Below, piece after piece: positions 1 to 64,000 of a stretch of 64,000 bases of DNA (within the stretch, counting starts at the first letter, position 1; every line of letters begins with the position of its first letter). The DNA comes from Halohasta salina (GTDB lineage Archaea > Halobacteriota > Halobacteria > Halobacteriales > Haloferacaceae): NCBI RefSeq assembly GCF_024178165.1, contig NZ_JAMZIE010000001.1:62001-126000 (forward strand), given 5' to 3'. The notes under the pieces are model-generated. The model did not search any database. It was not told where the DNA came from and saw only the letters and a list, made by a program, of their open reading frames with translations. Position numbers and translations under genes: made by a program.

Positions 1-2
1 CG

Positions 3-614
3 TTCAACGCAACCAGCAACGCGGTGAACTACCCGTACCTGCTCGACGGTGACGTCATCAGCAACAGTGCTGAACTCGACCTCCAGCCGCGTGCGATCAC
101 CCTCGACAACGTGAACGCCGACGACCAGCTCCAAGCTGAAAACGTCGAGGCTTCCGAGATCACCGGTACGACGAACGTTGCACCCGGCTCGGATGCGGTG
201 CTCCGCGTCTCCTCGACCGACGCTTCGACTTCGTTCCGTAACGGACAGAACGTCAACATCAGCGAAGACGGTACGGTCTCGGCCGAGTTCGACTTCAGCG
301 ATCAGGAAGTCGGCGACCTGTTCGACACGACCTACCGCGTTGGTGGCTCGTCCGTTGACACCGTCGAATCCGTGATCGTCGAAGAGGGCTCGCTCGGTGA
401 CGCTCCTGAGGAAGACACTGAGGAAGACACCGAGGAAGAGGAAGACACCGAAGAAGACACTGAAGAAGACACTGAAGAGGACACCGAGGAAGACACCGAG
501 GAAGACTCCACCGAGGAAGACTCCACGGATGACGAGACGCCCGGCTTCGGCGCACTCGTCGCCCTCGTTGCCCTCATCGGTGCAGCACTCCTCGCCGCGC
601 GCCGTCAGAACTGA
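3..614 (+). CDS. S-layer / BGTF-like surface glycoprotein, C-terminal part (5' end outside window)
   Basis: The frame is open from the first bases, so this is the last ~203 residues of a longer protein. It has a beta-rich domain with a 'TNVAPGSDA...' stretch like the one in the surface protein at the other end of the window, then a Thr/Glu/Asp linker, then a tripartite PGF-CTERM signal: Pro-Gly-Phe at bases 540-548, a hydrophobic helix and a short Arg-rich tail (AARRQN). Such proteins are exported, glycosylated on the linker, cut and lipid-anchored by archaeosortase. The artA gene lies ~650 bases downstream. It may be the S-layer glycoprotein itself, but the missing N-terminus prevents proof. 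Confidence 0.8.
   Translation, partial: FNATSNAVNYPYLLDGDVISNSAELDLQPRAITLDNVNADDQLQAENVEASEITGTTNVAPGSDAVLRVSSTDASTSFRNGQNVNISEDGTVSAEFDFSDQEVGDLFDTTYRVGGSSVDTVESVIVEEGSLGDAPEEDTEEDTEEEEDTEEDTEEDTEEDTEEDTEEDSTEEDSTDDETPGFGALVALVALIGAALLAARRQN
408..524 (+). repeat. Acidic TEED codon repeat in surface-protein linker
   Basis: Near-tandem copies of a 12-base unit (GAGGAAGACAC plus a third-position variant) encode repeating Glu-Glu-Asp-Thr. The unit is of the kind that expands by slippage. The threonines are typical O-glycosylation sites in haloarchaeal S-layer proteins just before the membrane anchor. Confidence 0.8.
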
Positions 615-661
615 TCTGACGACCCGCAGCGAGTAGCCGCTCCCGATTTCACACTCAACCA

Positions 662-690
662 CCGGCCGCGTGCCGGCCCTTCTTTATTTA
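662..690 (+). terminator. Stem-loop plus T-rich tract after the surface-protein gene
   Basis: CCGGC (662-666) can pair with GCCGG (672-676) across a 5-base loop, followed by TTCTTTATTTA. It lies ~50 bases past the stop codon. The AT-rich tract could also serve as a TATA element for the downstream uspA-like gene. Confidence 0.45.
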
Positions 691-758
691 TCAACCGCCG
701 AGCCGCAGCACTCGCCCGAGAGCGATTGATTCACATCGGTCGAGTCCGAGGTGCCGAT

Positions 759-1202
759 ATGTACGATATCGTGCTGTTCCCGACCGACGGTAGCGACACC
801 GCAACCGAGGCGGCGGCCCACGCGATCGACCTCGCCGCGCGCCACGACGCCGCACTCCACGTGCTGTACGTCGTCGACCACGAGCGCGTCAGCCGGATGG
901 CCCCGAAACTCGGAACCGACCACATCAAAGAGACCCTCCAGCAGGAAGGCGAGAAGGCCACCGGCGAGATCGCCGACCGCGCGGCGGAGGCCGGCCTCGA
1001 AACCACGACCAGCATCCGGGAGGGCGCGCCCGCCGACACCATTACCGCCTACGCCGACACCGTCGACGCCGACGCGATCGTCATGGGAACCAACGGCCGG
1101 ACCGGGATGGACCGGCTGCTGTTGGGCAGCGTCGCCGAGCGGGTGATCCAGACGACCGACCTGCCGGTGACGACGGTCAAAGCCCCGGCCGACGACGACT
1201 AA
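759..1202 (+). CDS. Universal stress protein, UspA family
   Basis: A 147-residue single-domain Usp protein. The N-terminus (MYDIVLFPTDGS) and the C-terminal GTNGRTGMDRLLLGS match the UspA fold, and the G-x2-G-x9-G-S pattern marks the ATP-binding subgroup. A TTG at 726 is in frame, but ATG 759 gives the family's usual N-terminus. Haloarchaea carry many Usp paralogues, so the precise role is unknown. It sits between a surface-protein gene and artA with no overlap. Confidence 0.9.
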   Translation: MYDIVLFPTDGSDTATEAAAHAIDLAARHDAALHVLYVVDHERVSRMAPKLGTDHIKETLQQEGEKATGEIADRAAEAGLETTTSIREGAPADTITAYADTVDADAIVMGTNGRTGMDRLLLGSVAERVIQTTDLPVTTVKAPADDD

Positions 1203-1270
1203 GCGGCGGCTGGACGCTGGCGGCACCCGCAACGACAAGCGATTTAGGCATCCTCGTCGACCAGTCAGGT

Positions 1271-2296
1271 ATGCAAGCGGCGATCGACTGGCTCGGCGCG
1301 GAACTGTTCACCGTGGGGCCGGTCTCCGACGCCTTGGCGTGGCTGGTCATCGGGCTGTTCGTCCTCGCCGGCGGCGTCGAGTGGTACGGCCGGCGGAGCG
1401 ACGCCGACCTGATGTCGACCGCCCGGCCGATCGCGGCCGCCGCGTGGGTCGGCTTCGGCCTCTTTTGGCTCAACCTCTTTCCGGCCTTCGCGTTCGAACA
1501 CCAGAGCTTCGTCGAGGGCCTGCTGAGTCTCGCCGCGTTTCCCGCCTGTCTGTACGTCGCCAAACACCTCTACGACGGCCGGGATACGCTGTTCGTCCTC
1601 TCCCGTGCGGTGGCGGTGATGGGGCTGATCTACCTCCCCTTCGAGACGATCCCCGCAGTCACTCTCGCGGGGACGACCCTGCCGGCCCCCCGGCAGTTCC
1701 TTATCGAGTTCGTGGCCGTTCTCACCGGCGACATCATCTCGCTGTTCGGCTACTCGCCGACGCTCATCGAGAGCTCCGAGGGGTACATGGCGACCTACCA
1801 GTGGATCTTGGCGGACGGCCACCGCTACAACGTCTCGATCGTGCTGGCCTGCACCGGCCTCGGCAGCATCGCCATCTTCGGCGGGCTGATCGCCGCCGTC
1901 CGCGCGCCGCTGGACCGGAAGCTACGGGGGCTGGCGGTCGCTGTGCCGACGATCTTCGTCCTCAACGTCTTCCGGACGGCGTTCATCTCGATCGCCTCCG
2001 GCACCCAACTCATGCACTGGTTCCCCGAGGCCGTCCTGTTGTTGTTCGGCGAGACCAATCCCTACCGGGTGTCGTTTCTCGTCTCCGACCGGATCATCAG
2101 CCAGCTACTGGCCGTCGTCGCGCTGATCGGGATCACCTATTTGGTCGCCCGGCAACTCCCCGCGCTGCTGACGGTGCTCGAAGACGTCCTCTACGTACTG
2201 ACCGGCGAGGAACACGACCTGCAGGCGGCGCTGGATCTCCCCCGTGAGCCTGCCGTCGACCAGCCGGAAGCCACCCGCGTCGACCGGGCCGACTAG
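1271..2296 (+). CDS. artA: Archaeosortase A (PGF-CTERM protein-sorting transpeptidase)
   Basis: A 341-residue multi-span membrane protein of the exosortase/archaeosortase family. The catalytic Cys lies in ACTGLGS (C194), the first Arg in NVFRTAF (R235) and the second in VSDR (R274). The spacings of 41 and 39 residues match those of the characterised Haloferax ArtA triad. ArtA removes the PGF-CTERM tail of surface proteins, which are then attached to an archaeal lipid; the candidate substrate is encoded just upstream. The poorly conserved C-terminal ~30 residues are cytosolic-looking and acidic. Its stop shares a CTAG with the convergent dphB stop. Confidence 0.93.
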   Translation: MQAAIDWLGAELFTVGPVSDALAWLVIGLFVLAGGVEWYGRRSDADLMSTARPIAAAAWVGFGLFWLNLFPAFAFEHQSFVEGLLSLAAFPACLYVAKHLYDGRDTLFVLSRAVAVMGLIYLPFETIPAVTLAGTTLPAPRQFLIEFVAVLTGDIISLFGYSPTLIESSEGYMATYQWILADGHRYNVSIVLACTGLGSIAIFGGLIAAVRAPLDRKLRGLAVAVPTIFVLNVFRTAFISIASGTQLMHWFPEAVLLLFGETNPYRVSFLVSDRIISQLLAVVALIGITYLVARQLPALLTVLEDVLYVLTGEEHDLQAALDLPREPAVDQPEATRVDRAD

Positions 2297-3102
2297 TCCT
2301 CGGTCTCGACCAGCCCCACGGGCGCGTCAGCCAGCGCCTGCAGGGCGTCGGCCTCGACGTGGTGGAGCTCGCCCGGAACCACCAGTAGATGGAGAGGATC
2401 GCCGAACTCGCGGTCGGCCAGTGTCGACAGCCGGTCGGCCGCTACTACCGGCTCGGGGCTCCCCGCTCGGGCGACGACCACGCCTAGTTGGTCGCCATCC
2501 CACTCGCTTGCCAGCAGCTCGGCGGCGTGGTCGGCGGTCATATACGTCTCGTGGTCGTCCGGAGCCCCCCGGCGAGGGTGGGAGTCGACTTTGATATCGA
2601 GATACACCAGCGTGTGGAGCCCCCGCGTTTGGTTGGCCTCGATCGACTCGATCACGCTCGGCGGCACGTCGCCCGCGCCGTGGACGAACGGGAACGGGAG
2701 GGTGACGGCCTTGCCGAACCGATAGTTCTGGAGGCCGGTCAGCCCGCTGGCGGCGGTTTCGGCCGTGACGCCATGGAGTACGCGCGTCTCGATCCCCCGT
2801 GTTTCCGCCCGGATCCGGAGGTCGGCGTGGGTCGTCGAGATCATCGTATCGCCGGCGGTCAGGAAGGCGACGTCCTCGGTTTCGGCGGCCGCGAGGATCG
2901 GCTCGGGATCCTGTTCGACACCCGCCCGGTCCCGAACCTCGATGTCGACCTCGTGGGCGGCTTCGAGCTCCTCGACGCTCGCCCCGAGCAGTTCGCTCGT
3001 GTAGAACTCGGCGAACGCGCGGTCGGCCTCCCGGAGGGCGGCCCGTCCCTCGCAGGTGATCGACTGGGTGTCGTAGAGGCCGAGTCCGATGAACGTAAGC
3101 AT
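2293..3102 (-). CDS. dphB: Diphthine synthase (EF-2 diphthamide biosynthesis methyltransferase)
   Basis: A 269-residue tetrapyrrole-methylase-fold protein beginning MLTFIGLGLYD, the characteristic start of archaeal DphB. It contains the FLTAGDTMIST loop and the GLTGLQNYRFGKAVTLPFPF segment (written as two motifs in this family). It uses S-adenosylmethionine to methylate the modified histidine of elongation factor 2 during diphthamide synthesis. Full length for the family. It converges with artA, their stop codons overlapping at 2293-2296. Confidence 0.95.
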   Translation of the reverse strand: MLTFIGLGLYDTQSITCEGRAALREADRAFAEFYTSELLGASVEELEAAHEVDIEVRDRAGVEQDPEPILAAAETEDVAFLTAGDTMISTTHADLRIRAETRGIETRVLHGVTAETAASGLTGLQNYRFGKAVTLPFPFVHGAGDVPPSVIESIEANQTRGLHTLVYLDIKVDSHPRRGAPDDHETYMTADHAAELLASEWDGDQLGVVVARAGSPEPVVAADRLSTLADREFGDPLHLLVVPGELHHVEADALQALADAPVGLVETED

Positions 3103-3153
3103 GCGTCGACGCAGGCGCCGACGCGGAATAACAGTGCTGAACCGCCCGCGCCG

Positions 3154-3873
3154 TCAGATAGCCGACTCGCTTTCGGGTGCCTCGACGGGGTGGTCGATCG
3201 CTTCCAGTTGCGAGACCATCTCTGCTTCGGCTTCGACGGCCTGTGGATGGAGACCGATCGACAACAGCACGTCGTCGCTCTCCCCGGCGGAGTGGGTAAA
3301 CGACAGCAGGTAGAGCCGGATCGGGATCTCGCCGTTCTGGGCGGCGTCGAACCCCGAGCCGCCGCTCTGCTGGCTCCCCGCGCCGCCGTCCGTTCCGGTG
3401 TCGAGGACGGCCGAAAACACCGGCGCGCTCCGCTCTTCGCCGAGCACCGACAGCGTGAGCTCGTCTTCCTGTTCGAGCTCCTCGATGGCGGCGTCGCCCT
3501 GCGACTGTCCTAGCCCCTCTTCGAGGACCCGCACGATGAGGTCCGCGCCGCTGAGCCGGGCCAATGGGTTCGCCGAGACGCCGGCAAACGAGACGTCGGG
3601 CGTGCTAAAGAGGAAGATCGATGACTGGCTCTCGGGGTTGTTGTAGGCTACCGACCACGTCTCGATGTCGACATCGCGTTCGACGCCGCCGACCTCGACG
3701 GTCTCGTTGATTCCCATCGCATCCGGTCCCTCGGCCTCGTAGCCTGCCTCGGCGGCGGTGGGGATCGCCGCCGGCGCGGCGGTGAACTCGAAGTTCCCGT
3801 CCTCGCCGAGACAGCCGGCCATGCCGACCGTACCGATGCCGCCAAGTAACGCCAAAACCCGTCGACGGTGCAT
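3154..3873 (-). CDS. Tat-exported lipoprotein, haloarchaeal family (DUF6517-like)
   Basis: A 239-residue protein with an N-terminal HRRRVLALLGG twin-arginine-type signal and a lipobox GMAGC giving lipidated Cys21. The rest is acidic, with no catalytic motif recognised; it resembles haloarchaeal DUF6517 proteins. The ATG at 3873 is preceded by GGTGGTGA, a near-perfect Shine-Dalgarno, which favours it over the in-frame ATG at 3894. The ribosome site lies inside an inverted repeat (see 3874-3917). A TATA-like AATTCAAATA lies at about 3926-3936. Confidence 0.8.
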   Translation of the reverse strand: MHRRRVLALLGGIGTVGMAGCLGEDGNFEFTAAPAAIPTAAEAGYEAEGPDAMGINETVEVGGVERDVDIETWSVAYNNPESQSSIFLFSTPDVSFAGVSANPLARLSGADLIVRVLEEGLGQSQGDAAIEELEQEDELTLSVLGEERSAPVFSAVLDTGTDGGAGSQQSGGSGFDAAQNGEIPIRLYLLSFTHSAGESDDVLLSIGLHPQAVEAEAEMVSQLEAIDHPVEAPESESAI

Positions 3874-3917
3874 ACTGTCACCACCCATTGGGGACATATT
3901 TTTGTTTCGGTGACAGT
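3874..3917 (-). promoter_or_regulatory. 9-base inverted repeat masking the RBS of the lipoprotein gene
   Basis: ACTGTCACC at 3874-3882 and GGTGACAGT at 3909-3917 are exact reverse complements, 26 bases apart. In the mRNA they would pair with an AT-rich loop between, and the right arm covers part of the Shine-Dalgarno directly before the AUG. It could be an RNA switch or a DNA operator; the sequence does not decide which. Confidence 0.55.
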
Positions 3918-4045
3918 CTTCGTATTTGAATTCTGCTGAGGCTTCAAGCGGGATTGTAGCGTCGAGCCGACGGCTCCTGTCCGGTCGATGACGGGGTGGC
4001 CGCCGGATGCTGACCTTTTTTATCGTCAGCCGGTATAGAACGGCT

Positions 4046-5419
4046 ATGTCTGCCGAGTCATACGACGTCGTCGTCGTCGGTGGTGGCACCGGCGGTGCGT
4101 TTGCCGCCGCCACCACGGCGAAGGCGGGTCTCGACACGGTTATTTTGGAGCGCAAGCCCGCCGAGGATGCGGGCCACATCGCCTGTGGTGATGCTATCAA
4201 GGGGACGGCCACCTTCCCCGAGGTGATCGATCTCGACTATCTCAAAGCGGAGTCGTTTACGAACCAGTCGGTGATGCGGGCCGTCTTCGAGAACCCCCTG
4301 ACTGACGAGGACATCGAGATCGGCTTCCGCGGGCCTGGGGCCGTCCTCGACCGCAAGCGCTACGGCGAGGTCATCCTCGAAGAGGCCGAGCGGCTCGGCA
4401 GCGAGATCCACTACGATACGGTCGTCCAAGACGTCACACAGGCCGCCGACGGCACCGTCACGGGCGTGACGGGCACACACAAGGGCAAGGCCGTCGACTA
4501 CGACGCCGAGGTCGTCATCGACGCCGCGGGCGCGCTGTCGATCCTCCAAGAGGAAACCGACTTCGCGGGGACGCATTTCGATACCAACGTCCGCTACTCA
4601 CAGTTCTGTTCGGCCTACCGGGAGGTGATCGAGGTCGACGAACCCGTCGACTGGGACGACGCGATCGTTTTCAAACCGACCGAGCAGCTCGGCTATCTCT
4701 GGTATTTCCCCCGCACCCCTACCCGGATCAACGTCGGCGTCGGCTTCCAGATGGACCAACCCGAGATGCAGATGATCTCGGCGATCGAGAAGGATATCGA
4801 ATCACGACCCGACCTCAAAAACCCGACCGTGGTCGACAAACTCGGGGCGGCTGTCCCCACCCGACGGCCCTACGACTCGGCGGTGGCGCCGGGCTACGTG
4901 GCGGTCGGCGATGCCGCCGGCCACGTCAACCCGACGACCGGCGGCGGCATCCCCGGTGCGGCCAAATCGGCCCACTGGGCCGCCAAGCGAGCGATCGCAG
5001 CCATCGAGGCGGGCGACGTGAGCGAGGCGGCGCTGTGGGAGTACAACCGCGATGTCATGGCCGACTTTGGCAAACATTTCGCCGCCATCGACTGCTACAA
5101 CATCTGGGGGACCGCCCACGACGTCGAGGAGTTGACCGAGATCGTCTCGGCGGTGCCGGCCCAACACCTCGCCGACGCGATGGCCGGCAAGGACACCGGC
5201 CCAATGGGCCTGTCGCTGAAACTCCGGACGATCAAAGACACCTTCGGCCACTGGGACGATCTGCTCGATCTCGCCCGCGTTCGCCGGAAGACCAACGCGT
5301 TGGTCGACCACTACGAGCGGTACCCCACCTCCCCCGAGGGGTTCCCCGCGTGGCAGTCGTTCCGCGACGACCTCATGGACGAGATCTACGAGATCTCCGG
5401 TGCCGATCCGAAATACTAG
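4046..5419 (+). CDS. Geranylgeranyl reductase-family flavoprotein
   Basis: A 457-residue FAD enzyme: the dinucleotide-binding VVVVGGGTGGAFAA is at the N-terminus, IACGDAIKGT follows, and the second FAD motif is YVAVGDAAGHVNPTTGGGIP. This pattern fits the geranylgeranyl reductase / digeranylgeranylglycerophospholipid reductase family that saturates the isoprenoid chains of archaeal lipids (or the prenyl chains of menaquinone). ATG 4046 puts the Rossmann strand at the normal position; an in-frame ATG at 4007 would add 13 atypical residues. Haloarchaea have several paralogues, so the substrate is uncertain. Confidence 0.85.
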   Translation: MSAESYDVVVVGGGTGGAFAAATTAKAGLDTVILERKPAEDAGHIACGDAIKGTATFPEVIDLDYLKAESFTNQSVMRAVFENPLTDEDIEIGFRGPGAVLDRKRYGEVILEEAERLGSEIHYDTVVQDVTQAADGTVTGVTGTHKGKAVDYDAEVVIDAAGALSILQEETDFAGTHFDTNVRYSQFCSAYREVIEVDEPVDWDDAIVFKPTEQLGYLWYFPRTPTRINVGVGFQMDQPEMQMISAIEKDIESRPDLKNPTVVDKLGAAVPTRRPYDSAVAPGYVAVGDAAGHVNPTTGGGIPGAAKSAHWAAKRAIAAIEAGDVSEAALWEYNRDVMADFGKHFAAIDCYNIWGTAHDVEELTEIVSAVPAQHLADAMAGKDTGPMGLSLKLRTIKDTFGHWDDLLDLARVRRKTNALVDHYERYPTSPEGFPAWQSFRDDLMDEIYEISGADPKY

Positions 5420-5549
5420 TCGCTGTCCTCTCCCGCCATCCGGTCGGACTCGCTCGTCTGCCGGGGTGACGCTCCCCGAGTGTCACTCGTCAAACCGATC
5501 GGCGGCGGATCACAACCCCTTTTCGGCGACGGTGCGTACTCTCGCGGGC

Positions 5550-6383
5550 ATGTCTCAGACCGATCCAGCCGTCGACGACTGTCCGTCCAGCAACGACATC
5601 CCGATGCTCGGGCTCGGAACGTGGGAGAACGACGACCCAGAGGCGTGTGCGGCGTCGGTCGAGACCGCCCTCGAGATGGGGTATCGTCACATCGACACCG
5701 CCCAGGCCTACGGCAACGAGACCGCGGTCGGCGAGGGGCTCGCCGCCGCCGACGTCGACCGCGAGGAGATCTTTCTTGCGACCAAGGTCTGGATCGACAA
5801 CCTCGCCCACGACGACGTGATCGAGACCACGGAAGCCAGTCTCGACCGCCTCGGCGTCGAGAGCGTCGACCTGATGTACGTCCACTGGCCGTCCCGGACC
5901 TACGACGCCGAGGAGACGCTGGCGGCGTTTAACGAACTCCACGCCGACGGGAAGATCGACCGGATCGGCGTCAGCAACTTCGAACCGGAGCAACTCCGGG
6001 AGGCCATCGAGATCTCCGATGCGCCGATCGTCGCCAACCAAGTCGAGTGCCACCCGCTGCTCCAGCAGGAAGAGCTTCGAGCGGTCTGTGAGGAGGAAGG
6101 CGTCGAACTCGTCGCCTACTCGCCGCTGGCCCGCGGCGACGTCTTCGACGTGCCGGAGCTACAGGCGATCGCCGACGACCACGACGCCAGCGCCGCGCAG
6201 GTGAGCCTCGCGTGGCTCCGCCAGCAGGGTGTGACGGCGATCCCCAAGGCGACGGGTGAGGCCCACATCCGGGACAACTGGCAGTCGCTGTCGCTGACGT
6301 TGAGCGACGAGGAGATCGACCGCATCGAGTCGATCGAACAGACCGGCCGCCGCGTCGACCCGAGTTTCGGCCCCTGGAACTGA
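5550..6383 (+). CDS. Aldo/keto reductase (NADPH-dependent, 2,5-diketo-gluconate reductase-like)
   Basis: A 277-residue TIM-barrel oxidoreductase with the complete AKR tetrad: Asp49 and Tyr54 in HIDTAQAYGNE, Lys79 in ATKVW and His112 in YVHWP. The C-terminal segment with IPKATGEAHIRDN is the NADPH-binding region. It reduces aldehydes or ketones to alcohols; the substrate cannot be told from sequence. The start at ATG 5550 follows a TCTCGCGGGC leader and gives a normal family length. A second, unrelated-subfamily AKR is encoded at 12187-13275. Confidence 0.9.
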   Translation: MSQTDPAVDDCPSSNDIPMLGLGTWENDDPEACAASVETALEMGYRHIDTAQAYGNETAVGEGLAAADVDREEIFLATKVWIDNLAHDDVIETTEASLDRLGVESVDLMYVHWPSRTYDAEETLAAFNELHADGKIDRIGVSNFEPEQLREAIEISDAPIVANQVECHPLLQQEELRAVCEEEGVELVAYSPLARGDVFDVPELQAIADDHDASAAQVSLAWLRQQGVTAIPKATGEAHIRDNWQSLSLTLSDEEIDRIESIEQTGRRVDPSFGPWN

Positions 6384-6489
6384 TCGTCCCTGCGAACTGA
6401 CTGCGCGCTGTCGGTACGGTTCGAGGTGGGCGATCAGGCTGGTACGTTGAACACAAAGTTCACATTCTCCGGCCTATCAGTAGGAGTAA

Positions 6490-7224
6490 ATGGAACGTCG
6501 ATCACCAGGGCTGTTGGGCGCGGTCCGCATCGACATGACGCGGCTCCACGAGACGTGGATGGAGGTCGTCTTCCCGCGCCAGCTCGATCCGGGCCACGTG
6601 CTCGGCAAGTGGAAACCGGAATCAGGCGTACAGAAGGTCGGCTACTACCTCTGGGGAGTGCTGGGGCTGCTTCCCGTGCTCGTCGGCTACCCCTTCCTGT
6701 TGGTCGGCTTCGGGACCCGGTACTACGCGGCCAAACTCGACAGCGCCGCCGCCCGCCTCGGGATCATCGGTGCGATTCTCCTGTCGGTCGTCGTCTGGGG
6801 GGCGTTGTCGGTGCTGGCCCGCTTCCAACTGTCGACCGAGGGGTTCATGGCCGTCCTCGCGGCCAGCGCCGTCGCGACGGTCGCAGCCGCGGCAGCGGTG
6901 TTTTTCGGTCGTGTCGGTGGCCGGGCGACGAGCGTGCTGTTGGCCTATCCGTCGGCGATGACCGCCCTGTTCCTCCCGCCGGTGGTCGCGGCCCTCTACG
7001 AGCCGACCCTCGGCGACATCGTCTTTCCCAACAGCGAGGAGCTGGCGATCTGGATCCTCGATACCATCCTCGTCGTCGGCGGGCTCAACGACGTGCTTCG
7101 TGACCAGTTCGCCCTCGAAGGCATCGGCTACGTCCTGATGTGGTTCGGGCTCTCGATCCCGCTGGGATGGGGCCTCGGCGTGCTGGTCGCGCTGGCGAAC
7201 CTCGTCCGCCCCAAAGACGACTAA
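6490..7224 (+). CDS. Multi-span membrane protein of unknown function
   Basis: 244 residues with about five predicted membrane helices (residues ~50-75, 88-110, 117-140, 145-168 and 210-235) between a cytosolic N-terminus with a conserved-looking HETWMEVVFPRQLDPGHVLGKW stretch (two parts) and a short charged tail. No family is recognised. A GGAG lies three bases before ATG 6490; ATG 6535 is an alternative start. It is followed after 45 bases by another small membrane protein on the same strand, so the two may be co-transcribed. Confidence 0.75.
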   Translation: MERRSPGLLGAVRIDMTRLHETWMEVVFPRQLDPGHVLGKWKPESGVQKVGYYLWGVLGLLPVLVGYPFLLVGFGTRYYAAKLDSAAARLGIIGAILLSVVVWGALSVLARFQLSTEGFMAVLAASAVATVAAAAAVFFGRVGGRATSVLLAYPSAMTALFLPPVVAALYEPTLGDIVFPNSEELAIWILDTILVVGGLNDVLRDQFALEGIGYVLMWFGLSIPLGWGLGVLVALANLVRPKDD

Positions 7225-7269
7225 CTGACGTTCCGGTGTGTTTAGGAGCCCCGAACCCCTACAATCTCT

Positions 7270-7461
7270 ATGGAGTTCAACCGGACGACGACGATCGGAC
7301 TGTTCGCTGCGGTCATCGCCATCGGAACCCTCGCGCTCATTGCCGCGCCGATGATGACCGCCCAGACGGTACTGATGATGGTGTTGCCCTCGATGGTCGT
7401 CTTCGGCCTCATAACGTTCGGTATCGGCCTCAAACACGGCCAGTATCAGGCCGCACGCTAG
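7270..7461 (+). CDS. Small two-helix membrane protein
   Basis: 63 residues forming two hydrophobic helices (about 9-28 and 33-52) with a short basic C-terminus (KHGQYQAAR). No function recognised; small haloarchaea-specific membrane proteins of this size are common. The preceding CTACAATCTCTATGG places the ATG just after an AT-rich stretch. Its stop overlaps the stop of the convergent DUF373 gene in a shared CTAG (7458-7461). Confidence 0.65.
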   Translation: MEFNRTTTIGLFAAVIAIGTLALIAAPMMTAQTVLMMVLPSMVVFGLITFGIGLKHGQYQAAR

Positions 7462-8552
7462 CGCTGTCGGTCGACTGCCGTCGGCCCGGTCCGTGCTTCG
7501 AGGAGGCCGGCGAGTCGGACACCGACGAGGCTCACGACCACGCCGGCGAGAATGTAGGCGACGAGCCGGTAGACCGGCGCGAACACCGCCGCCCCGACCA
7601 CGAGTTCGGTCTCGAAGACGTAGCCGGTAAAGCCGCGAACCACGATCCCCAGCGACAGCAGTCCAAAGGGGAGGTTGATGTACGGAGTCCGCACCGTTTC
7701 GGCGGCAATGAGTTCGTCCAGCAGCCGCCCGGTCCCCGCGGTGACCGCCGCCACTGCCAGCCATGGGCTGCTGTGGTGGACGAACGCGACGGCCGCCAGC
7801 GCCTCCGACCCGCCGACGTCCGAGACGCCGAGGACACCCACGAAGAGGCCGACGGCCGCCAGCCCGGCGGCGGCGACGTAGGTCACGACCGCGACCCGCC
7901 CGGAGTACAACAGCTCCCGACCCCACGCCGATAGCGAGCCGACCAGTTCGTCGATCCCCAACCCCTTATAGAGGATGCCGAGCCCGAGTAACGCGGCTAC
8001 CCCGCCGATGGCGACCGCCGGCGAGAACCACGCCAACAGCAGCGGGATCAACAGCAGGCCGATCCCGAGCGGGACCAACACCGTCGTTCGGAGCTCTTCG
8101 TCGGCCAGAAACTGCTTGAGCAGGTAGTAGGTCGACTCGATATCCCGTGCCTGCCGGACGACCACCCGATCGACGGCGTCGACCCGCAGCCGGCTCTCGA
8201 CGATGGGGACGACACGTTCGTCCTCGACGCTGTCGATGACGATGACGGCCTCGCTCGGCTCGTAGCGCTCGATCAGCGTCTCGATCTGTGCGGCGATGGC
8301 GCGGTCAGCGGTGATCGCCGACTCGCTGCTGCCCGACAGCACCGCGACGACGGCGTCGACGCCCTCGTCGCGGAGTTCACGTGTTACTCGCAAGGCCTCC
8401 AGCAGGCTGTTGACGCCCGTCGATTCGGGTTCGGCCAGTCCGACGTCGACGACGAGCGAGCGCACGGCTTCCCAGCCGTCGACCGGGGGGCGAACCCCGG
8501 TTTGTCGGCCGACCTCGTTGTCGCGGTCGACACAACAGACGAGCGTCGTCAC
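7458..8552 (-). CDS. DUF373 family membrane protein
   Basis: 364 residues. The N-terminal soluble half starts VTTLVCCVDRDNEVG, the hallmark of archaeal DUF373, and contains a 'VAVLSGSSESAITADRAIA' segment. The C-terminal half carries about six membrane helices. GTG 8552 gives the canonical family start; an in-frame ATG at 8567 would add MFWPA. Function is unknown; the soluble half resembles a nucleotide-binding or hydrolase-like fold only by general composition, so no activity is claimed. Confidence 0.8.
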   Translation of the reverse strand: MTTLVCCVDRDNEVGRQTGVRPPVDGWEAVRSLVVDVGLAEPESTGVNSLLEALRVTRELRDEGVDAVVAVLSGSSESAITADRAIAAQIETLIERYEPSEAVIVIDSVEDERVVPIVESRLRVDAVDRVVVRQARDIESTYYLLKQFLADEELRTTVLVPLGIGLLLIPLLLAWFSPAVAIGGVAALLGLGILYKGLGIDELVGSLSAWGRELLYSGRVAVVTYVAAAGLAAVGLFVGVLGVSDVGGSEALAAVAFVHHSSPWLAVAAVTAGTGRLLDELIAAETVRTPYINLPFGLLSLGIVVRGFTGYVFETELVVGAAVFAPVYRLVAYILAGVVVSLVGVRLAGLLEARTGPTAVDRQR

Positions 8553-8625
8553 AGCCGGCCAAAACACACCTGTCGGTAAAAACCCCGTCGGTTGGCCGGA
8601 AAAACCGCAGAAACGTTCGGTCGTC

Positions 8626-9537
8626 TTACAGCAGGCCGGTCTTCTGGAGCTTCATCAGATCCTCGGTGTCGAGGGTCTCGCCCTCTTTGAATTTCTGATA
8701 AATGTCCTCGGCTTCCTGCTTCTCCTCTTCCATCTTCTCCTGGCGCTCGTCCTTCCGCTCTTCTTCTTCCTCTTTGTCCAGTTCGCGGAGTCGCTTCTGG
8801 ACGCGGACGAAGTCCTCGTGGTGGCGGTCGGCGGCCTCTTGGGCCTCGACGAACAGCTCGTGCATCTCGTCGGCCTTATCGCGGATCTCGTCGGCCTCGC
8901 GATAGGACTCGATCATCTGGTTGTGGTGCTCTTGGGCCTTGTCGGCCAGCTCGGTCACCTTCTGGTGGTGCTGGGAGGCCTCCGAACGGACTTCCTCGGC
9001 CTCCTCGACGAGCTCGTCGAGTTCACCGGTGTCGTCGACCTTCTCCTTCTTCTCGGCGAGTTCCTCGCGTTTGGCCTCGATCTTCTCGATGAGTTCACGC
9101 TCGTCCTCGGTCGAGAGCACCTCGGTCTGCTGCTGGAACTCGAGGTCTTCGATCTCGGATTCGAGCTCTTCGATGGACTTGCCATCGTCGAGCTCGAGGT
9201 CCTCCTTCATCTCCTCGACCTTGTTGAACAGCTTGTTGGCCTCGGCGTTGAGCTCGTTGCGGCTCTCCTTGTGCTCTTGGACCTGCTCGTTGAGCTCGTC
9301 GCGTTTCTCGCGGTGCTCTTGGGCCTCGTCGACCTTCTCGCGCGTCTTAGCGTTGAGGTCGTCGCGCTTGGAAGCGCGCTCGGAGGCCATCTGGTTCAGT
9401 TCGTTTCGCCGGTCTCGAAGCTGGCCAGCGAGTTTGATCAGCTTGCCTTTCGAGCCGTTTTCGAGCCGTTCGTCCGTGAACTCGACGTTGTCCGCTTCGT
9501 CGAGCGCTGCGATGTCGTATTCGTTGACTACACTCAT
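8626..9537 (-). CDS. Coiled-coil protein (COG1340-like)
   Basis: 303 residues, almost entirely charged heptad-repeat helix from about residue 30 to 290, extremely rich in Glu, Lys, Arg and Gln, with a short conserved C-terminal EGETLDTEDLMKLQKTGLL segment. This is the widespread haloarchaeal coiled-coil protein of the COG1340 type; its role is unknown, and phosphoserine-phosphatase-like annotations of relatives come from context only. The start ATG 9537 follows GGTTTCAATT. A GGTACC and a 16-base hairpin lie within the first 60 bases upstream. Confidence 0.85.
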   Translation of the reverse strand: MSVVNEYDIAALDEADNVEFTDERLENGSKGKLIKLAGQLRDRRNELNQMASERASKRDDLNAKTREKVDEAQEHREKRDELNEQVQEHKESRNELNAEANKLFNKVEEMKEDLELDDGKSIEELESEIEDLEFQQQTEVLSTEDERELIEKIEAKREELAEKKEKVDDTGELDELVEEAEEVRSEASQHHQKVTELADKAQEHHNQMIESYREADEIRDKADEMHELFVEAQEAADRHHEDFVRVQKRLRELDKEEEEERKDERQEKMEEEKQEAEDIYQKFKEGETLDTEDLMKLQKTGLL

Positions 9538-9884
9538 AATTGAAACCTCGGTACCATTGTTGCTCCGGACATGGCAGTGGCCTGCCACTGTGCGACCGAC
9601 CGTGGATAAGAGTTCCCGATCATTCTGCGTGCGATGCCACCAGCGCCGGAGGCGTTCTGGTACCTACCAATACCGCCGGACCCAATATAAATACTTCGGT
9701 GACGATGACTGTGGAAAGAGGTACCATACCGCCCGATTTCGACGCATGTGGCTTTTTGACATGGGTCGAGTTGATATATAAATGATCGGTACGAGGCGAA
9801 GACGAGTCGACAGCGGATACAGCCACCAGCTTCCCCGAAGGCGGAGATCGATTGATCTTTTCGACCTGCTCAGAGAGACGAGGT
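9538..9884. promoter_or_regulatory. 347-base intergenic region with promoters for the coiled-coil and DUF371 genes
   Basis: No convincing gene. It holds a perfect inverted repeat CAGTGG-cctg-CCACTG near 9574-9589, three GGTACC sites (9550, 9659, 9720), and two TATA-like tracts, AATATAAATA near 9684-9693 and GATATATAAATG near 9773-9784. A 26-28 codon frame ending at 9785 begins near 9699-9705, but the first TATA lies too close to its start for a leaderless message, so it is not called. Confidence 0.5.
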
Positions 9885-10313
9885 ATGGCACACGCCGAAG
9901 TCATCCACGCACGCGGGCACGAACACGTCCAGTCGACCCACGGAAGCACCTTCGAGGTCACCAGCGACGACTGGCTCACCCCCGCCGGCGATTGCATTCT
10001 CGCCATCGAGGCCGACCGTACGCCCGCCGACTTCAGCGAGGCGTTCGTCGAGGCTGCCCAGTCACACGACGCCGAGATCACGGCCACCCTCTCGACGGGC
10101 GACCACAGCCACACCATCACGGGCCGCGGCCACCCCGATCTCACCTACGAGGGCGACCGCAGCGCGGTCGGCCGCACCAGCGACTACGTCGACGACCGGA
10201 CGATCATGGTCGGAGCCGACGGCGCGGCCGCCGACGTTGACCGCGAGCTGGTCGACGCCCTCGCGGATGGCGCGGCGCTCACGGTCGAACTGCGGGTCGT
10301 AGTCGACGACTAA
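9885..10313 (+). CDS. DUF371 family protein
   Basis: 142 residues. The HARGHEHVQSTHGSTFEVT opening followed by LTPAGDCILAIEAD matches DUF371, a small archaeal protein family of unknown function. The start at ATG 9885 (MAHAEVIHARGH) is the family start; an in-frame ATG at 9852 is less likely. The last codons (TCGACGACTAA) are partly repeated twice just after the stop, at about 10324 and 10340, a small tandem duplication of the gene's 3' end. Confidence 0.85.
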   Translation: MAHAEVIHARGHEHVQSTHGSTFEVTSDDWLTPAGDCILAIEADRTPADFSEAFVEAAQSHDAEITATLSTGDHSHTITGRGHPDLTYEGDRSAVGRTSDYVDDRTIMVGADGAAADVDRELVDALADGAALTVELRVVVDD

Positions 10314-10394
10314 CACGCCGGTAGCCGACGACTAACATCAGCCGACGACTGTCGCTCGGGACACTTTTTCACGACCGGCGACCATGGGTCGACC

Positions 10395-11198
10395 ATGCCC
10401 GAGGAGCCAGCCGAGAACATCTCCGGCGGAGCCAGCGGCGGCGGCCGCGAGGCCAGTTTCGAGCCCGAAACGGCGGGGACACGGGCCGAGGCGGTCGTCG
10501 ACCAACTCGGCGAGCTGTACTGGCAGACGGCCTACGGCGGGCAGGACGCCGTCGAGTGTCTGGTGCGGACGATCCTCAGCCAAAACACCAGCGACAAGGC
10601 CAGCCAGCCGGCTCACGACGCGCTGATGGATCGGTACGGCGGCAGCGAGGTGGATCTCGTGGCGGCGCTGGCCGACGCCGAACAGTCGACGCTCGCCGAG
10701 ACGATCAGCGGTGCCGGCCTCTACAACCAGAAATCCGCGGTGATCATCGACGCCGCCACCGAGATCCGCGCGGAGTTCGAGACCGCCGCCGACTTCGACG
10801 CCTTCGTCAAAGACGAATCGCCCGCAACGGTCCGCAAGCGGCTGCTCGATATCCACGGCGTCGGCCCGAAAACCGCCGACTGCGTGTTGTTGTTTGCGGG
10901 CGGCCGCGGGGGCGTCTTTCCGGTCGACACTCACGTCCATCGGATCGCCCGCCGGATGGGGCTGGCCGATCCCGACGCCGACCACGAGGCCGTCCGCGAG
11001 GCGCTGGAAGCCGCCGTTCCGGCCGCGAAATGCGGTTTCGGCCACACGGCGATGATCCAGTTCGGCCGGGAGTACTGTTCGGCACGCAAGCCGGCGTGTC
11101 TCGACGGGCCCGAAGCCTGCCCGCTGTACGACTCCTGTGACCGCGTGGGCGTCGACGAGATCGACGAGCGGGTGGTCGACCCCGCCGACGCCGACTGA
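10395..11198 (+). CDS. nth: Endonuclease III (DNA glycosylase/AP lyase)
   Basis: 267 residues. The helix-hairpin-helix LLDIHGVGPKTADCV carries the catalytic Lys159, and Asp178 of FPVDTHVHRI is the second catalytic residue. Four cysteines (228, 235, 242, 248) form the iron-sulfur loop. The enzyme excises oxidised pyrimidines and nicks the strand in base-excision repair. The N-terminal ~25 residues are a Gly/Glu-rich extension seen in halophiles. Odd point: cysteine spacing is x6-x6-x5 rather than the classic x6-x2-x5. Confidence 0.93.
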   Translation: MPEEPAENISGGASGGGREASFEPETAGTRAEAVVDQLGELYWQTAYGGQDAVECLVRTILSQNTSDKASQPAHDALMDRYGGSEVDLVAALADAEQSTLAETISGAGLYNQKSAVIIDAATEIRAEFETAADFDAFVKDESPATVRKRLLDIHGVGPKTADCVLLFAGGRGGVFPVDTHVHRIARRMGLADPDADHEAVREALEAAVPAAKCGFGHTAMIQFGREYCSARKPACLDGPEACPLYDSCDRVGVDEIDERVVDPADAD

Positions 11199-11237
11199 GA
11201 CGTCGCTGTGGGGTGGCTCTCGTCGACAGCCCGGCGA

Positions 11238-11699
11238 TCAGCAGCCGGTCGTGTTGATCGGACCGGAGATCGGTGGCTCGCTTTCCTCGTGGTCGAGGCT
11301 ACCGCTGCCGAGCATCGGTAGCTCGAACCGGTAGTCGTAGATGATCGAAAAAGCCGCGAAGGGGTCGTTGAGGAACGCGCCGACGCTCTCGATGCCGTCG
11401 AAGGCGACGCCGGTTTTGAGCTCGATGATCGGCGGGCCGTCGATCGACCCCGACAGTTCGATCCCGACCGCGCCGGGACCGCCGAGGTTCGTCAACAGCG
11501 AGAGGTGGAGCACCATCCCGATCTGCGGCCCCTGCGTGCCGATGGTGAACTCGTAGCCCTCGCTGGGGAAACAGCCGTTGGCACTGTCACCACCGGCTGC
11601 CGGGCCGGTCGGCGACGGTGCCGCAGTGGCGACGGGTGCGGCCAGCGGTACCGTTACCACCAGCAGACAGCAGATGACGGCCGCGACCCGCAAGTCCAT
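11238..11699 (-). CDS. Small secreted protein of unknown function
   Basis: 153 residues with a Sec-type signal peptide (hydrophobic residues 5-24, AATAA-like cleavage near 26). The mature part has only two cysteines, one near its start (GCFPSEGYEF) and one as the final residue (NTTGC), which could form a disulfide. Gly/Pro-rich, few lysines, no recognised domain. It lies between nth (convergent) and the methylglyoxal synthase gene (same strand, 62 bases upstream). Confidence 0.7.
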   Translation of the reverse strand: MDLRVAAVICCLLVVTVPLAAPVATAAPSPTGPAAGGDSANGCFPSEGYEFTIGTQGPQIGMVLHLSLLTNLGGPGAVGIELSGSIDGPPIIELKTGVAFDGIESVGAFLNDPFAAFSIIYDYRFELPMLGSGSLDHEESEPPISGPINTTGC

Positions 11700-11761
11700 A
11701 GCTGTACCTTCTCGCGGGTCGGGTTAAACACCACGGTGAACTGACCGGTCGACGCGCCGGC

Positions 11762-12127
11762 TTACGCGAACAGTTGGTCGACCAGCAGTTCGGCCGACGC
11801 GAGGTTGGTCGCCAGCGGCACGTCGTGGACGTCACAGAGCCGCAGTAGCGCGCTGATATCGGGCTCGTGTGGCTGAGCCGTCAGTGGGTCCCGGAGGAAG
11901 ATCACCCCGTCGCAGGTTTCCTCGGCGATCTCGCCGCCGATCTGCATGTCGCCGCCCAGCGGTCCCGACTCCTTGCGCTCGATGTCGAGGTCGGTGACCT
12001 CCATCAGCCGCTTGCCGGTCGTCCCGGTGGCCATCAACTCGGCGGTCGACAGCGCCTCCTCGTGGTCGCTCGCAAACGCCATCAGATCGTCTTTCTTCTT
12101 GTCGTGGGCAATCAGTGCGAGTCGCAT
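11762..12127 (-). CDS. mgsA: Methylglyoxal synthase
   Basis: 121 residues, a compact MgsA domain: [11 protein letters not shown] phosphate-binding start, TGTTG loop, catalytic Asp60 in [11 protein letters not shown], and [12 protein letters not shown]. It converts dihydroxyacetone phosphate to methylglyoxal plus phosphate. MgsA is scarce in archaea but present in many haloarchaea, where it bypasses lower glycolysis when phosphate is short or is used in C3 metabolism. An aldo/keto reductase follows upstream on the same strand (stop 59 bases before) and might reduce the toxic product. A GGTGACAGTCACC palindrome lies upstream of the TATA. Confidence 0.93.
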
Positions 12128-12168
12128 TCGTTCCCCCGTCGGTCCCCCGCTCGCTTAATACTCCTGTT

Positions 12169-12181
12169 GGTGACAGTCACC
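12169..12181. promoter_or_regulatory. 13-base palindrome upstream of mgsA
   Basis: GGTGACAGTCACC is a perfect palindrome around a central A, placed ~10 bases upstream of an AGTATTAAG TATA-like element (about 12152-12160) that lies 25-33 bases before the mgsA ATG. The site shares the TGACAGT core with repeats at 3874-3917 and 46213-46239. Confidence 0.5.
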
Positions 12182-12186
12182 GGGGG

Positions 12187-13275
12187 CTACTCGAACACCG
12201 TGTCGAACGCCGTCGCCCCCAGCGGGTCGAACGTTCCCGCAGCGACGTTCTCGGCGACGTGGTCGACCGACCGCATGCCGACCAGCGACGTGGTGACGCC
12301 GGGGGCGCTCCGGGCGAAGTTGATCGCCCGCTGGGCTGCGGTGTCGCCCGACAGTTCCGCGTCGACCGCGGGCGGGATCGCCGCCGCGAGATCACCCTGT
12401 CCGATCGAGGCGCTGGTGACGACCGACAGTCCCGACTCGTGGGCGTATTCGAGCGTGCTCACCGGCCCCTCGTCGGTCGGCTGCGATTTGACGGTGAACG
12501 CGTCGGCCATCTCGACGTTGAACGGGAGTTGGAGCGCCTGTAGGCCGTGATTGTCGACGCCGACAGTCTCGGCGGCCGCCACCGCACGGTCGAGCACCGC
12601 CGGCAGCGAGAGGTACTGTTCGTGGCCTTGGGGCACCCGAAACGCTTGCCACGTCGCTAGCCCGTAGCCGCCGATTTCGCCGGCCGCTCGGCGGCGTTCT
12701 AACAGTTCGAAGGCGGTCTTTAATTGTTCGTAGACGGCCTCACGGTCGTTTTCGAGCAGTTGTGTCTCGGGATTATGAAGGTAATAACAATCAATCCGGT
12801 CGACACCGAGGTTCGAGAGCGACCGGTCGACCATCGCGTCGACGAAGCCCGGCGAAAGCGAGTGGCTCCCCTGGACTAACGATTCGGGGTCGACTATCCC
12901 CGGTTCGACGAACTGCTCGCGGATGTACCGGCCGGGGTCTTCGGGTCGCTCGCCGTCGAACGGCAGAAACCCGCCCTTCGTCGAGACGACGACGGACTCC
13001 CGGTCGACGTCTGCCCGCCGGAGGGCTTCGCCGACGGCGCGCTCGCTACGCTGACACCGGTAGTTGATCGCGGTGTCGACGTGGTTGATCCCGTGTTCGA
13101 GCGCCGTTTCGACGGCCGCGACGTACTGGGCGTCGACCGTGTCGGTCGGCTCGCCGAGGTAGGTGCCGATGCCGACCGACGAACAGACGCCCGGTGGGAA
13201 GCGCCGGAAGTAGGTACGGCCGAAGCTGTCGCCGAACCGGTCGCGGTAGGCCCACGTGCCGTCTGCGGTTGCCAT
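12187..13275 (-). CDS. Aldo/keto reductase, aryl-alcohol dehydrogenase-like subfamily
   Basis: 362 residues with the AKR catalytic set: Asp67 and Tyr72 in HVDTAINYRC, Lys100 in VVSTKGGF, His in YYLHNPE. It is longer than the AKR at 5550-6383, with a C-terminal SLVGMRSVDHVAENV cofactor segment. Substrate unknown. Its position 59 bases upstream of mgsA on the same strand suggests, but does not prove, a part in methylglyoxal or other aldehyde reduction. The GTG-free start at ATG 13275 has a TTTATTCGAG AT-rich element about 20-30 bases upstream. Confidence 0.88.
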   Translation of the reverse strand: MATADGTWAYRDRFGDSFGRTYFRRFPPGVCSSVGIGTYLGEPTDTVDAQYVAAVETALEHGINHVDTAINYRCQRSERAVGEALRRADVDRESVVVSTKGGFLPFDGERPEDPGRYIREQFVEPGIVDPESLVQGSHSLSPGFVDAMVDRSLSNLGVDRIDCYYLHNPETQLLENDREAVYEQLKTAFELLERRRAAGEIGGYGLATWQAFRVPQGHEQYLSLPAVLDRAVAAAETVGVDNHGLQALQLPFNVEMADAFTVKSQPTDEGPVSTLEYAHESGLSVVTSASIGQGDLAAAIPPAVDAELSGDTAAQRAINFARSAPGVTTSLVGMRSVDHVAENVAAGTFDPLGATAFDTVFE

Positions 13276-13321
13276 ACTCCGGCTAGCCGGTCGGCTCGAA
13301 TAAACACGGTGTTCCGAACCG

Positions 13322-14503
13322 CTAGATCTCGCCGGACATGGAGGCGAACAGCCGATCGATCAGCGCCTCCCGGGGGACGGTGTCGGTGCCGATCGGCTCG
13401 CCGCCGTCGGAGAGCTGGGGCTGGGGGGCGATCTGGCCGCCACCCATACGCGCGTGGCCGCCCGCACTCGCGTTCGAGATCCCGTCGGTGACGCTTTCGA
13501 GCACCTGTCCCATGTGGACGCGGTCGTCCCGCGACCGCCCCGAGAGGTGGATCGTGCCGTCCTTCTCGCCGGCGATGACGACCGCCGTTACCCCTTCGAG
13601 CCGGATGATTTCGTCGGCGGCCTGCGGGATCGCATCGGCGTTCGAGACCGTTCCTACGTCCGAGACCGCAAACGAGCCCTCGATCCGGCGGCCGGCGATC
13701 GCTCGGGCCTTGATTTCGAGGACTTCGGCGTCGACCTCGGGGTTGGCGATCCGGTCGAGTTTGTCCCCGTCGACCCCCGGATGGAGGTAGGAGGCCGCCT
13801 CGAAGTCGACCGCGCTCGCGCCGACGGTCAGATCTTTGGTGTCCGAGAGGATCCCGTACAGCAGTCCCGTGGCGGCCGCCGATGGGAGGACGTACTTCGC
13901 GCCGGTCTCGCTGGCGTGCTGGTCGGCCGGCACCGGCACCGCGCCGATGTCCTCGAAGTACTCGGCGACGATGCTCGCACAGGCCCCGTAGTCGGTCCGC
14001 ACGTCTGTAAACAGCTCGCCGGTCCCCTCGCCGGGGTGGTGGTCGATGACCGCCAGCGGCAAGATCCCCTCCGCACCGGTAAACCCGCGCGGCGAGTTGT
14101 GGTCGACCAATACGACCGACTCGGCGGCGAGATCGGTGACGTGTTCGATGTTGTCCAGTTCCAGATCCAACACCGTCCGGAAGGCGCGGTTCTCTTGGTG
14201 TCTGATCTGGCCGGGGTACTGGATCGTCACCTCGGTGTCGACCTGCGCGGCGAGGGCGGCGATCGCCGTCGCCGAGGCCATCGCGTCGGGGTCAGGGTTC
14301 GGGTGGAGCAACACCGCCACCGCCTCCTGATCGGCGAGGAGTCCTCTGAACCGCTCGCCGTTGGACTGCCGCAGCCACCGGTAGACGATTGCAGCCGCTC
14401 CCACCGTTCCCACGATGACAACGATCGCAACGAACAGCTCGGTCCGCGAGCCGACGAACTCTTCGATCACCGCGAAGACCCCGCCGACAGCTAGCTGCCC
14501 CAT
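13322..14503 (-). CDS. Membrane-anchored DHH family phosphoesterase
   Basis: 393 residues. One N-terminal membrane helix (about residues 21-40) is followed by a DHH domain with LHPNPDPDAMAS, VLVDHNSP and the signature DHHPGEG, then a DHHA1 domain ending GGHARMGGGQIA. The fold belongs to RecJ/nanoRNase/cyclic-dinucleotide phosphodiesterases; tethering at the membrane recalls bacterial c-di-AMP phosphodiesterase GdpP, though no PAS or GGDEF part is present. ATG 14503 is preferred over an upstream TTG; a CTTATTGG TATA-like box lies ~25 bases before it, suggesting a leaderless message. Confidence 0.85.
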   Translation of the reverse strand: MGQLAVGGVFAVIEEFVGSRTELFVAIVVIVGTVGAAAIVYRWLRQSNGERFRGLLADQEAVAVLLHPNPDPDAMASATAIAALAAQVDTEVTIQYPGQIRHQENRAFRTVLDLELDNIEHVTDLAAESVVLVDHNSPRGFTGAEGILPLAVIDHHPGEGTGELFTDVRTDYGACASIVAEYFEDIGAVPVPADQHASETGAKYVLPSAAATGLLYGILSDTKDLTVGASAVDFEAASYLHPGVDGDKLDRIANPEVDAEVLEIKARAIAGRRIEGSFAVSDVGTVSNADAIPQAADEIIRLEGVTAVVIAGEKDGTIHLSGRSRDDRVHMGQVLESVTDGISNASAGGHARMGGGQIAPQPQLSDGGEPIGTDTVPREALIDRLFASMSGEI

Positions 14504-14505
14504 AC

Positions 14506-14566
14506 GTCCCACGTCATCGTCGTCCAATAAGAAGGTTGGCAGCGTTTACGTCGGTTCACGTGGGAC
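14506..14566 (-). promoter_or_regulatory. Inverted repeat flanking the DHH gene promoter
   Basis: GTCCCACGT (14506-14514) and ACGTGGGAC (14558-14566) are perfect 9-base complements, 43 bases apart. One arm sits 3-11 bases upstream of the ATG and the other about 60 bases upstream, with the TATA-like box between them. Confidence 0.4.
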
Positions 14567-14652
14567 AAAATACGTCGGAGCGTCGCTGGCCGCCGAGAGA
14601 CGGCTCCTACGGGCCGCCAGCACCCAGCATGGCCGGCCGTCGTAGCCGGTGG

Positions 14653-15561
14653 CTACTCCGCGTCGCGGTTTCGGTAGGCGTCGATTACGTCGCGGTAGCC
14701 TGCACGAAACGTGGGATACTCCAGCGAGTATCCCAGTTCGCGGAGTTTCTCGTTGGAACACCGCTTGCTCGTGGCGATCCGTCGACGCGCCGCCTCGGAG
14801 AGCCCTTCGTCGGTAAGTCGCTGCTGTTTCGTCCGTTTCGGCGGACTGTCGACGCCGCATTCGTCGGCCAGCCAGTCGGCGAACGTCCACTTGTCGACCG
14901 GTTCGTCGTCGGTCACGAGCACCACTTCGTCGCGCGCGCGGTCGGCAGTCAGCAGGTACACGACCGCGCCCGCGGCGTCCGCGCGGTGGACCATGTTCAG
15001 ATAGCCCTCGGTGACCGGCCCCTTGATGTAGCGCTCCAGTCGGTAGCGGTCGGGGCCGTAGAGCCCGGAGAACCGGGCGACAGTGCCGTCGATCCCCTGT
15101 TCCGCGCTCCGCTGGCGGGCGACGCGTTCGGCCTCGGCGAGCACGCGGGTCTTGTCGGTCGTCGGCTCCAGCGGCGTCGACTCGTCGACCCACTCGCCGT
15201 CGTGGTCGCCGTAGACGCCCGTACTGGAGGTGTACACCAGCCGGTCCGGTGGGTCCGCTCGACTGCCGTACTCGTCGATGGCGTCGGCGAGGGCCGTGAC
15301 GTAGATCTCGCGGGCCGCCTCGGCGTCTCGGCCGCCCGAGGAGGCCGCGAACACCAGCCAGTCGGCGTCGGGGAGGCCGGCGATGTCGTCGGGGTCGGTG
15401 AGGTCGGCCCGGTGGGCCGTGAAGCCGGCGTCCTCGATGGCCGCCGCGCCCTCGTCGGAACGACGAACACCGACGACGTCGTGACCCGCCGCCGTGAGTT
15501 GTCGACCGAGTTCGATCCCGATGTAGCCACAGCCGAGGATGACGACGCGCGCGCGGTCCAT
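14653..15561 (-). CDS. Extended SDR / NAD-dependent epimerase-like protein
   Basis: 302 residues with the N-terminal NAD(P)-binding VVILGCGYIGIELG, then LVFAASSG and VYTSSTGVYGDHDG, the extended-SDR active-site region. It resembles the SDR_a5/YeeZ group, whose substrates are unknown. The start ATG (15559-15561) touches the stop codon of the upstream DUF5791-like gene, indicating one operon with coupled translation. Confidence 0.85.
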   Translation of the reverse strand: MDRARVVILGCGYIGIELGRQLTAAGHDVVGVRRSDEGAAAIEDAGFTAHRADLTDPDDIAGLPDADWLVFAASSGGRDAEAAREIYVTALADAIDEYGSRADPPDRLVYTSSTGVYGDHDGEWVDESTPLEPTTDKTRVLAEAERVARQRSAEQGIDGTVARFSGLYGPDRYRLERYIKGPVTEGYLNMVHRADAAGAVVYLLTADRARDEVVLVTDDEPVDKWTFADWLADECGVDSPPKRTKQQRLTDEGLSEAARRRIATSKRCSNEKLRELGYSLEYPTFRAGYRDVIDAYRNRDAE

Positions 15562-15990
15562 CTACGCCCTCCGGCCGTCGATCACCGACTGGATCGCCGC
15601 CAACTGATCGAGCGTCATCGGCGTTCGGCCCTCGATGGCCTGCTGGATCTCTTGGCCCGTGAGATCGACCTCGACGTTGGCGGCGATCGTGTCGACGTCC
15701 AACACGCCGGTGGTCATCCCCATCAGCAGGTGGTCCCGAAGCTCGAAGACGATCGCCTCGGCGTCCGGCTGGTCGGGGTCGACCGCGAGAACGGCGGCGG
15801 CCTCCTCGACGGTGAAGTTGGGTGAGTCGCCCGCGGCCAGCGCCTCGATCCGGTCGGCCTCAACGTCGGTTTCGGCGTCGACTGTCCCGGGGCCGACCGC
15901 CTCGACCGTCGACCGAAGCACATCCGCGTAGGCAGTCCGCAGCGCCGACGGCGTGGGCTCCGAGCCCTCCTCGGCAACGTCGTGTAACAT
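15562..15990 (-). CDS. DUF5791-like haloarchaeal protein
   Basis: 142 residues, acidic, helical, with N-terminal MLHDVAEEG and a C-terminal 'MTLDQLAAIQSVIDGRR' segment; it resembles the haloarchaea-only DUF5791. No catalytic motif seen. ATG 15990 is the family-like start. It is the first gene of a two-gene operon with the SDR gene downstream, the stop and next start being contiguous. Confidence 0.75.
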   Translation of the reverse strand: MLHDVAEEGSEPTPSALRTAYADVLRSTVEAVGPGTVDAETDVEADRIEALAAGDSPNFTVEEAAAVLAVDPDQPDAEAIVFELRDHLLMGMTTGVLDVDTIAANVEVDLTGQEIQQAIEGRTPMTLDQLAAIQSVIDGRRA

Positions 15991-16092
15991 ACACCGTCTT
16001 GCCCGCGCGGTTGCAAAACGGTTGTCACTGCGGAGTTCCGGGCGGGAAACTCGTGGGGAACATTCAAGCAGTATGATGAGCCACCTACAGGT

Positions 16093-17184
16093 ATGAAATC
16101 CGTCCTCGTAGGTATCGGGCAGGCCGGCGGGAAGCTGTCGACCGCGCTGGCGGAGTTCGACGAGCAGATGGGGTTCGGAGCGGTCCGGGACGCGCTGGCG
16201 GTCAACACCGCCGCCGCGGATCTCCAGTCGATCCCCCTCGATACCGTCCTGATCGGCCAGGACAAGGTCAGCGGCCACGGCGTCGGCGGCGACAACGAAC
16301 GCGGCGCTGAAATCATGCAGGCCGACGCCGATCAGGTCCTCGATGCCCTCGGCGGCCGGATCACCTCGGAGACGGAAGCAATATTTGTCGTCGCCGGGCT
16401 CGGCGGCGGCACCGGTTCGGGCGGTGCGCCGGTGTTGGTCCGCCGGCTCAGCCGGATCTACGACGTCCCGGTGTACGCGCTGGGCGTGCTGCCGGGCTCC
16501 GACGAGGGGGCGCTGTATCAGGTCAACGCCGGCCGGTCGCTGAAGACGCTGGCCGGCGAGGCCGACGCGACCTTGTTGATCGACAACGACGCGTGGAAAG
16601 CCGAAAGCGAGAGCCTCAGCGAGGGGTACGAGGCGATCAACGAGAACATCGCCCGCCGGGTGGGGCTGCTGTTGGCCGCCGGCGAGGCCACCGAAGGAGT
16701 CGCCGAAAGCGTCGTCGACTCCTCGGAGATCATCAACACCCTCCGGTCGGGCGGTATCGCCGCCTTGGGCTACGCCAGCGCGCCTGCCGCCGAGGAGGCC
16801 GCCGAGAACATCTCGCTGATCACGAGTACGACCCGCAACGCCGTGCTGACCGGGTCGAGCCTGCCGGGGGCGACGACCGCCGACGCGGCGCTGGTGGTCG
16901 TCGCCGGCCAGCCCGAGCGGATCTCCCGGAAGGGCGTCGAGAAGGCCCGCCGGTGGGTCGAGGAGGAAACCGACAGCATGCAGGTCCGCGGCGGGGATTT
17001 CCCGATCGACAGCAGCCGGCTGGCCTCGCTCGTGCTGTTGGGCGGACTCGAACGCTCCGACCGCATCGAGCGCTTTTTCGCCCGCGCCGAGCAGGCCGCC
17101 AGCGAGGCCGAAGAAGTCGAGACCGTGGGGGCCACCGAGGCCGACAAAACGTTCCAGAACGACGAACTCGACGGCCTATTTTAG
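16093..17184 (+). CDS. cetZ: CetZ-type tubulin/FtsZ-superfamily GTPase
   Basis: 363 residues. The N-terminus KSVLVGIGQAGGKL, the NTAAADL turn and the GTPase signature GLGGGTGSGGAP identify the archaeal CetZ group rather than FtsZ. CetZ proteins polymerise and, in Haloferax, CetZ1 and CetZ2 control cell shape and motility. The C-terminus ends in an acidic linker and FQNDELDGLF, a possible partner-binding tail. The last nine bases overlap the 3' end of the convergent phosphodiesterase-like gene. Which paralogue this is cannot be told without a tree. Confidence 0.9.
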   Translation: MKSVLVGIGQAGGKLSTALAEFDEQMGFGAVRDALAVNTAAADLQSIPLDTVLIGQDKVSGHGVGGDNERGAEIMQADADQVLDALGGRITSETEAIFVVAGLGGGTGSGGAPVLVRRLSRIYDVPVYALGVLPGSDEGALYQVNAGRSLKTLAGEADATLLIDNDAWKAESESLSEGYEAINENIARRVGLLLAAGEATEGVAESVVDSSEIINTLRSGGIAALGYASAPAAEEAAENISLITSTTRNAVLTGSSLPGATTADAALVVVAGQPERISRKGVEKARRWVEEETDSMQVRGGDFPIDSSRLASLVLLGGLERSDRIERFFARAEQAASEAEEVETVGATEADKTFQNDELDGLF

Positions 17185-18522
17185 GAGGCTCGCGCCGTCG
17201 AACGCCGTGCGTTCGTAGTCGACGTCCATCAGGTCGAGGATCGTCGGCGCGATGTCGAACAGATCGGCGTCGGTGATCGAGACGTCGGGGTCGTCGACCA
17301 GCAGCGTTGCGTTGTCGAAGCTGTGCATCCCGTTTCGCGGGCCGATCCCGAAGACCTCGTCGTGGCCCTTGAAGCCGGATTTGAGGTCGAAGCCGTGGTT
17401 TGGGATGGCCACGAGGTCCGGCGCGATGTCGTCGTGGTCGCCGCGGAAGGCGACTTCCTTCTCGACGACGCGCTCACAGACGGGCGTCCCGTCGGGGCCT
17501 TCGAGTGCTTCGAGGTCGGCTTTGAGCTCCGCACGAACCTCTTCGTACTCGTCTTCGGGGACGCTCCCGCGCGGCTCACGGCCTTCGAGGTTGATGTAAA
17601 ATCGGCCGGGGATCAGCGAGTAGGCCCGCGTCTCGTCGGCGATGTCGCCGAGTTCGCTGTGGTCGTCGTCCTCGTAGGAGAGCCATCCCTCTTCCTGTAG
17701 CCAGGTGTTGCAGTGGACCTCGTGATCGAGACTGGTAAAGCCGTGATCCGAGGCGACGACGAGGGTGACGTCGTCGGGTAGCAGCTCGCGGATCTGCCCC
17801 AGATAGTCGTCGAGTTGCTCGTAGAACTCGAGGAACGCCTCCTTGTTCTCGCCGTCGTCCTCGTAGTCTTTGAACAGGAAATGGTTGACCCGATCGGTGG
17901 TCATGAAGACCCCGAAGAACAGATCCCAGTCGTCGGCAGTGAGGTAGTGTTCGAACGCGTCGAATCGCCGGTCGAGGGTCTTGTGAGCGTGGTCGACGAA
18001 CTCGCTTTTGTCGTCTTTGTGGCCGAGTTTGGCGTTGACGTCGATGATGTAGTCGCCGGACTCCAGTGTCTCCCGCAGTTCGTCGGGGTGGCTGGCCTTG
18101 TCGACGCCCGGCGAGAGGAACCCCGAGACCATCCGCTGGACGTTCCGCTGGGGCGGGAAGGTGACGGGGACGTTGAGGACGGTGGCATCCCGTCCTGCCT
18201 CGCTAATTCGGTCCCAGAGCCGGGTCGCTTGGACGTCTTGGCCCATCGGGACGTAGGTGTCGTAAGAGCCGATCTCCCGATCTTGGAATCCATATACTCC
18301 TGTTTCGCCGGGATTGACGCCCGTAGTGAGGGCTGGCCAGCAGGCACTCGACTCCGGCGGCACGATGCTGTCGATCGAGCCCGCCGACCCCTCGTCGGCC
18401 AACGCTGCGATGTTCGGAAACCGGTCTTCGTTGTCCGACAGCAGGCTAAACGGGACCCCATCGATGCCGATAAAAGCGACACGCGGCGCGTCGTCGCCAC
18501 GCAGCCGATCGAACAAACCCAT
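17176..18522 (-). CDS. Alkaline-phosphatase-superfamily hydrolase (type I phosphodiesterase/nucleotide pyrophosphatase-like)
   Basis: 448 residues. The metal-binding IGIDGVPFSLL near the N-terminus, the nucleophile region PPESSACWPALTTG and VVASDHGFTSLDHEVH are the family's three metal/active-site motifs; a C-terminal MHSFDNATLLVDDPDV segment completes it. It should hydrolyse phosphodiester or phosphonate-type bonds of an unknown substrate. No signal peptide, so it is probably cytosolic; haloarchaeal relatives often sit in surface-glycan gene clusters. It converges on cetZ with a 9-base overlap. Confidence 0.87.
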   Translation of the reverse strand: MGLFDRLRGDDAPRVAFIGIDGVPFSLLSDNEDRFPNIAALADEGSAGSIDSIVPPESSACWPALTTGVNPGETGVYGFQDREIGSYDTYVPMGQDVQATRLWDRISEAGRDATVLNVPVTFPPQRNVQRMVSGFLSPGVDKASHPDELRETLESGDYIIDVNAKLGHKDDKSEFVDHAHKTLDRRFDAFEHYLTADDWDLFFGVFMTTDRVNHFLFKDYEDDGENKEAFLEFYEQLDDYLGQIRELLPDDVTLVVASDHGFTSLDHEVHCNTWLQEEGWLSYEDDDHSELGDIADETRAYSLIPGRFYINLEGREPRGSVPEDEYEEVRAELKADLEALEGPDGTPVCERVVEKEVAFRGDHDDIAPDLVAIPNHGFDLKSGFKGHDEVFGIGPRNGMHSFDNATLLVDDPDVSITDADLFDIAPTILDLMDVDYERTAFDGASLLK

Positions 18523-18633
18523 ACTGGCCCTACTGGTGAGTCCCTTAAGAAGTTTCAGTTTCGGGCCGGTTCGGGCGCTATCTCCGACGCCAGCGGCGAT
18601 ACACCGAAGTACGCGCCCGTCCTACCGGCGGGC

Positions 18634-19071
18634 GTGCAGGAGTACCAGCGAAAACAGCTTCTCGAACGTGTCGGCCGCGACGGGTCGACGGTCGGCGCAC
18701 AGATCCCCGAGGCCATCGAGGTGCAGGGCGAGGAGCTGGATCTCCGGACGTTCGTCTTCGAAATCAAGCGACGGGAGACGATCCCGCCGGGCGAACGCGA
18801 GCGCGTCGAGCAGGCCAAACGGAACCTCCGTCGCGAGCGGGTCGACCGCCTCACGCTGATCGAGGACAACGCGGTGAGCTACGAGCGCGGCGAGGCACTC
18901 GCCGAGTCGATCATCGGTATCGATCGGGCGCTCAACGCCTTGGATCAGTTGGACCCGGTCGACCTCGAAGCCGAGAGCAAGCGGCAGGCGGCCGCCGACA
19001 CGAAACGGTGGACGAAGTTCCTGAAGAAGGCGTTGGGCCACGAGGACGCCAACAAACGCAACCGGCGGTGA
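18634..19071 (+). CDS. DUF5788-like haloarchaeal protein
   Basis: 145 residues beginning at GTG 18634 (VQEYQRKQLLERVGRDG), the usual N-terminus of haloarchaeal DUF5788; no ATG or GTG in this frame is closer to the neighbouring gene. Mostly helical and highly charged, ending in a basic tail (DANKRNRR). Function unknown. A CTTAAGAA TATA-like element is present at about 18543-18551, between this gene and the divergent phosphodiesterase-like gene. polX follows 79 bases downstream on the same strand. Confidence 0.75.
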   Translation: MQEYQRKQLLERVGRDGSTVGAQIPEAIEVQGEELDLRTFVFEIKRRETIPPGERERVEQAKRNLRRERVDRLTLIEDNAVSYERGEALAESIIGIDRALNALDQLDPVDLEAESKRQAAADTKRWTKFLKKALGHEDANKRNRR

Positions 19072-19150
19072 GGCGAGCCGCCGATCAGGCCGACACGCTC
19101 GGTCGACCCCGGAACCGGGAGCTAAGTGGGCGGCGTCCGAACGGCCGGCA

Positions 19151-20917
19151 ATGAGCTACAACGACGAGATCGCCCGCCTCCTGTACGAGTTCGCCGACCG
19201 GCTCGAAGCCGAGGGCGTCGAGTACAAGCCCACCGCCTACCGGCGAGCGGCCGAAAACATCGCCGATCACCCCGAACCGGTCGACCAACTCGCGGCGACC
19301 GGCCAAGACGCCGTCGAGGAGATCGACCGTGTGGGCGATGCGATCGCCTCGAAAGTCGTCGAGTACGTCGAGACCGGCCGGATCGCCGAGCTAGACGAAC
19401 TCAGGGAATCGATGCCCGTCGACATCGAGGCGCTGACCAGCGTCGAAGGTGTCGGCCCGAAAACCGTCGGCTCGCTGTACGAGGCGCTCGACATCACCGA
19501 TCTCGACGAACTCGAAGCCGCCGCCGAGGCGGGCGAGATTCGGGAGATCACGGGGTTCGGCGCGAAAACCGAACAGAACATTCTCGACAACATCCCGTTT
19601 GCCCGCCAGAGCCAGCAGCGCGAGCGACTCGGCGACGCCCGCCCGGTCGCCGACCGCGTGCTGGCGTATCTGGAGAGCGTCGACCCGGTCGACCGGGTCG
19701 AAGTCGCGGGGTCGATCCGTCGCTGGAAGGATACCATCGGTGACGTCGACGTCCTCGCCGCGAGCGAGGACAGCGAAGCCGTCGTCGAGGCGTTCACCGA
19801 CTGGGAGCACGCCGACGACGTGATCGAGGCCGGGAGCCACAAATCCAGCCTCCGGGCCGACGACATGCGCGTCGACCTCCGGGTGGTCGTTCCCGAGGAG
19901 TTCGGCGCAGCCCTCCAGTACTTCACGGGGAGCAAGGACCACAACGTCGCCCTCCGGAACGTCGCCATCGATCAGGAGCGCAAACTCAACGAGTACGGCG
20001 TCTTCGACGTCTCGGGTCTCGACGACCCCGCAGCGTCGACCGCCGAAGACGCCCGCCGGGAGGGGGTTCGACTCGGCGGATCGACCGAAGCCGAGATGTA
20101 CGACGCCCTCGGACTCGACTGGATTCCACCGGAACTCCGGGAGGACACCGGCGAGATCGCCGCGGCGGCCGATGGGTCGTTGCCGGATCTCGTCGAGGAG
20201 GCGGTGATCCGTGGCGATCTCCACACCCACAGCGAGTGGTCCGACGGCCGGTACTCGATCCGGGAGATGGCCGCGGCGGCGGCGGACCGTGGCTACGACT
20301 TCCATGCGGTCACCGACCACGCCACGGGCGCGGGGATCATCGAGTCGATCGGGCTGTCGGACGCTGATCTCCGCGAGCAGGCCGACGAGATCGCGGCGGT
20401 ACGGGACGAGGTCGACGTCGACCTCCTGCACGGCGTCGAGACCAACATCGAGGCCGACGGCTCGCTGAGCACGGCCGACGACGTGTTGGCCGACCTCGAC
20501 GTGGTGGTCGCCTCGCCACACAGCGCGCTCGACGGCGAGACCGAGGCCGCCACCGAGCGACTGTGCCGGGCGATCGAACACCCTGCGGTCGACATCGTCG
20601 GCCACCCGACCGGGCGGATGATCAACAACCGAGAGGGGTTGCCGCTGGATTTCGCTGCCGTCGCGGCGTGTGCGGCCGAACACGACACCGCCCTCGAAGT
20701 CAACGCCAACCCGATGCGGCTGGATCTCCACGGCGAGGCCGTCCGCGCGGTCGTCGACGCCGGCGGGACGATCGCTATCGACACCGACGCCCACGGCCCC
20801 GGAGCCTTCGAGAACGTCCGGTTCGGCGTTCGGACTGCCCGCCGTGGCTGGGCCGAGGCCGACCACGTCATCAACACGTGGTCGGTCGACCGACTGCGGT
20901 CGTTTCTGACCACCTAG
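19151..20917 (+). CDS. polX: DNA polymerase X with C-terminal PHP 3'-5' exonuclease domain
   Basis: 588 residues. Helix-hairpin-helix motifs (VEGVGPKTVG and TGFGAKTEQN) lie near residues 98 and 136; the nucleotidyltransferase core has GSIRR followed by IGDVDVL, with the metal-binding acidic pair. The PHP domain starts around residue 355 with GDLHTHSEWSDG and DFHAVTDHA. This is the prokaryotic PolX architecture used in base-excision and gap repair. Complete length; ATG 19151. Confidence 0.93.
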   Translation: MSYNDEIARLLYEFADRLEAEGVEYKPTAYRRAAENIADHPEPVDQLAATGQDAVEEIDRVGDAIASKVVEYVETGRIAELDELRESMPVDIEALTSVEGVGPKTVGSLYEALDITDLDELEAAAEAGEIREITGFGAKTEQNILDNIPFARQSQQRERLGDARPVADRVLAYLESVDPVDRVEVAGSIRRWKDTIGDVDVLAASEDSEAVVEAFTDWEHADDVIEAGSHKSSLRADDMRVDLRVVVPEEFGAALQYFTGSKDHNVALRNVAIDQERKLNEYGVFDVSGLDDPAASTAEDARREGVRLGGSTEAEMYDALGLDWIPPELREDTGEIAAAADGSLPDLVEEAVIRGDLHTHSEWSDGRYSIREMAAAAADRGYDFHAVTDHATGAGIIESIGLSDADLREQADEIAAVRDEVDVDLLHGVETNIEADGSLSTADDVLADLDVVVASPHSALDGETEAATERLCRAIEHPAVDIVGHPTGRMINNREGLPLDFAAVAACAAEHDTALEVNANPMRLDLHGEAVRAVVDAGGTIAIDTDAHGPGAFENVRFGVRTARRGWAEADHVINTWSVDRLRSFLTT

Positions 20918-21039
20918 CCTTTCGCCGACTGTCCCCGGCCGCTCGATCACCGTATCACTCCGGTCGCGGTTCTTCGCAGTCGAACGTTAGCGGAAAGTAG
21001 TCGACGCCTACCGGGTCACCGATCCGTGGTAACCACGGG

Positions 21040-21972
21040 CTACCGCGGTTCCCACTCCTCGCAGGCGTCCATGTCGTCCATCAGTTCGTCGTGGTAGGCG
21101 CAGTAGGGGCGGATACCGGTGTCGGTGCGGACGTATTTGAACTCGACGCAGCTGCCGCAGTAGCGGTCGACCGAGGATTCGGCGTCGGGCGTGCCGGCCG
21201 AGCCGCTCGGCGACCCCGGGCCGATCCGGTCGACACCGGGTTCTTCAGAGGTATTGGGCGAGTCGGGTGTGGTCGTCCCCTCAAGTGGCGAGCTGATCGC
21301 CTCGGTCGCCGCGCCGCCGTCGCTGGTGGTCGCGCCGGGCGTCGCCGAGCGGTCGCCGGCTGTCTGGGTGTCGACCTCGCCGTCGGGCGTCGAACCGAGG
21401 AAGCCGATCCCGCCGAGTCCATTGAACCCGTTGAGCTCCGATCGGTCGACCTCGACGGTTCTGGTCTCACCCTGCCGGGTAACCTCCATCGTGACGGTGC
21501 CGCCGGGATCGTTGCGGATCTTGAAATTGGCGATGCCGACCAGCAGACAGCCAATGGTCGTCAGCATGCCGAGGGCGTAGACGCCGGCGGTCGGCAGCGT
21601 GAGGTCGACCCCCGGGTTCGCACAGGTCGTCCCGATCCACTGGCAGGGGTAGGCGTGGGCGAAGATGGCCACCCCGAAGATCGACAGCGACGCCCCGACC
21701 AGCGCGGCCGTCCGGGTCCGCCGGTCGGCCGGCAGTACGGTGAGGACGCCGAGCGACAGGGCCGGGAGCCCGATTCCGCCGAGGACCCCGCCGAGCCACC
21801 GCGTCTCGCCGATCGAGTACCCACGGGAGGTCAACACGCCCGAGCCGGCGACGACGATCGCCGTCAACAGCAGCACCGCCCCGACGAGAAAGAGGCCGAC
21901 GCCCAGATAGAGGCGGTGCCGCCCCTGCCGGGCGGCGACACTCCCCTTGTAGGCCTCGGATAGATCGGTCAT
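21040..21972 (-). CDS. Four-helix membrane protein with C-terminal Cys/His motif
   Basis: 310 residues. Four membrane helices span about residues 25-165; a long Ser/Thr/Gly/Asp-rich linker (about 205-270) leads to a C-terminal cytosolic module CGSCVEFKYV...YCAYHDELMDDMDACEEW (motif pieces), a likely zinc-binding site of four cysteines and a histidine. It resembles a haloarchaea-specific family of unknown function. ATG 21972 is chosen over an ATG 27 bases upstream because it gives MTDLSEAYKG, a normal cytosolic start. Confidence 0.75.
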   Translation of the reverse strand: MTDLSEAYKGSVAARQGRHRLYLGVGLFLVGAVLLLTAIVVAGSGVLTSRGYSIGETRWLGGVLGGIGLPALSLGVLTVLPADRRTRTAALVGASLSIFGVAIFAHAYPCQWIGTTCANPGVDLTLPTAGVYALGMLTTIGCLLVGIANFKIRNDPGGTVTMEVTRQGETRTVEVDRSELNGFNGLGGIGFLGSTPDGEVDTQTAGDRSATPGATTSDGGAATEAISSPLEGTTTPDSPNTSEEPGVDRIGPGSPSGSAGTPDAESSVDRYCGSCVEFKYVRTDTGIRPYCAYHDELMDDMDACEEWEPR

Positions 21973-22098
21973 GCGACCGGCTATGTGTCGGGGATACAAA
22001 ACAGTATGTCAGACAGTCACCGGTTGGAAACAATTCGGGGGGTATTCGGTCGCCGACCGGATCGAAAACGTTAGGCGGACCGCACCGAACCTACTAGT

Positions 22099-22383
22099 AT
22101 GGCAGACGACGACGAGGCCGACGCGGAGCCGACTGTCCAGCTCGGCGACGGACGGGCCGTCGACGGCGCGCCGGTCGCCCGGATCGCCGCCCGGCTCACG
22201 TGGCCACAGACGAAAAGCGACATCCTCACCAAGGTCGGCGAGACGGAGATCCGAACGCCGGACGGCCCCCAGCGGCTCGACGAACTCCTCGAACCGGTCG
22301 AGACTACCTACTACGACCGCCGACAGACGTTCGTCGAGGCGGTCTTCGAGGAGATCGGCCACGAACCGGTCGCCACCGAGTAA
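22099..22383 (+). CDS. DUF5789-like small haloarchaeal protein
   Basis: 94 residues: an acidic N-terminus, then VARIAARLTWPQTKSDIL, IRTPDGPQRLDELL and TTYYDRRQTFVEAV, matching the pattern of haloarchaeal DUF5789, a small protein of unknown function. Start ATG 22099 follows CTACTAGT. A DUF302 gene begins 48 bases downstream on the same strand, so the two probably share a transcript ended by the hairpin at 22893-22914. Confidence 0.8.
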   Translation: MADDDEADAEPTVQLGDGRAVDGAPVARIAARLTWPQTKSDILTKVGETEIRTPDGPQRLDELLEPVETTYYDRRQTFVEAVFEEIGHEPVATE

Positions 22384-22430
22384 CGCCGCCGTACCCCGCC
22401 TCCTTTTGCCCCCCGACGCGTAGGGTGGGT

Positions 22431-22886
22431 ATGTCGCTCCCCTTCGATCCGGCGGCGGTCGACCCCGAGGAGTTCGGCGAGAAACAGGCCACCCTCGAAA
22501 TGGGCCACCAGGAGGCCATCGAGTACGTCCGGGCGGTCTGTACCGACGCCGGCTTCGGCGTTCCCGTCGAGTTCTCACCCTCCGAGATGCTCAACAAGAA
22601 GGTCGACGCCGACCGGGACCCCTACTACGTGCTTGGCGCGTGCAATCCGGTCATCGCCGACCGGGCGCTGGATGCGACCGACAAGCGGCTCGGCGCGCTG
22701 ATGCCCTGTAACATGATCATCTGGCAGGAGGAGCCGGGGCTCCAGCGCGTCTACCACGTCTCGATCATGAAGATCGCGCGGCTGCTCGGGATGGCCGACG
22801 ATGCTGACGAGATGGACGCGATCATCGAGGACACCGGCGAGATGGTCGCGGCGGTCTTCGCGGAACTCGACGCCGACGACGAGTAG
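22431..22886 (+). CDS. DUF302 domain protein
   Basis: 151 residues. A single DUF302 alpha/beta domain: YVRAVCTDAGFGVPVEF, YVLGACNPVIADRALDA and LMPCNMIIWQE are typical. Biochemical role unknown; in some bacteria DUF302 proteins sit with sulfur or metal redox genes, but the neighbours here give no such hint. The cysteines in GACNP and MPCNM are conserved in this family. Confidence 0.85.
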   Translation: MSLPFDPAAVDPEEFGEKQATLEMGHQEAIEYVRAVCTDAGFGVPVEFSPSEMLNKKVDADRDPYYVLGACNPVIADRALDATDKRLGALMPCNMIIWQEEPGLQRVYHVSIMKIARLLGMADDADEMDAIIEDTGEMVAAVFAELDADDE

Positions 22887-22892
22887 CCGGCA

Positions 22893-22914
22893 GTCGACTG
22901 TTGTCGACGTTTTT
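22893..22914 (+). terminator. Hairpin plus T5 terminator after DUF302 gene
   Basis: GTCGAC (22893-22898) pairs with GTCGAC (22903-22908) across TGTT and is followed by GTTTTTG. It starts seven bases after the DUF302 stop codon. Confidence 0.6.
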
Positions 22915-23077
22915 GTGGCCCGACGGACGACACCCTCGACGCGCGCGGTCCGTTTCGACTCCGAATCAGGGACGAATTTGGGAGAGAGTTCGGTCGAAGG
23001 GTGGGCCCATCCGGGAACCATTCCAGCGGGAGTTCGGAAATCGTTCATGAGGGGGTTCGCCGTTGGAACGGACGCAT

Positions 23078-24487
23078 ATGTCGAACCACAAACGACGGAC
23101 GATACTGAAATCGGTCGGTGGCGTTGCCGTAGTCGGTACCCTCGCTGGCTGTACGGGTGGCGGCACCGACGAGGAGTCGACCGACGGCTCCGACGAGGAG
23201 ATGAACGACTCCGAGGAGACGGATGGCTCCGAGGAGCCCGAAACGGATGCCAGCCTCCGGGTCGCCCACCTCTCGCCGGATGCGCCGAACGTCGACGTCT
23301 ACCTCGACGGCGACGCGGTGCTCGAAGACGTTCCTTACCGAACGGTCAGCGACTACCTCGACGTCGCTTCGGGTACCTACGAGGTCATGATCACGGCTGC
23401 CGGCGACATGGAGACGGTCGTCTTCGACGAGGAACTCGACGTTCCGGCCGCCGACATCACCGTCGCGGCGGTCGGCGAACTCGCTGAGGAAAACCACCCG
23501 TTTGCGGTCGAGGTCTACGAGGACGATCTGTCGGACCCCGGTGAGAACGCCCGGATCAGACTCGCCCACGCCGCACCTGACGCGCCGAACGTCGACGTGA
23601 CCGCCGGCGGCGACGTGCTCTTCGAGGACGTTCCGTTCGGCGCAGCCGGCGCGGTCGAGGTGCCCGCCGGCGAGTACCAACTCGAAGTCCGGCCCGCAAC
23701 CGAGGACAACGACGGCGACGTCGTCGCCAGCTTCGATGTCGCACCCGAGGCCGGCGTGGTCTACTCCGGCTTCGCGGTCGGCTACCTCGAACCCGACGAG
23801 GCCCCGGCCGACGAGCCATTCGACCTCGAACTCGTCGTCGACGCCGATATGGGCGGCTCCGAAGAGTCGGAGCCCGACCCGGATGCCAGCCTCCGAGTGG
23901 CCCATCTCTCGCCGGACGCGCCGAACGTCGACGTCTATCTCGACGGCGACGCGGTGCTCGAAGACGTCCCCTACCGCACGGTCAGCGACTATCTCGACGT
24001 CGCGTCGGGAACCTACGAGGTCATGATCACCGCGGCGGGCGACATGGAGACGGTCGTCTTCGACGAGGAACTCGACGTCCCGGCCGCCGAGATCACCGTC
24101 GCCGCGGTCGGCGAACTCGCCGAGGAAAACGAACCGTTCGCGGTCGAGGTCTACGAGGACGACGTCTCCGATCCGGGTGACAACGCCCGTGTTCGGCTCG
24201 TCCACGCCGCACCCGACGCGCCCAACGTCGACGTGACTGCCGGAGGCGATGTCCTCTTCGAGGACGTGCCGTTCGGTGCGGCCGGCGCGGTCGAAGTGCC
24301 GCCGGGCGAGTACGAACTCGACGTCCGACCAGCGACCGAGGACAACGACGGCGACGTCGTCGCCACCTTCGACGTCGCACCCGAGGCCGGGGTCGTCTAC
24401 TCCGGCTTCGCGGTCGGCTATCTCGCGCCCGACGAGGCCCCGGCCGACGAGCACTTCGACCTCGAACTCGTCGTCGACGCCGAGTAG
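23078..24487 (+). CDS. Tat lipoprotein with four DUF4397 domains (internally duplicated)
   Basis: 469 residues. KRRTILKSVGG is a twin-arginine signal and LAGC the lipobox; an acidic Asp/Glu/Ser linker follows (about 30-56). Then come two near-identical 212-residue units (residues 57-268 and 269-469), each made of two DUF4397 beta domains beginning LRVAHLSPDAPNVDVYLDG and RLAHAAPDAPNVDVTAGG. DUF4397 domains are extracellular and of unknown function. ATG 23078 gives the normal Tat start. A winged-helix regulator gene begins 51 bases after the stop. Confidence 0.9.
   Translation: MSNHKRRTILKSVGGVAVVGTLAGCTGGGTDEESTDGSDEEMNDSEETDGSEEPETDASLRVAHLSPDAPNVDVYLDGDAVLEDVPYRTVSDYLDVASGTYEVMITAAGDMETVVFDEELDVPAADITVAAVGELAEENHPFAVEVYEDDLSDPGENARIRLAHAAPDAPNVDVTAGGDVLFEDVPFGAAGAVEVPAGEYQLEVRPATEDNDGDVVASFDVAPEAGVVYSGFAVGYLEPDEAPADEPFDLELVVDADMGGSEESEPDPDASLRVAHLSPDAPNVDVYLDGDAVLEDVPYRTVSDYLDVASGTYEVMITAAGDMETVVFDEELDVPAAEITVAAVGELAEENEPFAVEVYEDDVSDPGDNARVRLVHAAPDAPNVDVTAGGDVLFEDVPFGAAGAVEVPPGEYELDVRPATEDNDGDVVATFDVAPEAGVVYSGFAVGYLAPDEAPADEHFDLELVVDAE
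23246..24487 (+). repeat. 636-base tandem gene-internal duplication
   Basis: The copies begin at GATGCCAGCCTCCG (23246) and at the matching site 23882, a period of 636 bases or 212 codons in frame. By eye the two copies are nearly identical at protein level, with differences mostly at third codon positions, so the duplication is fairly old or under strong selection. Confidence 0.85.
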
Positions 24488-24538
24488 AGCCACCAACGTA
24501 CCAACATATTTAGGCGCGTCCCACACATCGCAGCCTGT

Positions 24539-24817
24539 ATGGAGGCCGTCCTGTGGTACGTGTTGACCGGTACCCGGGGGGGTCCGAACCGTGTCCGCAT
24601 CCTGCGGGCGGTCGACGAACGGCCGCGGAACGCCAACCAGCTCGCCGAAACGTTGGAGCTCGATTACTCGACGGTTCGTCACCATCTGGATGTCCTTCGG
24701 AACCACGGCATCATCAAGAAGACGGGCGACAACTACGGCGCGGTCTACTCCCCGACCGAGGGGGCCGAACGGAACTGGGACCTCATCGAGGAGATCGCGG
24801 AGGAACTACCACTATGA
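24539..24817 (+). CDS. Winged helix-turn-helix transcriptional regulator
   Basis: 92 residues, an ArsR-like winged helix: RILRAVDERPRNANQLAETL, the recognition region LDYSTVRHHLDVLRNHGII and the wing KKTGDNYGAVYSPT. A TATA-like ACATATTTAGG lies about 30 bases before ATG 24539, so the message is probably leaderless. A three-helix membrane protein gene starts 29 bases downstream, which suggests a sensor/regulator or co-regulated pair. Confidence 0.85.
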   Translation: MEAVLWYVLTGTRGGPNRVRILRAVDERPRNANQLAETLELDYSTVRHHLDVLRNHGIIKKTGDNYGAVYSPTEGAERNWDLIEEIAEELPL

Positions 24818-24845
24818 CACCGACGAGACACACGGGGGCGGAGGG

Positions 24846-25151
24846 ATGACCGACTGGATAGCGATCGCGCAGGTCAGCGTCTCGCTGAACGTGCTCATGC
24901 TGTTCGTACTGACAGGTATCTGGGCACGCAACTACCGGGCGTTCAGATCCAAACACGCAATCGGGCTCGCCGTCTTCGGAGCCGTACTGCTCGCACAGAA
25001 CGGCCTGACGCTGTACTTCTACTCGTTCCATCCGGTGCTCGCCTCGTGGTTCGCGACCGATATGCCGCCCCAAGCGTGGACGGCGAACATCGTCCTCCAC
25101 GTCTTCCAGACGGTCGCCCTCGCGTTCCTGCTGTGGGTCACGTGGGACTGA
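24846..25151 (+). CDS. Three-helix small membrane protein
   Basis: 101 residues with three membrane helices (about 8-28, 38-56, 74-98). No family is recognised with confidence. ATG 24846 is preceded by GGGGGCGGAGGG, a good Shine-Dalgarno, consistent with being the second gene of an operon with the winged-helix regulator. It converges with nreA, 17 bases apart. Confidence 0.75.
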   Translation: MTDWIAIAQVSVSLNVLMLFVLTGIWARNYRAFRSKHAIGLAVFGAVLLAQNGLTLYFYSFHPVLASWFATDMPPQAWTANIVLHVFQTVALAFLLWVTWD

Positions 25152-25168
25152 CCATTTTTAAGAACAAT

Positions 25169-26431
25169 TTATAAAAACGCGTCCAGCCCGGACTGTCGAC
25201 CCGCCGCCAGCGTCGACTGCCGCCGAAGCTGGGCCATCGACACCGGCAGCCGGTCGACGATTCCCCTGATCGCCGCATCGAACGTCTCGCTTTCGCCCCG
25301 CTCGCCGTCGAAGGCATGCCGGATCGCCTCCCGGACCTGCCAGACGCCGACCGGCCCCCAGTACTCGTCGGAGACGTGCCGGAGGACGAGGGCTTTGGCC
25401 TGTCGACCGATCGCGTCGAGGTGTTCGAGCACTGCTAGCCGGGCGGCGTAGTAGGCTCCCGCGGTCTGGTCGACGTAGCTCGTCCGGCCCGATTTGCCCT
25501 CGTAGTCACTGGCTAACCAAATACCCGCCTCCGGGTCGGGGTTCCAGACGCTGCCCGGCGCTTTGAATTCGACCAACTCGAACTCCCACTGCCCCGGCGC
25601 GAGGATCATCCAAAAACTGTTGCCCAGATACTCGTTGTGGAACACCTGTACGGTGTCGACGCTCGGCGCGCTCCGCTGTTTGCCCCGGAGGAACTGGCCG
25701 ATCGTGTCGTCGACCGCGGTGATCGACCACCGCGTGGGGACGAGCCGCCGGTTGTCTTGCTGACCGAGTGCGCCCGCCGAGAGGATCGTGTTGATCTCGT
25801 AGACGTCGAACCCCCGGCCGTAGAGGTAGTTCATCGCGCCCGTCGCAGCCCAGTCGTCGTCTTCGAGGGTCTTTTCCACGGGCCGCGGGACGTGTGGGTT
25901 CTCGGTGAGTGTCGCTTCGTTCGCGCGTGCGCGAGGTCCCGTCGGCGTCGACACGTCACCCGGCGAGAGCCCCACATCGAGTTCCGGGGTGCCGTCGAGC
26001 CCGACTTCGACGCCGACGGGCCGGTCGGCGATCGCGACTTCGCGCTGGACCCCGAGGAAGCCGTTCCATGCGTCGTGGACGTTGGTCTCGACCGGCGTCG
26101 ACTGACTCGCATTTAGGAGGGACGTGCGCCGCTCGAAGACGTCGCCGATCGAGACGCCTTCGGTGTACCACTCGCCGCTGGTGGCGAACTGGGCGGCGTC
26201 GGCCTCGTTGCCGACCGGCGACAGGAGGCCGGTCGAGACCTCGGGGTAGCCCGCGCGGCCGACGAAAATGGAGGGCGAGACGCTGCCGAAGGCCCCGTCG
26301 TCGGCGACGTCGGCGAACTGGTCGTCGACGCCCTCTAAGCGGTCGAGGATCTCGTAGGACTTTTTGGCGGCGAGGCGGCGGCGCTCGGCGCGCTCGTTGG
26401 CCTCGTACTCGATGAACTCCGAGAGCCGCAT
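25169..26431 (-). CDS. nreA: NreA DNA-repair protein with PCNA-interacting tail
   Basis: 420 residues. The FVGRAGYPEVSTGLLSPVG segment (two motifs) and the C-terminal region with VWQVREAIRHAF are characteristic of archaeal NreA. The last residues QSGLDAFL form a PIP box (Q-x2-L-x2-F-L) for binding the sliding clamp PCNA. In Haloferax, loss of NreA gives sensitivity to DNA alkylation/crosslink damage. Full length; the gene is 39 bases downstream of tfb on the same strand. Confidence 0.93.
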   Translation of the reverse strand: MRLSEFIEYEANERAERRRLAAKKSYEILDRLEGVDDQFADVADDGAFGSVSPSIFVGRAGYPEVSTGLLSPVGNEADAAQFATSGEWYTEGVSIGDVFERRTSLLNASQSTPVETNVHDAWNGFLGVQREVAIADRPVGVEVGLDGTPELDVGLSPGDVSTPTGPRARANEATLTENPHVPRPVEKTLEDDDWAATGAMNYLYGRGFDVYEINTILSAGALGQQDNRRLVPTRWSITAVDDTIGQFLRGKQRSAPSVDTVQVFHNEYLGNSFWMILAPGQWEFELVEFKAPGSVWNPDPEAGIWLASDYEGKSGRTSYVDQTAGAYYAARLAVLEHLDAIGRQAKALVLRHVSDEYWGPVGVWQVREAIRHAFDGERGESETFDAAIRGIVDRLPVSMAQLRRQSTLAAGRQSGLDAFL

Positions 26432-26470
26432 CGGTCGACCCGAGGCCCCCGGCGGATTTGAACGTTCGGC

Positions 26471-27427
26471 CTACCCCGACAGCCCCATCGCCTCGATCTG
26501 CTCCTGATACCGGTTGCGGATCGTCACCTCGGTTACCTGTGCGACGTCGGCGACCTCGCGTTGGGTCTTCTTCTCGTTGCAGAGCAGCGAGGCCGCGTAG
26601 ATCGCCGCCGCGGCGAAGCCGGTCGGCGACTTGCCCGACAGCAGCCCCTCTTCGGCGGTGGTGTCGATGATCTCCTTGGCCTTCGCCTGGACCTCCTCGC
26701 TGAGATCGAGCTGCGAGGAGAATCGGGGAACGTACTTCTTGGGGTCGACCGGCCGCATCTCCAGGCCGAGTTCCTGGGAGATGTAGCGGTAGGTCCGGCC
26801 GATCTCCTTGCGGTCGACACGGGAGACCTCGGCGATCTCTTCGAGGCTGCGCGGAATCCCCTCCTTCCGACAGGCGGCATACAGCGCCGCCGTCGAGACC
26901 CCTTCGATGGAGCGGCCGCGAATCAGGTCCTCGTTGAGGGCCTGTCGGTAGATCACCGAGGCGACCTCCCGGACCGATTGGGGGACCCCCAGCGCCGAGG
27001 CCATCCGGTCGACCTCGCTGAGGGCGAACTGGAGGTTGCGCTCGCCGGCGTCCTTGGTGCGGATGCGCTCCTGCCACTTCCGGAGGCGGTGCATCTGACT
27101 CCGCTTTTCGGAGGACAGCGACCGCCCGTAGGCGTCCTCGTTTTTCCAGTCGATGGTCGTGGTCAGCCCCTTGTCGTGCATCGTGTTCGTCGTCGGGGCC
27201 CCCACGCGGGATTTCTCCTGGCGCTCCGAGTGGGTGAACGCCCGCCACTCGGGGCCGCGGTCGATCCGGTCGTTTTCGATGATGAGCCCGGTCGGCTCGT
27301 GCATGAGCTCGCCGTCCGACGTACGGACGACGTCTTCGGGGTCGACGTCGTCGAGGTCGATCCCCTCGGCGTCGCCCTCCTCGTGTTGCGTCTCGCCGTC
27401 GACGCGCTGGCGGGTTGACCGTGTCAT
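26471..27427 (-). CDS. tfb: Transcription initiation factor TFB lacking the zinc-ribbon cysteines
   Basis: 318 residues. Two cyclin repeats (about 125-205 and 220-305) bind TBP and the BRE; the B-finger/linker PEWRAF...RVGAPTT is intact. The N-terminal zinc ribbon should show two Cys-x2-Cys pairs but reads [17 protein letters not shown], with none; the only cysteines are in AACRKEG and SLLCNEK. It is therefore a degenerate-ribbon paralogue, a type seen in haloarchaea, which encode many TFBs. It is divergent from rnhA with a 128-base shared upstream region. Confidence 0.93.
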
Positions 27428-27555
27428 CCCGTTGCATAGTAATCCGTGGAACGATTGTAAACCTACTGGGTACCATTCCCACTGCCGGCGGGGCCACTGG
27501 CCTCACGGCCGGTCGGCAACGAATCACCTTTGAGGATCCCGTCCCCAGCGGCGGT

Positions 27556-28146
27556 ATGCCAACGATCGACTGCGATCCCGACGACGCGGCCGACCGCCTC
27601 CGAGCTGCGGGCGTCGACATCGAGCCGGGAAACATCCCCCACGAGGCGTGGCGCGCCGAACGCGACGGGGCGGTCGCGGTTGCCTACGATGACAAGGTCG
27701 TCGTCCAGGGCGCCGATCCCGGCCGGCTCACCACGCTGCTACAGGAGGGCGGCGGCCGCGCCCACGTCTACTTCGACGGGGCCTCTCGCGGCAACCCCGG
27801 CCCTGCGGCGGTCGGCTGGGTGATCGTCACCAGCGACGGGATCGCCGCCGACGGCAACGCCCGGATCGGCGAGACCACGAACAACGACGCCGAGTATCAG
27901 GCCCTGATTCGCGCGTTGGAGGCCGCTCGGGACTACGGACTCGACGAGGTCGACATCCGGGGGGATTCGGAACTCATCGTCAAACAGGTCCGCGGCGAGT
28001 GGAACACCAACGAGCCGACGCTCCGGGAGCGGCGGGTGCGGGTCCGGGAACTCCTGACGGGGTTCGACCGCTGGTCGCTCGAACACGTGCCGAGAGAGAT
28101 AAACAGCCACGCCGACGAACTGGCCAACGAGGCACTCGATGAGTGA
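27556..28146 (+). CDS. rnhA: Ribonuclease HI
   Basis: 196 residues. An N-terminal ~65-residue haloarchaeal domain precedes the RNase H fold: catalytic Asp in VYFDGASRGNPG, Glu in NNDAEYQAL, Asp in RGDSELIVKQ and Asp in SHADELAN. It removes the RNA strand of RNA-DNA hybrids and Okazaki primers. The stop overlaps the next gene's start by 8 bases, so the two are translationally coupled. Confidence 0.93.
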   Translation: MPTIDCDPDDAADRLRAAGVDIEPGNIPHEAWRAERDGAVAVAYDDKVVVQGADPGRLTTLLQEGGGRAHVYFDGASRGNPGPAAVGWVIVTSDGIAADGNARIGETTNNDAEYQALIRALEAARDYGLDEVDIRGDSELIVKQVRGEWNTNEPTLRERRVRVRELLTGFDRWSLEHVPREINSHADELANEALDE

Positions 28147-28699
28147 GCTCCCACAAGACGCAGTCGACGCCGCAGAGCGACTGACTAAACTCGCCCGCCA
28201 GGTCGGCGACGAGGCCGAGGCCGACGCCTACCGCCAGCGACGCGCCGAGACGCTCGCCGAACACGAGTACACCGCCCGCGTCCGCGATGAGGACGAGACG
28301 CTCGTGTTGTATCCCGACGCGTGGCTCGACGACGATGGCACGGTGATCCTCGATCGGATCGAGGATACCGACCGCGCCGTCGAGGTGCCGCTGTCGACCG
28401 CGGGCGGCGAGGGGTCGTGGGCGGAGATCGAGGCCCACAACGCCGCCCTCGTCGAGGCCGTCGCCGAGGAGTACGGCGAGATTCACGCGAAAAACGCCCG
28501 CGCCTTCGCGGACTTCATGGGGAACCACTATCTCGCCCGCGTCGACGAGGCGACCGACAAACAGCTCGCGGAGTTCACTCGTGAGTACTTCCCACGGAAC
28601 GCGTGGCCCGATAAAAAACAGCGAGAGGTCGTCGAGACCTCCCTCGAATACCTTGTTTCCGTCTCCGAAGCCGACTGCCCAGGTCAGGCCTCCGAGTAA
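28139..28699 (+). CDS. RnhA operon protein (DUF7108-like)
   Basis: 186 residues, acidic and helical, with YTARVRDEDETLVLYPDAWL near the middle and NHYLARVDEATDKQL in the C-terminal half. This is the conserved haloarchaeal partner encoded next to rnhA; its activity is unknown. ATG 28139 overlaps the rnhA stop by 8 bases. Its stop is two bases from the convergent PadR-family gene. Confidence 0.8.
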   Translation: MSELPQDAVDAAERLTKLARQVGDEAEADAYRQRRAETLAEHEYTARVRDEDETLVLYPDAWLDDDGTVILDRIEDTDRAVEVPLSTAGGEGSWAEIEAHNAALVEAVAEEYGEIHAKNARAFADFMGNHYLARVDEATDKQLAEFTREYFPRNAWPDKKQREVVETSLEYLVSVSEADCPGQASE

Positions 28700-28701
28700 C
28701 C

Positions 28702-29061
28702 TTATTTCAGGGCGTCGACGAGGTCGTAGATGTCCTGTGCGCGGTCGTGGTTGGTGACGAACTTCGAGAGGTCCCACTCGAACTGGCCGAGGATGGCCTC
28801 GTAGCCCGTTTCGGTCAGTTCGTACTGGTTGGTCCGTTTGTCGAGTTCGCTCTTTTCGACCAGTTCCATCTCGACCAGATCGTCGAGGTTGGGGTAGAGT
28901 CGACCGTGGTTGACTTCGGTGCCGTAATACTCCTCGAGTTCGCGCTTGATCGCCAGCCCGTAGCGCGACTCTTCGGCGAGGATCATGAGGATGTTCTGTT
29001 GGAACGCGGTCAGATCGCGTGCCATGCCCGTCTCATCACTGACTGATTGTGCCTCTGACAT
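28702..29061 (-). CDS. PadR family transcriptional regulator (RosR-like)
   Basis: 119 residues. The winged helix ILMILAEESRYGLAIKREL / VNHGRLYPNLDDLVEMELVEK is the PadR signature, with a C-terminal dimerisation helix (FVTNHDRAQDIYDLVDALK). It resembles RosR, the oxidant-responsive PadR factor of Halobacterium, but orthology needs a tree. A TTAAATAG TATA-like box lies about 25 bases before ATG 29061, indicating a leaderless message. Confidence 0.88.
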   Translation of the reverse strand: MSEAQSVSDETGMARDLTAFQQNILMILAEESRYGLAIKRELEEYYGTEVNHGRLYPNLDDLVEMELVEKSELDKRTNQYELTETGYEAILGQFEWDLSKFVTNHDRAQDIYDLVDALK

Positions 29062-29327
29062 AGTAGGATTAATGTCATCATGCTATTTAACACTTCGTAA
29101 TCAGAATCGGAATCCACCATCGAAGGAGAACTATTTTCGGCCACCACCCGTTCAATCACCCGTTTATCGCCGCCGTCGGTCACGGATGGTCGACAAAAAC
29201 GGCGCGTGTTTCGCATCGTGTGTCCGAGATTGGAGATGTCTGCCGGGCAGTGAATGCGTGTGGATGACACGAACGGCCGGGGAGTCCCGAAAGGACTTTT
29301 GTGTGTGTCTGGGAATCGGTAGATGGA

Positions 29328-29858
29328 ATGACGAACCTCTGGAAAACCCTCGATGCGGGACCCGACGCGCCGGAGACGATCTACGCGGTCGTCGAGTGCC
29401 TGAAAGGCGAGCGGAACAAGTACGAATACGACAAGGACATCCCGGCGGTCGTGCTGGATCGGGTGCTCCACTCGAACGTCCACTACCCCTCCGATTACGG
29501 CTTTATCCCCCAGACGTGGTACGACGATGACGACCCTCTCGACGTACTCGTGTTGGTCGAGGACGCCACCTTCCCCGGCTGTGTGATCGAAGCCCGCCCG
29601 GTCGCACTGATGGGCATGGACGACGGCGGCGAGCAGGACGACAAGGTCATCGCCGTCCCGACCGAGGACCCACGCTACGACCACATCGAAGACCTCGACG
29701 ACATCCCACAGCAGACTCAAGACGAGATCACCGAGTTCTTCAACACCTACAAGAATCTCGAAGAGGGCAAAGGCGCTGACGTTCTCGACTGGGAGGACAA
29801 AGCCGCCGCCATCGACGCGATCGAACACAGCCAAGAGCTCTACGACGAGACGTTCTAA
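29328..29858 (+). CDS. ppa: Inorganic pyrophosphatase (family I)
   Basis: 176 residues. ECLKGERNKYEYDKD, HYPSDYGFIPQTWYDDDDPLDVLVL (motif pieces) and the metal-binding aspartates identify a family I soluble pyrophosphatase, which hydrolyses PPi to drive biosynthetic reactions. ATG 29328 is taken because it gives MTNLWKTLDAGPDAP, the family start. A 266-base upstream gap shared with the PadR gene holds no other gene that I can see. Confidence 0.95.
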   Translation: MTNLWKTLDAGPDAPETIYAVVECLKGERNKYEYDKDIPAVVLDRVLHSNVHYPSDYGFIPQTWYDDDDPLDVLVLVEDATFPGCVIEARPVALMGMDDGGEQDDKVIAVPTEDPRYDHIEDLDDIPQQTQDEITEFFNTYKNLEEGKGADVLDWEDKAAAIDAIEHSQELYDETF

Positions 29859-29919
29859 CCGCCCGACATCCCTGTTTTCGCCGCGTTCGTTCACTGTTTC
29901 GGCCGCGAATGTGTCAGAT

Positions 29920-29966
29920 GCATACTCACACCGGCCGGAATGTGGTATGCGCATGGGTAATTATTT
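29920..29966 (+). promoter_or_regulatory. Inverted repeat and TATA box before a small gene
   Basis: GCATAC (29920-29925) and GTATGC (29945-29950), extended inward by CACA/TGTG with one bulged base, form a 10-base-pair imperfect inverted repeat. TAATTATTT at 29958-29966 follows and lies 29-37 bases before ATG 29995, the right spacing for a leaderless haloarchaeal promoter. Confidence 0.5.
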
Positions 29967-29994
29967 GGGTGTGTGGACCGAACGAATAGTCGTG

Positions 29995-30096
29995 ATGTCA
30001 GCAACGGAATCCGACTTCGGGATCCGGCATCCGACGGTCGTCCCGACGAACTTCGAGCCGGTCGACGACCCCGACGAGTCCGACGACGACCAGTGA
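29995..30096 (+). CDS. Putative 33-residue acidic small protein
   Basis: The frame from ATG 29995 encodes 33 residues (MSATESDFGIRHPTVV... ending DDPDESDDDQ). The acidic tail fits haloarchaeal coding composition, and the TATA box at 29958-29966 predicts transcription starting at or just before this ATG. Longer in-frame starts upstream would cross the promoter. Function unknown. Support is compositional and positional only. Confidence 0.5.
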   Translation: MSATESDFGIRHPTVVPTNFEPVDDPDESDDDQ

Positions 30097-30146
30097 ACCG
30101 GTTCGGAGCCAAACGTCTTTCATCCCACCGCCGCTAGAGGTAGCTA

Positions 30147-31076
30147 ATGGCGAGATGCGACGAGTGTGGCGTCGACGAAAACATGCCGTACCAGTGCCGG
30201 CGCTGTGGCCGGACCTTCTGTGCGGACCACCGACTCCCGGAGAACCACGACTGTCCGGGGCTCGACGACTGGAACGACCCCGGCGGCGTCTTCGATAGCG
30301 GGTTCGACGACTCGGTCGACGGCGGCGGCCGAACCTCGACGGCCAAGGGGATGGTCGACAAACTGACCGGCACGGGCGGGCCACTGGGGTATTTCCGTGG
30401 GAACATGGCCTACACCATGCTGGCGCTGATGTGGGTCACGTTCATCCTCCAGTGGCTCGTCATCCTCGTCGGCGGTGGGGGGCTCCACCAGACGCTGTTC
30501 GTCCTCCGGCCCGCCTTCCCCGAGTACGTCTGGACGTGGGTTACCTCGGTGTTCGCCCACTCGCCGACGAACTTCTTCCACATCGTGTTCAACAGCATGG
30601 TGATCTTCTTTTTCGGCCCGCTGGTCGAACGTTACATCGGCTCGAAGAAGTTCGCCCTGCTGTTCGTCGGCAGCGGCGTCCTCGCCGGACTGAGTCAGAC
30701 CGCCCTCACCATTTTCGAAACGACGGTCACCCCAGCGACGCCCGGCGTCCTCGGAGCCAGCGGCGCGGCGCTGGCGATCATGGGCGTGCTGACGATCCTC
30801 AACCCCAAGCTCAAGGTGTTGATCTACTTCATCATCCCCGCGCCGATCTGGCTGCTCACCCTCGTGACGGCCGCGGTGAGCGTCTTCTTCATCGGTTCCG
30901 GGCAGGCCGGCGGTGGCGGGATCGCCCACGGCGCCCACCTCGTCGGCCTGATCGTCGGCCTCGCCTACGGCCAGTACATCAAACAAACCCAGAACATCCG
31001 CACCCAGAACCGGTTCCGCCTCGGCGGCGGTGGCCCCGGCGGCGGTATGGGCGGTCCCGGTCGCGGTCGGTTCTGA
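30147..31076 (+). CDS. Rhomboid intramembrane serine protease with N-terminal AN1 zinc finger
   Basis: 309 residues. An AN1-type zinc finger (Cys4, 7, 17, 20, 25; His28, 34; Cys36) is followed by a linker and a six-helix rhomboid domain. The catalytic dyad is Ser205 in GASGAA and His264 in AHGAHLVGL; the supporting FFHIVFNSM carries His145/Asn149. The C-terminal tail is Gly/Arg-rich. Archaeal AN1-rhomboids (Haloferax RhoII type) affect surface glycosylation. Its stop codon abuts the ATG of the endonuclease V gene. Confidence 0.92.
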   Translation: MARCDECGVDENMPYQCRRCGRTFCADHRLPENHDCPGLDDWNDPGGVFDSGFDDSVDGGGRTSTAKGMVDKLTGTGGPLGYFRGNMAYTMLALMWVTFILQWLVILVGGGGLHQTLFVLRPAFPEYVWTWVTSVFAHSPTNFFHIVFNSMVIFFFGPLVERYIGSKKFALLFVGSGVLAGLSQTALTIFETTVTPATPGVLGASGAALAIMGVLTILNPKLKVLIYFIIPAPIWLLTLVTAAVSVFFIGSGQAGGGGIAHGAHLVGLIVGLAYGQYIKQTQNIRTQNRFRLGGGGPGGGMGGPGRGRF

Positions 31077-31907
31077 ATGGAGCCCGCCCGCCCGGATCTC
31101 CTCCCCGACCCTTCGTTGTCCCGCGAAGAGATGGAGGCCCTCCAGCGGACTGTCGCCGCCGATGCCGAGTTCACCGACCGACTGCCGTTCGATCCGGCTG
31201 TCGTCACCCGGTCGACCCGACCAGCCGACACAACAGGATCGGCGCAGTCGACGCTCGCCTCCGGGACGACCGATATGGCGAGCGACACCCACGAGCCGCC
31301 GGTCATCGCGGGCGTCGACCAAGCCTTCGTCGACGATACCGCGATAAGCGCTATCGTCGCCCTCCGGGACGGCGAGGTGATCGAACGCACCCACGCCGTC
31401 ACCGATCTGTCGGTGCCCTACATTCCCGGCTTGCTGTCGTTTCGGGAGGGCGAGGCGATCGTCGACGCGTTCGCCACGCTCAACTGCGAGCCCGACCTCG
31501 CCTGCTTCGACGGCAGCGGCCGCATCCACTTCCGGCAAGCAGGATTAGCGACCCACATGGGCGTGATCTTCGACCTGCCAGCCATCGGGATCGCTAAGAA
31601 CCTCCTCTGCGGCACGCCACGGGAGTCAGTCGACGACCGACCCGAGGGGTGGCGCACGCCCATCGAGTCGACCGACGCGGTCGACTGTCCACCGGGGACG
31701 ACAATCGGCTACGCCCATCAGTCGAGACAGTACGACTCCGGCAGTCAGTCGATCAATCCGCTCTACGTGAGTCCGGGCCACCGCGTGAGCGCCGAGACCG
31801 CGGTCGACCTCGTGGCCGTCCTCGGCGGCGGGTACAAACTCCCCGAGCCGACGCGGCTGGCCGACAGCTACGCCGACGAGGTCAAATCGCAGATCGTCGA
31901 CGAGTGA
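31077..31907 (+). CDS. nfi: Endonuclease V
   Basis: 276 residues. The N-terminal ~75 residues are a divergent extension with an unstructured Ser/Thr-rich stretch; the core has the metal-binding Asp81 in IAGVDQAF, VPYIPGLLSFREG, CFDGSGRIHFRQAGLATHMG (motif pieces) and IGIAKNLLCG. It cleaves near deaminated adenine (inosine) in DNA. The ATG 31077 directly follows the rhomboid stop TGA (31074-31076), so translation is coupled. Confidence 0.92.
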   Translation: MEPARPDLLPDPSLSREEMEALQRTVAADAEFTDRLPFDPAVVTRSTRPADTTGSAQSTLASGTTDMASDTHEPPVIAGVDQAFVDDTAISAIVALRDGEVIERTHAVTDLSVPYIPGLLSFREGEAIVDAFATLNCEPDLACFDGSGRIHFRQAGLATHMGVIFDLPAIGIAKNLLCGTPRESVDDRPEGWRTPIESTDAVDCPPGTTIGYAHQSRQYDSGSQSINPLYVSPGHRVSAETAVDLVAVLGGGYKLPEPTRLADSYADEVKSQIVDE

Positions 31908-31968
31908 GTCGGTCGTGTCCGGCCAACAAACACCGTATAATTAACACCCACGGGGCGGAACGTAGGGT

Positions 31969-32793
31969 GTGCAACCGAAGACGGTACTCATTACTGGCTG
32001 TTCGTCCGGCATCGGGCGGGCCACTGCGCTGGCGTTCGCCGACGAGGGGTGGACGGTGTACGCGACCGCCCGCGATCCGGCCGACATCGAGACGCTCGAA
32101 GACGCCGGCTGTCGGACCGACCGGCTCGACGTCACCGAACAGGATGACATCGACCGGGTGGTCGACCGCATCCTTGACGAGGAGGGCGCGATCGGCTGTC
32201 TGGTCAACAACGCCGGCTTCGGCCAGTTCGGCTCGCTGGAAGACGTGCCGGTCGAGAAGGTCGCCGAACAGTACGAAGTCAACGTCTACGGCCCCCACCG
32301 ACTGATCCGGGCCGTTTTGCCCCACATGCGCCGGGAAGAAGAGGGGACGATCGTCAACGTTTCGTCCGTGGCGGGCCGCGTCGCCTTCCCCGGCGGCAGC
32401 GCCTACTGCGGCTCGAAGTTCGCCCTCGAAGCGATGTCGGATGCCCTCCGCGCCGAGGTCGAACCGTTCGGGGTCGACGTCGTCGTCGTCGAGCCCGGGC
32501 CGGTCCGGACCAGCTTCTCGGATCGGGCCGAAGCCGAGGCCGACGGCAACGACCGCACCGGGGCCTACGAGGACTTCTATAGCCTGTTCGACGACACCGA
32601 GGCCATCGGTGGCGACGGCCCCGGCTCGGTGTCGCCGGAACGGGTGGCCGAGGATATCGTCAACGCCGCCAGCGCGACCAAACCGGTCGCCCGTGTCCCG
32701 GTCGGGACGGCCGCCCGCGTGAGCGTCCTCGCTCGGTTCATTCCCGATACGATCCGCGATCAGCTCTGGTCGGTCGTTCGCCGGTTCACGTAG
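31969..32793 (+). CDS. Classical SDR NAD(P)-dependent oxidoreductase
   Basis: 274 residues: cofactor site TGCSSGIG, NNAGFG, and the Ser-Tyr-Lys catalytic set (SSVAGRVAFPGGSAYCGSKFA in pieces). Substrate unknown; the C-terminal hydrophobic region resembles retinol-dehydrogenase-like SDRs. Start is GTG 31969, with TATAATTA at 31935-31942 giving leaderless spacing. Its stop abuts that of the convergent Get3-like gene. Confidence 0.88.
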   Translation: MQPKTVLITGCSSGIGRATALAFADEGWTVYATARDPADIETLEDAGCRTDRLDVTEQDDIDRVVDRILDEEGAIGCLVNNAGFGQFGSLEDVPVEKVAEQYEVNVYGPHRLIRAVLPHMRREEEGTIVNVSSVAGRVAFPGGSAYCGSKFALEAMSDALRAEVEPFGVDVVVVEPGPVRTSFSDRAEAEADGNDRTGAYEDFYSLFDDTEAIGGDGPGSVSPERVAEDIVNAASATKPVARVPVGTAARVSVLARFIPDTIRDQLWSVVRRFT

Positions 32794-33948
32794 TTACGCC
32801 AGACAGGCAGCCACGACCCGGAGGGCCGCCTCGCCGCGTACCTCGTCGGCCAACAGCGGGACCCGCTTTACCTCGCGGCCGCGGAACAGGTCGGTCGCCC
32901 CCTGCAAGGCGTCCTGCTGGACGCCCCACCGGCACTGACAGAACTCACAGTCCTCCAAGTTCGGCGTGACGATCCACTCGGGGTCGACCTCGTGGTCGGT
33001 AATCTCCGCGAGGTCCTCCATCACTCTGTTGACCACGAGCGTCCCGACCGGGATACCGAAGGCGTCGAGTTGGTCGACCAGCCGCTCGGATTCGACGACA
33101 CTCATCTCCTCGGGGATCATCACGACCCGGAAATCCGTCTGCTCGGGGTCACGGAGCACACCCCGAAGGCGTTCGATGCGCTCCCGCAACTCCTCCAAAT
33201 CGGCCGACGGATCGGCGTCGTTCCCCCCGCCGAACATCCCTTTGAGTCCCTCGAACATCCCCTGCATTCGCTGTCGCATCTTCATCACGCGGCCGACCAT
33301 CGAGTCCATGAGTTCGGGGAGTTCGAGCAGCCGCAGGGTGTGGCCGGTCGGTGCAGTGTCGACGATCACCCGGTCGAAGCGTGGATCGTCGAGGTATTCG
33401 AGCAGTTGGCGCATCGCTACCGCCTCGTCGGCGCCGGGCATCGAGCCGCCCATCCCCATCATTCCGGCCAGCCCGCCCATCCCTTCTTCCTCGTCGTCGC
33501 CGAGCATATCACCCATCGGGCCGAGTTGCTCGCCCATCTCGCCCATCCCGCCGAGGGGGTTTTCGTCGGTGCCGAACATCCCCTCGCCCATCGCCTCGTC
33601 GGGATCGATCTCGGCAGCCCACAGCGGGATCTCCTCACGGATTCGGGTCGGCGTCGGTGGAATCGCGGTTTCGAGGGTGTCCGACAGCGAGTGGGCCGGA
33701 TCGGTCGACACCACGAGCGTCGACGTGCCACCGGCGGCGCTCGACAGCGCGGTCGCGGCGGCCATCGTCGTCTTGCCGACGCCGCCCTTTCCGCCGTACA
33801 GCACGTACTCGGGGGCGTCGACACCTGCCGGCAGGTCGGTTTTCGTCGCTGTGACCTCGACCGGCTGTGGGCCCGTATCCGCCGTGTGTTCCGCCTCGGG
33901 TTCCTCGCCTTCGACCTCGTCGACGGCTTCGACATCGATCTCGCTCAT
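32794..33948 (-). CDS. Get3/TRC40/ArsA-type ATPase
   Basis: 384 residues. After an acidic ~45-residue N-terminal extension come the deviant P-loop GGKGGVGKT (52-60), DPAHSL switch I and DTAPTGHTLRLL switch II. A Met/Gly-rich stretch (about 133-172) and a second Met-rich segment (MKMRQRMQGMFEGLKGMF in pieces) match the client-binding region of tail-anchor targeting ATPases, and CEFCQCRW supplies a Cys-x2-Cys pair that could bind zinc at the dimer interface. Tail-anchored protein targeting is more likely than arsenite export, as no arsB-like gene is near. Confidence 0.88.
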   Translation of the reverse strand: MSEIDVEAVDEVEGEEPEAEHTADTGPQPVEVTATKTDLPAGVDAPEYVLYGGKGGVGKTTMAAATALSSAAGGTSTLVVSTDPAHSLSDTLETAIPPTPTRIREEIPLWAAEIDPDEAMGEGMFGTDENPLGGMGEMGEQLGPMGDMLGDDEEEGMGGLAGMMGMGGSMPGADEAVAMRQLLEYLDDPRFDRVIVDTAPTGHTLRLLELPELMDSMVGRVMKMRQRMQGMFEGLKGMFGGGNDADPSADLEELRERIERLRGVLRDPEQTDFRVVMIPEEMSVVESERLVDQLDAFGIPVGTLVVNRVMEDLAEITDHEVDPEWIVTPNLEDCEFCQCRWGVQQDALQGATDLFRGREVKRVPLLADEVRGEAALRVVAACLA

Positions 33949-33993
33949 ACCCGAGGGGAGACCGCCGGGACTTGTGTAGCCGTCGGTCCCCCC

Positions 33994-35100
33994 TCACCTC
34001 GCCTCGAAGTAGTCGGCCAGCCGTTCGGCGGCCTCGGTCACCCGCGGCGTGACGAGCGCAAACCGGAGCCACTCCTCGCGCGCATTCCCGAACGTAGAGC
34101 CCGGCATCCCCGCGACCCCGGCCTCGTCGACCAGCGTCTTGACGTTCTGCATCGTGCCGGGGAAGCCATCGAACCGCGCCAGCACGTAAAACGCCCCGTC
34201 GGGAGTGGTGTACTCGGCTCCGGCCTCGTCGAGCGCCGCGGTGAAGGCCTCAACGCGCTCGGTGAGTCGCTCGCGTGCCTCCCGGTAGTAGTCGGGGCCT
34301 GTTTCGCGGTAGGCGGTGTATACCGCCTGCTGGGCGGGTCTGCTCCCGGTCACATTGACCAGCATGTGTCGGGTTTTGGCCGCCTCGACGAGGTGTGGTG
34401 GGAAGATCGCGTACCCCACACGGAAGCCGGTGATCGCCATCGACTTCGAGACGCCGCTGGTGACGATCACGTTGTCCGCATCCAGAGTGAGCGCGCTCTC
34501 GAAGTGGCCCGAGAAATCGAAGTGGTCGTAGACCTCGTCGACGACGACCAGCGCGTCGTGGTCGGCGGCCGTCTCGACGACCGCCCGGACCGACTCGATG
34601 TCGTACACCGCACCGGTGGGGTTGTTCGGCGTGTTGAGGACGACGAGCGCGGTGTCGTCGGTGATCGCCTCGCAGGTGGCCTCGACATCGAGGCTACCGT
34701 CGCGGGCCGCGTCGACGAGTCGCGTCTCGCCGTCGAGCATCGACACCTTGCCGGGATAGTAGGGGTAGACGGGGTCAATCAGGACGGCCTCGTCGCCGGC
34801 CTCGCGGTCGAGCGCGCGGGCCATCCCGAGGTAGTTGGCCTCGCCGGTGCCGTTGGTGACGATCACCCGGTCGGGGTCGACGTTGCGGCGCTGGGCGATC
34901 TCCTCCCGAAGCGGCGTCAGACCGTCACTCGGGGGATACTGGAACTCATCGGCGTCGGCGGTGGCGTACGCACTGAGTCCGTCGCGGATGGCTTCCGGCG
35001 GCTCCCAGTCGGGGTTGCCGCTGACCATGTCGATCACGTCACCGTCGGCCGCCGCGGCATACTGCATCACGTGGAAGAACTGCGGCGTCTCGTAGTTCAT
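33994..35100 (-). CDS. PLP-dependent class I/II aminotransferase
   Basis: 368 residues. NTPNNPTGAV, VVDEVYDHF and the Schiff-base lysine motif GVSKSMAITGFRVGYA identify an aspartate/aromatic-type aminotransferase. The amino-acid substrate is not determinable. ATG 35100 (MNYETPQFFHVM) is full length. It is 45 bases upstream of the Get3-like gene on the same strand in the sense that the latter is transcribed away; they are not obviously an operon. Confidence 0.88.
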   Translation of the reverse strand: MNYETPQFFHVMQYAAAADGDVIDMVSGNPDWEPPEAIRDGLSAYATADADEFQYPPSDGLTPLREEIAQRRNVDPDRVIVTNGTGEANYLGMARALDREAGDEAVLIDPVYPYYPGKVSMLDGETRLVDAARDGSLDVEATCEAITDDTALVVLNTPNNPTGAVYDIESVRAVVETAADHDALVVVDEVYDHFDFSGHFESALTLDADNVIVTSGVSKSMAITGFRVGYAIFPPHLVEAAKTRHMLVNVTGSRPAQQAVYTAYRETGPDYYREARERLTERVEAFTAALDEAGAEYTTPDGAFYVLARFDGFPGTMQNVKTLVDEAGVAGMPGSTFGNAREEWLRFALVTPRVTEAAERLADYFEAR

Positions 35101-35196
35101 AGGCGGGAATTCGAGGCCGAACCCCTCTTTCTTTCGCCATCGCTGTCAGTCACCAGTCGGAAACATACACATAGCTGGGCAGATAGTCTCTGCATA

Positions 35197-46282: not shown

Positions 46283-47263
46283 TTACGGCGTGACGACGAG
46301 CTTCCCGAGGAAGCTGTCGTCGAGGACGGCCCGCTGGGCCTCGCCAGCCTCGTCGAGTCCGTAGGTCTCCTCGACCTGTATGTCGAGGTCGCCGCTCGCC
46401 ATCAGTGACGCCAGTTTCGAGAGTCGGGGGCGGAAATCCGGCGTGTTGAACATGCTCATCAGCGTCAGGTTCAGGTCCTTGCCGCGAGCAGCCGACGACT
46501 GCGTGAAGCCGACGTTCTGATCCTTTTCGCCGATCCCGACCACGTGACAACCGGTGGCCGCAACGTCGGCATCGAACTGGAGGTACTCGTGCAGCCGGTG
46601 GTCGAGGATGACGTCGACGCCATCGGACTCTCCGGCCACGCTGTCGGCGGCCGCCACGACTGCCTCGGCCAGATCGTCCCGCCGGTAGTCGAGGACGACA
46701 TCCGGGCCCAGCTCGTGGAGTCGGTCGTGGTACTCCGGCGAGGCGGTCGTGATCACCTGTGCGCCAGCCGCGGCCGCGAGTTGGACCGCCGCGTGGCCGA
46801 CGCCGCCGGAGCCGCCGTGGATCAGACACCGGTCGCCCACCTGCAGGTCGGCGTGGTCGACCAGCGCTCGCCACGCCGTGACGGCAGCCACGCCTGCCCC
46901 GCCCGCGGCGACGGTGTCGACGCCCGCCGGCAGGCCGACGAGTCGATCCTCGGGGACCGCGGCGTACTCGGCGTAGCCGCCGTAGTGTTGGCTGCCGATC
47001 CCCGTGCCGTAGACCGTCTCGCCCTCGCTGAAGCCGTCGACGTAGTCGCCGACGGCGGCGACCTCGCCCGCGACGTCGATGCCGGGGATCATCGGCAGCG
47101 TAAACGGCTCGTAGGAGCCTTCGCGGAAGTAGGTGTCGACGGGGTTGACGCCCGCGCCGTGGACTTCGACCAGCACTTCGTGGCCCTCGGGGTCGGGCTG
47201 GTCGATCTCGTCTACCTGCAGTACGTCGGTGTCGCCGTGATCGTGAAACCGGACTGCGCGCAT
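46283..47263 (-). CDS. NADPH:quinone reductase-like medium-chain oxidoreductase
   Basis: 326 residues of the zinc-independent MDR family: GVNPVDTYFREGSY near the N-terminus and the Rossmann motif LIHGGSGGVGHAAVQLA, with no catalytic zinc cysteines. It likely reduces quinones or enones with NADPH. ATG 47263 (MRAVRFHDHGDTDVLQ) is the standard start. Confidence 0.9.
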   Translation of the reverse strand: MRAVRFHDHGDTDVLQVDEIDQPDPEGHEVLVEVHGAGVNPVDTYFREGSYEPFTLPMIPGIDVAGEVAAVGDYVDGFSEGETVYGTGIGSQHYGGYAEYAAVPEDRLVGLPAGVDTVAAGGAGVAAVTAWRALVDHADLQVGDRCLIHGGSGGVGHAAVQLAAAAGAQVITTASPEYHDRLHELGPDVVLDYRRDDLAEAVVAAADSVAGESDGVDVILDHRLHEYLQFDADVAATGCHVVGIGEKDQNVGFTQSSAARGKDLNLTLMSMFNTPDFRPRLSKLASLMASGDLDIQVEETYGLDEAGEAQRAVLDDSFLGKLVVTP

Positions 47264-47306
47264 ACGGGTTCAGAGGGGTGGTGCCTGAATAAAAGGGATG
47301 GTCGGC

Positions 47307-47756
47307 CTACTCCTCGGTGCCGACTTCCTTTCGGCCCGTGAGTTCGTCGGGGATCAGTCGATACGTCTCGTAGGGGATCTCCGAGGGTGGGCGTTCGAAC
47401 ACGTCGACGGTGGGGATGTCGACGGCCCACAACCCCTGCAGGGCAGCCGATTCGTAGGGCGCGTCGTCGACGGCTTCGAGGCGACCGGTGGCGACGATGC
47501 TCCGCCAGCCCGCCTCGGTCTCGCGGTGGACGACGAACGAGATGGGGTTGTCGACGAGGGTCGTTTTCCGGCTGTCCTCGGGGACCGAGAGCCGGAAATA
47601 GATGCTATCGGCGTCGGCAAAGTAGCCGTAGGAGACGGGGATCGACACCGGCGGCTCCCCGCGGTCGGTGGCGAACGACAGCACGCCGGTGCCGCCGGTT
47701 CTGAGAAACTCGTCGCGCTCCTCGTCGGTCAGTTGTACCCAGCGGAGCCCCTGCAT
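47307..47756 (-). CDS. Pyridoxamine 5'-phosphate oxidase-like flavoprotein
   Basis: 149 residues forming a split-barrel FMN-binding domain: FLRTGGTGVLSFATD, VSIPVSYGYFADADSIYFRL (pieces) and SFVVHRETEAGWRSI. Such small haloarchaeal PPOX-fold proteins have no proven substrate. ATG 47756 is preferred to ATG 47783 because a CATTATGTG TATA-like element lies at about 47778-47786, upstream of the former only. Confidence 0.83.
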   Translation of the reverse strand: MQGLRWVQLTDEERDEFLRTGGTGVLSFATDRGEPPVSIPVSYGYFADADSIYFRLSVPEDSRKTTLVDNPISFVVHRETEAGWRSIVATGRLEAVDDAPYESAALQGLWAVDIPTVDVFERPPSEIPYETYRLIPDELTGRKEVGTEE

Positions 47757-47865
47757 GTGTCCATCGACGACTGCAAGGCACATAATGACATGCAGTGACC
47801 AGTATCGACGACTGTCCGGCGCGCTGTTCGGTGTCGACGATGATCCGTCGGGCCTCGACGCGGTA

Positions 47866-48906
47866 TCAGGCCGCGAACTCGACGCCAGTAAGCTCGAACC
47901 GTGCGCCGCCGGTCTCGCCTTCGGTTACGCCGAGCCCCCACCCGTGGGACTCGGCGACTCGCTGGACGATGGCCAACCCCAATCCGGTTCCGTCCGGCGC
48001 GGTCGAGTACCCTCGTTCGACGATTCGGTCGCGTTCTGCCTCTGGGACTCCGGTGCCGTTGTCTTCGACGTAGAAGCCGTCTTCGAGACCGCCGACGGTG
48101 ACGACGGCGTCCGCACGCCCGTGTTCGATCGCGTTCCGGAAGAGGTTCTCGAACAGTTGGGTGAGCTGGAGCGGGTCGGCGTAGATCGGTCGGTCGACGT
48201 CGGTCCGGAGTCTCGCCTCCTCGTGGACGATGTGCTGCCAGCAGCGTTCGCTGAGCCGTGTGAGGTCGACCAGTTCGACCGTCGGCCCGTCGGTGTCTCC
48301 GCGTGCATCCGACAGGAGGCTCTCGATGAGCGTCTCCATCCGGTCGAGTGCCGTCGCGACCGTCGCGTGGTGGTCGCTCGGCGACTCCGTCTCGGCCAGT
48401 TGGAGGTAGCCCTGAGCGACACCGAGTGGGTTCCGGAGGTCGTGTGAGACGATCCGAGCGAACGATTCGAGCCGTTCGTTTGCGTGTTCGAGTTCTTTTT
48501 GTTGGGCCTTTTTCTCGGAGATATCTCGGGTATTGATGACGTAGTGGCCGTCCGGCGTCGGATTGGACGAGGCGACCGATTCGACCCAGACGTAGCTCCC
48601 GTCGGCCGTCAGATGGCGATACTCGACGGCTTCGATGATGAACTCCTCACTCGCAACCACGTTTTTGAACGCGTCGTACACGCGGTCGTGATCGTCCGGA
48701 TGAAAGACATCGGCACACGAGATCCCGACCAACTCGTCTTGGTCGAACCCACAGAGCCGTGCAATCGCCGGGCTCTGATACCGAATGATGCCGTCTTTGT
48801 CGAGCAACGACAGCAGATTCGTCGAGTGGAGGGGGATATCTTCGAGTGAAACCACTGGTTCCGAGCCATCCAGCGGTTGTGACCGGTGATCGTTGTCACC
48901 CCCCAT
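47866..48906 (-). CDS. PAS-domain sensor histidine kinase
   Basis: 346 residues: PAS domain (about 25-130), HisKA with phospho-acceptor His155 in ARIVSHDLRNPLG, and a HATPase domain with N box LFRNAIEHG, DNGTGVP and GTGLGLAIV. No membrane helix, so it senses an internal signal. No response-regulator gene is adjacent, so its partner is unknown. Confidence 0.92.
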   Translation of the reverse strand: MGGDNDHRSQPLDGSEPVVSLEDIPLHSTNLLSLLDKDGIIRYQSPAIARLCGFDQDELVGISCADVFHPDDHDRVYDAFKNVVASEEFIIEAVEYRHLTADGSYVWVESVASSNPTPDGHYVINTRDISEKKAQQKELEHANERLESFARIVSHDLRNPLGVAQGYLQLAETESPSDHHATVATALDRMETLIESLLSDARGDTDGPTVELVDLTRLSERCWQHIVHEEARLRTDVDRPIYADPLQLTQLFENLFRNAIEHGRADAVVTVGGLEDGFYVEDNGTGVPEAERDRIVERGYSTAPDGTGLGLAIVQRVAESHGWGLGVTEGETGGARFELTGVEFAA

Positions 48907-49019
48907 ACTAGGTGCAGGTGTCGGGGGATATTATCTGTTTGTGTGGTTGTGAGTGGAACCCGGCCACGCTCGTTTTGTCGGGGTGGGCTGCAGAAATCTA
49001 CACCACGACCTGTCCTGTG

Positions 49020-50951
<1,932 letters not shown>

Positions 50952-51119
50952 GTATTCCGGAAACCGACAGGCGGGGATAAGTGTTGTTGGATGCGGTTGT
51001 GGACAGTAAGAGTTCCACAGGAACTTCGCAGCTATGATTGCTACAGATAGTATTGGGAGTGAAATCACAGGTCGCGAACCGATTCCTGACAGCAACCACC
51101 GCACCAGACTGTCAGCCCT

Positions 51120-51566
51120 TCATGGAGCCGCCGTCGACGTCTCGCCGGACTCCGATTCGAACGGCAGCGAGATCACGAGTTCGTCAAACCAGACGACCGG
51201 CCGCTTGCTCTGACCCTCCTCCTCGAAGAGGATAATTCCCAATTGGGCGAGTCGATTCAGTTCCTCGTAGACGTTTTTCACATCGCGGTCGACCACCCGT
51301 GCGGCCGCGTTGATACTCGCCGGCTCCTCGCGGCGGATCGCCTCGATGAGATCCAGGACACGCGGCGTCAGCGTCGCCAAGAGATCATCGTAGCTGGTGA
51401 ACGACAGCGTCGGCGTGCTGTCGGCTGGCTCGCCAGCGTCGAGCGTCGTGATCGCCTCGGTCACCTCGTCGTCGAATCCGGTGGCTGAGTTCACGGTCAC
51501 GACGAGCGTCGACGCGGCTCGAAGCTGTTCGCGTTCCATCGGGTGTAGTGGTGGGGTGTCGGTCAT
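51120..51566 (-). CDS. HVO_A0114-family DNA-binding protein (antitoxin of TumE pair)
   Basis: 148 residues. An N-terminal TLVVTVNSATGFDDEV strand-rich part precedes a winged helix (about 70-130): DLIEAIRREEPASINAAARVVDRDVKNVYEELNRLAQLGII (pieces). It fits the HVO_A0114-type family that accompanies TumE toxins. An AGGAGA Shine-Dalgarno sits in the 14-base gap after the toxin stop, so the pair is an operon. By analogy it should neutralise the toxin and repress the shared promoter. Confidence 0.82.
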   Translation of the reverse strand: MTDTPPLHPMEREQLRAASTLVVTVNSATGFDDEVTEAITTLDAGEPADSTPTLSFTSYDDLLATLTPRVLDLIEAIRREEPASINAAARVVDRDVKNVYEELNRLAQLGIILFEEEGQSKRPVVWFDELVISLPFESESGETSTAAP

Positions 51567-51580
51567 GGGTTTCTCCTGTG

Positions 51581-51919
51581 TTAGTCGAGTTCGAACTCGG
51601 GTTTCGGGATCTCGCTCCAGAACCGATTCCAGAGCGCAACCATGCCGGGGAACTCGATGCTCTCCGGTTCGGGGTCCGGCGCGACATGGCGTTCGTGGCC
51701 CTTCGTATCGGCGTGTGAATTGTCATAGCGCCGGATCGTGCCATCCTCCAGTGTGCGAGGCGGGTCCGGCTCCGTCGCGCCGTAGTGGAGCTTGTAGGCC
51801 CAGCCTGACCGATAGGTGTTCTGCTCAGTTCTGAGACAGAATACCCGAACGACAGTGCCATCCGGGTATTTTTGCCCCATACTCACACCATCGAGTTCGG
51901 CATCGGTCGGAGAGCCCAT
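51581..51919 (-). CDS. TumE-family (DUF6516-like) toxin
   Basis: 112 residues, full length: YPDGTVVRVFCLRTEQNTYRSGWAYKLHYG, RRYDNSHADTKGHERHVAP (in pieces) and the C-terminal MVALWNRFWSEI match the toxin-antitoxin TumE family. Catalytic mechanism is not established. It precedes the antitoxin gene, an inverted toxin-first order. The ATG lies seven bases from the first of two operator-like inverted repeats (51926-51976). Confidence 0.8.
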   Translation of the reverse strand: MGSPTDAELDGVSMGQKYPDGTVVRVFCLRTEQNTYRSGWAYKLHYGATEPDPPRTLEDGTIRRYDNSHADTKGHERHVAPDPEPESIEFPGMVALWNRFWSEIPKPEFELD

Positions 51920-51925
51920 CCTCAG

Positions 51926-51976
51926 CTATTGGTATGTGGACCAACGAGATAACACTATTGGTCTATCAACCAACGA
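51926..51976 (-). promoter_or_regulatory. Two tandem operator-like inverted repeats upstream of the toxin gene
   Basis: CTATTGGT-n6-ACCAACGA occurs at 51926-51947 and again at 51955-51976, a 29-base period, with different 6-base spacers. Within each copy TTGGT and ACCAA are complementary. Between the copies, on the minus strand, GTGTTATCT is a TATA-like element ~30 bases before the toxin ATG, so bound protein at both sites would cover the promoter. Confidence 0.75.
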
Positions 51977-52057
51977 TAAACCCTCCAAACGATGGTCAGT
52001 ACAACACCCATCGAAGCCACCAGCACCGTTTTACAACCGCTCACGCTGGAATTCAGT

Positions 52058-52345
52058 ATGGCCTCCCCACCGGCCGAGTCGACCGACGAGACGGGGTTCG
52101 ACGAGCAGGCGCTCTACCGGGTCGTCCGGTCGGCGGTCGAAGACGCGATCCTCGGCGTCTTGGGCACGCTGTTGCTGCTCGGCATCGCCGCGTTTTTCGT
52201 CTGGCTCGGTGGTGCAATGGTGGTCTCGGCCGCCGAAGCGGGCCTGACGGCGGGCCTCGGCTTCGGCATCGTCTTTCTGCTCTTCGGGCTCTACCTCGGG
52301 GCCACGACGCTGGATCTCGTGCCGCCACTCGGTGAGTGGTTCTGA
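52058..52345 (+). CDS. Small two-helix membrane protein
   Basis: 95 residues: an acidic cytosolic N-terminus (about 1-25) and two membrane helices (about 32-55 and 62-82) ending PPLGEWF. Unknown function. ATG 52058 is taken because the codons before it are not acidic-protein-like. It lies between the toxin-antitoxin operon and the bat gene. Confidence 0.7.
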   Translation: MASPPAESTDETGFDEQALYRVVRSAVEDAILGVLGTLLLLGIAAFFVWLGGAMVVSAAEAGLTAGLGFGIVFLLFGLYLGATTLDLVPPLGEWF

Positions 52346-52445
52346 CAGGGCAATCGGCTGCCCGCCGAACGATTGGGGTGACCGTCGACTGTTCGACATC
52401 CACGTTTATGCGACTGGCTGACGCATCACAACGAGTGTATCAACG

Positions 52446-54446
52446 ATGACCGGAACACGGCCGTCTCGCGTGCTCGTGATCACAGCCGGGACCGCCGACC
52501 CGGTGGACGGGCTCGAAGCCGACGCCGACCTCGCCGTGACGCTGATGCCTTGCGGTGACGAACTCGGTTCGGGGCTCGCCGACACCGACTGCGTCGTCGC
52601 CGTTCACGGCGAGGGTGTCGACGCGGTCGATGTCCTGAAACGAGTCCGTGGGTTCGATCCCGACCTCCCGGTCGTGGTCGTCGCCGACGACCTCACCGTT
52701 GCGAGCGACGCCGTCGCTGCCGGGGTCTCGGAGTTCGTCCCCGCCGGGAGCCCCGACGCCGCCGACCGGCTCTACGGACGAGTGTCGGCAGCGCTGGCTC
52801 CGTCGTCGCCCGCTCGCCCAGACGAGGCCGAGGGGATGCCCATCGAAGCACTCGGCGCCGAGGAGGAGCTCCGACTCAAGGAGCGAGCCATCGACGAAGC
52901 GCCGGTCGGCATCACCATCGTCGACGCCGACCAGCCCGACGAGCCGATGATCTACATCAACGACGCCTTCGAGCGACTGACGGGGTACGCCAAGGAGCGC
53001 GCCGTCGGGCTGAACTGCCGGTTCCTGCAGGGCGAGGGGTCGGATCCCGAGGCCGTCGACGAGTTGCGGGCCGCCGTCGACGCGGGCGAGTCGGCCTCCG
53101 TCGAGCTGCTGAACTACCGGCAGAACGACGAGCCGTTCTGGAACCGCGTCGACATCGCCCCGGTTCACGACGCCGACGGCGAGGTCTCGCACTTCGTCGG
53201 GTTTCAGACGGATATCACCGAACGGGTGGAGGCCGAGATGCAGCTCGAACGGGAACGGACGGACCTCCAACACCTGTTGCGCCGGATCGACGGCCTGCTA
53301 CGGAACGTCACTGAGGAACTCGTAGAGGCACAATCCCGGTCGAACGTCGAGGCGGCCGTCTGCCAACAGGTCGCCGCCGCCGAGACCTACGACTTCGCGT
53401 GGATCGGCGTGCCGGATCGCGCCATCGACAGTCTCGTGGCGACGGCTGCGGCTGGCGAGTGGGACGTCTCGAAGGCCGACCTCGAAATCGACCTCACAGC
53501 CGTGGACGTGATGCCCGCCGCCTCGGCCTATCAGACGGGTGAACCACGAGTCGTCACCGATCCGTCGACGCTGTCGGCTGTCGCGTCGGCGTCCCCGTGG
53601 GTGGATGCCGCCGACCTCGGGGGGATCGCCGCCATTCCGCTCGTCTACGGGGAGACGACCTACGGCGTCCTGTCGGTGTGTACGATCGAAGCAGCAACGC
53701 TCAACGACTACGAGCGGACCGTCCTTGGGGCGATCGGTCGCGCCGCGGCGACGGCGATCAACGCCCTCGAACGCGGTCGACTCATCGCCAGCGACAGCGT
53801 GACGCGGATCGAAATCAGCTCCCGAGACAGGGGGTTGTTCTTCGTCGACCTCTCAGTGCTGACGGGCGCGTCGCTGACCTACAACGGCGCAGTGTACCGC
53901 GACGACGGCAGCGTCCTGCTGTTTTTCGAATCCGACGCCACTGCCGAGGCAATCATCGAGGCCGCCGACTACCCCCATATCGTCTCGGTCGAGGCACTCT
54001 CCGAGTACGACGGCGAGACGCTGTTCGAGTTCGTTGTCACCGACGACTCGCTGCCGGGGGCCCTCGCCGAGCGGGGCGTCCGGATCGACGCGATCAGCGT
54101 CGACGACGGCGTCGCCAGTCTCGACCTCGAACTCCCCACCGAAGGCGACGTCCGGGCGATCATCGAACTCCTCAAAGAGCGGTATCCGGAGACGGAGATC
54201 CTCTCTCAGCGGCGGGTCGAACAGCCGCCGTCGACACGACGTGCCTTCGTCGGCGAAATAAAAACCCGCCTGACGGAGCGCCAACTGACCGCGCTCCGGA
54301 AGGCCCACGTCAGCGGGTTCTACGAGTGGAACCGCTCCGTCACCGGCGACACCCTCGCCGAGTCGATGGACATCGGCCGGGCGACCTACCACCAGCATCT
54401 CCGGGCGGCCGAACGAAAGCTCGTCGACGCGTTCTTCGAGCAGTGA
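52446..54446 (+). CDS. bat: Bat-like bacterio-opsin activator with LOV/PAS, GAF and HTH-10 domains
   Basis: 666 residues. Residues 1-115 resemble a receiver domain without the usual phospho-site; 145-262 are a PAS domain of LOV type with GLNCRFLQG (Cys191), Asn223, Asn233 and Gln254, the flavin-binding set; about 315-455 is a GAF domain; 605-666 is the HTH-10 domain LTERQLTALRKAHVSGFYEW and beyond. Bat activates the bacterio-opsin gene; an upstream-activating-site-like palindrome lies before bop 3.7 kb away. The stop abuts that of the convergent crtY. Confidence 0.88.
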   Translation: MTGTRPSRVLVITAGTADPVDGLEADADLAVTLMPCGDELGSGLADTDCVVAVHGEGVDAVDVLKRVRGFDPDLPVVVVADDLTVASDAVAAGVSEFVPAGSPDAADRLYGRVSAALAPSSPARPDEAEGMPIEALGAEEELRLKERAIDEAPVGITIVDADQPDEPMIYINDAFERLTGYAKERAVGLNCRFLQGEGSDPEAVDELRAAVDAGESASVELLNYRQNDEPFWNRVDIAPVHDADGEVSHFVGFQTDITERVEAEMQLERERTDLQHLLRRIDGLLRNVTEELVEAQSRSNVEAAVCQQVAAAETYDFAWIGVPDRAIDSLVATAAAGEWDVSKADLEIDLTAVDVMPAASAYQTGEPRVVTDPSTLSAVASASPWVDAADLGGIAAIPLVYGETTYGVLSVCTIEAATLNDYERTVLGAIGRAAATAINALERGRLIASDSVTRIEISSRDRGLFFVDLSVLTGASLTYNGAVYRDDGSVLLFFESDATAEAIIEAADYPHIVSVEALSEYDGETLFEFVVTDDSLPGALAERGVRIDAISVDDGVASLDLELPTEGDVRAIIELLKERYPETEILSQRRVEQPPSTRRAFVGEIKTRLTERQLTALRKAHVSGFYEWNRSVTGDTLAESMDIGRATYHQHLRAAERKLVDAFFEQ

Positions 54447-55268
54447 TCACACCGCGGCTTTTCGAGCGGGGGCCGCCGTCCAGTGGTCGACGACCCACCG
54501 GAATAGCACCAACCCCTGCACGACGAAGAGGTTGGTGACGACGAAGAACAGCGCTTCCTCGACCGGGAGGCCGAACAGGTCGACGCCAGTCGTGTAGACG
54601 GGCGAGATGTGCCAGATGCCGGTCGCGATCGCGATGCGGTCGATGACCCAGAGATACAGCGTCGGCACGGTAACTCCGAGGGCGACCGTGCGGCGCTGAT
54701 ACACCAACTGCGGGAGGCCGACGACCCACTGGATGGCGAAGACGGGAGCGGCCCACGCGAGGATCGCCCCGAGGTAGAACGTCCGGTCGGTGCCCAGCAG
54801 CAGGACGCCAACGAGGCCGATCCCGACGGCGAGGGCACCGCCGAGGAGTCGCGGCAGCAGTCGGAGCCGCTCACGATCGAGTCGACGGGTGCCGTCCGCC
54901 CAGTCGAGCAGTCCCGTTTCGGGCCACCCGCGGCGGAGCGTCAGTTGGCCGAGCCACAGCGCGGTCAGGATCGGCTGGAGCAGGAAGAAGACGTACTCGC
55001 CGACCGGTGCGAGGCCGATGTGGGCAAACGTCTGGCCCTCGCCGTACCCCCAGACGCCGTGGGCGATGAGGTAGTTGTCCCACGGCGTCGTGTAGACGAC
55101 GGCGATCAGCGTGATCGCAGCGACCCCGGTCCAGTAGACCGGTTTCCCGACGGTCCACACCGTCGGTCTGGTCGTCCGGGTCCGCATCACCGTCGCCACG
55201 GCCAACAGCCCCACGACGACCGGTATCAGGAACGCGAAATGGAACTGGAAGTACGTCGGCCCGCTCAT
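54447..55268 (-). CDS. crtY: Lycopene beta-cyclase (fused CrtYc-CrtYd type)
   Basis: 273 residues, about seven membrane helices. Two tandem lycopene-cyclase domains: the first contains TTPWDNYLIAHGVWGYG and GEYVFFLLQPIL, the second LWVIDRIAIATGIWHI and PVEEALFFVVTNLFV. It makes beta-carotene from lycopene, the precursor of retinal. Its place between bat and bop supports supply of chromophore to the opsin. No 15,15'-dioxygenase (brp/blh) gene is in the window. Confidence 0.93.
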   Translation of the reverse strand: MSGPTYFQFHFAFLIPVVVGLLAVATVMRTRTTRPTVWTVGKPVYWTGVAAITLIAVVYTTPWDNYLIAHGVWGYGEGQTFAHIGLAPVGEYVFFLLQPILTALWLGQLTLRRGWPETGLLDWADGTRRLDRERLRLLPRLLGGALAVGIGLVGVLLLGTDRTFYLGAILAWAAPVFAIQWVVGLPQLVYQRRTVALGVTVPTLYLWVIDRIAIATGIWHISPVYTTGVDLFGLPVEEALFFVVTNLFVVQGLVLFRWVVDHWTAAPARKAAV

Positions 55269-55392
55269 GATCGGTCCTTTCGGTAGTCGGGCCGGTTTTT
55301 CGGGATGATCCGTGTATGAGTGTACATGATAAAACCCTCTCAGGGCGGGTGCCCCGAGCGGTCAGCGGCGTGTCGACAGCAGCGATTGGTTG

Positions 55393-56160
55393 TTAGTCGG
55401 CGGTGCCTGCGGCGCTCCCGACGGCCGCTCCGGCGGCGTCGAGGACCTCACGGCTCGACAGCAGGATAATACCGAAGCCGACCTTCGCGACGAGGTCCAA
55501 CACCATGAACCCGGCCGTCTCGGTGTAGAGGCTGACCGCGCCGAGGCCCTCAGTGCCGAGGAGCCACCACACCGGGTAGACCAGCCAGACGAACACGATC
55601 AGGTTTCGCAACGTGCTGAACGTCGACTGGGCCTCAGCCGAGAGCTTGCGTGCTTCGTCGGCCAGCTCGCCGTACAGGAAGTACAGCAGCACCACCAGCA
55701 GGCCGGTGGAGACGCCCCACCAGATGAGGCGGTTGCCGACCGGGCCGAGGAACGCGGCGCTCGTCGACAGCGTAGCAACCGCGCCGGTGCCGATCATCAG
55801 CACGTCGAGGCCGACGAGCGTGTAGATCGTGTTTCGGCTGGCCCCCGCCAGTAGCGCGAGGTCCAACAGAAGCAACGGCGTCGTGAACAGCCAGTCGGTG
55901 TACCGCGCCCAGTAGATGGGCACTGCTTCACCCCCGAGTTGGACCGTCGTCAACCCGAAGCCGAGCGCCATCGCGAGATAGTTCACGAACGCAATGGCCG
56001 TGATGAATATCGTCACGATGTAGAACTCCTGTCGGCGTCTGTCCGTCTCGCCCCATCCGCGGGCGATGAAGTACAGCATCCCGAGGAGCATTCCTATGGT
56101 CCCGAGCCATAGCCACAATTGTTCGCCACCTGGACTTACCATTGTACCTGGATCCGTCAT
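55393..56160 (-). CDS. bop: Bacteriorhodopsin (light-driven proton pump)
   Basis: 255 residues, seven helices. Helix C reads [18 protein letters not shown]: Arg86, Asp89, Thr93 and Asp100 correspond to R82, D85, T89 and D96 of Halobacterium bacteriorhodopsin, so it should pump protons. Lys226 (DLVAKVGFG) is the retinal lysine, Asp222 its counter-ion partner, Glu204 and Glu214 the release pair. Position 88 is Thr where Halobacterium has Ala84. The TATA-like GGTTATACAC lies ~28-36 bases before ATG 56160 and a 22-base palindrome just upstream. Confidence 0.96.
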
Positions 56161-56198
56161 AATGCGTTTATCGTTAGGGTAGTATTGTGTATAACCGG

Positions 56199-56220
56199 AC
56201 TACCATACTAGTATGGTAGT
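56199..56220. promoter_or_regulatory. Bat UAS-like 22-base perfect palindrome in the bop promoter
   Basis: The 22 bases are a perfect palindrome around CTAG and contain ACCATACTAGTATGG, which differs at one defined position from the reported Bat upstream activating consensus ACC-n2-ACTAGTT-n-GG. It sits 39-60 bases before the bop ATG, just upstream of the TATA, as in Halobacterium. Confidence 0.8.
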
Positions 56221-56550
56221 TGTGCTATATTTTCCTGTTTGTCACTCGCGCGGACCTATGGGACAGCCGATTCTCGAGAGATCCGTTGGAGTGGCTGCAT
56301 CGCTCGCGCGCGAGAAGGGGCAGCTCCCGCGGAGCACACTACTGGACGGACTACTCGGAGATCGCTCCCGGCTAGCAGCACGATACCCACCTCACGGGGT
56401 CGGATATCGGCGGCATGCGGTTGGAGACCGAACCGGGCGACTGGAACTGAACCGGTGGCGAGTCCGAGCGAAGCGGTCCAGCCGCCCTCGATGCCGTGTG
56501 CGAGCTCGGTTCTCTCCAACTGGCGTACCGTGCCTACGCTGGTTGGTGCG
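56221..56550. other. 330 bases without a convincing gene upstream of bop
   Basis: A TATA-like CTATATTTT at about 56224-56232 faces right, but the frames that follow (for example from ATG 56259) encode Arg-rich, non-acidic sequence unlike this organism's proteins. It may be the remnant of a gene once driven from the other side of the palindrome, or simple spacer. Confidence 0.4.
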
Positions 56551-57009
56551 TTAGATCAACCGGGAGGCTGCAGCGACAAGCGGCACCAACACGACGAGAT
56601 AGGCAGCCGCAGCCAGCGTCTAGTCCCGACGGATCGTTCCGAGTCGACCAGCGTCGACCCGCGACCGCGGGAGAACGACGACCGCGAAAAAGCCGACCAT
56701 CAGTACCAACAGCACGACCGCCGCGGCGAGCGTCGAGACGGCCGACGCGCCGAGCAGCCCCTCGCTTGCGAACAACAGCCAGACGAACAGCGGGCCGGTC
56801 AGCAACCCCGCGACGTAGTGGACCACCGCCGCCAGTCGACCGGGGGCCTCGCCCGGCGGACGGTCGGTCAACACCCCGGCGGCGATGTACATTGGGGTCT
56901 TGCCCTCCGGGAGCCGGGCCATAACGACGTCCATCACCAGCGTCGACACGATGCCCGCGCCGATGCCGACCGCAAACAGGATCGGGACCGAGAGTGTCGC
57001 AGTGTCCAT
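56551..57009 (-). pseudogene. Four-helix membrane protein interrupted by an in-frame TAG
   Basis: From ATG 57009 the frame gives 129 residues with three or four helices ending RLGTIRRD, then a TAG (56620-56622). Continuing in the same frame, 22 more codons encode TLAAAAYLVVLVPLVAAASRLI, a clear final membrane helix, before TAA at 56551-56553. A single base change in a sense codon explains this, so the gene looks freshly broken or read through. The shorter 129-residue product may still be made. Family not recognised. Confidence 0.65.
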
Positions 57010-57085
57010 ACAGAAATATCGGACTGATCCGGTATCATCGCTTCGACGCCGTGTCGTCTCTCCGTTCGGTCGACAGCCGGCTTGA

Positions 57086-57847
57086 TCACTCGTCCATCGG
57101 CGTCGAACACCGCAAGCAGAGGACGCTGTCGGCGATCCAGTTCACGTCGGCCGACTCGCAGTTCGGACACCGGTACTGGTCAGTGTTGTACGCGGTCGTC
57201 CCGCGCGGGGCTGCCAGATACCCCTTGTCGACCACCTGCTCGACGAACATCGGGAATCGCTGGTTCTTGTACCGTGCCCGGTGTGCGAGAAACGCCCCCG
57301 GTTGGGCGGGATCGCTGCCGTGGAGGGCCTCCCACGTGACGGCGATCTCGCCGTTGTCGGTCGACCGGGCGGCCTGTTTGATCGGGGCGGCCGCGGCCTG
57401 GAACAGCGGCGTCGTGCCCCAGTACTGCGGGTCGATGTCGTCGCCCAACTCCGCATACGCCGCTGCGGCGTCGTCGTAGGCCGCCGCGGCGTCGCTCAAC
57501 CCACCGACGACGCGGAAGTCGGCGACGAACTCCGCCAAACACGCCTGCTGGACCGGCTCGGCGAGTGTCGTGGTGAGATCCTGTGCGACGGCGACGCCTT
57601 CGACACCACGGTGGGTCGCCCGGTCGGCCCGTCCGGCGACCCGGTAGGCGACGGCCGCAACGGCGAGGGCCGACAGCCCTCGGCCGATCCATCCCTTTTC
57701 GTCCGGCTCGAACCCGCTCATCCCCTCCCGCGGTGCGGCGAGTGTCTGCCAGCCGACGCGGGTGTACTCGTCGCCCGCCCGTTCGTAGGCTCGCTTGGCG
57801 AGTGCGCCGACCGCCTTCGCCCGGCAGGTCTCGATCCCGGCGCTCAT
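57086..57847 (-). CDS. Haloarchaeal protein with C-terminal zinc ribbon
   Basis: 253 residues. A helical, Ala-rich N-terminal two thirds is followed by a zinc ribbon at about 229-248: YRCPNCESADVNW then VLCLRCSTPMDE, four cysteines in two Cys-x2-Cys pairs. Function unknown. ATG 57847 begins MSAGIETCRAKAVGAL; the frame continues upstream without a good start. It may be a nucleic-acid or protein-binding factor. Confidence 0.72.
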   Translation of the reverse strand: MSAGIETCRAKAVGALAKRAYERAGDEYTRVGWQTLAAPREGMSGFEPDEKGWIGRGLSALAVAAVAYRVAGRADRATHRGVEGVAVAQDLTTTLAEPVQQACLAEFVADFRVVGGLSDAAAAYDDAAAAYAELGDDIDPQYWGTTPLFQAAAAPIKQAARSTDNGEIAVTWEALHGSDPAQPGAFLAHRARYKNQRFPMFVEQVVDKGYLAAPRGTTAYNTDQYRCPNCESADVNWIADSVLCLRCSTPMDE

Positions 57848-58024
57848 CGGCCGTCTCCGGGGTTCGTCTTCAGGGTAGGTTGTCTCCGTCTCGACGGATC
57901 GGTCGTGTGCATACGTTCCTGTAGGGCTACTCGGACAAAACAACGGGCGGTCCGGGACGGGTTGTGCGTGCGATTCACCCATGGCCAGTAGGCTCATGCG
58001 TGTTTGCACCCTATCGAAGGGCGT

Positions 58025-58192
58025 ATGACCGAGACAACGATCCCGGAAGAAAACGCACCGAAGTGTGCGGTCTGTAGCGATCGCGTCGTCGACTACCCCA
58101 CCAATCGCGTCGTCGCAACCGCGACCGACGACGGCGATGTCGAGTACAAACTCTTCTGTGGCCCGAGCTGCGAGTCGTCCTACCACACGTAG
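58025..58192 (+). CDS. Small zinc-finger protein
   Basis: 55 residues with CAVCSDRV and LFCGPSCESSYH, a Cys-x2-Cys plus Cys-x3-Cys arrangement likely to bind zinc. Small haloarchaeal zinc proteins of this kind are abundant and some act in regulation; none is proven here. ATG 58025 chosen; an ATG 21 bases upstream is possible. lpdA follows 90 bases on. Confidence 0.75.
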   Translation: MTETTIPEENAPKCAVCSDRVVDYPTNRVVATATDDGDVEYKLFCGPSCESSYHT

Positions 58193-58282
58193 CTGCCCGA
58201 CGGGGGGCGGCCCCCTGTCGACGAGCCAACCTCTCAGCCGAATCTGAAGAAAGGCTATCAGGATAGGCCCCCACGAAAGGAT

Positions 58283-59683
58283 ATGTCCACAGTATCGGAC
58301 CTCGTGGTGATCGGGGCGGGTCCCGGCGGCTACACCGCGGCCATTCGTGGCGCACAGAAGGGGCTCAACGTCGCCCTCGTCGAACGCGAGACCGTCGGCG
58401 GCGTCTGTCTCAATCACGGCTGTATCCCCGCCAAGGCGCTGATCCACGCCGCTGGCTTCCAGCGTGACATCGACCACTGGAACGAACTCGGCATTGAGAC
58501 CGGTCCCGTCGACGTCGACTTTCAGGCCATCCAAGACTGGAAGGACGAGGTGATCGAGCGTCTCGACGGACAGGTTCTCGAAAGCTTGGAGCACTACGGC
58601 GTTGACCTGATCGAAGGCACCGCCCGGTTCGCCGACGCCACCACGCTCCACGTCGAGACCGACGGCGACACCCGGACGCTCGACTTCGAGACAGCGGTCA
58701 TCGCCACCGGCTCCCAACCGCTCGAAATCCCCGGCCTCGAATACAGTCAGGACCGCGTCATCTCCTCGCGGGAAGTCCTCCAAGTAGACGAAGTCCCCGA
58801 GGAGATCGTCGTCGTCGGTGGCGGTTACATCGGGATGGAGGCGGTCACCAAGTTCAGCAAATTCGGCGCACGCGTCAAGATCGTCGAGGCGCTTGATCGA
58901 GTGCTCTCGGAGTTCGAGGAAGAGATCGTCGACTCGATACAGGAGACCAGCGAGATGTACAGCGACGACATCTACACCTCTACGCTGGCCAAGGGCGTCG
59001 AGTACGACGACGAGGGGAAACCGATCCTCGTCGCCGAAACGGACGGCGACGAACTCCGGCTGTCGGGCGACTATATCGTCGTCGCCGCCGGCCGCGAACC
59101 CAACTCGGCCTACGACCGGCTGGAGTTGGACAACACGGACGTCGATCTGACCGAAAACGGGTTCATCGCGGTCGACGACCAGTGCCGAACCAGCGCCGAC
59201 AGCATCCTCGCGGTCGGCGACGCCGCCGGGCCGCCGTACTTGGCCCACGTCGCCTACCACGAGGGCAAGGTCGCCGCCGCGGTCGCTGCTGGCGAGGACC
59301 GGGCCGTCGACACCGAGTACATGCCGACGGTGATGTACACCGACCCGGAGGTCGCCACCGTCGGGCTCTCGGAGGCCGACGCCGCCGAACAGTACGACGA
59401 GGTGCTGGTCGGTCGGGTGCCGATGACCGCCTCCGGGCGGGCGCTGACGATGGACAAAACCGAGGGCTATCTCAAGGTGATCGCGGACGTCGACGAACAG
59501 TTGCTGGGCGTGCGGATCGTCGGCCCGCGGGCCTCGGATACGATCGCCGAGGCGACGCTGGCCTTAGAGATGGACGCCTCGCTGGACGATATCGCCACCA
59601 CGCTCCACGCCCATCCGACGTTCCCCGAAAACCTCGTCGAAGCCGCCGAAGCTGCGAAAAACGAAGCGATTCACACCCACTGA
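58283..59683 (+). CDS. lpdA: Dihydrolipoyl dehydrogenase
   Basis: 466 residues. FAD site VVIGAGPGGYTAAIRG; redox disulfide Cys42/Cys47 in GGVCLNHGCIPAK; NAD site VVVGGGYIGMEAV; C-terminal HAHPTFPE with the catalytic His-Glu pair. It reoxidises lipoamide of 2-oxoacid dehydrogenases or the glycine cleavage system. No E1 or E2 genes are near, so the partner complex is unknown; this appears to be a stand-alone paralogue. Confidence 0.93.
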   Translation: MSTVSDLVVIGAGPGGYTAAIRGAQKGLNVALVERETVGGVCLNHGCIPAKALIHAAGFQRDIDHWNELGIETGPVDVDFQAIQDWKDEVIERLDGQVLESLEHYGVDLIEGTARFADATTLHVETDGDTRTLDFETAVIATGSQPLEIPGLEYSQDRVISSREVLQVDEVPEEIVVVGGGYIGMEAVTKFSKFGARVKIVEALDRVLSEFEEEIVDSIQETSEMYSDDIYTSTLAKGVEYDDEGKPILVAETDGDELRLSGDYIVVAAGREPNSAYDRLELDNTDVDLTENGFIAVDDQCRTSADSILAVGDAAGPPYLAHVAYHEGKVAAAVAAGEDRAVDTEYMPTVMYTDPEVATVGLSEADAAEQYDEVLVGRVPMTASGRALTMDKTEGYLKVIADVDEQLLGVRIVGPRASDTIAEATLALEMDASLDDIATTLHAHPTFPENLVEAAEAAKNEAIHTH

Positions 59684-59693
59684 AAACAGCGTC

Positions 59694-60728
59694 TTACCGG
59701 ACCTCTTCGGCAACCGAAACCGCGTCGTCGACGCTGCCCTCGACGACAACCCCGGTCGTCACGTCGTCGTCGGTCCAGAAGACGACGCTGCGGCCCTCAC
59801 GCTCGACGGCGGTCGCGTCCTCACCGTCGACAGTCACGCTCTCACCGTCCTCGGCGTCGCCGAGGCGGTCGCTTGCGCCGGTCGCGGTGATGATCTGGAC
59901 CTCACCGTCGTCGGTCGTGTACTGCTGGATCACGGCCTGTCCGTCGGCGGAACTGAACTCGGTGGCCTCATCGAACTCGCCGTCGTCGTACGCCGGCACG
60001 TCGAGATCGGTCGACGCCTCGAGGTCGTCGAACTCGTCGTAGGTCTCGGTCATCGTCACCTCGACCCGATCCTCCGGCGGCTCGAAGGTACTCTCGTGGA
60101 TGCTCACGTCGAACTGCTGGTCGGTTACTTCGACGGTCATCTGCTTGTCACCGTCAGTGGTCTCGACCTGCAACACCCGCGAGTCCTCGGTCGACACCCA
60201 GACCGTCGACTCGACGTCCTCGTACTTCTCGTCGGCCTCGTCGGTCGGCGTCAGTTCGACGACGTAGGCTTCCTCGCCGTCGAGTTCGGTCGTGTCGACG
60301 AGTTCGGCGTCGACGTTCTCATCCGGCACGAAATCGTCCGGCTGCTCGTGGTCGTCGTACTCCGACTCGGCCGGGATCTCACGAGCGAAGGACTCCTCCT
60401 CGCCGACGGCCCAGACGACAGAGCCGTTCGAGCCGACCTCCGAGGTCGAGCCGTCCTTCTCGATGACGAACCTGAACTGGTCAGGCTCGGCGAACGCGAA
60501 GTCGACGGTCGCTTCCTCGGTCTCGCTCTCGTTTTCCACCGTCACGTCGGCGCTGCCGGTCAGCGTCTCGGCGTCGTCGTAGCGCTGTTCGACGTCGTCG
60601 AGGATCGCTTCGCCGGTGGGCTGGCTGTCGGCTCCCGGGAGCCCGGTCGCCGCGCCGGCGGCCACGAGACCGACCACGACGACCGCGATCACCACTGCCG
60701 CCTGTCGACTACTACCGGATACTCGCAT
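59694..60728 (-). CDS. LolA-like secreted protein
   Basis: 344 residues with an N-terminal membrane/signal segment (about 9-30), then a LolA/LppX-like half-barrel: GSADVTVENESETEEATVDFAF, PDQFRFVIEKDGS and SRVLQVETTDGDKQMTVEV (pieces). A second domain (about 235-344) with VIQQYTTDDGEVQII is separate. The divergent ABC exporter genes start 90 bases away, which suggests a lipid- or lipoprotein-handling unit outside the membrane. Confidence 0.75.
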   Translation of the reverse strand: MRVSGSSRQAAVVIAVVVVGLVAAGAATGLPGADSQPTGEAILDDVEQRYDDAETLTGSADVTVENESETEEATVDFAFAEPDQFRFVIEKDGSTSEVGSNGSVVWAVGEEESFAREIPAESEYDDHEQPDDFVPDENVDAELVDTTELDGEEAYVVELTPTDEADEKYEDVESTVWVSTEDSRVLQVETTDGDKQMTVEVTDQQFDVSIHESTFEPPEDRVEVTMTETYDEFDDLEASTDLDVPAYDDGEFDEATEFSSADGQAVIQQYTTDDGEVQIITATGASDRLGDAEDGESVTVDGEDATAVEREGRSVVFWTDDDVTTGVVVEGSVDDAVSVAEEVR

Positions 60729-60818
60729 TGTCTACGTTAGGGGCTTGCGGCGTAAGTAGGTTGCTCCGATCCACCTGCGCCGGCGAACGTTCATGCCCGA
60801 CGACGCCCAAAGGTGGTC

Positions 60819-61547
60819 GTGAGCGAATCAGCAGGCAGCCCGGCCGACGCCGATCCGACGGTGGTCGTCGACGGCGTCACCAAACAGTACGCCGCCGGCA
60901 CCACCGTCACCGCCCTCGACGACGTGAGCCTCTCGCTGCCGCGGGGCTCCTACACCGCGATCATGGGGCCCAGCGGCTCCGGCAAAAGCACCCTCCTCAA
61001 CCTCGTCGGCGGCCTCGACACCCCCTCTGCGGGCCGCGTCACGGTCGACGGCCACGACGTGTCGGCCGAAAGCGAGGCCGAACGTGCCGCCATTCGAGGC
61101 ACGGAAATCGGCTTCGTCTTCCAGACGTTCAACCTCATGCCGCGGCTCACGGCGGTCGAAAACGTCGCCCTCCCGCTGGTCTTCGACGGCTGGAGCAGGG
61201 AGGACCGCCGCCGACGCGCCCGCGAACTCCTCGACGATGTGGGCCTCGCCGACCGCGTCGACCACGTCCCCGCGGAACTCAGCGGCGGCCAGCGCCAGCG
61301 GGTGGCCATCGCCCGCGCGCTCGCCCCGGACCCGGCGCTGATCCTCGCCGACGAACCCACCGGCAACGTCGACACCGACACCGGCGCGACGATCCTCGAC
61401 ATCTTCGACGACCTTCATGCGGCGGGCAACACCATCCTGCTTGTGACCCACGAGCGCCACGTCGCCGAGCGTGCCGAGCGCATCGTCCACGTCGAGGACG
61501 GTAACGTCCGGACTATCGAAGCCGTTGGGGAGGCTACGGATGGATAG
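60819..61547 (+). CDS. ABC transporter ATPase, LolD/MacB type
   Basis: 242 residues. Walker [10 protein letters not shown], signature [15 protein letters not shown], Walker [10 protein letters not shown] and H-loop VTHERH are intact. This subfamily powers mechanotransmission exporters (MacB, LolCDE, FtsE). Start GTG 60819 ([13 protein letters not shown]) is preferred to GTG 60813. Its stop overlaps the permease start by 8 bases. Confidence 0.92.
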
Positions 61548-62772
61548 CCGCGAGTCCCTGCGGATCGCCGTCCGGTCGATCCGGGCCCACAAACTCCGGT
61601 CGGCGCTGACGGTGATCGGCGTCGTCATCGGGATCGCCTCCGTCATCACCTTCGCCACCTTCGGCGCGAGCGTGCAAGCCGAGATCGTCGGCGACATCGG
61701 CGACAGCAGCGCGGGGAACATCTACGTCTTCGGCACCCCCGAAGACGAGGAGGGGTTCGACCGGGCCCTCCAGCCAGTCTTCACCGAGTCCGATGTCGAC
61801 GCCCTCCGTGAGATCGAGGGCGTCGAGGCGGTTCTCCCGCGCGGCATCATACAGGTCGGCTCCGTACGACAGGGCAACGAAACCCTCGCCAGACAACAGG
61901 TGACCGCGACGACGCCCGAGAGTATCACTTCCGACTCGGTCGTCTCCGGGCGGACGTTCACACCGGGCGAAAACGAGATCGTCGTCAACGAGCGCATGGC
62001 CACCGCCTTCTCCCAGAACCTCACTGCCGGGTCGACGCTGACAATGGTCATGCCGGACGGCGAGGAGCGCGAGGTCACCGTCACCGGTGTCGTCACCGGC
62101 ACCCGCGGCGAACTCCCGGTCGGCCAGTTCGCCCGCCAGCCCCGGATCTTCGCCCCAGTCGACCCCTTCTACGAATCCGTCGTCGAGAGCCCCTCGGCGG
62201 GCGTCCGCCAGCGGGCCTACCCACAGGTGACTGTCGTCGCCGATCCGCGACGGATTCCCGATACCAAAGCCGACATCGAGGCCTTCCTCGCCGAGTCGGA
62301 CGCCCGGCAACTATCGGCCTCTGACACCGAACTCGTCGCCCGCTCGGGCAGCGACTTCGTCGACTCGATCAGCGACGTGATCGAACAGATCACCCGTTTC
62401 GTCACCGGGATCGGCGTCATCTCGCTGGTGGTCGGAGCCATCGGCATCGCCAACGTGATGTTGGTCAGCGTCACCGAACGGACCCGCGAGATTGGGATCA
62501 TGAAGGCTGTCGGCGCGCGCAACCGTGACGTGATGGGGGTGTTCCTCATCGAGGCCGGCCTGCTCGGTACACTCGGGTCGGTGCTAGGGGTCCCGCTGGG
62601 CCTGCTGGTCGGCTATGGAGCGACCCGGTATGCCGACGTCGGCTTTGCACTTGCGCTGGACTGGATGGCGCTGGCGGTCGTCGTCGGCATCCTCGTCGGC
62701 GTCGTCGCCGGCCTCTACCCGGCGTGGCGCGCCGCCCGCGTCGACCCGATCGACGCCCTGCGCCACGAGTAG
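61540..62772 (+). CDS. ABC transporter permease, MacB/LolC (FtsX) type
   Basis: 410 residues. N-terminal helix (about 16-40) with AHKLRSALTVIGVVIGIASV, a large periplasm-equivalent MacB domain (about 45-265), then three helices ending VDPIDALRHE, the FtsX-like C-terminus. Paired with the upstream ATPase by an 8-base overlap. The LolA-like gene is divergent next door. Confidence 0.92.
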   Translation: MDSRESLRIAVRSIRAHKLRSALTVIGVVIGIASVITFATFGASVQAEIVGDIGDSSAGNIYVFGTPEDEEGFDRALQPVFTESDVDALREIEGVEAVLPRGIIQVGSVRQGNETLARQQVTATTPESITSDSVVSGRTFTPGENEIVVNERMATAFSQNLTAGSTLTMVMPDGEEREVTVTGVVTGTRGELPVGQFARQPRIFAPVDPFYESVVESPSAGVRQRAYPQVTVVADPRRIPDTKADIEAFLAESDARQLSASDTELVARSGSDFVDSISDVIEQITRFVTGIGVISLVVGAIGIANVMLVSVTERTREIGIMKAVGARNRDVMGVFLIEAGLLGTLGSVLGVPLGLLVGYGATRYADVGFALALDWMALAVVVGILVGVVAGLYPAWRAARVDPIDALRHE

Positions 62773-62776
62773 CCGT

Positions 62777-64000
62777 CTACGTCCACTGGCCCAGCACGTG
62801 CATCGCCCCGGTCACTGCGGCGGCGACCGCGACGTCACGGCTCCGGAGGCCGACCATGCCGAGCAGTCCCGACCCTTCGGAGTCGTCGTCACCGTCGTCT
62901 TCCTCCGGCGGGCTCGACTGGGTGGCGTTGCCATCGGTGGTCGTGACCTCCGTGTCCTCGGATTCGGTCACGGTGAGCGTGCCGGTCCGTTCGTCGTCGT
63001 CGGTGCTGACGGTGTAGCTGTACTCGCCGGGCGAGAGGACGACGAACTCCTCGGAGAGGTCAAGTGTCGTCTCCTCGCCGCTGTAGAGGACGGTCGTCTG
63101 CTCGCGGACCGTCTCGCCGTTGACCGTGAAGTTGACGTTCTGGCGGTCGGCGATGTCGCCGGTGTTGTTGATCGTCGCGGCGATATCGCCGAGATTTTGG
63201 CCGCGTTCGACCTCGACCGATTCGGGGAACGACGTGATCTCGAAGGTCGCCGGGTTGTCGAGGTCGTCGACGACTCGGACCCCACGTTTGTCGATCAGTC
63301 GGTCGTCGATCAGCCGGCCCTGTGAGTAGAACTCGACTTCGACCCGCTCGCCGGGTTCGAAGTCGGAGAAGTCTTCGGTGATCTCGAAGGTACGGTCCTC
63401 GCTGATCTCGATGTCCTCGATCGTGACCACCTTTGGCACCGGCCGGTTGCTCGCTACCAACTGCATCTCGGCCTGCGAGCCCGGCGCGATGTTCGTCTCA
63501 CCCGAAATGAGACCGTCCTCCTCGGCGGGGACGATCAGTTCGTCTTCGAGGGTGGTCTCGCCGTAGTCGATGTATGGCTCCTCGAAGGTGAACGAGTCGT
63601 TGGCGCTCACCGTGGTGTCGCTATCGCCGAAGTACGGGAAGTGTTCGACCCCGTCGTCGGGGCTAACGGCCGGGCTGAACGGTTTGGGCTGCTCGCCGTT
63701 GATGAGCGAGTACTCCTGATACTCGTAGCGTTCGCCCGCCGGTGACTCGTAGGCGATCTCGAAGGTCAGTTCGTCGCCGTCGGTCGGTCGGCCGTCGAAC
63801 GCCTCGCTGTCACGGGTGTCGACGATGACGTAGAAGCCGCCGATCTGTGGATCCGTCCCGATCGGATCGGTGCCGTTCCACTGGTCGGCGGTGTCGTCCG
63901 GGAGGACATAGAGGTCGCTGCTGTCGACGCCCGCAAACTGGAGCCTCGCGCCCGGTCGGTTCGGCGCGGCGAGTTGGCTGTCGGCCAACTCGATGTGGAC
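62777..64000 (-). CDS. BGTF/S-layer-like surface protein, C-terminal part (5' end outside window)
   Basis: The frame is open to the last base, so at least 407 residues of a longer protein are seen. A beta-rich region with TNIAPGSQA parallels TNVAPGSDA in the protein at 3-614; a CARDB-like domain (FPESVEVERGQNLGDIAATIN and onward) follows, then an acidic linker. The C-terminus (SGLLGMVGLRSRDVAVAAAV) is a hydrophobic segment without a Pro-Gly-Phe motif or Arg-rich end, so it is not a standard ArtA substrate. Four bases separate its stop from the permease stop. Confidence 0.82.
   Translation of the reverse strand, partial: VHIELADSQLAAPNRPGARLQFAGVDSSDLYVLPDDTADQWNGTDPIGTDPQIGGFYVIVDTRDSEAFDGRPTDGDELTFEIAYESPAGERYEYQEYSLINGEQPKPFSPAVSPDDGVEHFPYFGDSDTTVSANDSFTFEEPYIDYGETTLEDELIVPAEEDGLISGETNIAPGSQAEMQLVASNRPVPKVVTIEDIEISEDRTFEITEDFSDFEPGERVEVEFYSQGRLIDDRLIDKRGVRVVDDLDNPATFEITSFPESVEVERGQNLGDIAATINNTGDIADRQNVNFTVNGETVREQTTVLYSGEETTLDLSEEFVVLSPGEYSYTVSTDDDERTGTLTVTESEDTEVTTTDGNATQSSPPEEDDGDDDSEGSGLLGMVGLRSRDVAVAAAVTGAMHVLGQWT

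Follow-up and report, generated by a model that had tools for sequence, protein, structure and literature searches.

The opsin regulator Bat of Halohasta salina, encoded beside a proton-pump opsin gene (bop), carries an apparently complete LOV domain that includes the photo-reactive cysteine. The best reading of its sequence is that Bat is a one-component photoreceptor transcription factor that would place bop under blue-light control, to which we give a probability of roughly two in three. Because its Bat carries such a domain, the cell may switch its pump on by direct light sensing. All window coordinates below refer to a 64,000-nucleotide stretch of the H. salina contig NZ_JAMZIE010000001.1.

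Light sensing by Bat has been suggested but not definitively established (PMC4682037, Yee 2015), and both Bats discussed in that report and in Losi 2014 (PMC4844311), those of Halobacterium salinarum and Halorubrum hochstenium, lack the reactive cysteine. The idea of Bat as a light sensor and the existence of haloarchaeal LOV-HTH proteins are already known (PMC4682037, PMC4844311), as is flavin binding by a Pro-variant Bat-LOV (PMC4682037). New relative to the open-access literature are a bop-linked Bat with the cysteine, the frequency of this version and its correspondence with opsin type, as well as the probable derivation of the Cys-less state. With a Bat encoded beside bop that has a complete complement of LOV residues, light sensing by Bat can be tested directly.

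The Bat protein and its LOV domain

The bat reading frame is intact, running on the forward strand from the ATG at 52446 to the stop codon at 54446 and encoding a Bat-type regulator of 666 residues with receiver-like, LOV, GAF, BAT and HTH_10 domains. Residues 1-119 (52446-52802) form a receiver-like (beta-alpha)5 domain, recognized from the secondary structure of the model and a weak FixJ match at residues 46-130; judged by eye, its DCVVAVHG strand apparently lacks the phospho-acceptor Asp, as in a degenerate receiver. The LOV domain, residues 153-259 (52902-53222), was identified by a PAS_9 match (2.2e-21), by LOV matches in the PDB and by its fold. A long predicted helix, residues 258-294 (53217-53327), in the model likely a signal-transmitting coiled coil, connects it to the GAF domain at residues 302-438 (53349-53759; GAF_2, 6.8e-11). 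The BAT domain (GAF and HTH_10 associated; PF15915, 3.1e-39) occupies residues 450-601 (53793-54248) and the HTH_10 DNA-binding domain (PF04967, 2.6e-18) residues 609-660 (54270-54425). GAF, BAT and HTH_10 all scored above the curated Pfam cut-offs, in agreement with the sequence-only reading of this DNA, which had claimed an HTH-10 output domain and implied a GAF domain. The whole-protein model had a mean pLDDT of 80.5 and a pTM of 0.38, and because of the latter value its domain arrangement was not trusted.

The translation reads GLNCRFLQG at residues 188-196 (53007-53033), with Cys191 encoded by TGC at 53016-53018, and contains the flavin contacts Asn223 (53112-53114) and Asn233 (53142-53144) as well as Gln254 (53205-53207), the signal-relaying Gln of LOV domains, exactly as claimed earlier. 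Arg192 and Arg208 are also present, which completes the flavin-contact set of Asn, Asn, Gln and Arg. In a comparison with PDB sequences, the LOV stretch matched LOV domains at up to 3e-35, and the best 60 matches listed were overwhelmingly LOV domains or blue-light receptors. Foldseek placed the predicted fold on 3t50 at 1.4 A over 111 columns, with nearly all of the top 50 places taken by LOV photoreceptors; model residues 186-193 were of low confidence. High NCBIfam scores were obtained with YtvA and LOV histidine kinases, as partial matches below the whole-protein cut-offs, and NifL was matched too. The LOV assignment is thus confirmed far beyond chance. The earlier claim of an intact photosensor is well supported at the level of sequence and fold, and is strengthened by the conservation of the cysteine in Bats beside pumps of the window type, by the use of two different codons for it and by the lack of the three flavin-quenching aromatics (see below); the blue-light control that it predicted stays a prediction.

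Several characterized proteins resemble the window Bat in part. In the bacterial LOV-HTH protein EL222, whose LOV domain was among the PDB matches, LOV drives an HTH output, as it would in the window Bat, but receiver, GAF and BAT domains are absent. The HTH of EL222 is of the LuxR type. ALovD-1 of Lake Diamante is an archaeal LOV domain that also bears the cysteine and photocycles at high salt; it was characterized as a LOV domain and not reported as a bop regulator (PMC12202551). About 30% of halobacterial LOV proteins carry an HTH, one arrangement being Bat-like, and these archaeal proteins share with the window Bat a Cys-bearing LOV fused to an HTH; in the available part of that article they are not linked to opsin loci, opsin type or a promoter palindrome (Losi 2014, PMC4844311).

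Closest are two Bats from other haloarchaea. Bat of H. salinarum has the same LOV/PAS, GAF, BAT and HTH_10 architecture and the same linkage to bop, but differs in that the reactive cysteine is absent (PMC4844311); two Halobacterium-like genomes (G018 and G023) had GANHRFLQG at the LOV site. The H. salinarum protein switches bop on under light and at low oxygen (PMC3184054), and Bat, Brz and Brb are needed in that organism (Tarasov et al.). Bat-LOV* of H. hochstenium belongs to the same family and shares receiver, LOV, GAF and HTH with the window Bat; it has Pro at the Cys site together with the quenching residues Tyr163, Trp172 and Tyr247 (PMC4682037), whereas the window Bat has Cys191 and none of the three flavin-quenching aromatics, with Glu166, Phe175 and Phe250 instead.

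The opsin locus and its palindrome

A lycopene cyclase gene (54447-55268, reverse strand; TIGR03462, 7.8e-39) is convergent with bat, the two ends abutting, and presumably supplies carotene for retinal. A brp identity for this gene was rejected, as NCBIfam TIGR03462 is lycopene cyclase. It lies within the 946-bp gap between bat and bop (55393-56160, reverse strand). The bop product is a proton-pump opsin of the HmBRII/cruxrhodopsin type with the proton-pump residues Arg-Asp-Thr-Asp, and its best PDB matches were 4pxk, which we take to be HmBRII, and cruxrhodopsin-3 (4jr8). The PDB listing names 4pxk bacteriorhodopsin. In many distant species, bat likewise adjoins bop. No Brz-like zinc finger was found adjoining bop. 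A 55-residue cysteine-rich CxxC protein (DUF7576) is encoded at 58025-58192 on the forward strand, 1.9 kb from bop; in size it is reminiscent of Brz, the zinc-finger regulator of H. salinarum. Just upstream of bat, at 51120-51919 on the reverse strand, two adjacent small genes match the TumE toxin (PF20126) and an HVO_A0114-type HTH (PF25212), likely a toxin-antitoxin pair to judge from these matches.

A perfect palindrome of 22 bp, ACTACCATACTAGTATGGTAGT, lies upstream of bop at 56199-56220, with a 16-bp core that begins 57 bp before the start codon. The core occurs once in the 3.04-Mb genome. When the 150 bp upstream of bop were shuffled 500 times with composition preserved, no shuffle reached the score of the palindrome. 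Because this motif is itself based on the window site, that site is no independent test of it; the recurrence of the core at one distance upstream of other haloarchaeal opsins is such a test. Of 154 opsin upstream regions, some of them related in sequence, 85 had a weighted core match at p<=0.02 by composition shuffles, and the matches listed were mostly at -52 to -60 from the start codon. Thus, the bop palindrome noted earlier is real, and its position is conserved across haloarchaea. We presume that it is the Bat-binding upstream activator of bop.

Exact matches to ACCNNACYRGTNNGGT number three in the genome: one upstream of bop, one at -57 upstream of a halorhodopsin gene on contig C24, and one intragenic. 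In the window, a degenerate UAS pattern with three mismatches was found 31 times versus 30 expected and was discounted; because it is at chance level, we rely solely on the exact palindrome and on the constancy of its position. A palindrome-like match at 34607 was discounted as intragenic. Upstream of bat, the UAS had a weak match at -82 (p 0.028), and upstream of the lycopene cyclase gene none was found. Apart from the bop site, the genome has a single sequence close to the exact core, an imperfect copy, AACCTACTAGTATGGC, at 22088-22103, which overlaps the start of a 94-residue reading frame at 22099.

The LOV site across the Bat family

A class-wide search of 391 haloarchaeal genomes gave Bat-like matches in 385 of them and an opsin of the bop family in 193. 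The LOV site was read in named loci, in 100 opsin-centred regions and in loci recovered with a Pro-type Bat as the query. Among 161 distinct Bats, the site was Cys in 121, Pro in 31, His in 5, and Leu and Tyr in 1 each, and 2 had no LOV domain, of which one is merely split between frames, leaving one real case. The split Bat, from Halarchaeum acidiphilum (L117, 7065-9553), appears as a LOV reading frame and a BAT-HTH reading frame, that is, a frameshift or a sequencing error. The Cys codon was TGC in 70 sequences and TGT in 49, so that it is the residue rather than the codon that is preserved.

Pairing with opsins was counted for Bats that have an opsin of assigned type no more than 5 kb away, the types being anchored by PDB matches. 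All 69 Bats beside HmBRII/cruxrhodopsin-type pumps had Cys. This opsin type is over-represented in the census because bop of the window served as the query for the opsin regions; the Pro-type set was gathered irrespective of opsin. The other Cys-type Bats were beside halorhodopsin (9) or an archaerhodopsin-like opsin (1). Pro-type Bats accompanied archaerhodopsin (7) or halorhodopsin (10), all three typed His-Bats accompanied Halobacterium-type bacteriorhodopsin, and the LOV-less Bat a halorhodopsin. A strict rule by which opsin type sets the LOV residue was rejected, as the Bats linked to halorhodopsin include Cys (9), Pro (10) and LOV-less (1) forms.

The pocket around the site also differed. 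All 31 Pro-type Bats had Trp where the window Bat has Phe175, together with Leu at 235, whereas Cys-type Bats had Phe or Tyr at 175, never Trp, and mostly Val at 235. Because the Pro-types are one clade, this Trp/Leu pocket counts as one event and not as repeated coevolution. Many Halorubrum Pro-types had Tyr at 166 as well, and their pocket appears to reproduce Y163/W172/P188/Y247 of H. hochstenium with an offset of 3.

We built a tree of 160 Bats from the GAF-BAT-HTH part, excluding the LOV columns. The LOV-site state required five changes on this tree, the minimum possible. The Pro clade, which includes the LOV-less Bat of H. salina, was nested within a Cys-bearing group with SH-like support of 94-100, and adding four HTH_10 outgroups in a second tree gave 98-99; the His clade was nested beside Cys sequences (94-100). 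The root is not firm, because one outgroup row fell inside the Bat tree and deep branches were weakly supported. Given this nesting of Cys-less types among Cys-bearing Bats, the simplest reading is that the cysteine was lost at least three times (Pro, His/Leu and Tyr) and that Cys-less Bats are probably derived. Yee 2015 raises the question of whether LOV proteins were ancestrally redox sensors devoid of the cysteine (PMC4682037). The window Bat is relevant to whether the absence of Cys from LOV domains is a primitive or a derived state, and derivation, if true, argues against the Cys-less Bat as a model of an ancestral LOV redox sensor, a use that a published discussion had suggested.

How might the cysteine act in the window Bat? 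Under blue-light control, the LOV domain would most likely bind FMN or FAD, and blue light would form a covalent adduct between the flavin and Cys191. Gln254 and the long linker helix would relay the signal to the GAF-BAT-HTH_10 half of the protein, and this half would bind the palindrome about 57 bp upstream of bop and presumably raise transcription of the pump, with the GAF domain probably adding an oxygen or redox signal. Against a light sensor, the Pro, His and LOV-less members of the family presumably work as regulators too. Furthermore, bop of H. salinarum is light-inducible with a Bat that is Cys-less (PMC4844311, PMC3184054). Control by light is therefore possible in the absence of an adduct, and a light response of bop alone is not proof of LOV photochemistry.

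We consider it unlikely that the domain is instead a flavin redox or oxygen sensor in which Cys191 mainly tunes reduction and light has a weak effect, exerted by photoreducing the flavin to the semiquinone or hydroquinone. The Pro-type Bat-LOV of H. hochstenium binds flavin and undergoes a change of shape when reduced, in its P188C mutant photoreduction proceeds to the hydroquinone, and Tyr163, Trp172 and Tyr247 had to be mutated for efficient photoreduction (PMC4682037). Bat drives bop at low oxygen (PMC3184054), and NifL, matched by the window LOV domain, is a flavin redox sensor. However, the Cys-type pocket differs from that of the Pro clade, with its Trp and Leu in 31 of 31, which makes P188C a poor proxy for Cys-Bats, and a dispensable cysteine would not be expected to persist in 121 of 161 sequences.

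Quite improbable, in our view, is a photoactive LOV domain whose output affects protein stability or targets other than bop, with bop following oxygen through GAF. The window Bat does have a GAF domain, and H. salinarum Bat controls several genes (PMC1885257), but bat lies beside bop in distant species and the palindrome upstream of the opsin is conserved. That the motif is a fossil in a domain that no longer binds flavin is highly improbable: the LOV domain was lost altogether in one Bat of the same genome, but here the flavin contacts are all intact and the Cys was kept despite synonymous codon variation.

Three Bat-opsin pairs in one genome

The family includes Cys, His, Pro and LOV-less versions, three of which are found in the H. 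salina genome, each paired with an opsin. The window pair combines the Cys-Bat with bop of the HmBRII/cruxrhodopsin type. On contig C19 (L298), a His-Bat with GVNHRFLQG (6658-8988) is accompanied by two opsins (3032-3853 and 11860-12639), one closest to H. salinarum bacteriorhodopsin and the second unclassified. On contig C24 (L297), a LOV-less Bat of 427 residues (6552-7832, reverse strand) is divergent from the halorhodopsin gene (7918-8754, forward strand), which has its own palindrome 57 bp upstream of the start codon.

One tentative interpretation, which we hold to be somewhat less than an even bet, is that Bat carries interchangeable sensor versions: Cys for blue light by HmBRII/cruxrhodopsin-type pumps, His or Pro for redox (or weak light) by Halobacterium-type bacteriorhodopsin, archaerhodopsin and halorhodopsin, and a version without LOV, the Cys-less forms being derived. 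Several versions could then coexist in a cell, each opsin receiving a different input.

A lycopene cyclase-like gene is also found near the His-Bat on C19. In all, the genome contains five canonical LOV motifs. At C11:367040-368944 (L005, L313), a canonical GXNCRFLQG motif is apparently joined to an HTH_10 domain, the two matches being about 1.9 kb apart in an open frame of 1052 residues.
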